Source: Erysipelotrichia bacterium
GTDB lineage: Bacteria; Bacillota_I; Bacilli_A; Erysipelotrichales; Erysipelotrichaceae
NCBI GenBank assembly: GCA_018333955.1
Contig: JAGXSD010000033.1
Span: 1-41,860, forward strand
Length of the DNA: 41,860 bases
Direction: 5' to 3'
Below are positions 1-41,860 of the stretch, piece after piece (positions within the stretch are counted from its first letter, which is position 1; every line of letters begins with the position of its first letter). A program made the position numbers and the translations under genes. Under the pieces are notes generated by a model, which was not told where the DNA came from, searched no databases, and worked only from the letters and a program-made list of their open reading frames with translations.

Positions 1-334
1 GGTCCTTAATCTGCTCTTTAGCGTATTGGATGAATCGATCTACTTTTAACAGTTTAAACTTCGGCAAACACGCTTGTCGTGAGCGTTCATACACCAGTTG
101 TCCTGTTTCTGCATAATAGTCTTCTGAATAAATGGTTTGACCGTTTAGGATCTTCTTCTGTCGTGCCCATCCGCGTTTAATCTCATCGTTAATCGTACTG
201 TGACTTCGATTCAGCTCTTTGGCGATTCTACGATTCTAGAGACCTTGACGTTTAAGTGTTTGAATTTCAATTCGCTCAGTAAGGGCTAGGTGTTGTCCTT
301 TGTGTAAAGTCGTTGTATCATTTAAGGGCATCAT
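1..334 (-). pseudogene. IS30-family transposase, N-terminal part with an in-frame stop
   Basis: Read on the reverse strand from ATG at 334, the frame begins MMPLNDTTTLHKGQHLALTE and continues RIEIQTLKRQGL, then meets TAG (236-238, codon 33). It resumes in the same frame with NRRIAKELNRSHSTINDEIK and RGWARQ, running to the window edge. The segment around the stop is the HTH_38 DNA-binding helix-turn-helix typical of IS30 transposases (RIAKELNRSHSTINDEIKRG). A stop inside this helix should abolish full-length product unless it is suppressed or translation restarts downstream. The catalytic DDE part is outside the window. Confidence 0.7.
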
Positions 335-438
335 TTAATGATCCTTTCTCATGTGTTTCGCAACTCTATGATACTCGGTTTCTTTAAATGGTGCTTTTCT
401 TTTATTCTATTGGGTGGACGACTTCATTTTACAATTTG
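1..438 (-). mobile_element. IS30-family insertion sequence, partial (runs off the window)
   Basis: The reverse strand carries an IS30-type transposase start. About 100 bases beyond its ATG the sequence reads AATTGTAAAATGAAGT (reverse strand, about 420-437), which resembles the terminal sequence of IS30-family elements. Just outside this point (439-488) an unrelated ABC ATPase reading frame is cut, which places the element's end near 435-440. The exact terminal repeat and target duplication cannot be fixed because the other end lies outside the window. Confidence 0.6.
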
Positions 439-488
439 CCTTTTTCATATTTTATAAAATCTTTAGATACATCGGATACTTCAATCAT
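429..488 (-). pseudogene. ABC-transporter ATP-binding protein, N-terminal remnant cut by the IS30 element
   Basis: Reverse strand ATG at 488 preceded by GTGAGG and TTTAATT opens a frame reading MIEVSDVSKDFIKYEKGK, then L and a stop at 429-431. MIEVxxVSKxF is the usual first beta-strand of an ABC ATPase, seen especially in drug or polysaccharide exporters. The frame stops where IS30-like terminal sequence begins, so I read this as the first 18 or so codons of a gene interrupted by the insertion. The rest of the gene, if it survives, would lie beyond the other end of the element. The fragment is short, so the family call rests on the motif alone. Confidence 0.5.
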
Positions 489-493
489 AATTA

Positions 494-524
494 AACCTCA
501 CCACATTATTTTAAAGTGTAGTGA
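494..524 (-). promoter_or_regulatory. Hairpin covering the ribosome binding site of the broken ABC gene
   Basis: CCTCAC (494-499) pairs with GTGAGG (519-524), extended by ACA/TGT after one mismatch. On the reverse strand the arm nearer the ATG at 488 contains GGTGAGG, the only Shine-Dalgarno-like sequence for that start. It could hide the ribosome site, be a repressor operator, or act as a second terminator for the surface-protein gene. The sequence alone does not choose between these. Confidence 0.4.
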
Positions 525-529
525 GGTAA

Positions 530-565
530 AAGAAAAGAAAAAGATAGACAACATGTGTCTATCTT
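530..565 (-). terminator. Rho-independent terminator of the surface-protein gene
   Basis: AAGATAGACA (541-550) and TGTCTATCTT (556-565) form a perfect 10-bp stem with a 5-base loop, followed on the reverse strand by TTTCTTTTC. It sits 6 bases after the stop codon of the gene at 572. Confidence 0.85.
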
Positions 566-571
566 AGATGA

Positions 572-2308
572 TTATGATTTTTTCTTAGGATAAACAAGAC
601 TTGCAAGTCCAAATAATAATACTAACCAAGTCCAGGACATTGGATCAGAGGTATCTGGTAACTCTTCTTCTGAACTTTCTAATATTGCGAATAAGCGAAT
701 AAAGACTTTGTTTGCTTCATAATTGATACTTTGAAGTGGGGCATAGAATGTTCCTGAATCATCTCTTTGTGTATTCCATCCTGTTAGGGTATCTAATTCC
801 CAACTCACTAATGAGGAAAATACTTCAAGACTAGGAACATTTTTATTTGTTATTGGAAGAAGTCGAGTGTTTTTTGTGTTAAACTCGACTAATTCATCAC
901 TCATCGGCCCATTGACAGAACCTTGAGTAAAGAAAACGGCTTGTGAGAACGTGAAGTTGAGAAGGTTATTATTTACTGTCACATCGAAATCGTATGCTAA
1001 TGAACTAAGGCTACTAACTAATGTTTCAAAATCATTAGGCTCGATGAAATCCCCTAAGAATTGAGCTTCAATTCTAGCTTCAAGCACATTAATAGGATAT
1101 TGGGAACCATGTGAGTAATTACCATCAATGATTATCTGAGCGTTTTTGTCAAAGAATCCTTCGACTAAACCAAGAGCTCTATGGATGAGAGGGAGCGTAG
1201 TTTTAAGGTCATATAGATGCTTCATAGGTAAGTAATCATCTTCATCCATAGATATAAAAGCAAATCCAATGATACCACCAAGTTCATGAAAACTAGGATC
1301 TAAATGTTCTGACATAACATCACCTTGGTTAATGAGTAGTTCAAGTTCAGTATTTTTGTAGACTGCACCAATAGAACTGTTATATAACATTCCTATGATT
1401 CCTCCAGCAATAATGTTTCTCGTGGAAATAGTTCCTGTGTTGAGCGCTCCAACGATATTAATTCTTTCAGCATAACCCACGATACCACCCACATAATCCA
1501 ATCCTCGAATATTCTCGTAATTACGAACATTCACAAACGTTGAATCAGTTGCATATCCTGCAATACCTCCAATATAATATGAACGTGCTGCGGTCACAGA
1601 ATTAGAATTTTGAACATTCTCAATGTAATCGTGGGTTGAAAATCCAACAATACCACCAGCCCCTAAAGATGACCCATTGAAGACAGGTACATCAACAAGT
1701 ACGTGTTCAATAACATTATGACTCGTCTTGGCTACTAAACCTGCTACATAAAAGGCTCCATTAGTGTTCAAGACATAAATAGAACCAGTTACATTTAATC
1801 CACTGATGTGAGAATTCATTGCAGAACCAGAGAGTAATCCTACTCCAGTATAAGTTCCCTCATTCAAATTTATCTGACCACTTAAATCTAAGTTATAAAT
1901 TAATGCATAATCTAACACCCCAAAGAGCCCAACAAATCCACCATTTAAATTATTAACTTGTTTGATGGATAATCCATGAATATGAAAACCTCGTCCATCT
2001 AATGTGCCAGTAAAAGGATCCTCATTTGAACCAATAGGAATCCATCCTGCCCCATTATTATAAGTTGCATCTAATGAATCGAAATCTCCAAGTAAACTAC
2101 TTAAATCAATATCACTTACTAAAGCATAATGAGCGTCCAAATCATGTCTTATATGATTAAGTTGAGTTGCATTCTCGATTAAATAAGGATTCAATTGAGT
2201 TCCGTCCCCACCAGCAAACATTGATTCAGCAAACACACTGGGTAAACCTTTTGGAATTAGAGTCAATAATAAAGCTATCGAAAACATAAACTTAAATATG
2301 TTTCTCAT
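572..2308 (-). CDS. Secreted surface protein with GLUG-type repeats and an LPDTS sorting signal
   Basis: About 578 residues. An N-terminal signal peptide (MRNIFKFMF, a hydrophobic stretch, then VFAES) is followed by a conserved opener (GDGTQLNPYLIENATQL) common in surface proteins with GLUG repeats. Residues about 90-350 hold repeated GGIVGY/GGIAGY/GGIIGM units, which fold as a beta-helix in this repeat class. The C-terminus has LPDTS, a hydrophobic stretch (WTWLVLLFGLASLVY) and KKKS, the layout of a sortase substrate. Export and covalent wall attachment are inferred. The ATG at 2308 was chosen for its ideal signal peptide; a TTG at 2323 lies 11 bases after AAGGAG and is also possible. Ligand and function are unknown. 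Confidence 0.8.
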   Translation of the reverse strand: MRNIFKFMFSIALLLTLIPKGLPSVFAESMFAGGDGTQLNPYLIENATQLNHIRHDLDAHYALVSDIDLSSLLGDFDSLDATYNNGAGWIPIGSNEDPFTGTLDGRGFHIHGLSIKQVNNLNGGFVGLFGVLDYALIYNLDLSGQINLNEGTYTGVGLLSGSAMNSHISGLNVTGSIYVLNTNGAFYVAGLVAKTSHNVIEHVLVDVPVFNGSSLGAGGIVGFSTHDYIENVQNSNSVTAARSYYIGGIAGYATDSTFVNVRNYENIRGLDYVGGIVGYAERINIVGALNTGTISTRNIIAGGIIGMLYNSSIGAVYKNTELELLINQGDVMSEHLDPSFHELGGIIGFAFISMDEDDYLPMKHLYDLKTTLPLIHRALGLVEGFFDKNAQIIIDGNYSHGSQYPINVLEARIEAQFLGDFIEPNDFETLVSSLSSLAYDFDVTVNNNLLNFTFSQAVFFTQGSVNGPMSDELVEFNTKNTRLLPITNKNVPSLEVFSSLVSWELDTLTGWNTQRDDSGTFYAPLQSINYEANKVFIRLFAILESSEEELPDTSDPMSWTWLVLLFGLASLVYPKKKS

Positions 2309-2471
2309 AATCACCACAGTCAAATAATTGACTTCTCCTTTGTATAATTATAAAGAAATTTCACAAGATAATACAGTTTGATAATCAAAAATAATGCAAT
2401 ATTATCAAATAATTAAAAAAAAACAAAAACATACCCTGAAATTCTACATTTGTAGGTGAAAATCAGTTAAT

Positions 2472-2493
2472 GAAAAAGCGATGTTTCCATCGC
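2472..2493 (-). terminator. Terminator downstream of the htrA-like gene
   Basis: GCGATG (2478-2483), loop TTTC, CATCGC (2488-2493); on the reverse strand the stem is followed by TTTTTC. It lies 11 bases after the stop of the protease gene. Confidence 0.85.
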
Positions 2494-2503
2494 ATATCAT
2501 GCA

Positions 2504-3286
2504 TTAATTAATCACATCATCCATAAACTCAGTGACAATCTCTCCCATTATCGCAAAACCTATACCTTCCACAATTGAAGAGGCAATCTTTGAGGAATTG
2601 ACTCCAATGACTTCACCTTTCATATTAAAGAGCGGACCACCACTATTGCCAGGATTAATGGCTGCATCGGTTTGAATGAGTGGCACACCATTGCCTAGGT
2701 TTCGATTTAATCCAGAGATAATGCCTTTAGTGATTGAGAGTGATAAATCAAATCCTAAAGGGTACCCAATCGCAAATACGGATTCACCCAGTCTCATTTC
2801 ACTCGCGAATGTTAAAGGAAAAACCGACGCATTAATCTTGAGTATCGCAAGATCAAGATCACGATCATACTTGACGATAACTGCAGGATAAGAAGTTCCA
2901 TCAAACAAGACGGCCGTAATCGAGGATTGTTCATTCTGGAAGGCATTCTCAACCACATGGGCATTGGTAATTAAGTATCCTGAATCCGTGACAAAAAAGC
3001 CAGACCCAGATCCAACTGTTTGAACACTGCGTTCACCAAACCAAGTTTGTTGACGAATGGTGGCTTCAACACGAAGTCCCACTACGCCCTCTAAGACACT
3101 TGGAAGAATATTCGCAACCCCATCAGAATCATCAGAAATCATGATTGCATTAGGCATGGTAGGAAGTTGAGCTAATGTATTTTGAAGTTGATTTAATGAA
3201 TTCTCTAAAAGATTAATACGCTCTTCTTGAACATACACAGTCCAAGCTAAAGAGAAAAATAACAAGACGACGATAATCTTTTTCAT
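2504..3286 (-). CDS. HtrA/DegP-like trypsin-family serine protease (S1C), membrane-anchored, without PDZ domain
   Basis: 260 residues from ATG at 3286, chosen because AAGAGGTGAT lies at the right distance; a longer frame upstream has no signal. Residues 1-20 (MKKIIVVLLFFSLAWTVYV) form a membrane anchor or signal, followed by a short coiled stretch (LLENSLNQLQNTLAQL). The protease domain shows the triad: His in TNAHVVENA, Asp in DRDLDLAIL, Ser in NPGNSGGPL. HtrA proteases degrade misfolded envelope proteins. The chain ends at the close of the protease domain (EFMDDVIN), so the usual C-terminal PDZ domain is missing. It is divergent from the two-component genes at 3395, which fits envelope-stress control, but that link is inference. 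Confidence 0.9.
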   Translation of the reverse strand: MKKIIVVLLFFSLAWTVYVQEERINLLENSLNQLQNTLAQLPTMPNAIMISDDSDGVANILPSVLEGVVGLRVEATIRQQTWFGERSVQTVGSGSGFFVTDSGYLITNAHVVENAFQNEQSSITAVLFDGTSYPAVIVKYDRDLDLAILKINASVFPLTFASEMRLGESVFAIGYPLGFDLSLSITKGIISGLNRNLGNGVPLIQTDAAINPGNSGGPLFNMKGEVIGVNSSKIASSIVEGIGFAIMGEIVTEFMDDVIN

Positions 3287-3382
3287 AATATCACCTCTTA
3301 AGGTCATTATAAAGCATGCTAAAAATAAATGCATGTGATATACTGACGCAACTTTGCATGAATTTATCCGCAGAATATTATG

Positions 3383-3388
3383 TATAAT
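3383..3388 (+). promoter_or_regulatory. -10 box placed for a leaderless start of the response-regulator gene
   Basis: TATAAT at 3383-3388 puts the expected +1 at 3395, the A of the ATG. AGGAG occurs only one base before that ATG, too close to act normally as a ribosome site. No good -35 box is visible. Confidence 0.5.
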
Positions 3389-3394
3389 AGGAGT

Positions 3395-4081
3395 ATGAAA
3401 CCACTAATTTATGTTTGTGAAGATGAGAAAGTCATCTTAGATACGATTTGTTCATTCTTAAAAGCGAACGAATATGATGCTCAAGGATTCATGAGTGCTC
3501 ATGAATGTTTTGAAGTTTTCAAAGAAAAATCATGTGATTGCTTAATCACTGATATTAATATGCCAACCATGAATGGCTTTGAACTCATTCAAAAAGTTAG
3601 AGCAGTCTCCAATGTACCAATCATTGTCTTAACCGCACGTGATGCGGATTTAGACTATGCATTAGGGATACATTTAGGGGCTGATGATTATATTACCAAA
3701 CCCTTCTCAACCCTCAATTTAATGATGCGAGTCAAAGCTCTACTTCGTCGTGTTCAACTTGACCTGAGCCAACAAAATCAAGAGAAGGTCACGTTCCATA
3801 CTTTATTTATGGATCCAAAAACACGTGAAGCCACCGCTAAAGGAGTGAGTCTTGATCTTACACCGATGGAGTTTGCGGTATTACTCTATTTAACCCGTCA
3901 TGCGGATCAAGCGATATCACGAGAGATACTTCTAAAGAAAGTATGGGGATATGAAGCTTTAGTTGAAACTCGTGCCTGTGATGATACGATTCGTCGATTA
4001 AGAAAAAAACTGATTGATTCAGGAATTACGATAGAAACCATCTGGGGATATGGATTTAGGGTAATTGAGACACAAGTATGA
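3395..4081 (+). CDS. OmpR/PhoB-family response regulator
   Basis: 228 residues. The receiver domain (about 1-120) shows the acidic pair in VCEDE, phosphoacceptor Asp53 in LITDINMP, the switch Thr in VLTARD and the Lys in ITKPFS. The C-terminal winged helix (about 130-225) ends in the typical WGYGFRVI. It would be phosphorylated by the kinase encoded immediately downstream, whose ATG overlaps this stop codon (ATGA). Targets are not visible in the sequence; the ABC transporter two genes on is the obvious candidate. An in-frame ATG at 3380 has no ribosome site, so 3395 is preferred. Confidence 0.92.
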   Translation: MKPLIYVCEDEKVILDTICSFLKANEYDAQGFMSAHECFEVFKEKSCDCLITDINMPTMNGFELIQKVRAVSNVPIIVLTARDADLDYALGIHLGADDYITKPFSTLNLMMRVKALLRRVQLDLSQQNQEKVTFHTLFMDPKTREATAKGVSLDLTPMEFAVLLYLTRHADQAISREILLKKVWGYEALVETRACDDTIRRLRKKLIDSGITIETIWGYGFRVIETQV

Positions 4082-5394
4082 AGTTTATGACCTTTAAAGG
4101 AAAACTAACTTTTGTTTTAAGTGTGGTTGTCACAGCCACATTTCTTATCATTGGGATAAGTTTCAATGTCATTATAAATGAAGCCATTCTTGATAATGCT
4201 CGTGACGCGATCATGGATTCACGAAATATCATTTCTTCAAGTGATCGTGGTAATCAAAGAATCTTTGTCTCAACTCAAAATTTCGTGATGTCACCAAGTT
4301 ATCAAACGATTCATACCAATATGGTTCATAGTCCACAAATGATGATGTTTCATGGTGTGATGGCACGTGCACTTGAATCGAATGGAATTATGCCATCCCT
4401 CATCATACATGAAATGAGAATATCTGGTGAACTCTATTATGTGAACATCATTGAGAATCCTAACAATGAAAATCAGTGGATTGTGCTTTATGTTTCGATG
4501 AGTACACTTTCTAATCTAAAGTCGAGTCTTAACCTCATTTTATTTTTGATTATGACCTTCATGCTTATTGTCTCAATGCTTGTCATCTACTTCGTTTCAT
4601 CGTCAATGACACTTCCTCTAACTCAACTTGCCGCCTTTGCGACTTCAGTAGGGCAAGGCCAACGACAAGCGGATCATCATGAGTTTCATGAACAGGAACT
4701 CTTGGATCTTCAAAAAGCCATGAACACGATGGTTCATAACCTTGACGAACAAGAACAAGCGAATCGTCACTTCTTTCAAAATGTTTCTCACGAACTAAGA
4801 ACACCACTTCAAGTCATCTTGGCTCAAAGTGAAGCCTTCCAGTATGATTTCGCCTCAAAAGAACAAACTCTAGAAGTCATTAGTGGTCAAGGAGAGCGAT
4901 TAAAATCACTCATTGAAGATTTACTTGTTTTATCACGTCTTGAAGCTCATTCCGTGGATATGATGGTTCAAAAACTCGATGTACGAGATCTTATTGAAGA
5001 AATCAGTTCTTCCATGAATGTACTCCTTCAAGAAAGAAACCTCATCATGGAATATCATTTTCCATCATTAGATTCAAGCATTAATATTGATGAGTCAAGT
5101 CTACATAAAGTGTTCACAAACCTTTTATCAAATGCCATTCGATATGCGAAAACTAAGATTGTATGGGATGTTATTCATCATCACAACGAATTAGAAGTTC
5201 GAATTTCCAATGATGGAGAGATGATCGAAGATGAATTTAAGGATATCATCTTCAATCGTTTCCAAAAAGGTGAAAAAGGTCATATAGGTATTGGACTTGC
5301 GATCGTGAAGGCTGTCATGGAACACTATGGTGGCAGCATACGAGTGGAATCTAATCCATCACAAACAAGTTTCATATTAATGTTTAAGAAATAG
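4078..5394 (+). CDS. Membrane sensor histidine kinase
   Basis: 438 residues. One transmembrane helix near residues 12-35, an extracytoplasmic sensor segment of about 115 residues, a second helix near 150-175 (LILFLIMTFMLIVSMLVIYF), then a HAMP-like linker. The dimerisation/phosphoacceptor helix carries the canonical H-box NVSHELRTPLQV, and the ATPase part shows the N-box NLLSNAIRYA and G-box GIGLAIVK. It overlaps the upstream regulator by 4 bases, so the two form a cognate pair. The sensor segment has no recognised fold by eye (Met- and His-rich near MVHSPQMMMFHGVM), so the stimulus is unknown. A perfect palindrome right after the stop ends the pair. Confidence 0.92.
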   Translation: MKFMTFKGKLTFVLSVVVTATFLIIGISFNVIINEAILDNARDAIMDSRNIISSSDRGNQRIFVSTQNFVMSPSYQTIHTNMVHSPQMMMFHGVMARALESNGIMPSLIIHEMRISGELYYVNIIENPNNENQWIVLYVSMSTLSNLKSSLNLILFLIMTFMLIVSMLVIYFVSSSMTLPLTQLAAFATSVGQGQRQADHHEFHEQELLDLQKAMNTMVHNLDEQEQANRHFFQNVSHELRTPLQVILAQSEAFQYDFASKEQTLEVISGQGERLKSLIEDLLVLSRLEAHSVDMMVQKLDVRDLIEEISSSMNVLLQERNLIMEYHFPSLDSSINIDESSLHKVFTNLLSNAIRYAKTKIVWDVIHHHNELEVRISNDGEMIEDEFKDIIFNRFQKGEKGHIGIGLAIVKAVMEHYGGSIRVESNPSQTSFILMFKK

Positions 5395-5416
5395 ATGTCC
5401 ATGGACATCTATTTTA
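5389..5416 (+). terminator. Palindromic terminator after the first two-component pair
   Basis: A perfect 26-base palindrome (5389-5414, centred on CCATGG) begins inside the last codons of the kinase and ends in ATTTT. Being symmetrical it could stop transcription, but the short loop is unusual, so it may also be a protein-binding site upstream of the ABC gene. Confidence 0.65.
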
Positions 5417-5472
5417 AACTTCAAATTCACTTCACATAGGCTTGTTAGAATATCAGTGACAAGGAGATGTCT

Positions 5473-7773
5473 ATGTTAAAACTCAAAGATATTATTAAAT
5501 CCTATAAACTAGGATCAACACAAGTTCAAGCCTTAAAAGGAATAAACTTAAGCTTTAGAAAAAATGAATTCGTTTCCATTTTAGGTCCTTCAGGTTGTGG
5601 CAAAACCACACTCCTCAATCTTATTGGAGGTTTAGATCACATGGATAGTGGAGATCTCATCATTGAGGGTGTCTCAACTAAGAATTATAAAGATTCAGAT
5701 TGGGATCGTTATCGTAATGAAGCGATTGGTTTTGTATTTCAATCTTATAACCTAATTGCCCATTTAAGTGTACTCGATAATGTGGCGATGTCATTAGCAC
5801 TGAGTGGTGTTAAGAAGAAAGAAAGAACTCAAAAAGCTATTCAAGTATTAACTCAAGTTGGTTTAGAAGATCATATGCATAAAAAACCAAATCAACTCTC
5901 AGGAGGGCAAATGCAACGAGTTGCGATTGCCCGAGCACTCATTAATAACCCTAAGATATTGCTTGCGGATGAACCTACTGGGGCACTAGATACTGAAACA
6001 TCAGAATCTATTATGAGTTTAATTCAGACGTTATCTCACGATCGATGTGTCATCATGGTGACTCATAATCCTGAGATTGCGCAAACATATTCCTCAAGAA
6101 TCATTCAACTTAAAGATGGTCAGGTAGTCAATGACTCACATCCCTACGATGTGGATGTTCAACCCTCCAAAGACTCATTCAAAAATGTTTCAATGTCGTA
6201 TATGACAGCTTTAAGCTCATCGTTTAAGAATCTACTGACTAAAAAAGGAAGAACATTGATTACTTCCTTTGCGGGGTCGATTGGCATTATTGGGATTGCA
6301 TTAGTTTTAGCATTATCCAATGGAATGGATTCGTATGTATCTTCCATTGAAAGTGAAACTTTAGCTGGGTTTCCACTTCAACTCAATCAGAATGTAAGTA
6401 TCAATAATCTAGCAAATCGCCCAGCTCAGGTATTCAATCCTGGTAAAAATGAAGCATTAACTCAAGGCTTGGTGGTCGATGCCACCACTGAGACAGTATC
6501 TCATGTCAATATCTTTGATGACGATGCAATGGCTTTTCTAAAAACTCTCAATCCTTCATGGATTAACTCAGTGAGTTATCAACGCTCATTAACTCTGAAT
6601 GTCGCCACTCAAGTGAATGATACACCAACCTTTGTACAAACTAGAATTCGTGGTGGAGACGGTCCTTTAGCATCCAATCAATCACTTTTCTTTGAACTAC
6701 CTGCAGATCAAGAATTTGTTTTATCACTCTATGATTTAGTCGCAGGAACTTATCCGACACAACGTCATGAAGCCCTCTTTGTGATTGCGGATGATTCTAC
6801 CATTGATCAAAGTGTAGTGAACGCACTGTATCTAAATCTATCTAATCCTTTTGATTTTGATGAACTTCTACAACATTCATTTACCTTTATTGCGCATGAT
6901 GCATTATATCAAGTGGAAGATCAAAAAGTCGTGACGCAATCCTTAGATCAAAACCTACTCAATCATGAACTCAATCAAACGATCAAGATTGTGGGGGTCA
7001 TAAGACTAAAAGTAGACTCAGGATCTTCATTCTTAAGTGTTGGGGTAGGGACTCTTCCATCATTTAACGAAGCATGGTTAAATCAAGCTCAAAATTCTGA
7101 GGTTGCTCAACTTCAAGTAACTAATGAAAACATCAACGTGTTAACTGGATTACCATTCAATGCTTTCAACACCTATGAGTCTATACTTCAATCCATTGGA
7201 GCAGACTTAACTCCACAATCTATTTTGATTTATCCTAAAGACTTTGAAAGTAAAACATTGATTAAAGATGCTTTTGATACGTATAATGGCACTGTAGAGA
7301 CTACTCAACAATTAATTGTTAGTGATATTGCAGAAACCTTATCATCCACGATTTCTTCGCTTATTAGTACTATCACTTTAATCCTCTCGGCTTTCGCAGC
7401 CATCTCATTAGTGGTTTCTTCGATTATGATCGGGATTATTACGTATGTGAGTGTTATTGAGAGAACTAAAGAAATTGGTATTATGCGCTCACTAGGAGCT
7501 CGTAAAAAAGATATCTCTCGTATCTTTAATGCGGAAGCGATGATCATTGGTGTCTTTGCAGGGACTTTAGGCATATTATTATCATATTTGCTTTTATTAG
7601 GTGTTGATGTGCTGATTGAAACATTACTTAATATTGAAGGATTTTCATCTCTACCAGCATCTTATTCATTGATACTTATTGCATTGAGTGCTGGCTTAAC
7701 GTTGATTGCAGGCTTTTTACCAAGTAAAATGGCGGCAAATCAAGATCCTGTGGTCGCATTAAGAACTGAATAA
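5473..7773 (+). CDS. MacB-like ABC transporter, ATPase fused to FtsX-type permease
   Basis: 766 residues. The ATPase (about 1-225) has Walker A GPSGCGKTT, Q-loop FVFQSYN, signature LSGGQMQRVAIARAL, Walker B ILLADEPTGALD and H-loop MVTHN. A first transmembrane helix follows (about 265-285, SIGIIGIALVLALSNGMD), then an extracytoplasmic domain of about 350 residues, then three helices at the C-terminus (about 640-765). This fused layout is typical of Bacillota transporters related to MacB that move peptides or lipids or act in antimicrobial-peptide resistance. ATG 5473 is chosen because AAGGAG lies 6 bases ahead; ATG 5467 touches that site. A separate regulator-kinase pair follows within 12 bases, so this gene is flanked by two sensing systems. 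Substrate unknown. Confidence 0.92.
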   Translation: MLKLKDIIKSYKLGSTQVQALKGINLSFRKNEFVSILGPSGCGKTTLLNLIGGLDHMDSGDLIIEGVSTKNYKDSDWDRYRNEAIGFVFQSYNLIAHLSVLDNVAMSLALSGVKKKERTQKAIQVLTQVGLEDHMHKKPNQLSGGQMQRVAIARALINNPKILLADEPTGALDTETSESIMSLIQTLSHDRCVIMVTHNPEIAQTYSSRIIQLKDGQVVNDSHPYDVDVQPSKDSFKNVSMSYMTALSSSFKNLLTKKGRTLITSFAGSIGIIGIALVLALSNGMDSYVSSIESETLAGFPLQLNQNVSINNLANRPAQVFNPGKNEALTQGLVVDATTETVSHVNIFDDDAMAFLKTLNPSWINSVSYQRSLTLNVATQVNDTPTFVQTRIRGGDGPLASNQSLFFELPADQEFVLSLYDLVAGTYPTQRHEALFVIADDSTIDQSVVNALYLNLSNPFDFDELLQHSFTFIAHDALYQVEDQKVVTQSLDQNLLNHELNQTIKIVGVIRLKVDSGSSFLSVGVGTLPSFNEAWLNQAQNSEVAQLQVTNENINVLTGLPFNAFNTYESILQSIGADLTPQSILIYPKDFESKTLIKDAFDTYNGTVETTQQLIVSDIAETLSSTISSLISTITLILSAFAAISLVVSSIMIGIITYVSVIERTKEIGIMRSLGARKKDISRIFNAEAMIIGVFAGTLGILLSYLLLLGVDVLIETLLNIEGFSSLPASYSLILIALSAGLTLIAGFLPSKMAANQDPVVALRTE

Positions 7774-7784
7774 TGGAGGTCAAT

Positions 7785-8447
7785 ATGATCTTAATTGTCG
7801 AAGATGATCAAACATTAGCTGAAACCTTAGCGAATTATCTTGAGTCACAACACATGTCTTGTGTTGTGGCTTTTGATGGTGAAGAAGCATTAAGAAAGAT
7901 GAAAGAGTATACAATCAGTGGTGTTATTGTGGATATGATGATGCCTAAGATGGATGGATTATCTTTCATTCAAACTCTTCAACATGTGAACCCTAAACCC
8001 TTTATTATGATGAGCACTGCCTTAGGTTCACTGGAAGATAAAGCGAAAGCTTTTGAGTTAGGTGCGGATGATTACTTAGTTAAACCCTATCATTTTAAAG
8101 AACTTGTGTTGCGACTGCAGGCATTGCGAAAGCGAACCATCAAAGAATCCACACATCAATTAAGTTTTAAACATAGTTATTTAGATGAAGAACAACTGCT
8201 ATGCAAAGTGTATGATCAAAGCATTAATTTAAGTAAGAAAGAATTTCAAGTTTTATTTTTACTATTAAAGCATCCTCAAATCATTTTCACTCGTCAACAA
8301 CTTCTTGATCAGATTTGGGGTGAGGATAATATGTCTTATGACCGTACCGTGGATACTCATATTAAATCGATTCGTGAGAAAGTGAAGAGTCCTGATTTTG
8401 AAATTGTGACCATTCGAGGATTAGGTTATAAAGGGGTGGTTATATGA
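7785..8447 (+). CDS. OmpR-family response regulator (second pair)
   Basis: 220 residues. Receiver domain with acidic residues in IVEDDQ, phosphoacceptor Asp50 in VIVDMMMPKMDG, Ser/Thr in MMSTALG and Lys in LVKPYH; winged helix at about 130-218 ending in RGLGYKGV. ATG 7785 follows GGAGG at good spacing, 11 bases after the ABC transporter stop, so both are probably on one mRNA. The kinase ATG overlaps its stop by 4 bases. It is likely to control its neighbouring transporter, as in other transporter-linked two-component systems, though this is inferred from position. Confidence 0.92.
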   Translation: MILIVEDDQTLAETLANYLESQHMSCVVAFDGEEALRKMKEYTISGVIVDMMMPKMDGLSFIQTLQHVNPKPFIMMSTALGSLEDKAKAFELGADDYLVKPYHFKELVLRLQALRKRTIKESTHQLSFKHSYLDEEQLLCKVYDQSINLSKKEFQVLFLLLKHPQIIFTRQQLLDQIWGEDNMSYDRTVDTHIKSIREKVKSPDFEIVTIRGLGYKGVVI

Positions 8448-9421
8448 GAAAACTTAATACCAAGTTAACTCTAGCAATCCTATTTAGTTTTTTTGTGGCG
8501 ACATTAATTCCGCGATTAATCATTCGAGCATTGAATGTCAAAGTACCTACTGAATTTGTGGATAATCCTATGGTTTTAGTGGGTGGACTCATTAGTGCTT
8601 TTCTTGCCTTAAGTTTATTTGCTTTGATTTCTAATGTTATCTTTATGAAGAGAATTAAAACACTTCAAGAAGCAACACTACGGGTCCAACAAGGACAGTA
8701 TAATCAACTCATTGAAGAGCATGGTAATGATGAGATATCATCATTAATTCAAACATTTAATGATATGCAACAAGCGCTGTCTTCGAATCAATATCTTAAT
8801 CAAGAGTTTGTCAGAAATATGTCTCATCAATTTAAAACTCCATTAACCGTGATGTCGAGTTTAATTCAAAGTATGGAAACAGAAGAAAAGATTAAAGATC
8901 GCTTACTCGAAGAGATTGATCAATTAGCAAGTTTAACGTCAACGCTTTTAACCTTATCGAAAGTCGATTCACTTGAGCATTTGGTCATTAAACCTTTTGA
9001 TGTGAATGAACTTATACGTAGACTTGTTATTTCAAAACAACCACTTTGGGAAAAGAAAGATCTTGAATGGGATGTCAGTGAGGATTCCGTATGGTTATCT
9101 TCCTATGCCCCTTATGTGTATGAAATGTTTTCTAATCTTATTGATAACATGATTCAATATGCCTATTCAAATACATTATTATCTATTGAAGTAGTAAAAC
9201 ATAATAATATAGTTTCAATAACTTTCTCAAATCATGGTCCTTCATTAACTCAAGATGAAATGGATCATATGTTTGAGTTGTTCTACAAAGGAAGTCAATC
9301 ATCAGGAAGTGGAGTAGGGCTTAATCTAGTTAAAAGCATTCTTAATCGATTAAAAGGAGAGATGAGTATTACTTCCAATGAAGAACGCACAACATTTAAG
9401 ATTACACTGCCACAACTTTAA
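8444..9421 (+). CDS. Small membrane histidine kinase with unusual H-box
   Basis: 325 residues. Two transmembrane helices (about 8-28 and 44-67) are separated by only some 15-20 residues, so there is almost no external sensor domain, as in kinases that sense through a partner transporter. A HAMP-like linker is followed by the H-box NMSHQFKTPLTV, where Gln-Phe-Lys replaces the usual Glu-Leu-Arg after the phospho-His. The ATPase has an N-box (NLIDNMIQYA) and GSGVGLNLVKSIL. It ends the operon that starts with the ABC transporter, and its last 20 bases overlap a candidate small gene on the other strand. Sensing via the transporter is inference. Confidence 0.9.
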   Translation: MRKLNTKLTLAILFSFFVATLIPRLIIRALNVKVPTEFVDNPMVLVGGLISAFLALSLFALISNVIFMKRIKTLQEATLRVQQGQYNQLIEEHGNDEISSLIQTFNDMQQALSSNQYLNQEFVRNMSHQFKTPLTVMSSLIQSMETEEKIKDRLLEEIDQLASLTSTLLTLSKVDSLEHLVIKPFDVNELIRRLVISKQPLWEKKDLEWDVSEDSVWLSSYAPYVYEMFSNLIDNMIQYAYSNTLLSIEVVKHNNIVSITFSNHGPSLTQDEMDHMFELFYKGSQSSGSGVGLNLVKSILNRLKGEMSITSNEERTTFKITLPQL

Positions 9422-9506
9422 GCTTGCGTGAGTTTTGACTCACTTTTGCATGGGTTTGTGGTAAGAAAAAGGCAATAATAAAAGATATAATAAAGATGCA
9501 AGACAT
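9402..9506 (-). CDS. Candidate 34-residue hydrophobic peptide, type I toxin-like
   Basis: Reverse strand ATG at 9506 has AAGGAG 8 bases upstream. The frame encodes MSCIFIISFIIAFFLPQTHA, then KVSQNSRKLKVVAV and TAA at 9402: one membrane helix followed by a basic tail, the general form of small membrane toxins of type I toxin-antitoxin systems. It overlaps the 3' end of the kinase by 20 bases. A TATAAT on the forward strand (9486-9491) would drive an RNA antisense to its start and ribosome site, ending at the hairpin at 9564. No homolog is recalled and no clear promoter for the peptide is visible, so it could be a chance frame. Confidence 0.35.
   Translation of the reverse strand: MSCIFIISFIIAFFLPQTHAKVSQNSRKLKVVAV
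9428..9447 (+). terminator. Terminator of the ABC/two-component operon
   Basis: GTGAGT (9428-9433), loop TTTG, ACTCAC (9438-9443), then TTTT, starting 7 bases after the kinase stop. The T-tract is short, so termination may be partial. Confidence 0.65.
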
Positions 9507-9588
9507 GGTCTTGTCTCCTTAATTAAATAAAGACGATCTACATTGTCCTTCTTGAACATGATGAAAACAGCCGTGAGGCTGTTTTTGT
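9498..9588 (+). ncRNA. Candidate small antisense RNA of about 90 nt
   Basis: TATAAT at 9486-9491 predicts a start near 9498, and a strong GC-rich terminator ends at 9586. The upstream operon already has its own terminator at 9428, so the second one suggests a separate forward transcript. The RNA would be complementary to the ribosome binding site and first codons of the 34-residue peptide. A -35 box is not obvious and there is no expression evidence. Confidence 0.28.
9564..9586. terminator. Bidirectional terminator between the HNH gene and the candidate small RNA
   Basis: AAAACAGCC, loop GTGA, GGCTGTTTTT (9564-9586). On the reverse strand it lies 4 bases after the HNH gene stop. On the forward strand the T-run is stronger, so it can end transcripts from both sides. 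Confidence 0.8.
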
Positions 9589-9590
9589 GT

Positions 9591-10685
9591 TTATTCGTTT
9601 TTCCAAACATCAAATCCTTGATTGTATGCGATTGAGTACAGTGATTGAAGTTGCTCCAGAAGAATGAACTCAAATTTGCTTTTATCAAGTTTTGGGTTTA
9701 AATAGTTCAATTCCGAATTCAATTGTTCATATTCAAGAAGATATTTCTTTTCCTTATTAGTGAGATCTGTAATTTTCCTTGCGGTATCAAAAAACTTGTA
9801 CTGCAAATCAACTGCTTTTCGAATGTAGTCTTTACTAGGTAAATCAGTACCTTTCTTACTATTGATGTTTTTATGTGCAGGAATCAGATTCCACATCTGA
9901 TCGTGCGAAACAAACTCATATGGAAGAACATGATCAAGACTAAGTATGCCGTGTTCCTCAGTACTACGGTTAGAAATAGGTTTTCCTAAGTATATGTCAT
10001 ATAATAATTCAGCATTCTCATTCGCAACTCGTAACCAGAATTTTCGCTGTTTATTAATATCTTTGCGATCGGAATCAATCTTTGCAGGGATGTTTGGAGT
10101 TGAGGGATTTCGACTTTGCAAAAATTTAATCAAATGATATTTATACCATCCCAATATCAAATTTTGATTTTTTATTATATATTGCCTCCATGCTGGAGAA
10201 ACGAGTACTTTTCTATTTACTTTATCATATTGATAAAAAGCATTATCATCTTTACTCATGAAGTAGGAGATAGTGGAATTCTTGATGTTGTCTTTTTTAG
10301 ATTTTGTATCTTCATAAAATGTGGATAGTAAGCGATATGGGACATAATTTTGAATCTCTTTTCTGAATTTTAATAGATACTTTGGATCGATCACTTTACT
10401 TAATGATTTATAGTCATTATTCCCACGGTAGTCCGGTGGGATTGATCTTATTGAAGCTTCAAGTTGATCAATTACACTAAACCCAAGTTTATACTTGTGT
10501 ATGAATTCAAAAGCATCTTCTATCATCGAATCAACAATATCAGAAACAAGAATTTCAGAATTGCCTGCAATTACCTCATCAAATACAGCTTTAAACCAAA
10601 ACAACTTATATGATGTTGTTAATGATTTAAACATCTTTGAAAATGCAGTTGTATTTAATCCATCATATTTAGGTAATTCAATCAT
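9591..10685 (-). CDS. HNH endonuclease-domain protein
   Basis: 364 residues from ATG at 10685, chosen because GTGGGGGTAT lies just upstream; the frame extends further but without a ribosome site. The nuclease signature is in the C-terminal half (about residues 235-275): LSLDHVLPYEFV, DQMWNLIPAHKNIN and SKKGTDLP, giving the D-H, N and N-K residues of the HNH fold. The roughly 230-residue N-terminal part is not recognised; it may bind DNA or a partner. This motif style is common in lone HNH proteins near restriction or phage-defence genes. Codon use is rich in ATA, AGA and AAA compared with the operons around it, suggesting horizontal acquisition. No methylase partner is adjacent apart from a small unrelated-looking methyltransferase at 10856. 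Confidence 0.8.
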   Translation of the reverse strand: MIELPKYDGLNTTAFSKMFKSLTTSYKLFWFKAVFDEVIAGNSEILVSDIVDSMIEDAFEFIHKYKLGFSVIDQLEASIRSIPPDYRGNNDYKSLSKVIDPKYLLKFRKEIQNYVPYRLLSTFYEDTKSKKDNIKNSTISYFMSKDDNAFYQYDKVNRKVLVSPAWRQYIIKNQNLILGWYKYHLIKFLQSRNPSTPNIPAKIDSDRKDINKQRKFWLRVANENAELLYDIYLGKPISNRSTEEHGILSLDHVLPYEFVSHDQMWNLIPAHKNINSKKGTDLPSKDYIRKAVDLQYKFFDTARKITDLTNKEKKYLLEYEQLNSELNYLNPKLDKSKFEFILLEQLQSLYSIAYNQGFDVWKNE

Positions 10686-10840
10686 GGATACCCCCACTAG
10701 TAGTACTTTATTCATTAATCTTACCATAAACTCAAATCTTACAATAAATTATAAATAACTTGATTATCTAAATTAAAACAAATTAAGAACAATATAATTA
10801 AGATGCTTCATCCCCCACATTAGTCACCATCATCATTCCA

Positions 10841-10849
10841 TGTTAAAAT
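10841..10849 (+). promoter_or_regulatory. Extended -10 promoter for a leaderless methyltransferase mRNA
   Basis: TGTTAAAAT (TG, one base, TAAAAT at 10844-10849) is an extended -10 element. The predicted +1 is 10856, exactly the A of the ATG, and no Shine-Dalgarno sequence precedes the start. Confidence 0.5.
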
Positions 10850-10855
10850 AAGAAT

Positions 10856-11428
10856 ATGGATGAACATCATGAGAAATTCGAACAATTACTTCAAGAAAGC
10901 ATTCATAACGATGACTTACCTTTAGTCTATGCAAAATTTGAACAATCATTACCTTCGCAATCTATCATCATCGACGTCGGTTCTGGCACTGGTCGTGATA
11001 GTCTTTACTTCACAAGAAAAGGCTACAAAGTCATCTCCTTTGATGCCAGTGAATCCTTAGTAGAATTCTCTAAACTATTCCTTGAAGATGTAAGACTTGA
11101 AACCTTTGAATCATTTAACATAGATACTTTAGTCGATGGCATTTGGGCTTGCGCATCACTCCTTCATGTAGAAAGAAATGATATCCTACGTCTCATGCAA
11201 AAATATGTTAATTTCTTAAAACCGCATGGAGTCTTCTATATGTCATTTAAAGCATGTGATTATGATTATATTAAAGATGGCCGACAGTTCACATGTTTCA
11301 CCTTAAACTCAATGAACGAAATGATTAATCACTTACATGATGTTAAAGTGGTGGAAATCTTTGAAACACAAGATGCACGACAAGATCGAAGTGAATCATG
11401 GATTAATGTCATACTTCAAAGAATATAA
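10856..11428 (+). CDS. Class I SAM-dependent methyltransferase
   Basis: 190 residues. The SAM-binding motif I is clear (IIDVGSGTGRDSLYF, about residues 39-53), followed by the acidic residue of motif II (VISFDAS) and a motif IV-like segment (DGIWACASLLHV). The layout matches small Tehb/UbiE-like methyltransferases acting on small molecules; there is no target-recognition domain or NPPY/FGG catalytic motif, so a DNA methylase role for the HNH neighbour is unlikely. The ATG has no ribosome site and coincides with the predicted transcription start. It converges on the NERD helicase gene and shares a terminator with it. Substrate unknown. Confidence 0.85.
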   Translation: MDEHHEKFEQLLQESIHNDDLPLVYAKFEQSLPSQSIIIDVGSGTGRDSLYFTRKGYKVISFDASESLVEFSKLFLEDVRLETFESFNIDTLVDGIWACASLLHVERNDILRLMQKYVNFLKPHGVFYMSFKACDYDYIKDGRQFTCFTLNSMNEMINHLHDVKVVEIFETQDARQDRSESWINVILQRI

Positions 11429-11452
11429 AAATCCAAGGCAACTTGGATTTTC
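11427..11452. terminator. Bidirectional terminator between convergent genes
   Basis: AAAATCCAAG (11428-11437), loop GCAA, CTTGGATTTT (11442-11451). It separates the methyltransferase (+) from the helicase (-) and has A/T runs on both sides. Confidence 0.85.
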
Positions 11453-13105
11453 TTATACCTTAATTTTAATCCCTTCCACTGGAATCACAATACAATGATG
11501 TATGGCTCGTGAGAAGGCTACATAACATAAATCATTAAAATGCTTCTGATCACTCATAGCTTTCTCATCATCAAGCTCTACGATAATCACCACATTGGCT
11601 TCTAAACCCTTAAAACGACGAACGGTATCAACTTTAATCGCATCTTGACTCGTTTTATCTTCAAATAAGATTAAAGGAACATTCGATTTAAGTTGATGTA
11701 GACTTGATTTTTGTTTTCCTTTAAAACTCAATATCGCTATATCTTTAGCTTCCAATCCTTCATGATGAATTAGTTGTTTTACTTTCTCTTCGACTAGGCT
11801 TAACATCATTTCATCATTGCCTTTTGGATAAGATGATAACACCTCAATCTCACGCCCTAGTGGCCCATCACTATGAAGTTCAATGTTTTTCTCCACATGC
11901 TTACGAATTGATTTAAAGATCTTTTGAGTATTCCTAAAATTTCGTGTCAACATCAGCTGAGTCTCACAAGGAGGAATCGCAGTTTGATTAAGATTAATAT
12001 TCTGATGATCATCCCAGAAATAGAATTTAAAGGCATGTTCCTTTAATAAGGTATGAACCATCAACATTCTTTCTTCACTAAAATCCTGTGCTTCATCCAT
12101 AATGAGTCCATCATACAACCCTAACGGTTCATTGATCACTCTTTCCATCAGTAGTTCATCATTGAATAATATCTCTTCATCACTTATATGATAATGCTTA
12201 GAGATAATGGTATGAAAACAATGGGCATCCACATGTTCATCATTTTTAAATACAGATTCTAGTTGTTGACCAAGAAGGGTATTAAAGCATACAAAGAGAA
12301 CCTTCTTACCCTTTAAACTTTCAAGCTTAGCTTTCTCAATGGCTAGTAAGGTTTTACCACTCCCAGCACAGCCGTAAATGGAAGCCTTAGAGATCATCTG
12401 AATGACATTAAGAAGTTGAAATTGTTGTTGGGTGAGAGTTAGAATGGATTCACCTTCATCCACAATCCAATTCTTCAAAGAGCGTTTAATCTCACATACA
12501 GGCGCAAGTTTCTCATGAAGAATTGAAACAGCCATTGCATTAAGATCACACACATTTTCGGTATTGAAGTTTTTCATGAGTTTGATTAAATGTTTCTCAC
12601 AATCCTCATGAAGATGATGCGTAAAACAGATCAGATCTTTCCTAGCTTCGATGGGGAGTTGCCCATTAATCATGGAGGTGTCAGGAAAGACAACCCCATA
12701 GGCAATTCTTAATCGATCATTAAGTTCATGGTCACTGAAGGATTTTAGTTTTGAGTTTTTTAATACATTAAGTAAGGCATAACGATTCTTACGAGCTTGT
12801 TCAAAAGGATTCTTGATGATATACGTTTCCATATCAAGATTAGTACTATGCCAAGTCTGTGTCGTTGGTTCAAAACGAATATGAATCCCACCTTTGACTT
12901 CTAACACCACTATCCCAATCTTAGGATGAGCCACAATAAAATCAGTTTCAATATCAGCCAACCCATAAATTGATGATTGATGAAAACGAACATTCGCATA
13001 CACATGCCATTCATCACTTAAATGTTTTTTAAGCGCTTGAAACACCTTGGCTTCACCAAGATGTGAATTAATGATTGGGAACTGCTCAGGATATGTGATG
13101 GCCAT
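11453..13105 (-). CDS. NERD-domain protein with UvrD-like superfamily I helicase
   Basis: 550 residues. Residues about 10-130 form a NERD domain, a nuclease-related fold (GEAKVFQALKKHLSDEWHVY, then DFIVAHPKIGIVVLEVKGG with the D and E-x-K of this fold). The helicase part has Walker A GCAGSGKTLLAIEKA (about residue 245), Walker B LIMDEAQDFS, motif III-like FYFWDD, motif IV/V VDTVRRFKGLEANVVIIVEL and motif VI YVAFSRA. Such proteins are thought to process DNA in repair or conflict; no function is proven here. ATG 13105 is preferred over 13132 because a promoter (13115-13143) lies between them. The start has almost no leader and no ribosome site. Confidence 0.88.
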   Translation of the reverse strand: MAITYPEQFPIINSHLGEAKVFQALKKHLSDEWHVYANVRFHQSSIYGLADIETDFIVAHPKIGIVVLEVKGGIHIRFEPTTQTWHSTNLDMETYIIKNPFEQARKNRYALLNVLKNSKLKSFSDHELNDRLRIAYGVVFPDTSMINGQLPIEARKDLICFTHHLHEDCEKHLIKLMKNFNTENVCDLNAMAVSILHEKLAPVCEIKRSLKNWIVDEGESILTLTQQQFQLLNVIQMISKASIYGCAGSGKTLLAIEKAKLESLKGKKVLFVCFNTLLGQQLESVFKNDEHVDAHCFHTIISKHYHISDEEILFNDELLMERVINEPLGLYDGLIMDEAQDFSEERMLMVHTLLKEHAFKFYFWDDHQNINLNQTAIPPCETQLMLTRNFRNTQKIFKSIRKHVEKNIELHSDGPLGREIEVLSSYPKGNDEMMLSLVEEKVKQLIHHEGLEAKDIAILSFKGKQKSSLHQLKSNVPLILFEDKTSQDAIKVDTVRRFKGLEANVVIIVELDDEKAMSDQKHFNDLCYVAFSRAIHHCIVIPVEGIKIKV

Positions 13106-13114
13106 GATAGATAC

Positions 13115-13143
13115 ATCATAACGAAACACCATTCAAACTACAA
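13115..13143 (-). promoter_or_regulatory. Promoter of the NERD-helicase gene, near-leaderless
   Basis: Reverse strand: -35 TTGTAG (13138-13143), 17-base spacer, -10 TATGAT (13115-13120). Predicted +1 at 13108 leaves only 3 bases before the ATG at 13105. Confidence 0.5.
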
Positions 13144-13153
13144 TCCATCCATG

Positions 13154-13179
13154 AAAAAAAACGCTTAAATAGGGCGTTT
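13154..13179 (-). terminator. Orphan terminator upstream of the NERD-helicase promoter
   Basis: Reverse strand AAACGC stem with GCGTTT (13059-offset arms at 13159-13164 and 13174-13179), followed by seven T. No reverse-strand gene lies just upstream, so it either ends an unseen transcript or shields the helicase promoter from antisense read-in. Confidence 0.6.
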
Positions 13180-13274
13180 CATGTCAGTTATCATAGTTTT
13201 TATGTATTTCATCACACTTTAAGAAAACCGTTAACTCATTCCCTTATAATGTATTCAAACAAGGAGGACAACCT

Positions 13275-13784
13275 ATGACTCATTCTATTCGCTTATCCAA
13301 TCCAGTAAAACATGTGAGAATGCTTTTACTGACGTTCATATTAAGTATCATGACACTTCTCGCATTCACTTCATCAGCCCACGCAGTACTCAAAGTTCCT
13401 GATGAATCAAGTCTTGCGAAAATTGAAGATGCACTTGTGGAACAAGTCCATCCAACCATCGTTATTAGCTCCGCATGGATTATTGATTTCCCATCAGTAG
13501 TGAAATTAAGCTTCTATCAAGTAGTAGCATTAGTGGGAGAAGATCAAGTTGAAAAAACATTCTTCTTAGATATGAATACTTATGAACTCGTGGATGAAGC
13601 ATTGATCGAATCATATCGCGAACAAGAAGCTGATGCCGAAGATCCTATACTCACCATCACCAATACTAAAGATTTAGAACTCAACGAAGATAATTCCATG
13701 CTTTGGATTCTATCTGGTGGAGCATTAGTCTTAGGTGCCGCAACCTACCTTATTTTCAAACAAAGAAAAGCAGCAAATCATTAA
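13275..13784 (+). CDS. Secreted/membrane-anchored protein of unknown function
   Basis: 169 residues, ATG preceded by AAGGAGG. A basic N-terminus and long hydrophobic stretch (MLLLTFILSIMTLLAF) end in SSAHAV, a plausible signal-peptidase site near residue 36. The middle (about 40-140) is soluble and acidic towards its end. A C-terminal helix (MLWILSGGALVLGAATYLIF) is followed by KQRKAANH. The layout resembles a wall-anchored protein, but there is no LPxTG-like motif before the helix, so a single-pass membrane protein is more likely. A TATAAT lies about 30 bases upstream. I do not recognise the family. Confidence 0.8.
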   Translation: MTHSIRLSNPVKHVRMLLLTFILSIMTLLAFTSSAHAVLKVPDESSLAKIEDALVEQVHPTIVISSAWIIDFPSVVKLSFYQVVALVGEDQVEKTFFLDMNTYELVDEALIESYREQEADAEDPILTITNTKDLELNEDNSMLWILSGGALVLGAATYLIFKQRKAANH

Positions 13785-13804
13785 ACAAGACATTAGTCAA
13801 AAAT

Positions 13805-13829
13805 AAAAGTGTACCTAGTACACTTTTTA
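13805..13829. terminator. Bidirectional terminator
   Basis: AAAAGTGTAC, loop CTA, GTACACTTTTT. It ends the gene at 13275 and lies 25 bases past the stop of the convergent membrane-protein gene. Confidence 0.85.
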
Positions 13830-13854
13830 AATATGAAAAAATCAATGAAATGCA

Positions 13855-14667
13855 TTATTTCTTATCTTTGACGAGTGGTTCAATCTTGTTCGCAATATAA
13901 AGTGCCCATAGAATCAATAAAATATGCAACACATCATTCGCATTAAACCAAATTCCTTGCTGCCATAAACGAGTGGATATTCCAGATAAATAGAAACCGA
14001 AATATGAAACTGTAATCAGTAACATCCCAACCCATGCTTTCATCAGTCTTAAATCAAGGGCTTGTTTTGTTCGAAGGAAGTTAACTAAATTAAGCCCAAA
14101 CATCATGAAGTAAGACGGCACTAAAAACAACACCATGTTTTCAAAAGAGATGAGGAACTGATCAGGTACAATGACCCCGACTGTGATGATGATGAAGTAT
14201 AATAGTGCAGCGATGATTGCATATCGTTTTAAAATGCTTCTAAAGCGACCTTCCCCACAACAAACACTTACTCCAATCACTAGAAACTTCACACTCAATA
14301 CATAAAGTATTAAATACACAATCTCCCAAGGAGTTGTCCATAAACACTCAGTTTGTCCAGCACATTTAAGTTCATAACTCAAGATTTGATAACTCACTCC
14401 AGCACTGAAAGTGGATAAACTCCATGACAACATACTCAAACCAAACCAAAATCGTGATTTTTCTTGATGTGTATTGTTTAAGAACTTTAGTGAAACATAC
14501 AAAATAATGAATGCTAATGCAAATACAAAGAATGTGGAGGAAGGTTCCGCAAGAATCATGTCATTAAACCGTACATACCAATGACTCTCTAACCACTCTT
14601 GGGGAGTTATTCCCCACTTGATTTCATTAATTCTTCCTAATCCGATCCATAGTGGAAGTTGCTCCAT
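13855..14667 (-). CDS. Polytopic membrane protein of unknown function
   Basis: 270 residues with about seven hydrophobic segments (for example FFVFALAFIILYVSL, WEIVYLILYVLSVKFLVIGV, YAIIAALLYFIIITVGVIV, VLHILLILWALYIANKI). Four Cys occur in two clusters: CAGQTEC between helices and CC at the end of another (GVSVCCGEG). AAGGAAAA lies upstream of the ATG. The sequence resembles small seven-helix proteins found across bacteria without known role; I cannot assign a transport or enzyme family. It is followed by only 30 bases before the HD-hydrolase gene's 3' end, so the two genes may be co-transcribed, the HD gene first. Confidence 0.8.
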   Translation of the reverse strand: MEQLPLWIGLGRINEIKWGITPQEWLESHWYVRFNDMILAEPSSTFFVFALAFIILYVSLKFLNNTHQEKSRFWFGLSMLSWSLSTFSAGVSYQILSYELKCAGQTECLWTTPWEIVYLILYVLSVKFLVIGVSVCCGEGRFRSILKRYAIIAALLYFIIITVGVIVPDQFLISFENMVLFLVPSYFMMFGLNLVNFLRTKQALDLRLMKAWVGMLLITVSYFGFYLSGISTRLWQQGIWFNANDVLHILLILWALYIANKIEPLVKDKK

Positions 14668-14697
14668 AGATTTTTCCTTACTTTTTGGTGGGTATGA

Positions 14698-15366
14698 TTA
14701 AATCATTCGTGATTCATTCATGTATAAAATAAAGGTTGCTCCTAAATAACTCGCAGCTTTACGACACATCAACATACGCGATAAAAAGATTTCAAAATAA
14801 TCAATCTTAGCCGCAATATTAGTGTCGATATTAAGGGATAGTGTGACTGTCTTTTCATTCCCATCCACAAATAAACGAGCATGTTCGACCGCGTAATTCA
14901 CTCGATCATGAATATCAAAGGAAGCTTGGTCACTTGATCGAACTCGACTTCGTCGCACATCACTTTTATCCGCAATCATGAGTGCAGCTGATACTGGGCT
15001 TGTTGGAATACCCGTACTTTCATCATGATTTCCGATTGCTGCGATAATATTAGAAATATCAACAGGATCCATCTTTAGACGGGTTAAAATATCATACGCC
15101 ATTAAAGCTCCTGATTGGGCATGATTCACTCGATTGATAGCATTTCCAATATCATGAAGAAAACCCGCAATCTTTGCCAGTTCACATTCCTTTTCACTAT
15201 ATCCAAAAGCTTCAAGAATATCATTGGCCCAACCCGCCACTATCGTTGAATGAGTTAATCCATGTTCAGTATATCCCATCACTTCTAAAACATGATCTCC
15301 AGCACTCATATACGTCAGAACTTCATCATCACATCGAATAAACTCATAGGTGACGTTGTTATACAT
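14698..15366 (-). CDS. HD-domain phosphohydrolase
   Basis: 222 residues, ATG preceded by GGAGG. The HD-domain metal ligands appear in order: His in YTEHGLTHST, the HD pair in GFLHDIGNAINR, His in NHAQSG, and later Asp in MIADKSDVRRS. HD enzymes hydrolyse phosphate esters of nucleotides or cyclic dinucleotides; the C-terminal part (about 150-222, VTLSLNIDTNIAAKIDYFEIF) may bind a ligand. The GNxINRxxHAQSGA spacing is typical of uncharacterised Bacillota HD proteins. Substrate not known. A terminator separates it from the gene upstream, so it probably has its own promoter. Confidence 0.85.
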   Translation of the reverse strand: MYNNVTYEFIRCDDEVLTYMSAGDHVLEVMGYTEHGLTHSTIVAGWANDILEAFGYSEKECELAKIAGFLHDIGNAINRVNHAQSGALMAYDILTRLKMDPVDISNIIAAIGNHDESTGIPTSPVSAALMIADKSDVRRSRVRSSDQASFDIHDRVNYAVEHARLFVDGNEKTVTLSLNIDTNIAAKIDYFEIFLSRMLMCRKAASYLGATFILYMNESRMI

Positions 15367-15383
15367 TGAACCCTCCTTCCTAC

Positions 15384-15437
15384 CAAAAAAGAGGTAACTT
15401 TGACTTCAAGGGACAACCTTCAAGTCAAGATTACCTC
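15384..15437 (-). terminator. Long terminator hairpin after the LiaF-like gene
   Basis: Arms GAGGTAA-TTTGACTT-AAGG and CCTT-AAGTCAA-TTACCTC (15391-15437) form an interrupted stem of about 20 bp with a short loop. On the reverse strand it is followed by TTTTTT. The stem is longer than the others in this window and leads directly into the HD gene's ribosome site region. Confidence 0.75.
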
Positions 15438-15470
15438 TATCTTTGAATATTATTAATTTTTAATTTGTGA

Positions 15471-15926
15471 TTATAACCCAACAAGCTCTTCCACATTCGC
15501 AGGGGCACTACGTACACTTAAACCCGCAAAACGAAGATCATGTTCAATCACTAGGGTAGGAGCATCTCCTACGACCCCTTCACATAAATTCGACACTCCA
15601 GAGCGATTATTGAGCCCTTGAGTGATCACTCGCCAATGTGCTGGCACAATAATATCAACACCACTGTAATGGGCGAAAAGATGAAGCGTACCTTCATTGT
15701 TTGTTAAGGTTGCTTTGGTAAAATCAAGTTGCATTCCTGAGAATGAAATCGCAATTTCATCACTTTCAAACTCATCCTCATAAGCAATCAAATTTCCTTT
15801 AAACTGAATCTTCTTCTCATAAGATGACATCTTTCGATTGGTCTTGATGACCTCGATGGTTGCGGCAGCAGCAGCCCCTACAATCGCCAGTGCGGCTAAG
15901 CCACCAAATAGTGTACGTTTCTTCAT
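15471..15926 (-). CDS. Membrane-anchored LiaF-like (DUF2154-type) protein
   Basis: 151 residues, start preceded by AGGAGG. The N-terminal helix (LFGGLAALAIVGAAAAATIEVI) is followed by a short linker and a C-terminal beta-rich domain with the pattern seen in LiaF C-terminal domains: LDFTKATLTNNEGTLHLFAH, then VDIIVPAHWRV and a final LRFAGLSVR. LiaF proteins restrain the LiaRS envelope-stress system through this domain. No liaRS genes adjoin it here, and the polytopic membrane part of true LiaF is replaced by a single helix. The role is therefore only suggested by similarity. Confidence 0.6.
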   Translation of the reverse strand: MKKRTLFGGLAALAIVGAAAAATIEVIKTNRKMSSYEKKIQFKGNLIAYEDEFESDEIAISFSGMQLDFTKATLTNNEGTLHLFAHYSGVDIIVPAHWRVITQGLNNRSGVSNLCEGVVGDAPTLVIEHDLRFAGLSVRSAPANVEELVGL

Positions 15927-15975
15927 GACTTCTTCCTCCTAGATTAATTTCAGTATATCATAATCATAGGCGAGT

Positions 15976-16005
15976 TTGATAAACCATGGCATAATTAGTT
16001 ATAAT
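15976..16005 (+). promoter_or_regulatory. Promoter of the mevalonate operon
   Basis: -35 TTGATA (15976-15981), 18-base spacer, -10 TATAAT (16000-16005); +1 near 16012, giving a leader of about 24 bases before ATG 16036. Confidence 0.75.
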
Positions 16006-16035
16006 ACACATGCGAGAATAAGTAGGACAAACATT

Positions 16036-16941
16036 ATGAAACAAGGTTATGGCATATCACATGCGAAAGTCATCTTTATGGGAGAACATAGTGTGGTTTA
16101 TCATCATCCTGCACTGGCCATTCCTTTTAAAGCACTGAGAGCAGAAGTGATGATTCAACCGACCACAAAGTCTTCTTTGCATTGTGATTTATATAGTGGT
16201 TTACTTGATCATGGTCCTAAAAACTTAGAACCAATATTAGAACTCATTAAAACACTTATTACATATTTTAATCTTCCCGAAATCGAAGTGAATATTAATT
16301 CAACCATCCCATTTTCATCGGGTTTAGGAAGTAGTGCTGCCTTAGCTTCAGCCATCACAAAAGCGTTCTATGACTACATGCATACCCCGTTAAGTGATGA
16401 TCAACTCTTTAAATGGGTTCAACAATCAGAAACCATGGCTCATGGAAATCCTTCTGGAGTTGATGCCCTAACCACATCATTTGATCATGCTTGGTGGTTT
16501 ATTAAAGGTCAAGTCCCACAGGCATTAACCATCTCTTTACCAGCATACCTTATTATTGCTCAAACCTTACAATCAGGTTCCACAAAAGAAGCATTAAAGA
16601 TTGTATCTGAGCACATTCAAAGCGAAGGGATGATCAGTATTGATAAGTTAGGACAACTTACTCATGAAGCATTACAAGCGATACAAAGTAAAGATGTTAT
16701 TAAGTTAGGTCACATCATGACCCAAGCTCATGAAACCTTAAGTCATTTAGGCATTAGTACCCCATCATTAGATGAATGTGTGTCCATAGCTCTTGAAAAT
16801 AATGCGTGTGGTGCTAAACTTACAGGAGGTGGACTAGGGGGATGTATGATTGCCTTAGCAAAAAATCAAGAAGATTGTGATACCATCTGTGAAGCCTTAA
16901 GGAAAGTAACTCCTCATGTATGGAGTTTGTCACTCATATGA
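16036..16941 (+). CDS. mvk: Mevalonate kinase
   Basis: 301 residues; GHMP kinase. Phosphorylates mevalonate with ATP, first of the three ATP-dependent steps to IPP. Motifs: substrate-side MGEHSVVYHHPAL near the N-terminus, the ATP loop PFSSGLGSSAALA (about 95-107), the catalytic-region Asp in NPSGVDALT, and the C-terminal glycine loop AKLTGGGLGGCMIAL. ATG 16036 is chosen because it follows the promoter and AGGA; the frame is open upstream to 15976 but through the promoter. It overlaps mvaD by 4 bases and heads a four-gene operon that ends at 19958. Confidence 0.95.
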   Translation: MKQGYGISHAKVIFMGEHSVVYHHPALAIPFKALRAEVMIQPTTKSSLHCDLYSGLLDHGPKNLEPILELIKTLITYFNLPEIEVNINSTIPFSSGLGSSAALASAITKAFYDYMHTPLSDDQLFKWVQQSETMAHGNPSGVDALTTSFDHAWWFIKGQVPQALTISLPAYLIIAQTLQSGSTKEALKIVSEHIQSEGMISIDKLGQLTHEALQAIQSKDVIKLGHIMTQAHETLSHLGISTPSLDECVSIALENNACGAKLTGGGLGGCMIALAKNQEDCDTICEALRKVTPHVWSLSLI

Positions 16942-17891
16942 AAAAGAAAGTCATTGCAAAAGCCCCAGTCAACATTGCCCTCATTAAGTATTGGGGGAAA
17001 GAACATGAAGAAGAAGTGATTCCTTATACAGGTTCACTCTCTTTAAGCGTCAGTGAACTGCATACCACCACCATGATTACAGAGTGTCCTCAAGGATTTT
17101 CATTTATTCTTAATGGCAAGAAAGCCAGTAAGGAAGATGCTTCAAAAATTAAGAAATTTTTACTTCATTTTGCGCAAGAACATGAACTAGAAGGCATTTG
17201 CATTATTTCTGAAAATACAGGTCCTACCGCAAGTGGTGTAGCATCAAGTGCAAGTGGTTTTGCGGCCTTATCCAAAGCCGCGAATGTTTTCTTTGAAACC
17301 TACTATGATGATCAAACCTTAGCGAACATTACACGCTTAGGCAGTGGCTCGGCATGTCGTAGTTTATATGGTGGACTTGTCGTGTGGGAGAAAACGGGGG
17401 AAGTGTACACCATTCGAGAAGATGGATTTGATTTTATTATGGTGTTTGCATTATTGAATCATCATCGAAAATCAATTTCCTCAAAACAAGCCATGAAAAA
17501 CACGGTAAAAACGTCGCCATTTTATCCAACCTGGGTGAGTAAAACAACTCAAGATTTAGTTGCTATGAAACACGCCATTCATGTGGAAGATTTAAAAGCC
17601 ATTGGAGAACTCACTCAATCCTCAGCCTTAGCCATGCATGCCAGCATGCTTGCGGCAGTTCCACCCACGTTATACTTAAACTCACATTCATTAGAGATTG
17701 TTCATGCGATGATACAACTTCAAGAAGAAGGGGAGTTCGCTTATCCAACCATGGATGCGGGGATGCATGTCAAGGTCTTAACAAACCAACAATCCTTGCA
17801 TAAAGTCCTAGAAACCCTTGAACATTTCAAGGTTAAAGATATTGTCGTGACTCATCCTGAGAAAGGAGCACAAATCCTTCATGAAGAATAA
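16938..17891 (+). CDS. mvaD: Diphosphomevalonate decarboxylase
   Basis: 317 residues from ATG 16938, overlapping the mvk stop (ATGA). Converts mevalonate diphosphate to isopentenyl diphosphate with ATP. Diagnostic motifs: APVNIALIKYWGK at the N-terminus, the phosphate loop NTGPTASGVASSASGFAAL (about 95-113), GSGSACRSLYGG, and TMDAGMHVKVL near the C-terminus carrying the catalytic Asp. Length matches the family (about 310-330). Next gene starts 11 bases before this one ends. Confidence 0.95.
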   Translation: MKKKVIAKAPVNIALIKYWGKEHEEEVIPYTGSLSLSVSELHTTTMITECPQGFSFILNGKKASKEDASKIKKFLLHFAQEHELEGICIISENTGPTASGVASSASGFAALSKAANVFFETYYDDQTLANITRLGSGSACRSLYGGLVVWEKTGEVYTIREDGFDFIMVFALLNHHRKSISSKQAMKNTVKTSPFYPTWVSKTTQDLVAMKHAIHVEDLKAIGELTQSSALAMHASMLAAVPPTLYLNSHSLEIVHAMIQLQEEGEFAYPTMDAGMHVKVLTNQQSLHKVLETLEHFKVKDIVVTHPEKGAQILHEE

Positions 17892-18939
17892 AAAATACAG
17901 TGCATTTGCCCCTGGTAAAGTCTACTTTGCGGGTGAATATGCCGTTGTGAGTGCACTAAGCAGTGCCATTATTTTTAATACCCGAGTGGGTGTGAATACA
18001 AGTTTTGAAATGGAAGAAAAGTGGCGTGTAACCTCGTCTCAACATCAAGAAGGTTATGAACTCATTCAACATTTAGGATTAGTATTCATACCAAGTAACT
18101 TGCTTGTGCAAGATGCGATTAATGTGGTACAACGTTACGCTCAACAACACAACATCCCTTGTATTTGGGGACATCTTCATATTGAAAGTTCACTTGATTA
18201 TAACACCACCACGAAGTATGGATTAGGCTCAAGTGGAGCGGTATGTGTTAGCGTAATTAAAGTACTCACACAAGCCTATGGCTTTGAGTTATCACCATTG
18301 GAAATCTATAAGCTGGCGGTACTTTCTCAACTAGAGCACTTCCCATTTTCATCCTATGGGGATATAGCAGTCAGTGCATTTAATACTTGGATTTTATACC
18401 ATAAATATGATGATACTTGGTTAACTCAACATATGCATAAAGATTTAGAGTGGTTACTTCATCATGTTTGGCCATTACTACAAATAGAACCCATTCAAGA
18501 ACATAGTTTTCCATTAAGTCTTGTATTTACGAATGCTTCAGCTGATTCGCAAGAAATGGTTAAGATTATGAAACAACATGCCACTAAAGCGTATTACACA
18601 CTCTTTATTGACACGACTAAATCCAATATCGAGCCTCTTTCTAAAGCAATGGATCAAGATTGTATGAGTAATGTAATCAAGCATACTAAATCATTATCAC
18701 GTGCATTAGATATGCTTCAAAGAAACACCAAACTTAATATTAAAACAGAAACCATGGAGCATATTGCATCCCTCATTGAACCTTTTGATGGCTTTATTAA
18801 AGTCTCAGGTGCAGGAGGGGGAGATTGTGTGTGGTGTTTATATCCAGATGTCTTGAATCAACAATTAGGCAATGATGTGCTTGCGCAAGCAGGATATAAA
18901 ATACTCGATGAACTTGTGTTTCATCCCAAAGTAGGTTAA
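17881..18939 (+). CDS. mvaK2: Phosphomevalonate kinase
   Basis: 352 residues; GHMP kinase that makes mevalonate diphosphate. N-terminal PGKVYFAGEYAVV, ATP loop KYGLGSSGAVCVSVIK (about residues 105-120), and C-terminal KVSGAGGGDCVW are the three family motifs. It overlaps mvaD by 11 bases, with AAGGAG at the expected distance inside mvaD. The gene order kinase, decarboxylase, kinase, isomerase is that of staphylococci, streptococci and relatives. Confidence 0.95.
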   Translation: MKNKKYSAFAPGKVYFAGEYAVVSALSSAIIFNTRVGVNTSFEMEEKWRVTSSQHQEGYELIQHLGLVFIPSNLLVQDAINVVQRYAQQHNIPCIWGHLHIESSLDYNTTTKYGLGSSGAVCVSVIKVLTQAYGFELSPLEIYKLAVLSQLEHFPFSSYGDIAVSAFNTWILYHKYDDTWLTQHMHKDLEWLLHHVWPLLQIEPIQEHSFPLSLVFTNASADSQEMVKIMKQHATKAYYTLFIDTTKSNIEPLSKAMDQDCMSNVIKHTKSLSRALDMLQRNTKLNIKTETMEHIASLIEPFDGFIKVSGAGGGDCVWCLYPDVLNQQLGNDVLAQAGYKILDELVFHPKVG

Positions 18940-18941
18940 AT

Positions 18942-19958
18942 ATGAGTCAAAGAAAAGATGATCATATTCAATTCGCTTTAGCCCAAAAACATGGTTCCAA
19001 TGATTTTGATAAGATGCGTTTTGTGCATACTTCAATTCCTAGTACAAAATTAGAGGATATTGATATTAGCACTACCTTAGGGCCATTCACACTAAACACT
19101 CCATTTTTTATTAATGCAATGACGGGTGGAAGTGAACAAAGCCTTCGTATCAATGAAAAACTAGCTTACTTAGCCAAGGCTTGTGATCTTGTGATGGCGA
19201 CAGGATCTTGCTCAATTGCGCTTAAAAATCCTGCTCTCAATGATTCTTTCACCATTTTAGAAAAAGTTTATCCAGAAGGTCTTCGCTTTGCGAATGTTGG
19301 GGCAGGTCATCGAAGTAAGCAAGTCAATCAAGCGGTGGATTTAGTGAAGGCTCATGCATGCCAAATTCATGTGAATGCCTTACAAGAAATTGTCATGCCT
19401 GAAGGGGATAAAGATTTCTCATCATGGTGGGATGATTTAAAAGAGTGTGTTGAACACGCAAAAGTTCCACTTATTGTCAAGGAAGTAGGATTTGGCATGA
19501 GTCCGACCACTATCCTTAAACTTCAAGGTATTGGTATCACCATGATTGATGTGAGTGGTCAAGGGGGAACTGACTTTGCATGGATTGAAAATCAACGTCG
19601 TGCACAACCTTTAAATTTCTTTAATGGTTGGGGACATTCTACCCTTGAAAGCCTATTGAGTGTCAAAGGTAAGACTCATGTGGATCTTATCGCAAGTGGA
19701 GGTATTCGTGGTGCTTTAGATATTGCGAAGGCACTTGCGGCTGGCGCAAAAGCAGTAGGATTATCCTCTTATTTTTTAAGACTTGTCAGTGAGACTTCAC
19801 TTGAGGAATCAATCACCATTGTGAATCAACTTAAAGAAGATTTAAAAAAGATTATGTGTGTCCTCGATGTGAAAAACGTGGAGGAACTATCAAAAACTGC
19901 ATTTATTTGTGATCAAGACTTACAATATCGCGTCGATCAACTCATTAACACATTTTAA
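18942..19958 (+). CDS. fni: Type 2 isopentenyl-diphosphate delta-isomerase (FMN-dependent)
   Basis: 338 residues. Interconverts IPP and DMAPP using reduced FMN and Mg2+. Visible motifs: RKDDHIQFAL at the N-terminus (typically RKDEH), INAMTGGS, MATGSCSIALKNP, DVSGQGGTDFAWIENQR and the FMN phosphate site ASGGIRGALDIAKALAAGAKAVGLS (split motif around residues 245-270). It starts 2 bases after mvaK2 and closes the operon ahead of a strong terminator. Together the four genes take mevalonate to both C5 units; HMG-CoA synthase and reductase must be elsewhere. Confidence 0.95.
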   Translation: MSQRKDDHIQFALAQKHGSNDFDKMRFVHTSIPSTKLEDIDISTTLGPFTLNTPFFINAMTGGSEQSLRINEKLAYLAKACDLVMATGSCSIALKNPALNDSFTILEKVYPEGLRFANVGAGHRSKQVNQAVDLVKAHACQIHVNALQEIVMPEGDKDFSSWWDDLKECVEHAKVPLIVKEVGFGMSPTTILKLQGIGITMIDVSGQGGTDFAWIENQRRAQPLNFFNGWGHSTLESLLSVKGKTHVDLIASGGIRGALDIAKALAAGAKAVGLSSYFLRLVSETSLEESITIVNQLKEDLKKIMCVLDVKNVEELSKTAFICDQDLQYRVDQLINTF

Positions 19959-19960
19959 TA

Positions 19961-19995
19961 AAAACCACATTCATGAGTGAATGTGGTTTATTTCT
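19961..19995. terminator. Bidirectional terminator after the mevalonate operon
   Basis: AAACCACATTCA, loop TGAG, TGAATGTGGTTT, then TATTTCTTT: a perfect 12-bp stem. It also serves the convergent regulator gene whose stop is at 19996. Confidence 0.9.
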
Positions 19996-20766
19996 TTACA
20001 AGTATTTCTTAAGTTCAGTGGCTGAGAACTCAGTAGAGAAACTAAAGCGATTGGCCAGGACATAGATATCGCCATACTCAAATTGTTTGTAGCGTTTATT
20101 AAAGGAATGAATACGACCATAATAGACCGGCACATTTCGTGATATATTTAACACTTCACTGACATATATAGTAGCAGGTATAACAGAAGAAATGCGTCGT
20201 GAATACTCAAATGAATATTCAGGATAATGATTTTTTAAGCAAGTATATAATGTATCTTGAGTCAAATCAATTTTATCAAGGTCTTTAAACATCTTGACCG
20301 GTAAGTAGGAGTTTGAGAATGCAATCAGCTCATGATCCGCATAATATTTTCTTTGAATATAATAAAGAGGTTCACGGTCTCTAAACTCTGCATCCTTAAA
20401 TCGTTTAGGATAATGCTTGGTAATGCCAAACTCAGCAATCTCTTCTCTCACATGAGAATATTGAGAACTTAACATGTCGTGAAGTGCTTCAAGTTTATGA
20501 TAAGTCATAGATGGGAACTTACGAGTTAATGTGAAAAATTCTTTCCCATTTTTGCGAGCAATTCCAGTTTGAACAACTTCATCAAGAATTTCAATCACTC
20601 GTTGTTTAGTTAATTCAGGCACTAGTTCGTGAAGTTCATCCACATTGAGTTGTGTATTAGGGGGTAATAATTGTTTTTGAACTGCTTGCGTAATCGAATT
20701 AAAAAGTTGAATGTCTACACTTTCTTTACGGCGACGATCGATATCAAAGGTATGTTGATGATTCAT
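19996..20766 (-). CDS. GntR-like regulator with UTRA-type ligand domain (second of a tandem pair)
   Basis: 256 residues. The C-terminal two thirds (about 80-256) have the features of a UTRA ligand-binding domain (YIQRKYYADHELIAFSNSYLPV, and YVLANRFSFSTEF near the end). The N-terminal 75 residues look like a winged helix (LNVDELHELVPELTKQRVIEILDEVV followed by ARKNGKEFFTL) but differ from classical GntR, so the DNA-binding call is tentative. Its ATG overlaps the stop of the upstream GntR gene by 4 bases, so both are made from one mRNA and may work as a heteromer. The ligand, often a sugar phosphate or amino-acid derivative in this family, cannot be read from sequence. Confidence 0.75.
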   Translation of the reverse strand: MNHQHTFDIDRRRKESVDIQLFNSITQAVQKQLLPPNTQLNVDELHELVPELTKQRVIEILDEVVQTGIARKNGKEFFTLTRKFPSMTYHKLEALHDMLSSQYSHVREEIAEFGITKHYPKRFKDAEFRDREPLYYIQRKYYADHELIAFSNSYLPVKMFKDLDKIDLTQDTLYTCLKNHYPEYSFEYSRRISSVIPATIYVSEVLNISRNVPVYYGRIHSFNKRYKQFEYGDIYVLANRFSFSTEFSATELKKYL

Positions 20767-21503
20767 GATTCATCTCCTTCTTCAATGAGAGTTTCAAGAT
20801 TTGAGTTTTTTCCACTCATAACATATTGTCGTAATGCGATAATGTCATTATTTTGATCCACAAACGATATTTTAATTCGATGAATCGCATCAGGCATATC
20901 AAGTTTTAATAAGTTCACGACGGGTCCATTGGCTTCTTCAAGTGAGATCGTCATGGTCGCTCCCTTAAAATGAGATGTAACAGCATCAAATGGGGATTGA
21001 TTTGCAACAATAGCTGATTCAACTTCTTGAGATAATTTTGAATGAAACACATCTTCAACATATAGTAGCGGTCCAAATGGATTCGCATACACTTGTGCTT
21101 GAGAAATGACTTTTGATTGAATGGGGAAATACACCGCAAGAGTACTAGCAGCTTGCACTTCTTTAAAGTCATTGAGCACAATAAACGAACTCACATCACT
21201 TTTCTTTTGAATTAAAGCTTTATCAAGGCGTAGCAAATCTTGATACACAAAAGTTAAATGAGAGGTTGCCGAAATAAACGTACCTTTTCCTTTAATTCGA
21301 TAAAGGATACCTTGATCTTCTAATGATTGATAGGCTTGTCGTACGACAGTACGAGATATATTAAAGAAGTCACATAAATCATCTTCTTTAGGAAGAACAT
21401 CATGTGTTCGCAAAATATGCGAATCTAACGCTTTCAAAATACCGTTTTCAATTTGCTTATAAATAGGAACTGATGATGTTTTATCAATATGAAGATAGTA
21501 CAT
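20763..21503 (-). CDS. GntR/HutC-family transcriptional regulator
   Basis: 246 residues, ATG preceded by AAAGGAGGTCATT. The N-terminal winged helix is classical GntR: SSVPIYKQIENGILKAL, DVLPKEDDLCDFFNISRTVV, RQAYQSLEDQGILYRIKGKG, TFIS. The UTRA domain (about 85-240) contains PFGPLLYVEDVFHSKL and ends in IALRQYVMSGKN. Such regulators usually repress a nearby operon and themselves. No metabolic operon is adjacent; the mevalonate operon converges on it across a strong terminator. Two direct copies of ATATTCAC flank its -35 box and are a likely operator. Confidence 0.9.
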   Translation of the reverse strand: MYYLHIDKTSSVPIYKQIENGILKALDSHILRTHDVLPKEDDLCDFFNISRTVVRQAYQSLEDQGILYRIKGKGTFISATSHLTFVYQDLLRLDKALIQKKSDVSSFIVLNDFKEVQAASTLAVYFPIQSKVISQAQVYANPFGPLLYVEDVFHSKLSQEVESAIVANQSPFDAVTSHFKGATMTISLEEANGPVVNLLKLDMPDAIHRIKISFVDQNNDIIALRQYVMSGKNSNLETLIEEGDES

Positions 21504-21525
21504 AATGACCTCCTTTGCATATGTA

Positions 21526-21564
21526 ATTATACGTTAAATATTCACAAAGTAAAGATATATTCAC
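21526..21564 (-). promoter_or_regulatory. Promoter with direct-repeat operator for the GntR pair
   Basis: Reverse strand -10 TATAAT (21526-21531), 17-base spacer, weak -35 CTTTAC (21549-21554). ATATTCAC occurs at 21538-21545, inside the spacer, and again at 21557-21564, 19 bases away on the same face of the helix, which suits autorepression. Confidence 0.5.
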
Positions 21565-21670
21565 GATAATTTGTATTGTGTTAAATTAAAACTTATTGAA
21601 TCGCTTCAATGTCTTGGTTTTGAAACCAAACCTATGTGTTTTGAATAATAATATAACATTACTTACCAAT

Positions 21671-21725
21671 AAAAAACCCTAGACTCTTCAAGATTCATGT
21701 TTATGTTTCATTGAGTCAAAGGGTT
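21671..21725 (-). terminator. Terminator of the Trk potassium operon
   Basis: AACCC-ACTC arm (21675-21686) pairs with GAGT-GGGTT (21713-21725) around a long AT-rich loop; on the reverse strand the stem is followed by TTTTTTAT. The rest of the 250-base gap between the regulators and trkH holds a second small hairpin (TTGGTTT-TG-AAACCAA near 21617-21632) and no gene that I can support. Confidence 0.6.
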
Positions 21726-21753
21726 ATTGAAGCAATCAATTAGCTATTAAAGA

Positions 21754-23187
21754 TCACGAATTAAATAAACGATGTTTTAGAGTCATTGCGGCTGCAATAA
21801 CAACTAGTATTTCAAGCCTTCCTAATATCATCCCGATGATGGATGTGATTAAAACAATATTGGAAGCACTGAGTGAGATGATTCCTACAGAAGTTCCTAC
21901 TGTGCCTAATGAGGAAGCAAACTCAAAGAATGAATCTAATAAAGTATATCCTTGGCCTGCAATGATCAACGTACCAAACACAAGAAACATGATATAGATA
22001 AGTACATACATAGAAGCATCAAGCGACATTGCTTTGTCGATAACCAAGGTTTCTCCACGACTATTATGCATGGTGGATTCTTTAATAACTTGTCGAGGCA
22101 AGGTATATCGTCTAACGTGCATAATCATTGATTTAAACACTGCGACAACTCGGCTTTGTTTAATACCTCCCGCAGTGGATCCACTACCTCCACCGATAAT
22201 CATTAAGAAGATTAAAACTAGAACCCAAACAGGTCGCCATAGTGAGTAAGATGTGGTTGTGAATCCAGTGGTTGTGATAGAGGAGATAAGTTCAAATAAT
22301 ATAGTACGAACTCCCACTTGAAATTGTGCCCCAGATAGTAAAATGAAACAAAGGGACAGTAAAGTAACACCAACTAATAGTTTAAATTCTGAAGTCCTAA
22401 AGAAATTCATAAACTGACGCTTTATTAATAGCATATGAGCCGCAAAATTAGTTGCTCCTAATATCATAAGAACCATAGTAAACCATTCAATCCAAGACGA
22501 TTGATAGAAAGCTAGTGATTGAGATCTTGGTGCAAATCCTCCTGTTGATAAAGCAGCCATAGAAATATTGATGGCATCAAATAGTCCCATTCCTAAAACA
22601 ACATAGCCTAATATCCCAAATATGACATATCCAAGATATATTAATGAGATAAGACGAGCTGATTTTAATACATTAGGAAGTAAACGATCATTATGACCTT
22701 CTTGAGTATAAAGCTTTAAACCATATGAATCTGAAAGGAAAGTAAATACGATTAAGACAATGCCGACCCCTCCAAAGAATTGAGTCAAACTTCGATATAA
22801 CAAGATCGTTTGACTAGCAGAATCTACATTGATTACACTTAATCCTGTAGTAGTCCAACCACTTGTGGATTCAAATATGGCTTGAACAATTGTAAGATTA
22901 GTTAGAAATAGGTAAGGTATCGCAGAGAAAACGATTGTCATGATCCACGTCAATGTCACAATAATGGCATCATCACCACGATGCAAACGACAGTTTTTGA
23001 ATGGAAGTGTTAATCGAGCGATTAGAATATTAAATCCTAGGATAATCAATGCAATAAAGAACATTATAGCTATTTCATTATGGTTTTGAGGTTGAAATAA
23101 GAATGAGAATAGACTAATAAACATAGGTAGAACACTAAAGCGACATAAAGTGGAAACATAATGCAAAATAGTAAGATATGATTTCAT
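21754..23187 (-). CDS. trkH: TrkH-family potassium uptake channel subunit
   Basis: 477 residues with four helix-pore-helix repeats. The selectivity loops are visible in order: STSGWTTTGLSV, AALSTGGFAPRS, SITTTGFTTTSYS and SSLGTVGTSVG, each with the conserved Gly, with GGVGIVLIVF ahead of repeat 1. TrkH proteins conduct K+ (or Na+ and K+) and are gated by RCK subunits of the TrkA type, which are encoded immediately upstream and overlap by 4 bases. The gene ends the operon. Direction of control by the KdpDE-like genes upstream is inferred from position. Confidence 0.92.
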   Translation of the reverse strand: MKSYLTILHYVSTLCRFSVLPMFISLFSFLFQPQNHNEIAIMFFIALIILGFNILIARLTLPFKNCRLHRGDDAIIVTLTWIMTIVFSAIPYLFLTNLTIVQAIFESTSGWTTTGLSVINVDSASQTILLYRSLTQFFGGVGIVLIVFTFLSDSYGLKLYTQEGHNDRLLPNVLKSARLISLIYLGYVIFGILGYVVLGMGLFDAINISMAALSTGGFAPRSQSLAFYQSSWIEWFTMVLMILGATNFAAHMLLIKRQFMNFFRTSEFKLLVGVTLLSLCFILLSGAQFQVGVRTILFELISSITTTGFTTTSYSLWRPVWVLVLIFLMIIGGGSGSTAGGIKQSRVVAVFKSMIMHVRRYTLPRQVIKESTMHNSRGETLVIDKAMSLDASMYVLIYIMFLVFGTLIIAGQGYTLLDSFFEFASSLGTVGTSVGIISLSASNIVLITSIIGMILGRLEILVVIAAAMTLKHRLFNS

Positions 23188-23864
23188 GTTATTTTTACCT
23201 GAGTTAATTTTTGAATTGTATTCGCTTTGTCGCTTTCAGTGGTCAAAACAATACATTTATCATTACTCATCAAGATGGTATCTCCTTTTGGGATAATACT
23301 TTCTCCATGTCGAATTATACATGCTACAATCGCTTGTTTTGGTAAGTCGATCGACATAATTGGTTGAGAACAAACCTGTGCAGAAGCAGATATCATAACC
23401 TCAAATAATCCTATTTTTCCAGCTTCAATCGGGATATAGTTTTCGATTTTTTCCAGTATTACAAGTTGTTCAATCATATTGGATACAATGTAAGTACTTG
23501 AAATCACATTAGAAACTCCAAGTTTCTTAAACATCTCAACATTGATAGGATTATTCACTGTACAAAAGACTTTCTTAACTTTAAATTGATACTTAGCAAT
23601 CTGCGAAGCAATTAAGTTGTCCGCATCTGAAGGCATAAGTGCAATAAGATAGTCTGAACTTTCAATATTTAAGTCTTCAAATATATAAGGTTTTGTTCCA
23701 TCAGCGCAAGCTATGGTTGCGGTTGGAAATTCATGGACAAGTTCTTCACAAAAGGCTTCACTATCATTGATGATTGTGACATTAAGATTCTTTTTAATGA
23801 AAGATTTTGTTAAGAAATGAGCTTTTTTCCGTCCACCTACAATGACGACACGTTGTTGTCTCAT
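23184..23864 (-). CDS. TrkA-like RCK subunit (RCK_N plus RCK_C)
   Basis: 226 residues. Residues 1-125 form a Rossmann-type RCK_N domain (VVIVGGRKKAHFL, IINDSEAF, ACADGTKP, IALMPSDADNLIASQIAK). The glycine loop reads GGRKKA rather than GxGxxG, so nucleotide binding is doubtful. Residues about 140-225 form an RCK_C domain (LFEVMISASAQVC, then IPKGDTILMSNDKCIVLT), which in relatives binds ligands such as c-di-AMP. It overlaps the gene on each side by 4 bases. Together with the upstream short TrkA-like protein it looks like one TrkA split in two. Confidence 0.85.
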   Translation of the reverse strand: MRQQRVVIVGGRKKAHFLTKSFIKKNLNVTIINDSEAFCEELVHEFPTATIACADGTKPYIFEDLNIESSDYLIALMPSDADNLIASQIAKYQFKVKKVFCTVNNPINVEMFKKLGVSNVISSTYIVSNMIEQLVILEKIENYIPIEAGKIGLFEVMISASAQVCSQPIMSIDLPKQAIVACIIRHGESIIPKGDTILMSNDKCIVLTTESDKANTIQKLTQVKIT

Positions 23865-24277
23865 AAGACACCTCCTAGACGTTTTTCAAATTCTAAAATT
23901 GCTAAAGAAGAAGTATTTATAAACTCAATTTGATAAGTTTGACATAAAGGTTCTTTAGACTGATCATATAAACGAGCATATACTTTTTTAACACCTAAAA
24001 TTTTACTAGCGATTTCAGAAACCATAAGATTTAAGTTGTCATGATCGGTTACCACAATGACAACGTCATCACTTTGTAAGTCCAAATCTAAAATATTCTG
24101 CGAATTTTGAGCATCTTTAGTCATAATGTATCCACTATATCCTTCATGGAGCTTTCTAAATGAGTCAGCATCTTGATCCATGATGGTCACTTCATGACCA
24201 GACAATGAAAGCCATGAAGCAATACTTGCTCCAAGTCTTGAGCATCCAATCACAAAAAATCGTTTATTTTTTTTCAT
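23861..24277 (-). CDS. Short TrkA-like protein, RCK_N domain only
   Basis: 138 residues from ATG 24277, preceded by AAAGGAAC; the longer frame upstream lacks a ribosome site and runs into the TPR gene. It is a single Rossmann RCK_N domain with an intact dinucleotide loop (VIGCSRLGASIASWL) and the acidic residue after beta-2 (TIMDQD), followed by DLQSDDVVIVVTDHDNLNLM. No RCK_C domain follows; the chain stops after about 140 residues. This is the nucleotide-binding-competent half, complementary to the next gene whose loop is degraded. It probably assembles with that protein on TrkH. Confidence 0.85.
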   Translation of the reverse strand: MKKNKRFFVIGCSRLGASIASWLSLSGHEVTIMDQDADSFRKLHEGYSGYIMTKDAQNSQNILDLDLQSDDVVIVVTDHDNLNLMVSEIASKILGVKKVYARLYDQSKEPLCQTYQIEFINTSSLAILEFEKRLGGVL

Positions 24278-24287
24278 AGTGTTCCTT

Positions 24288-24578
24288 TCAGAAATATATC
24301 TGGTTGATAGAGCGTGTATGCATTTGAAATTCAATGACGTTCATTCTTGAAGCATCATACGAAGGACTTAATGCATAAGCAGCTCGATAATGTTTCATGG
24401 CTAAGATGGCTTCGCCTCTCATTTCATACCAACATCCTAAAAGATTATGAGCCCAAGGTTCGTTAGGATAGTTTCTTAATAAATCTAAAATAAGATTATA
24501 AGTCTCATCAAATTTCTTGTCTTTTAGTAATTTGACAATAGTTTTAACTTCTTCGTAATCTTCGTGTGGGTTTAACAT
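24288..24578 (-). CDS. Small TPR-like protein
   Basis: 96 residues, ATG preceded by GGTGGAGG. Residues about 25-85 contain two helix-turn-helix repeats of the tetratricopeptide type (FDETYNLILDLLRNYPNEPW, AHNLLGCWYEMRGEAILAMK, HYRAAYALSPSYDASRMNVI), with the usual Ala/Gly and Pro positions. Such modules bind partner proteins. It is the first gene of the Trk operon, 10 bases ahead of the short TrkA gene's start, so a role in assembling or regulating the K+ channel is plausible but not shown. Confidence 0.8.
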   Translation of the reverse strand: MLNPHEDYEEVKTIVKLLKDKKFDETYNLILDLLRNYPNEPWAHNLLGCWYEMRGEAILAMKHYRAAYALSPSYDASRMNVIEFQMHTRSINQIYF

Positions 24579-24612
24579 AGTTTACCTCCACCTTTATTGT
24601 ATTTTTTTCAAT

Positions 24613-24646
24613 ATAAAAACGATGTTAAGGGTACCTAACATCGTAT
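24613..24646 (-). terminator. Terminator after the KdpDE-like genes
   Basis: ACGATGTTA and TAACATCGT arms (24619-24645) around a GGTACC-containing loop, followed on the reverse strand by TTTTTAT. It separates the two-component genes from the Trk operon, which therefore needs its own promoter; TACAAT lies about 20 bases before the TPR gene. Confidence 0.85.
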
Positions 24647-24667
24647 AAAGATACTATAAATTTAGAG

Positions 24668-25348
24668 TTAATCGATAAATCGATATCCCACACCGACATG
24701 AGTGAGGATATAAGAAGGTCTTGTTGGGTTTGGTTCAATTTTCTTTCTAAGGTTTGCCATAAAAACTCGTAAGTTTTGAGCATCAGCTTGGGTATAATAT
24801 ACACCCCATATCGCTTTTAAAATAGCATTAGTGGTACACACTCTACCATGGTGTAGTGTCAAGTAACGAATGATTTGATACTCAAGTGGAGTTAAGTGAA
24901 CCTCATTGTTGTTCATTTTCACCAGTTCTTTTTCATAATCTATAAAAAAATCATGATAACGATAGCATTGCTTTGCCGGATCAGAAGATGTTTTCTTTCT
25001 CATACCAACACGAATTCGTGCAAGAAGTTCTCCAGGGTTAAAGGGTTTAGTGATGTAATCATCAGCCCCTTCATCCAATAGATGAACTTTTTTTGAAAAA
25101 TCATCAATTGCAGAAACAATGATAATACTACTCTCAGTTAGCTCTCGATTCTTTCTTAGAAATTCTTCACCCTTTTCATCACCAAGTGTGAGGTCGAGCA
25201 ATATGACATCGGGGGATTGAGTATAAAAAAGAGAATGTGCATTGGCAAGATTAGCGGCAACACATACATCATAACCATTATTTTTAAGTAATGTTGAGAC
25301 ATAGTGTTGTAATGACAAATCATCTTCTATGATTAGAACTTTACTCAT
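24668..25348 (-). CDS. KdpE-like response regulator (OmpR family)
   Basis: 226 residues. Receiver domain with IIEDDLSLQ, phosphoacceptor Asp in VILLDLTLGDEKG (about residue 52), IIVSAIDD and ITKPFNPGEL; winged helix (about 130-225) with LTPLEYQIIRYLTLHHGRV and THVGVGYRF, close in style to KdpE. The kinase gene overlaps its start by 4 bases. No kdpFABC operon is present in the window, and the next operon downstream encodes Trk-type uptake, so the K+ system here may have switched target. A terminator follows the stop. Confidence 0.88.
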   Translation of the reverse strand: MSKVLIIEDDLSLQHYVSTLLKNNGYDVCVAANLANAHSLFYTQSPDVILLDLTLGDEKGEEFLRKNRELTESSIIIVSAIDDFSKKVHLLDEGADDYITKPFNPGELLARIRVGMRKKTSSDPAKQCYRYHDFFIDYEKELVKMNNNEVHLTPLEYQIIRYLTLHHGRVCTTNAILKAIWGVYYTQADAQNLRVFMANLRKKIEPNPTRPSYILTHVGVGYRFID

Positions 25349-26817
25349 ACATCCTCCTTATAAATCGGTAATTTAATACTTACTACAGTTCCTTGTGTTT
25401 GATTAGGCATAAAATTTAATAACCCTTGATGAACATCAATGATCTTTGACACAATATGAAGCCCTAGTCCAACCCCTTGTCGATACTTAGCATCGATTGG
25501 TTTGGTGGATTGAAACCCTTCAACTAAATAATCTTTGACAGATTTACTAAATCCAATGCCTCGATCTCTGACTTCAATACAACACCAAGGTTCTATTATG
25601 TAGGTATTAATACTTACTTCCTTAGTCGAGAACTTTAACGCATTATGAATGAGATTATAAAGAGCTTTAATCATTAAATGAACCTCAACATTTACAAATT
25701 GACTCCCATGTTTGTATTCAATGGTTAGTCGTGATAGATCTTCTTGATTAAAATGCTTTAAAGCTTCTTCAATCACTTCTTCAATTAATACAACTTGAAA
25801 CTGGTTATTAAGATTGGATTTATTTAGTCGAATTAGAGACAGTATATTTTCAACCGAATCAAGTAACCATTTCGCATCTCGATGAATATTTCGCACGAGG
25901 ATTAAATCATTTTCACGTTCAATAAGTTCATCCATAAGAAGTGTTGATGATCCAATGATTGATGCAAGAGGAGTTCTTAAGTCATGTGAAATTGAAGACA
26001 AAAGGGAAACGCGTAATTGTTCTTGTTCATAATTAAGTTTTGCTTCTTCTTCAAGTCGTATTGATTCAATTCTTTGTTTTGCCAAAGCTAGAATTGAACC
26101 AATGGTAGACATCCATTCTATCGCATCTACACTCAGTTTAACTCCACTGACAAAGATAAATCCTCTTACTTCTTTGTTGATGAGTATAGGAAAGAAATTG
26201 ATAATCTTATCTTGATTCGTAAAAGATTGGGGTTTCAATGTCATGTATGAATCAAGAGCATTTGCTTTATTGATGGGCTCTAGAGTATCAATCAGTTCAA
26301 ATACTTGTTGAGTGTTGTCAAATACATGCACTTCAACCTCTGCATGAAGTGTTCGCTCTAATAAAGAAATGGCATCTGTTAATCCCTCTTTGAAATCAAG
26401 GGATTGATATAGTAATTCGCTTAGCTGGAATAAATATCGATTATTAAGACTGCGTATGTGTGCGATATGTCGATTTCTATTACTAATGAAAACGACATAA
26501 GATACAAAACCACTCACAATAAACATACTAATGAATGTATACAAATATTGAAAATCATCAACTCTAAAAGTGTAGTATGGAACAGTAAAGAAATAGTTAA
26601 AAGATAATACATTGGCAAAGGTTAACAACAAACCATATCGATATGGAATCTTTAATATAGTCCATATAATTGAACCAAGAACGTAAGTCAAAATAATCGT
26701 TGATTCTTGCCATCCAAATGAATTAAGTAAAAAAGCAAACAAAGTAAAAAGTGCCCAAATGCAGGTAATCTTAATGAGATATAGTGATTCTTTAACAAGC
26801 TTGTTGTTAGATTTCAT
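25345..26817 (-). CDS. KdpD-like sensor kinase lacking the N-terminal KdpD/USP domains
   Basis: 490 residues from ATG 26817. Four closely spaced transmembrane helices (about 10-110) match the DUF4118 membrane domain of KdpD. A GAF-like segment (about 125-245) and the kinase core follow: H-box SSISHDLRTPLASII, N-box LIHNALKF, DRGIGFS and GVGLGLHIVSKI. Full KdpD is near 900 residues; the cytoplasmic KdpD and universal-stress domains, which carry ATP and c-di-AMP sites, are absent. A longer frame upstream is rejected because a promoter lies in it; the -10 box ends 7 bases before the ATG, predicting a leaderless mRNA. It is likely to sense K+ or turgor for the Trk genes. Confidence 0.88.
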   Translation of the reverse strand: MKSNNKLVKESLYLIKITCIWALFTLFAFLLNSFGWQESTIILTYVLGSIIWTILKIPYRYGLLLTFANVLSFNYFFTVPYYTFRVDDFQYLYTFISMFIVSGFVSYVVFISNRNRHIAHIRSLNNRYLFQLSELLYQSLDFKEGLTDAISLLERTLHAEVEVHVFDNTQQVFELIDTLEPINKANALDSYMTLKPQSFTNQDKIINFFPILINKEVRGFIFVSGVKLSVDAIEWMSTIGSILALAKQRIESIRLEEEAKLNYEQEQLRVSLLSSISHDLRTPLASIIGSSTLLMDELIERENDLILVRNIHRDAKWLLDSVENILSLIRLNKSNLNNQFQVVLIEEVIEEALKHFNQEDLSRLTIEYKHGSQFVNVEVHLMIKALYNLIHNALKFSTKEVSINTYIIEPWCCIEVRDRGIGFSKSVKDYLVEGFQSTKPIDAKYRQGVGLGLHIVSKIIDVHQGLLNFMPNQTQGTVVSIKLPIYKEDV

Positions 26818-26823
26818 ATCAAC

Positions 26824-26865
26824 ATTATACTCTTTTTGAAACTTAAGATGAATAAAGAGTATAAT
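26824..26865. promoter_or_regulatory. Mirror-image divergent promoters within a 12-bp inverted repeat
   Basis: ATTATACTCTTT (26824-26835) and AAAGAGTATAAT (26854-26865) are perfect inverted copies, each holding a -10 TATAAT facing outward. The forward promoter has -35 TTGAAA (26836-26841) and an 18-base spacer, +1 near 26872. The reverse one has -35 TTCATC (26847-26852), a 17-base spacer and +1 at 26817, the kinase ATG. The two core promoters overlap, so they should compete, and one regulator could bind both halves. Confidence 0.65.
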
Positions 26866-26884
26866 TATCGAAGGAGGGTACATT

Positions 26885-27382
26885 ATGAAACTATATATCA
26901 AACAAAAAGTATTCAGTTTTAAAGATCGCTTCACCATTAAAAACGAGAATCAAGAAGATGTGCTATTAGTTGAAGGAAAAGTTTTTTCGTTTGGTAAACA
27001 ACTCAGTATTCAAACCATGGATATGCAACAAGTGGCCTTTGTAAAGCAGAAAGTGTTTAATTTCTTGCCGACGTTTGAACTCATGATTGGTGAAGAAATC
27101 CATATCCTCAAAAAACAGTTTTCATTCTTTAAACCTGTGTATGCACTTCCAACTTTAGGGATTACCATTCAAGGGAATTTCACCGCCCATCAATATTCAA
27201 TCAGTCAAGATAATCATATCATTGCGAACATTTCTAAGGCATTCTTTAGTTTTGCGGATAGTTATGAAGTGGATATCTTTGATGATACTGATATGAGAGT
27301 GGTCATTGCGATTGTGATTGCGATTGATGCCGTGCTCGATATGGAACGCTCAAATGCCAATACAGTCCATAATAATCGCTAG
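26885..27382 (+). CDS. LURP-one-related (tubby-like fold) protein
   Basis: 165 residues, ATG preceded by AAGGAGGG. The chain is a run of short beta-strands with the repeating pattern KQKVFSFKDRFTI, EGKVFSFGKQLSI, KQKVFNFLPTFEL, KKQFSFFKPVYAL, characteristic of LURP-one-related proteins (YxjI type in bacilli), and ends in VVIAIVIAIDAVLDM, a hydrophobic helix also typical of the fold. The biochemical role of bacterial members is not established; scramblase-like or membrane-associated roles are proposed for the fold. It shares the mirror-image promoter region with the KdpD-like gene, hinting at a link to membrane or osmotic state. Confidence 0.85.
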   Translation: MKLYIKQKVFSFKDRFTIKNENQEDVLLVEGKVFSFGKQLSIQTMDMQQVAFVKQKVFNFLPTFELMIGEEIHILKKQFSFFKPVYALPTLGITIQGNFTAHQYSISQDNHIIANISKAFFSFADSYEVDIFDDTDMRVVIAIVIAIDAVLDMERSNANTVHNNR

Positions 27383-27418
27383 AAAGTAACAAATTTCGTC
27401 GGATAAGTTGAACATTCA

Positions 27419-27447
27419 TTGCAATAATGCCCTACACTGTGTATAAT
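27419..27447 (+). promoter_or_regulatory. Strong promoter of the cold-shock gene
   Basis: -35 TTGCAA (27419-27424), 17-base spacer, -10 TATAAT (27442-27447). Predicted +1 near 27454 leaves a leader of about 58 bases, which may carry cold-responsive structure as in other csp mRNAs, though shorter than the classic one. Confidence 0.8.
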
Positions 27448-27511
27448 AAGCATGTATCAGAAATTACTTAGAATAATTTTAGATTCAGAAAGGGTATAGG
27501 TTTCATTGTTA

Positions 27512-27709
27512 ATGCAAGGCAAAGTCAAAAAGTTCAACAAAGAAAAAGGCTTCGGGTTTATTAAACTTGAAGACGATCGTGACGTGTTCTTCCACTACAG
27601 CCAATTAAACATGGACGGATTCAAGACCATCGAAGAAGGTGCTCTAGTTGAATTCGAACTCGTTAATGGCGATCGTGGATTACAAGCTCAAAATATCGTT
27701 AAGCTTTAA
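27512..27709 (+). CDS. Cold-shock protein, CspA family
   Basis: 65 residues, the normal length. RNA-binding motifs RNP1 (KGFGFIKL) and RNP2 (VFFHYSQL) are intact; the protein is an OB-fold RNA chaperone that melts structure in mRNA. ATG 27512 is chosen; a TTG two codons upstream is in frame but unneeded. AAAGGG lies about 15 bases before. It has its own promoter and terminator, so it is monocistronic between the LURP-one protein and secA. Confidence 0.95.
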
Positions 27710-27713
27710 TCAT

Positions 27714-27744
27714 TAAAAAGTTGGGAAAACCCAACTTTTTATTT
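27714..27744. terminator. Terminator of the cold-shock gene
   Basis: AAAAAGTTGGG, loop AAAA, CCCAACTTTTT ATTTTAT: perfect 11-bp stem with long T-tract. The secA ribosome site follows within 20 bases. Confidence 0.92.
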
Positions 27745-27767
27745 TATAATAAGACAGGAGGTTGTTT

Positions 27768-30110
27768 ATGAACAAAATAATCAGTTCGCTTTTTAATTTC
27801 GATAAAAAGCGTCTAAACCAAATCGAAAAGAAGGCTAAAGAGGTGGATGCTTTATCACAAAAATATCGTGATATGAGTGATGAACAACTCAAAGCCATGA
27901 CCCCACTCCTTAAAGAAAGACTTAAGACATCATCACTTGATGATATTTTAGTGGACGCATTCGCGACAGCGCGTGAAGCTGCTTACCGAGTTATTGGTGA
28001 GTATCCTTACCTTGTGCAAATCATGGGGGGTATTGTGCTTCATGATGGGGATATTGCGGAAATGAAAACGGGGGAAGGGAAAACCTTAACCTCAGTTTTA
28101 CCGGTATATCTTAATGCTTTAAGTGGACAAGGTGTTCATGTGATTACCGTCAACGAATACTTAGCCCAACGTGATGCAAAGTGGATGGGACAAATCCATG
28201 AATTCTTAGGACTCAGTGTTGGGGTTAATATTCGTACCATGACCCCTGCTCAAAAGCGTCAAGCGTTTTTAAATGACATTACCTACACTACCAATGCGGA
28301 AATCGGCTTTGATTATCTTCGTGATAACATGGTCACTGATGTGAAAGAGCGTGTCCTTCGTGCTTTAAACTTTGCCTTAGTGGATGAAGTTGACTCCATC
28401 CTCATTGATGAATCTAGAACTCCACTTATTATCTCGGGAGGTCAAAGACAAACGGCAAACATTTATATCTCAGTGGATAAATTTGTGAAACGTTTGGTTG
28501 AAGGCGAAGACTTTGAGAAAGATGTGAAGTCACGTGTTGTGACGCTCACTGAAGCTGGGGTTGCGAAATCCGAAAAGCATTTCCAAGTTGCGAACTTGTA
28601 TGATTTAAAAAACACCAATCTAGTTCACCATCTCCAACAAGCCCTCAAAGCAAATTATATCTTTGCGAAGGATGTGGAGTATGTGGTTCAAGAGCGACAA
28701 ATTATTATTGTCGATCAGTTTACGGGTCGTTTAATGCCTGGTCGTGCCTATTCTGATGGGTTACATCAAGCCATTGAAGCTAAGGAAAATGTTCCTATCA
28801 AACAAGAAACGTCCACCATGGCTACCATTACTTACCAAAACTTTTTCCGTCTATACAAGAAACTCTCTGGGATGACTGGGACTGCGAAAACCGAAGAAGA
28901 AGAGTTCCTTTCTATCTACAATATGCGTGTTATGGAAATCCCAACCAATCGTCCGATTGCTCGTGAAGATTTCCCAGATGCCGTGTATGGAACTAAGAAA
29001 GCTAAATTTGAAGCCCTCATTGCGGAAGTGAAAGAACTTCATGAAAAAGGACAACCCGTCTTAGTAGGTACTGTGGCGGTTGAAACCTCTGAATTTCTAT
29101 CAAAAATTTTCTCACAACGTAAAATCCCTCATGAAGTCCTCAATGCGAAAAACCATGCTCGTGAAGCTGATATTATTGCGAAAGCAGGATTTAAAGGCTC
29201 AGTGACGATTGCCACCAACATGGCCGGTCGTGGGACTGACATTAAGTTAGGCCCTGGGGTTAAAGAGCTTGGTGGACTAGCGGTTTTAGGATCAGAGCGT
29301 CATGAATCCCGTCGTATTGATAATCAGCTTCGTGGACGTTCTGGACGTCAAGGAGATCCAGGATATTCTCGTTTCTTTGTCTCAGTTCAAGATGATCTCA
29401 TGGTTCGATTTGGATCAGAACGTATGGAAGGACTCTTTAAAACACTCGGGGATGTCGCGATTGAATCAAAAATGATTACTCGCTCCATTACTTCTGCCCA
29501 AAAACGAGTTGAAGGTGTGAACTTTGATGTGCGTAAAACATTACTTGAATATGATGATGTCCTTCGTCAACAACGTGAGATTATTTATGATCAACGTAAC
29601 TTCATTTTGGAAAATGATGATGTACACTCAATTATTAAAGATATGTTTGATCGTGTTATCTTAAACCTTATTCGCTCCTATACCACACCAAATGGGAAAG
29701 ATGTGAAGATTGATTGGGATGGACTTATTCCAGCCATCCAAAAACTTGGATTTAATGATATCTCTTTAAATCCTACCACCATGTTAGATATGCCATTATC
29801 AGAGATTGAAGCTAAGCTCACTGATATGATTTGGCAATCGTATGAAACTAAGATTGCGCCATTTAAAGAAGTCGTGCTCCCTGTTGAGAAAACCCTAGTC
29901 TTAAGAATCATTGACCGTGCTTGGGTGGAACATATTGATACCATGTCAAAACTAAGAGAAGGCATTCACTTACGCTCCTATGCGCAAAATAATCCACTTC
30001 AAGCGTATGTTGAAGAAGGATTTGCCCTCTTTGAAGACATGCTTGCACGGGTGTCTAATGAAACAGTCTTATACTGTTTAAACTTAAATATTGAGAAAAA
30101 AGAGAAGTAA
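27768..30110 (+). CDS. secA: SecA preprotein translocase ATPase
   Basis: 780 residues, ATG preceded by AGGAGG (an in-frame TTG at 27762 lies inside that site's spacing). SecA drives secretory proteins through SecYEG using ATP. Motifs: N-terminal QIMGGIVLHDGDIAEMKTGE, Walker A in GEGKTLTSVLP, DEVDSILIDESRTPLI, the preprotein cross-linking domain, then NMAGRGTDIKLG and ERHESRRIDNQLRGRSGRQG. The chain ends soon after the helical scaffold (YCLNLNIEKKEK), so the flexible linker and Cys-rich zinc/SecB-binding tail found in longer SecAs are absent, as in some Gram-positive relatives. prfB starts 5 bases after the stop, the usual secA-prfB pairing. Confidence 0.97.
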   Translation: MNKIISSLFNFDKKRLNQIEKKAKEVDALSQKYRDMSDEQLKAMTPLLKERLKTSSLDDILVDAFATAREAAYRVIGEYPYLVQIMGGIVLHDGDIAEMKTGEGKTLTSVLPVYLNALSGQGVHVITVNEYLAQRDAKWMGQIHEFLGLSVGVNIRTMTPAQKRQAFLNDITYTTNAEIGFDYLRDNMVTDVKERVLRALNFALVDEVDSILIDESRTPLIISGGQRQTANIYISVDKFVKRLVEGEDFEKDVKSRVVTLTEAGVAKSEKHFQVANLYDLKNTNLVHHLQQALKANYIFAKDVEYVVQERQIIIVDQFTGRLMPGRAYSDGLHQAIEAKENVPIKQETSTMATITYQNFFRLYKKLSGMTGTAKTEEEEFLSIYNMRVMEIPTNRPIAREDFPDAVYGTKKAKFEALIAEVKELHEKGQPVLVGTVAVETSEFLSKIFSQRKIPHEVLNAKNHAREADIIAKAGFKGSVTIATNMAGRGTDIKLGPGVKELGGLAVLGSERHESRRIDNQLRGRSGRQGDPGYSRFFVSVQDDLMVRFGSERMEGLFKTLGDVAIESKMITRSITSAQKRVEGVNFDVRKTLLEYDDVLRQQREIIYDQRNFILENDDVHSIIKDMFDRVILNLIRSYTTPNGKDVKIDWDGLIPAIQKLGFNDISLNPTTMLDMPLSEIEAKLTDMIWQSYETKIAPFKEVVLPVEKTLVLRIIDRAWVEHIDTMSKLREGIHLRSYAQNNPLQAYVEEGFALFEDMLARVSNETVLYCLNLNIEKKEK

Positions 30111-30115
30111 TCCCT

Positions 30116-31217
30116 ATGGAATTGTATGAATTAAAAAATGGTTGTCAAGATATCGTCTTCAAGCTACAAGCGCTTGAAGACTCTCTTTGACGTATCAGGA
30201 AAACAAAAACGCATTTCAGAACTTGAAGCCCTCATGCAAGAAGATGGGTTTTGGGGAGATAAGAAAGAAAGCGCAAAAGTGATTGGGGAACTTAATACCC
30301 TTAAGAATACCCTTGATACTTTATTTTCATTAAAGAAACAGTTTAAAGGTCTTGATGGCGCAGTCGATTTACTTAAGGAATCATTTGATCAAGAGATGAA
30401 AGACATGGTTGAAATCGAATATGATGAAGCCATGGAAGCCTTTGAAACCTTTGAAGTCAAAGTCTTACTCTCCCATGATTATGATCAACATAATGCGATT
30501 GTCGAGCTTCATCCAGGAGCTGGGGGCACGGAGAGTCAGGATTGGGCATCCATGTTATATCGTATGTATACCCGTTGGGCTGAGCGCAAAGGATTTAAAG
30601 TGAGTGTTCTTCATTATCTCGATGGTGAAGAAGCTGGACTAAAATCAGTTTCATTTAAAGTTGAAGGTCCTATGGCCTTTGGCTTATTGAAGAGTGAAAA
30701 AGGGGTTCATCGCTTAGTGCGGATTTCTCCATTTGATGCCGGAGGACGAAGACATACTTCATTCGCCTCTGTGGATGTCATGCCTGAATTTAATGATAAT
30801 ATTGAAATAGTCATTGGACCTCAAGATATTGAAGTTGAAACCATGAGAGCATCAGGGGCAGGGGGACAACATATTAATAAAACGGATTCGGCTGTGCGCA
30901 TGACTCATAAACCAAGTGGCATTGTGGTGACATGTCAAAGTGGACGATCACAAATTCAAAATCGTGAGGAAGCACTCAACATGATCAAATCTAAGTTATA
31001 TCAACTTGAGATTGAACGACAAGAAGCTAAACTTGCGGATATTAAGGGCGAACAACGTGCCAATGAATGGGGTTCTCAGATTCGATCCTACGTCTTTGCA
31101 CCGTATACGTTAGTCAAAGATGTCAGAACTGGCGTAGAAGAAGGTAACGTAGGAAAAGTCATGGATGGTGATATCGATCAGTTTATTTATGCGGTCTTAA
31201 AATCCAATGTGAAGTAA
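30116..31217 (+). CDS. prfB: Peptide chain release factor 2, made by programmed +1 frameshift
   Basis: The zero frame from ATG 30116 reads MELYELKNGCQDIVFKLQAL then EDSL and meets UGA at 30188-30190 (codon 25). The slippery CTT TGA C at 30185-30191 lets ribosomes move +1 and continue LDVSGKQKRISEL to 31217, giving about 366 residues, the normal RF2 length. The GGQ catalytic loop (ASGAGGQHINKTDSAVRM) and GAGGTESQDW are present. RF2 recognises UGA and UAA, so frameshifting is autoregulated by its own level. The frame open from 30138 alone would lack the native start. Lies 5 bases after secA. Confidence 0.95.
30185..30191 (+). promoter_or_regulatory. prfB programmed frameshift site CTTTGAC
   Basis: CTT TGA C is identical to the conserved RF2 slippery site. 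The usual internal AGGGGG stimulator three bases upstream is not seen; the region reads GAAGACTCT, with at best a weak GAAGA match. Confidence 0.92.
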
Positions 31218-31257
31218 TTGTGAGTGACATCACAAAAAATTAAAATAAATCAAAAAA

Positions 31258-31293
31258 AACAGCCTAAACACTTGATTTGTTTGGGTTGTTTTC
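31258..31293 (+). terminator. Terminator after prfB
   Basis: AACAGCCTAAAC and GTTTGGGTTGTT pair with G-T wobbles around a 9-base loop, followed by TTTC. It separates secA-prfB from the iron transport operon. Confidence 0.75.
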
Positions 31294-31355
31294 ATGAATT
31301 TGCTACGATAATCATGCAGACAAAGAAAATACTGGCCTCTGCTGGAAGGAAGTTT

Positions 31356-32378
31356 ATGAAGAAAATTCTTATTATACTGTTTAGCTTAGTTTTCGTTTTA
31401 GCGGGATGTGCTCCCACAAATCAAAATCCGAATGAACAATCTAAAATATTGAATGTTTATTCTGCTCGTCATTATGATTTAGACAAAACAATCATTGCGA
31501 ACTTTGAAGCTGAGACAGGCATTAAAGTGAACGTGATTTCAGCCAATGGTAATGAGTTACTAGAGCGTATGATTCGTGAATCAGCTCAACCTCAAGCTGA
31601 CTTATTCTTAACTGTTGGAGCAGAAACTTTATATACTGCACTCAATGAAGACTTATTTGATGTGGTGGATGTATCGAAAGACAAAGATGTTTTAGATTCA
31701 CAATACTATGGAGAGCGTTGGGTGGCGTATACTAAACGTGCTCGTGTTATCGTCTATAACAAAGAGAAGTATCCAGATGGGGTTGGAATTACATCCTATG
31801 ATGATTTAGTGGATGAAAAATGGGCCAATCAAATTCTAGTACGCTCATCCACAAACTCTTATAACATTGCATTACTTGCGTCATTTATCTTAAGTAACGG
31901 TTCAGTTCAAGCACGTGCTTGGGCGGAAGGAGTGGTGAAGAACTTTGCTCGTACACCTACTGGAAATGATCGTGCTCAAGCTGCCGCAGTCATTGCAGGG
32001 TTAGGTGATCTTGGCATTATGAATACTTACTACTTAGGGATTATGATTAATAGCGCAGATCAAGCAGAGCGTGAAGTGGCCGAGAAAATTGGTGTTGTGA
32101 TTCCTGAGAATGTGCATGTGAATATTTCTTATGCGGCCATCTTAAAAAATGCAACTAACAAAGCTAATGCCCAAAAGTTTATTGATTATTTATTAAGTGT
32201 TGAAAATCAAGAGCTGTTTATGAATGGTAATGGTGAATTTCCAGTAAGAAGTGATGTTGAGCTTACTGACTTACTAGCGTCATGGGGACCAATATCTCCA
32301 GCACCGATTGATTATGAGAAATTAGGACGTGAATATGCTGCAGCACTCATGATGTTTGATGCAGTTAAGTGGGAGTAA
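31356..32378 (+). CDS. Iron(III) ABC transporter substrate-binding lipoprotein
   Basis: 340 residues from ATG 31356, chosen because AAGGAAG precedes it and it starts a lipoprotein signal (MKKILIILFSLVFVLAGC, lipobox LAGC, Cys about 18). The mature part is an FbpA/FutA-type periplasmic-binding fold: LNVYSARHYDLDKTI, EAETGIKVNV, RWVAYTKRARVIVYNKEKY and NTYYLGIM, the last carrying a Tyr pair that often coordinates Fe3+. It is lipid-anchored outside the membrane and delivers iron to the permease and ATPase encoded next. Regulation by iron is likely but I see no certain Fur box. Confidence 0.92.
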   Translation: MKKILIILFSLVFVLAGCAPTNQNPNEQSKILNVYSARHYDLDKTIIANFEAETGIKVNVISANGNELLERMIRESAQPQADLFLTVGAETLYTALNEDLFDVVDVSKDKDVLDSQYYGERWVAYTKRARVIVYNKEKYPDGVGITSYDDLVDEKWANQILVRSSTNSYNIALLASFILSNGSVQARAWAEGVVKNFARTPTGNDRAQAAAVIAGLGDLGIMNTYYLGIMINSADQAEREVAEKIGVVIPENVHVNISYAAILKNATNKANAQKFIDYLLSVENQELFMNGNGEFPVRSDVELTDLLASWGPISPAPIDYEKLGREYAAALMMFDAVKWE

Positions 32379-32381
32379 TAT

Positions 32382-33959
32382 TTGAAGAAAGTCGCGTTAT
32401 TGAGTTTTATCTTCAGCACAATTTGGATAGTTTCTATCCTTTTTGTGCTTTCAGAAAGCTTTGCGCGCTTTTTTATGAAGGCATCCGATACGTGGCAACA
32501 TGTCGTGAGTGTCACCCTTCCTAGCATCACTCAAAGTACTTTAATTCTAGTTTTTGGAACCATGATCCTTACAGGTTTACTTGGTGTGGTGAGTGCATAC
32601 TTTGTGGTGACCTTTGAGTTTAAATTTCGTCGCTTAATTCGTTTTTTACTATACTTTCCTCTTGCTATACCTCCCTATATTTTTGCATATGTATTAACTC
32701 ATTTCATGGGTTATACGGGATGGATGCAAACAACCCTAAGATCATTTGGAATTTTTGCTCCACAGTGGTTTGAATGGAATCGCATGGTAATCGCGATATT
32801 GGTATTTTCATTAACACTGTATCCTTATGTGTACATTTCCACAAAATCGTTTCTAGAACGATTTATGGGGAACTACGTAGAAACCGCAAGAACCTTAGGA
32901 TCTCGCTCAACTGGCATCTTCTTTAAAATAGCCTTACCTCTTGCAATGAATGCATTTATTGGCGGTATGGTTTTAGTGGCACTCGAGGTTTTAGGTGATT
33001 ATGGAACTGTCGTATTTCTTAATGTGCCGACCTTCTCTATCGCAATCTTTAGAAGTTGGTTTGCGCTAAGAGACTTTGATAGTGCATTACGCTTAGCGGG
33101 TCTATTATTGATAATTGTATTTGTGATTCTGATCATTGAGCATATATTAAGAAAGAATACCAAACAAGTCATGCCTGCGAATATTCGTCCTTTAAAGCGA
33201 AAGCAGATGAAGGGCATTAAACATATTGCGATTTTGATTTACTTTTTCACCATTATTTTCTTGGCCTTAGGACTCCCTTTAATGCATCTTATCAGTTGGG
33301 CATTCATAACCTTTAATCGCATATACTGGCTAGATTTTGGGTCTCAACTCTATAACACGATGTTTTTGGGACTTGTGGTGACTGGATCAATTGTGGTGAT
33401 TGGATTTATTGTTGGGAACTATACCCGACTGAAGAACACACCTTGGAGTGTGGTGGTCTCTAAGATTACCCTTTTAGGTTATTCTATTCCTGGAAGTGTG
33501 ATGGCCATTCTTGTCTTGTTTGCGTTTATTACCTTATCGCGTCAATTTGGACTCATATTGACCACTGGATTAGGCATGTTGATTTATGGGTTAATTATTC
33601 GTTATTTAGGTTTAGGATATCAAAACATTGAGTGGGGATTTAAAAAGATTGGGCTTAAAAACAATGAGATATCACAAACCTTGGGGAAAACCTATTTACA
33701 AGGCTTGTTTCAAATTGAAGTGCCATTACTCAAACCCTCCTTACTTGCCGCCTTTGCTTTAGTCTTTATTGATGTCATCAAAGAACTTCCTATGACTTTA
33801 AATCTAAGACCCTTTAACTACCATACTTTAGCCACCCAAGTGTATCAATATGCTGGTGATGAGCGCTTATTTGAAGCTGCAATCCCATCACTAGCCATTA
33901 TCATCATTTCTATGATATTCTTATATCCCGTGATTGCATCCGTCAACAAGGAGGATTAA
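32382..33959 (+). CDS. Iron(III) ABC transporter permease, two fused permease domains
   Basis: 525 residues starting at TTG 32382 with GGGAG upstream, 3 bases after the binding protein. About twelve helices in two halves, each with the EAA loop contacting the ATPase: ETARTLGSRSTGIFFKIALPLA (split around 165-185) and EISQTLGKTYLQGLFQIEVPLL (around 430-450). This FbpB-type fused permease pairs with the substrate-binding and ATPase genes either side. The TTG start may lower its translation relative to the binding protein, which is usually needed in excess. Confidence 0.92.
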   Translation: MKKVALLSFIFSTIWIVSILFVLSESFARFFMKASDTWQHVVSVTLPSITQSTLILVFGTMILTGLLGVVSAYFVVTFEFKFRRLIRFLLYFPLAIPPYIFAYVLTHFMGYTGWMQTTLRSFGIFAPQWFEWNRMVIAILVFSLTLYPYVYISTKSFLERFMGNYVETARTLGSRSTGIFFKIALPLAMNAFIGGMVLVALEVLGDYGTVVFLNVPTFSIAIFRSWFALRDFDSALRLAGLLLIIVFVILIIEHILRKNTKQVMPANIRPLKRKQMKGIKHIAILIYFFTIIFLALGLPLMHLISWAFITFNRIYWLDFGSQLYNTMFLGLVVTGSIVVIGFIVGNYTRLKNTPWSVVVSKITLLGYSIPGSVMAILVLFAFITLSRQFGLILTTGLGMLIYGLIIRYLGLGYQNIEWGFKKIGLKNNEISQTLGKTYLQGLFQIEVPLLKPSLLAAFALVFIDVIKELPMTLNLRPFNYHTLATQVYQYAGDERLFEAAIPSLAIIIISMIFLYPVIASVNKED

Positions 33960-33960
33960 C

Positions 33961-34590
33961 ATGTTTCTTCAAGTGAACAATCTATCTTTTGCCTTTGGTC
34001 AAACAGTGTTGTTTGAAAATCTCAATATGCGAGTAGAGGCAGGTTCTTTTACCGCGATATTAGGACCAAGTGGTAAAGGTAAAACAACATTACTGCGTTG
34101 TTTAGCGGGACTTGAGCGTCCTCAAAAGGGATCTATTGTGCTTGATGGACGAATCTTAACTTCCGATGAGATTCATGTGGAGCCTCATGAGCGAAAAGTA
34201 GGATTACTATTTCAAGACTATGCCTTGTTTCCTCACATGAGTATTGCGGACAATATTGGATATGGGGTAAGAAAAGAAGATAAGGCTTATAAGAAAATGA
34301 TTGTGAATGAGTTATTAGGGATGATGGATCTTAAAGATTTCCATCATCGTAAACCATCACAATGCTCTGGTGGTCAACAACAACGTATTGCGATCGCCCG
34401 TGCACTGGCCTCTCAACCAAAAGTTCTATGTCTAGATGAGCCATTCTCCAATCTTGATCAAGAACTCAAAGAGAGAATGCGTGGGCAAATGAAAATATGG
34501 TTCAAACAAAAAGGTGTGACAGTGATCATGGTCACTCATGATGTGGAAGATGCGAAAGCGATGGCAGATACGATAGTAGAGCTTAAATAA
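33961..34590 (+). CDS. Iron(III) ABC transporter ATP-binding protein, short form
   Basis: 209 residues from ATG 33961, preceded by AAGGAGG inside the last codons of the permease. Walker A GPSGKGKTTLL, Q-loop LLFQDYALFPHM, signature CSGGQQQRIAIARAL, Walker B VLCLDEPFSNLD and H-loop VTHD. The family protein FbpC is usually about 350 residues with a C-terminal TOBE/regulatory domain; here the chain ends straight after the ATPase core. The Walker A has Lys where Cys is common. It completes a three-gene importer with a terminator 10 bases on. Confidence 0.92.
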   Translation: MFLQVNNLSFAFGQTVLFENLNMRVEAGSFTAILGPSGKGKTTLLRCLAGLERPQKGSIVLDGRILTSDEIHVEPHERKVGLLFQDYALFPHMSIADNIGYGVRKEDKAYKKMIVNELLGMMDLKDFHHRKPSQCSGGQQQRIAIARALASQPKVLCLDEPFSNLDQELKERMRGQMKIWFKQKGVTVIMVTHDVEDAKAMADTIVELK

Positions 34591-34596
34591 AGTAAG

Positions 34597-34622
34597 AAAA
34601 CATCCATGCGGATGTTTTTTTG
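34597..34622 (+). terminator. Terminator of the iron transport operon
   Basis: AAACATCC, loop ATGC, GGATGTTTTTTT; perfect 8-bp stem with a long T-tract. Confidence 0.92.
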
Positions 34623-34763
34623 GTGGGAAGAATATTGGAGAATAATAATTCTAAACTTGAATAAGTTTTTAAAAATAATGAAATGAGCTAATTTGGCTTA
34701 ATAATATTCTTTGTTGAGTATTTCAATGTGTATAATATATTTAAGAAACTCGTGGGGGGTATT

Positions 34764-35921
34764 ATGAATATACTTAATTTATTCAAAAAGCAAAGAATCA
34801 AAGAGGTTGATGATTTAGTTGTTGGTGTAATTGAAGGTAAGATTAAGGATTTGGACGTTATTGAAGAAACATTAAAGAAGTTTCAGAAAAAGTATAGTAA
34901 ATACTACATTGATGACGAGCTCTCGAAAGAATTCGAAAGTAAGATTGTTCATTTAAGAGTGAACTTGAAAAGTATATATGATATTGAACCGAGTAAAAAA
35001 ATTAAAGGAAACAGTTTATTATCTTTGATTGATGATTATACTGTAATTGATATCGAAACAACAGGATTATCCACAAAAACTGACAAAATAATCGAGTTGT
35101 CTGCATTAAAGGTTCGCAATGGAAAGATTATCTCGGAATACAGTAGATTAGTCAATCCAATTATTAAGATTGATAGATTTATCGAAGAATTAACAGGTAT
35201 CACAAACAAAATGCTCTCTAGAGAAAAGTCTATTGAGTTTGTTATTGAGTCTTTTATTGAGTTTATTGGACCAGATATAATACTTGGACATAATATCAAT
35301 TTTGACATTCAATTTATTAATCAAGCACTAGAAGAACTTTCATTGAACCTTCTTCTCAATGATTATATAGATACATTACGGATGTCTAGAAAAGTATATA
35401 AAGAGATACCTAATCATAAATTGAGTACACTGATAGAATTTCATGGATTGACAAGGGATAAACACAGAGCGCTAGTTGATTGCATTTTGACACATCAAAT
35501 ATATCAAAAAACAGTTAAAAAAGTAAAAAAAGAGGGAATTAATCTTTCGTCCAAAAAATCCAGACTATATCAGAAGTATGACCTTTCTGAATTGAAACCA
35601 AATTATGATCTTATTCAAGATGACCACTATTTTGCTAACAAAAGTGTTTGTTTTTCCGGTGAATTAGTACAGTTTCAACGAGTTGATGCTGCACAATTGG
35701 TAATCAATCATGGTGGGAAAGTCCTAAGTGGAGTGAATAGAAATTTAAATATATTAATTTTAGGAGATGATGAGTATTATAAGTCAGATGAAAATGAACT
35801 TTCGATAAAACATAAAAAAGCACTTCAATTAAAGAACCAAGGAATAGATATAGATATTATTGGAGAGAGCAAGTTTGTTGAATATATCAAAGGAAATAAA
35901 AATTCAGAAATTCAAGACTAA
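34764..35921 (+). CDS. DnaQ-like 3'-5' exonuclease with C-terminal BRCT domain
   Basis: 385 residues from ATG 34764 (GTGGGGGGTATT upstream). An N-terminal helical stretch (1-85) is followed by a DEDD exonuclease of the DNA polymerase III epsilon type: ExoI VIDIETTGLSTK (about 93-104), ExoII HNINFDIQFIN (about 175-185) and ExoIII HRALVDCILTHQIY (about 235-248), giving a DEDDh set. A BRCT-like domain ends the protein (about 295-380: KSVCFSGELVQFQR, VINHGGKVLSGVNRNLNILI, QGIDIDIIGESKFVEYI). Exonuclease-BRCT proteins occur in Bacillota and may trim or repair DNA; none is well studied. Codon use is rich in ATA and AGA like the HNH and glycine-zipper genes, suggesting acquired DNA. Confidence 0.88.
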   Translation: MNILNLFKKQRIKEVDDLVVGVIEGKIKDLDVIEETLKKFQKKYSKYYIDDELSKEFESKIVHLRVNLKSIYDIEPSKKIKGNSLLSLIDDYTVIDIETTGLSTKTDKIIELSALKVRNGKIISEYSRLVNPIIKIDRFIEELTGITNKMLSREKSIEFVIESFIEFIGPDIILGHNINFDIQFINQALEELSLNLLLNDYIDTLRMSRKVYKEIPNHKLSTLIEFHGLTRDKHRALVDCILTHQIYQKTVKKVKKEGINLSSKKSRLYQKYDLSELKPNYDLIQDDHYFANKSVCFSGELVQFQRVDAAQLVINHGGKVLSGVNRNLNILILGDDEYYKSDENELSIKHKKALQLKNQGIDIDIIGESKFVEYIKGNKNSEIQD

Positions 35922-35948
35922 GATTATTACACAAAAGCAAACATTTAT

Positions 35949-37001
35949 TTACTTCACTTCTTTTATCGCTTCAATCCCACTTTTCATCACGAGTATGCGA
36001 ATCCAAGGAGTATAAAGCACGACGGATTTAAGTATTTTTAAGAAGATCTTAAACTTAAGTTTTCGACTTCTTTTCTTGTATTCTTTTAAAGGATTTTGAT
36101 GATGCATTGAGGCTGCTGCCATCAGAGCACTATCCATCGCATAACTAATGCCTTCAAGAGAACTTGGTGAAATCCAACCTGCCGCTTCCCCAATAAGCAA
36201 ACATGCATCTTCTCCACAAAATATCTGATTTAGTTGTTTTGGAGAATTTACTAAACATGCTTCTTTAAAGATTGGGGATGCTAGAGGATATCCTGAAGAA
36301 ATTAGCTGAGATTTAAAAGCTTCATAATGTTTAAGCGAATCTTGTAATGGTAATGCGGCACCAAATTCAACACGTTCATTTTTCACATTAATCCAACCAT
36401 AACTATCAGTCAGTCTTTGATCAAAGAAACATCCTAAATGAGGATCCATATCTTCAAGTTTAAAATGTTCTTGAATGGCCATGTATTGTCGAATCTTAGG
36501 AGCGTTTAATTTTGATCTCACTAACGAGTTTGCGCCATCGGCCCCAACACACATATCAAAGCTAAGAGTATGGGTTTGTCCTGATTGCTCATACGTTAAA
36601 GTATGAGGAATTGACTTAAAGTCAATGTTTTTAACAATAGCTTGATCAATAACATTCACATGATTGGGGATCTTAGAGATTAACCATTGATCAAAGCGAT
36701 GACGATGAATATTAATATAATGACGTTGGTAGACTTGTTTTAGATTATTGTTGAGGTCTACAGTCTTAACAGAAAACATCTGCGGAGAAGCACATACTTC
36801 AAGAGGAACACTTAACTTAAGTTTACTGAGTGTCTTCTGAGCATCAGGTGAAAGAAGTCCACCACAAGGCTTATGAAAACCATCATTTCCATGATGATGT
36901 TTCTTATCTATGACACAGATTGAAAGATGTGAAGGTGCATAGCTTGCGAAGATCGAACCCGCAACTCCAGCCCCAATGACGACGACATTATAATGATTCA
37001 T
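35949..37001 (-). CDS. FAD-dependent oxidoreductase, geranylgeranyl-reductase-like
   Basis: 350 residues. The N-terminal Rossmann motif is VVVIGAGVAGSIFASYA, followed by an acidic end of beta-2 (ICVIDKK) and KPCGGLLS, the conserved PCGG(G/L)(L/I)S loop of geranylgeranyl reductase-type flavoproteins. A second FAD motif (CVGADGANSLVRSKL) is at about 150-165, and the C-terminal GEAAGWISPSSLEGISYAMDS closes the flavin site. These enzymes reduce isoprenoid chains or related lipids; a link to the mevalonate operon 17 kb away is possible but unproven. No ribosome site better than AAGAGA is seen at the ATG. It is read opposite to its neighbours. Confidence 0.85.
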   Translation of the reverse strand: MNHYNVVVIGAGVAGSIFASYAPSHLSICVIDKKHHHGNDGFHKPCGGLLSPDAQKTLSKLKLSVPLEVCASPQMFSVKTVDLNNNLKQVYQRHYINIHRHRFDQWLISKIPNHVNVIDQAIVKNIDFKSIPHTLTYEQSGQTHTLSFDMCVGADGANSLVRSKLNAPKIRQYMAIQEHFKLEDMDPHLGCFFDQRLTDSYGWINVKNERVEFGAALPLQDSLKHYEAFKSQLISSGYPLASPIFKEACLVNSPKQLNQIFCGEDACLLIGEAAGWISPSSLEGISYAMDSALMAAASMHHQNPLKEYKKRSRKLKFKIFLKILKSVVLYTPWIRILVMKSGIEAIKEVK

Positions 37002-37191
37002 AGATAAGTCTCTTTTCCGAATATATCAATAATATCATATAAACCAAGATGCAAATAATACCCTTATTATTGAAAAAAGATGCATACCTTGAATCTTTGT
37101 CAATTCTCAATTACTTTGAATCATTAAGTATTGTGTTGATTATTTTGGATAATTAGAAAATAAATGTTGGTATACAATGAGTAATGTTATA

Positions 37192-37206
37192 CACTTCTAT
37201 TAAGTG
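37192..37206 (+). promoter_or_regulatory. Inverted repeat, candidate operator of the HTH/glycine-zipper gene
   Basis: CACTT, spacer CTATT, AAGTG, 27 bases before the ATG at 37233. TATACA occurs twice upstream (37171 and 37189 regions), so the repeat overlaps the probable transcription start. The encoded protein has an XRE-type HTH, so autorepression is plausible. The remaining 190 bases of this gap are AT-rich with no gene. Confidence 0.4.
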
Positions 37207-37232
37207 GAATTAAATCATGAACGAGGAAAGCT

Positions 37233-38990
37233 ATGCAATTTGGTCGCCATTTAAAAGTTCTTAGAAAATTATCAAAGTTGAATATCGATGATTTTGCTTT
37301 GCTTTTAGATGTGAATTCTCAAACCATAGTGGATTGGGAGACAGGAAAAGAAATCCCAAATCTAGACATGATTGGAAAAATTTCTAATCTTTTAAACACT
37401 TACGGAATAACTTCATCACTTCTAAATAAGACAAAAACAGAATCAGTGTTCGACTTCTCTTCAACAGAAGTAAGTTTTATTACAATGCATCATGGCATTG
37501 TACAATTATATGGATCAGTAATTAAAGAGCATATTATTGCATATACTGGGAAAAACCATGAAACCAATGAAGTCACTCAGTTAAGTTTGAAAAGTATAGC
37601 ATCTAGAAGGGTAAACCCTGAATATGAGTATTCTAATATCAAACAGCAGGCAGGATTTTCTGCAGAAGTAAAAACTCAGGCAAGAAAAAGTGCCGAAAGC
37701 ATTATTAACAATAAAAAGATATATTTTAAAAGAACTGATGATATTAAAACTCAGAAATTAAAGGGAGATTCAACAATTGGTGGGATTAATGACCCATTAT
37801 TTGATATTGCTGCAGTGAACTCGAGAGGTGTATTTATAAAGGGTTCTGAGACCCAATTGAAATATCTTGGTGAGGATTCACAAGAGTGTTTTAGATTATT
37901 AATGTTGAATAAATTTGATAAGTATCGATCTTCTGATGCCTTGATTGAGATTCCCCTAGATTTTTATCCAGATGTAAAAAGAAGACTTAGAGAAAAAATC
38001 ATACAAACGGAACACATCATTGAGTATGCAAGAAAAAATGGTAAGAATGATATTGTTCTTAAAGAACAAGCAAAACTAGATAAATATAAGTTAACTGATA
38101 AAAATCTAGTGGAAGGTAAATTAACAAATCAAGAGGCTATTGAAGCAAGATTACATCCATTAAGATCTACAGTTAAAGATGTTGCAAGTCTATCTCATGA
38201 AGCAGGAAAAATTGCAGCGGTTAATAGTGTAATAGTAGGAGGTGGGGTTTCCTTTATTCGTAATAGTATACTTGTTTTTAAAGGAGATAAGAATGCAATC
38301 GATGCTTTAAAGGATATATCTCAAGAAACCTTGAAATCATCATCTTTAGGCTATGCTACAGCTTTTGCTGGATCATCGATTAAAGGTACAATGCAAAATT
38401 CAAGTAGTGATTATGTGAGAGCACTATCAAAAACAGGATTACCAGTTATAGCAGTGTCTGTCTTGATTGAGACAAGTCAATCGATTTCAAGATTATTTAA
38501 TGGGGAGATTGATGGAACTGAGTTTCTGCATGAAATTGGTCAAAAAGGTTCGAGCATGCTCGCATCTGCTGCTGGGGCAGGTGTAGGTCAAATAGTTATC
38601 CCCATTCCTGTGTTAGGTGGTTTAGTAGGTGGAATGATAGGATACTCAATGTCTAGTGCGTATTATAGTAGTTTACTTATGGTGCTAAGTGAAGCAAAAC
38701 TCGCAAGAGAATATCGTGAATTGGTTGAAATTGAATGTAAGAATGCTATCATCTCAATAAGAAACTATAGAAGTGAAGTTAATCACCTCATTGATTCCTA
38801 TATTTCAGATTATCGAGAGACATTTGAAAATGCACTAAATGAAATTAATACCGCATATCGTTTTTCTGACATAAATAAGGCAATTCTTGCTAGCAATATT
38901 ATTACGAATAAAATGGGAAAAGAAGCACTATTTGAAGATATGGATGACTTTCAAAGAATTATGGAAAGCAACACGAACATCAAACTATAG
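37233..38990 (+). CDS. XRE-type HTH fused to a glycine-zipper membrane protein (unknown system, component A)
   Basis: 585 residues, ATG preceded by GAGGAAAG. Residues 1-60 are a Cro/XRE helix-turn-helix (RHLKVLRKLSKLNIDDFALL, DVNSQTIVDWETGKEIPNLD). A soluble middle (about 125-310) contains NPEYEYSNIKQQAGFSAEVK and GGINDPLFDIAAVNSRG, where I recall similar stretches in unnamed Bacillota and Bacteroidota proteins. Gly/Ala-rich, membrane-compatible stretches follow at about 325-348, 373-385, 402-412 and 440-480 (GAGVGQIVIPIPVLGGLVGG), then a helical tail. This suggests a protein that can insert in membranes yet bind DNA or partner. The next gene follows after 8 bases and has the same style. Function not known. 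Confidence 0.75.
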   Translation: MQFGRHLKVLRKLSKLNIDDFALLLDVNSQTIVDWETGKEIPNLDMIGKISNLLNTYGITSSLLNKTKTESVFDFSSTEVSFITMHHGIVQLYGSVIKEHIIAYTGKNHETNEVTQLSLKSIASRRVNPEYEYSNIKQQAGFSAEVKTQARKSAESIINNKKIYFKRTDDIKTQKLKGDSTIGGINDPLFDIAAVNSRGVFIKGSETQLKYLGEDSQECFRLLMLNKFDKYRSSDALIEIPLDFYPDVKRRLREKIIQTEHIIEYARKNGKNDIVLKEQAKLDKYKLTDKNLVEGKLTNQEAIEARLHPLRSTVKDVASLSHEAGKIAAVNSVIVGGGVSFIRNSILVFKGDKNAIDALKDISQETLKSSSLGYATAFAGSSIKGTMQNSSSDYVRALSKTGLPVIAVSVLIETSQSISRLFNGEIDGTEFLHEIGQKGSSMLASAAGAGVGQIVIPIPVLGGLVGGMIGYSMSSAYYSSLLMVLSEAKLAREYRELVEIECKNAIISIRNYRSEVNHLIDSYISDYRETFENALNEINTAYRFSDINKAILASNIITNKMGKEALFEDMDDFQRIMESNTNIKL

Positions 38991-38998
38991 GAGTTTAT

Positions 38999-40000
38999 AT
39001 GGCAATAAGTAAAATCATCTTAAAAGCAGCTGGCCTTGTTGCATCATGGGGTGCTCTCAAAGCATTTGATGCATATGAGAAAAATCAGGAAGCCAAAGAA
39101 GTAAATGCATCAGCAAATAAGTTAGTTGAAGATGCGCGTGCTTTTACAAACCAAAAAAGAATTGATTCTTCAAAAAGCTTACAACTACTTGGTGAAGTAA
39201 AATTAAGTGTTCTAGATGAATCTATATATAGATTTATTAATGCTTTTGAAAAAATAAAAAACATTGAACTTTCAAACACGGTAGGTATTGAAGAACTAAA
39301 TAAGTTTAGAATAGATAAAAATGCTACCATTGAATTACGAGAGCTTAGCGTCATGGCTCACTCAGTAATGCAAGGATTGGTCGCAGGATCAGGAGCAGGG
39401 GCTTTAACTGCTTATGGTGCATACAGTGCGACAATGATGCTTGCGAAAGCTTCAACTGGTACTGCAATTGCTACACTAAGCGGAGTGGCAGCCAAGAATG
39501 CCACATTAGCATTTTTAGGAGGTGGAGCTTTAGCAGCAGGAGGAGGAGGTATGGCAATGGGTTCAATTGTACTTGGAGGTGTTATTGCTGCTCCAGCTAT
39601 TGCCATATTGGGAGTTTTTCTTGACGCAACAGCAAGTAAAAACCTTGACTTAGCCTATGTAAACCAAGCAGAAGCTATGGTAATCATTGAAGAATTGAAG
39701 ATTGCAAATGACATTTTTGAAGGTATAAAGAATCGTTCAAAACTATTTATAGATTTACTTTATAAATTGAATCCAATATTTGTGAAACTGATAAATCAAA
39801 TTGAGCGCTTAGTAGTTGAATCTGGAACTAATTTCTCTGAGTACTCACAAAGCGAAAAAGAAAAGATTGCAATGTCTTTAAGCATTGCTGGTGCAATCAA
39901 AAGTGTACTAGACACTCCAATTCTTACGGAAGACGGAAATATTACAGTAGAATCAGAAAAAATTGGTCATGAAATTGGAAAGATAATTTTAAACCAATAG
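38999..40000 (+). CDS. Glycine-zipper membrane protein (unknown system, component B)
   Basis: 333 residues, ATG preceded by AGGAG. A short hydrophobic start (ISKIILKAAGLVASWGALKA) and a helical region (20-115) are followed by a long Gly/Ala/Ser-rich block (about 125-210) with GSGAGALTAYGAYSATMML, ASTGTAIATLSGVAAKNATL, FLGGGALAAGGGGMAMGSIV and LGGVIAAPAIAILGVFL, the pattern of glycine-zipper helices that pack into channels or insert in bilayers. The C-terminal part (215-333) is helical and soluble. I recall near-identical glycine blocks in many hypothetical bacterial proteins, but no assigned function. It lies 8 bases after component A and is very probably co-translated with it. Confidence 0.75.
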   Translation: MAISKIILKAAGLVASWGALKAFDAYEKNQEAKEVNASANKLVEDARAFTNQKRIDSSKSLQLLGEVKLSVLDESIYRFINAFEKIKNIELSNTVGIEELNKFRIDKNATIELRELSVMAHSVMQGLVAGSGAGALTAYGAYSATMMLAKASTGTAIATLSGVAAKNATLAFLGGGALAAGGGGMAMGSIVLGGVIAAPAIAILGVFLDATASKNLDLAYVNQAEAMVIIEELKIANDIFEGIKNRSKLFIDLLYKLNPIFVKLINQIERLVVESGTNFSEYSQSEKEKIAMSLSIAGAIKSVLDTPILTEDGNITVESEKIGHEIGKIILNQ

Positions 40001-40058
40001 TTAAGTCAGTATATTGAAAAAATCGCCTGATTTTTATGCTGAATCTGAAGTGACTCCT

Positions 40059-40085
40059 AAAAAAAAGCATCCTGAGATGCTCTTT
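40059..40085 (-). terminator. Terminator after the DUF4870-like gene
   Basis: AGCATC, loop CTGA, GATGCT (40066-40081), followed on the reverse strand by a run of T. It also lies within 60-85 bases after component B and may end that transcript weakly from the other side. Confidence 0.8.
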
Positions 40086-40093
40086 CATGAATC

Positions 40094-40411
40094 TTATTTA
40101 AGAAGTGTATACTTACCAATCACAGGTAATTCTTTTGCCTGACCATTGTAGGCATTGAGTGCCCCCATGAAAAACAAGACAAGCAAAATGACATTAAGGA
40201 CTGGGACTAAAAGAATTCCAATAATTGAAATCGTTAGTATTGCATTCCCAACGAGTGAAACAATGAGTAACAACAATCCTTGATTCGCGTGGAATTTTCC
40301 ATACTCAGAATCTTTGTCTACAATCAGCGGTAGGAAGAAAATCGCATAAGCAAGTGCGGCAATGACCTTGTTTTTTTCAATGTCTTCGGCGGAATACACT
40401 TTTTCACTCAT
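40094..40411 (-). CDS. DUF4870-like small membrane protein
   Basis: 105 residues, ATG preceded by AAAGGAGAA. Three helices: VIAALAYAIFFLPLIV, GLLLLIVSLVGNAILTISII, GILLVPVLNVILLVLFFMGA. The linker FHANQGLLL is a hallmark of small membrane proteins in the DUF4870/Tic20-like group. Its role is unknown; relatives often neighbour cell-envelope genes. It has its own terminator, so it appears monocistronic. Confidence 0.8.
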   Translation of the reverse strand: MSEKVYSAEDIEKNKVIAALAYAIFFLPLIVDKDSEYGKFHANQGLLLLIVSLVGNAILTISIIGILLVPVLNVILLVLFFMGALNAYNGQAKELPVIGKYTLLK

Positions 40412-40542
40412 AAGCTTCTCCTTTCACAGAAACACTCTGTTTGATATAGGATGATATGACACATAAAATCCCATATTCTTAAGTAAAGTGTACTCCTCTA
40501 ATGAAAGATTGTCTAGTGATGAGATTTTTGATTAAAGACAAA

Positions 40543-41427
40543 CTAATTTTTCCTTTGTATTGGAATCCATATTTCACATGTTTTTGAGTCTGGTGAGAAC
40601 ACTTCCATGGATACTCCACTTATTGCTTCCACATTAGAAGTTGGGAACCACTCAATAAATACTCGTTTCCACATGGATTGGATTTTTTCAGTTGCATCAT
40701 CACTATGCTCGAATGTCTCTGAGAATACAACCCATTCTCCTTGTGGAACATCATATGTTTCTAAATCTTTAAACTCGTGTTGAACAGGAGTGATTGTTGA
40801 AACAATTAAATATTTACGATAATGTTCCTGGTGGATGAACTCATCATAAAAGGCTCCCATCAATGAGAATGATGAGTAAGGTTTTTGATTAAACACTTTA
40901 CATAAAGAAAGATAAGTATCATTTTCTTGAATTTCATTCCAAAACTTAGGAATTAGCTCATATAGATTATCATCCTTCAAGATCGGTCTACTTACTCCAT
41001 ACACTTTAAAAGCTTCTTTCTTTTCAAATCGATAATTCATTGCGGTTCCTCCCTTGATTTGAATCATAAAGGAGATTCTTGGATATGTTTTGATGATACT
41101 GTCTTGATGTCGTGCTTGGGATGGCTTAATGTGATGCCAGCGACTAAATGCTTTACTAAAGGCATCTGAAGACTCATATCCGTATTTGAATGCACAATCA
41201 ATAATACGTATATCTGTATGTCGTAATTCTTCAGCCGCAAGCGATAATCGACGACGTCGAATGTATTCTGAGCAAGATACATCAACCATTGTTGAAAACA
41301 TTCGTTGAAAATGAAATTCTGAACACTGGGCAATTTGAGCTAATTCTTTCATATCAATGCGATCTTCAAGGTGATCTTCTATATACTGCATCGCTTCATT
41401 CATTGTTTCAATCCATTTCATATCCAT
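40543..41427 (-). CDS. AraC-family regulator with GyrI-like effector domain
   Basis: 294 residues, ATG preceded by AGGAGG. Two helix-turn-helix units (about 20-105: IDMKELAQIAQCSEFHFQRM, then RIIDCAFKYGYESSDAFSKA with SRWHHIKPSQAR) make the AraC/XylS DNA-binding domain at the N-terminus. Residues about 125-290 match the GyrI/SOUL-like effector-binding fold (VYGVSRPILKDDN, VPQGEWVVFSETFEHS, CEIWIPIQ), which binds drugs or other amphipathic ligands. This Rob/SoxS-like architecture activates efflux or detoxification genes; targets are not visible, as no transporter adjoins it. Confidence 0.9.
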   Translation of the reverse strand: MDMKWIETMNEAMQYIEDHLEDRIDMKELAQIAQCSEFHFQRMFSTMVDVSCSEYIRRRRLSLAAEELRHTDIRIIDCAFKYGYESSDAFSKAFSRWHHIKPSQARHQDSIIKTYPRISFMIQIKGGTAMNYRFEKKEAFKVYGVSRPILKDDNLYELIPKFWNEIQENDTYLSLCKVFNQKPYSSFSLMGAFYDEFIHQEHYRKYLIVSTITPVQHEFKDLETYDVPQGEWVVFSETFEHSDDATEKIQSMWKRVFIEWFPTSNVEAISGVSMEVFSPDSKTCEIWIPIQRKN

Positions 41428-41565
41428 GTCCTCCTAGACTCACTTTAACAAATCCATCCATATTAAACCCGTCTTAACTTGCCTAAAAATGACGGTTAAT
41501 AACAGAGACTTGTTAAATCATATCAAAAAGGGGCTGTAACGAATAAACAGCCACAAAGATAAATC

Positions 41566-41603
41566 AAAAGCCGAGAATCCTCAAAGAGGAACCTCGGCTT
41601 TTT
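41566..41603 (+). terminator. Insulating terminator ahead of the transposase
   Basis: Outer stem AAAAGCCGAG (41566-41575) with CTCGGCTTTT (41593-41602), inner stem TCCTC with GAGGA, then TTT. It lies directly before the transposase -10 box and should block read-through from the chromosome into the transposase gene. Confidence 0.7.
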
Positions 41604-41605
41604 GA

Positions 41606-41611
41606 TATAAT
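41606..41611 (+). promoter_or_regulatory. -10 box placed for a leaderless transposase mRNA
   Basis: TATAAT at 41606-41611 predicts +1 at 41618, the A of the ATG. No Shine-Dalgarno sequence precedes the start. Confidence 0.5.
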
Positions 41612-41617
41612 TAAGAT

Positions 41618-41860
41618 ATGCAAAACCTTAAATTACAATTAGAGTATAAACCAACTCAACTCATTTTACCAGTCAATTTAGAACATAAAATTGATGAAAA
41701 CGATCCTGTTATCAGTTTTAAGGAAGTCGTAGGTGGACTTAAACTTTCTCAGTTTATTCAATCTTCTACCAAAGGAAGGAACGAGTACAACCCAGAGATG
41801 ATGATTCATGTCATCCTATTTGGATTTATGGAAAACATTCGAAGTTTGAGAGCGTTGGAG
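41618..41860 (+). CDS. IS1182-family-like transposase, N-terminal 81 residues
   Basis: The frame is open to the window edge. It begins MQNLKLQLEYKPTQLILPVN and continues with DENDPVISFKEVV, LKLSQF, GRNEYNPEMMIHVILFGFME and NIRSLRALE. This matches the DUF772-type N-terminal domain of IS1182/IS4-like transposases, with the family pattern of a (Y/H)(D/N)P segment ahead of a helix and a final SxRxLE. The catalytic core is outside the window. The gene looks intact here, in contrast to the IS30 copy at the other end. Confidence 0.75.
   Translation, partial: MQNLKLQLEYKPTQLILPVNLEHKIDENDPVISFKEVVGGLKLSQFIQSSTKGRNEYNPEMMIHVILFGFMENIRSLRALE

Follow-up and report, generated by a model that had tools for sequence, protein, structure and literature searches.

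A horizontally acquired variant of the phage defence candidate PDC-M09 carries a nuclease-like signature in an Erysipelotrichia bacterium

PDC stands for 'phage defence candidate' (PMC11514479), and PADLOC describes the candidate PDC-M09 by two protein models, PDC-M09A and PDC-M09B. A literature search, which did not extend to most subscription papers or to bioRxiv preprints outside PMC, found no paper that names or tests PDC-M09. Two defence systems, Bunzi and Shango, include TerB as a component (PMC10952713), and Bunzi consists of the TerB protein BnzA together with BnzB. In the Juk system the pore-former JukB is reported to form tetrameric pores once recruited by the sensor JukA (PMC13282480). 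JukB acts on the early phage vesicle. SNIPE is a membrane-bound nuclease, encoded by one gene with GIY-YIG and DUF4041 domains, and cleaves the DNA of a phage while it is being injected (PMC13190303). The Eleos/Leo systems are dynamin-like.

We compared these systems with a two-gene locus in a 41,860-nucleotide stretch of DNA from an Erysipelotrichia bacterium (hereafter the window). ORF analysis of the window placed gene A (37233..38990, 585 residues) and gene B (38999..40000, 333 residues) on the plus strand with an 8-base gap between them, in agreement with a preliminary description of the same DNA. The product of A has an XRE-type helix-turn-helix (HTH), a PD-(D/E)XK-like head, a helical Gly-rich region and a conserved coiled tail, and that of B has long helices around a near-invariant Gly/Ala hydrophobic block. 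When both proteins were searched with profiles, as the preliminary description had proposed, B matched PDC-M09A (E 1.6e-23 and 1e-21) and A matched PDC-M09B over residues 279-542 (E 1e-13 and 4e-13), these being E-values to which PADLOC's own cut-offs were not applied. Among the relatives, the A proteins of L006 and L016 match PDC-M09B over most of the profile. Because PDC denotes a phage defence candidate, the system to which the pair belongs is a predicted one that has already been catalogued. It resembles PDC-M09 in that its two proteins match the two models and are encoded by adjacent genes on one strand, and it differs in the XRE HTH fused to A. We conclude that the pair is a variant of PDC-M09 and not, as had been supposed, a system without a description.

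The family is widespread. Relatives of B were collected from 84,980 species genomes, in which at least 352 were found; the best 80 loci were kept, a sample biased to near relatives. A is present in 73 of these 80 loci, and in five of the seven exceptions B lies less than 900 bp from a contig edge, so that A accompanies B in 73 of the 75 loci with room for it. Both genes are on the same strand in 73/73 loci, with A preceding B in 70 of them, which bears out the earlier view of a two-gene module. A third gene stands between A and B in 60 of the 73 loci, and all 63 such ORFs fall into one homology cluster, examples of which match TerB (PF05099; E 2e-6 in L016 and 1.4e-3 in L017). The window, the Bacteroidota, Azospirillum and a few others do without it. 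After B, 13 loci carry a CxxCxxCC (PF03692) gene.

All 79 A proteins are connected into a single family by their C-terminal tail, which in window A comprises residues 477-585 (38661..38987, plus strand) and ends in the motif FxxxMxS; their N-terminal parts differ. Class 1 contains 38 proteins of about 520 residues that are built like window A minus the HTH, class 2 contains 31 proteins that reach about 800 residues, and class 3 contains nine short headless proteins of about 280 residues, which indicates that the head is not always needed. The tail is common to the M48/BnzB and the headless variants. The class 2 protein of L017 matches an M48 peptidase (E 2e-15) and BnzB (E 1e-43), and the class 1 protein of L048 has in place of the usual head an HNH-like motif, read from the sequence and without Pfam support. 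The family thus touches Bunzi at two points, the TerB-like gene between A and B in relatives of the window system and the 800-residue A variant that contains BnzB with the same C-terminal tail. The window differs from Bunzi in both respects, since its A, searched with E-values up to 1 allowed, does not match PADLOC's model for BnzB and its genome contains no BnzA-type TerB (PF05099) at the Pfam cut-off in a search with positive controls. On the Ruminococcus albus plasmid pRUMAL01 (L096:5762-10311), a HerA/DUF87 ATPase gene is followed by a gene for a protein with the A head and a Gly zipper, with no B found adjoining it, and this locus may represent a HerA-nuclease system in its own right, equipped with the same head.

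Juk is connected to the family by gene neighbourhood. A JukA-like gene directly follows B in four Bacteroidota loci (E 6e-43 in L023), and in two Prevotellaceae loci (L023 and L024) JukA-like genes lie on both sides of the pair. The window locus appears to differ in having no JukA-like gene: a Prevotellaceae JukA-like query found none in the window genome in a search run without a positive control, and neither A nor B gave a JukB match in PADLOC, which may lack a model for it. Eleos/Leo is echoed by weak matches of B relatives to LeoBC/LeoA (E 1e-5 for the dynamin-like LeoBC model) and by L093, in which two GTPase/dynamin-like genes come after B; window B differs in carrying no GTPase domain. 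In that locus (L093:9983-14733) both ORFs are large and come directly after B, the first being a GTPase with a weak Dynamin_N match, so that B has other partners there. The LeoBC matches and loci such as L093 fit a B that belongs to a membrane module. SNIPE resembles the pair in its proposed working only, a membrane tether plus a nuclease, and is not a relative by domains, as Pfam found neither GIY-YIG nor DUF4041 in A or B.

Plasmid-borne relatives of B were found in Klebsiella, Azospirillum, Massilia, Acinetobacter, Vitreoscilla and Streptomyces, with type I restriction, SIR2, SAVED, toxin-antitoxin or phosphorothioation-associated genes as neighbours. In E. coli, a B island is present in 3 of 5426 genomes next to an integrase at tRNA-Sec, and it consists of a WYL/HTH regulator, B, an HNH-like partner, a YkgJ gene and the integrase (L094:14042-18172, L095). 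The HNH-like partner is called 'cobalamin adenosyltransferase' in one strain, which looks like a misannotation. In a bulk PADLOC scan, 148 neighbours matched 130 models compared with 38 for 123 control proteins, the counts being of overlapping models and not of proteins, and the control matches came mostly from two specificity subunits and mad3. The WYL excess alone is noteworthy (6 members of one model and none listed in the control), and we consider the enrichment of defence families among the neighbours to be modest. The relatives are patchily distributed and lie in mobile-element contexts, not in conserved housekeeping loci. Together with the match to PDC-M09 and the relatives near JukA, BnzB and WYL regulators, these contexts agree with the probable defence role proposed at the outset. 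Close to the three-gene locus of M48 type in G016 (L117:11895-13999) are putative genes for a PAPS-reductase-type protein and a DUF4007 protein, which are typical of defence islands.

The A-B pair was acquired horizontally, as synteny demonstrates. The insertion site is flanked, outside the module, by a DUF4870-like gene (40094..40411, minus strand; E 2e-4, just under the cut-off) and a FAD-dependent oxidoreductase-like gene (35949..37001, minus strand). The same-genus genome G002 has these two genes as neighbours 94 bp apart (L114: 6057-6428 and 6523-7569), whereas in the window A and B, encoded on the other strand, stand between them, and the window pair is therefore an acquired insert. Acquisition had been proposed from codon use and from the position beside an exonuclease-BRCT gene, and here the conclusion stood while the codon evidence did not: GC3 is 0.22 in A and 0.21 in B versus 0.25-0.38 in neighbour genes, which is only slightly low, and we set this weak sign aside in favour of synteny. 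No B was found in the other five genomes of this genus, and 3 of 35 other relatives have one; within the order, a B-family match occurs in 24 of 245 genomes and an A match in 14 of 245. A tree built from 87 B proteins puts window B on a long branch, whose placement is itself unsure, apart from the B genes that come from its family or order (L004, L003). The module is patchy in its distribution and has been transferred. A phage origin was considered and rejected, with B unmatched in phage records and viral contigs and A unmatched in phage records.

The most informative feature of the pair, which the preliminary description missed, is the head of A (residues 78-320; 37464..38192, plus strand), predicted as an alpha/beta domain. 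In an AlphaFold2 model built from a 34-row alignment, residues 90-310 have pLDDT values mostly of 90-97, and the head is the best-predicted part of the A-B pair. DSSP assigns to it a helix at 129-158, strands at 164-167, 192-195 and 207-209, helices within 216-233 and a strand at 237-240. E145 (37665..37667, plus strand) lies on the long helix ahead of the sheet, D191 (37803..37805, plus strand) just before strand 192-195, and Q208-L-K210 (37854..37862, plus strand) forms a QxK motif on strand 207-209. The resulting order, helix (E), strand, strand (D), strand (QxK), helix, strand, is compatible with a PD-(D/E)XK core as far as the order of elements goes. E145, D191, Q208 and K210 are invariant in 31 of 31 aligned heads, the remaining invariant positions being Gly, Ala, Ile and one Tyr only, and the E ... 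D ... (D/E/Q)xK active-site pattern is conserved throughout the 31-sequence alignment. E...D...QxK is the pattern of PD-(D/E)XK nucleases with QxK as the third motif. Aligned Mrr proteins of the same order show F-E ... D-x15-QxK compared with D-x16-QxK in A.

The head gave no sequence-profile match to PDB chains, Pfam families or the Mrr profile, and Foldseek and VIA-align searches with the whole A model returned helix matches only. Distant PD-(D/E)XK members often escape profile searches. The nuclease assignment consequently rests on the motif and the predicted topology, and the invariance of the four head residues argues for catalysis. We consider the head to be probably a PD-(D/E)XK-like nuclease. 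Both proteins had been described as potential pore formers, a view not supported here; a nuclease-like, enzymatic head in A is the likelier case, and it alters the probable mechanism.

Each protein contains a hydrophobic Gly-rich stretch that could meet the membrane. In A this is the putative membrane segment at residues 439-476 (38547..38660, plus strand), with a peak 19-residue Kyte-Doolittle mean of 1.87 and low model confidence (pLDDT below 50 over the Gly-rich residues 450-488). In B the conserved hydrophobic Gly/Ala block covers residues 127-207 (39377..39619, plus strand), is near-invariant in an alignment of 73 relatives and is the most conserved part of the protein; its hydrophobic stretch at 168-216 has a peak 19-residue mean of 2.59. 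The B model places long helices at 3-84 and 198-275 on either side of this block, which itself has pLDDT below 50. Apart from one in each protein, membrane segments are weak, and they are predicted with low confidence. Of the long Gly/Ala membrane helices first described, the Gly/Ala hydrophobic stretch is thus found in both proteins, but its insertion is uncertain, and association of the pair with the membrane is likely. A glycine-zipper character was not confirmed, as the GxxxG count does not exceed what composition predicts in either protein (shuffle fractions 0.07 for A and 0.17 for B). Common ancestry of A and B found no backing from hhalign, which aligned only a Gly-rich stretch with a probability of 6.5%. 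In structural comparisons of B, ClyA (Z 6.0) and YaxAB (Z 4.4) were listed within a range of unrelated long-helix matches. B proteins of 524-528 residues at L026:2268-3854 and L084:9977-11551 have a C-terminal extension of about 200 residues with no convincing Pfam match, and a profile search indicates that it is not JukA.

The HTH reported in A was recovered at residues 7-56 (37251..37400, plus strand; Pfam HTH_3, E 4.1e-8, 33.6 bits against a cut-off of 23); Pfam has no family for the body of A or of B. A window-type HTH is absent from the 33 aligned A relatives, and a phmmer search with the window HTH against all 79 A proteins matched the window alone. Among 392 genomes of the phylum, the only other match is in G027 and starts at residue 89, and the A of G027 is likewise without a window-type HTH. 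The fusion of this HTH to A is therefore confined to the window among the relatives examined, and it ties the regulator to the system as one fusion protein. Elsewhere a separate regulator can be found just upstream: nine M48-type loci have small XRE ORFs, L019 and L050 have another XRE, and five loci plus Azospirillum have WYL regulators. Of these, only the XRE of L050 is similar to the HTH of the window (E 2e-5). An inverted repeat ahead of A (CACTT-ctatt-AAGTG, 37192-37206) had been suggested as its operator. We rejected it, because its arms are 5 bp and arms of at least 7 bp occur in about one in three shuffled versions of this stretch; a sigma-70 scan gave no excess over shuffles. Autoregulation of the pair through a putative repressor HTH is plausible.

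From the predicted domains and models, we tentatively propose that the pair is an infection-triggered, membrane-tethered nuclease with B as its membrane partner and with its own regulator. The acquired cassette would be a small anti-phage system of PDC-M09 type: B, by way of its hydrophobic Gly/Ala block, and the A tail would lie together on or in the inner membrane, with the nuclease-like head facing the cytoplasm. An early sign of infection at the membrane, such as DNA entry, would rearrange the A-B complex and let the head cut DNA near the entry point, and the N-terminal XRE domain would repress its own promoter and hold expression of a dangerous pair low. Different enzyme-like heads on related tails, M48 with BnzB in one case and HNH-like in another, are as expected of an effector domain. 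Supporting such a nuclease are also the head-bearing relative beside the HerA/DUF87 ATPase on the Ruminococcus plasmid and the E. coli B with an HNH-like partner beside an integrase at tRNA-Sec, and SNIPE may serve as a precedent by analogy. Counted against it are the lack of a profile match for the head, the headless variants and the weak membrane segments.

The nearest rival, which we regard as unlikely, holds that B and the tail of A form pores or break membranes upon infection in the manner of JukB, with the head as a sensor or a dead nuclease controlling the attack. The near-invariant hydrophobic block of B between long helices, the weak LeoBC matches and the headless A variants would all suit such an attack, as would the JukA-like genes beside the pair in Bacteroidota, given the reported recruitment of the JukB pore by JukA. 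The presence of ClyA and YaxAB in the structural list could be added, but low in that list their Z-scores do not rise above those of unrelated long-helix proteins; four invariant head residues favour catalysis, and JukA found no match in the window genome, in the search without a positive control.

The membrane-tethered nuclease also has to be weighed against two readings in which the pair is regulated or used differently. A Ter-type membrane or metal stress module that spreads by transfer, outside defence, seems improbable to us: the TerB-like third gene, the CxxCxxCC metal-binding gene after B and the modest neighbour enrichment would accord with it, yet TerB itself occurs in Bunzi and Shango, BnzB and JukA matches are found among the relatives, and the distribution is patchy with mobile-element contexts. 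Less probable still, we think, is a toxin-antitoxin-like pair in which A is an autoregulated toxic nuclease kept inactive at the membrane by B until infection or loss of the locus. A fused XRE regulator and a two-gene operon are typical of such pairs, and the insert lies between chromosomal genes; however, B is of effector size, is as conserved and has no antitoxin features, most relatives have a TerB-like third gene unlike a toxin-antitoxin pair, and the HTH is here on the presumed toxin.

For the nuclease reading, the head signature turns PDC-M09 into a concrete and quickly testable proposal. PDC-M09 is linked to Bunzi and Juk, which are usually listed apart, by the common tail, by the third gene resembling TerB and by the JukA-like neighbours, and these links suggest a single membrane platform with exchangeable effectors. 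On this broader and more doubtful reading, PDC-M09, the BnzB branch and the TerB- and JukA-linked loci would be one large family of membrane platforms made of B and the A tail, with heads swapped among a PD-(D/E)XK-like nuclease, an HNH-like nuclease, an M48 peptidase and none. In the window, fusion of the regulator to the nuclease would have produced a single protein that is repressor, nuclease and membrane anchor at once and senses DNA entry.

Two further genes of the window are of note. The exonuclease gene at 34728-35921 encodes DEDDh and BRCT domains and has an unusually low GC content (0.29); among its best-scoring relatives, both domains are matched only in G036 and G014, and in G002 the equivalent position is taken by two unrelated ORFs. 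This gene could therefore be a second acquisition, at a variable site. At the end of the window, an ORF that starts at 41618 and runs off the edge at 41860 presumably encodes the N-terminus of a transposase.
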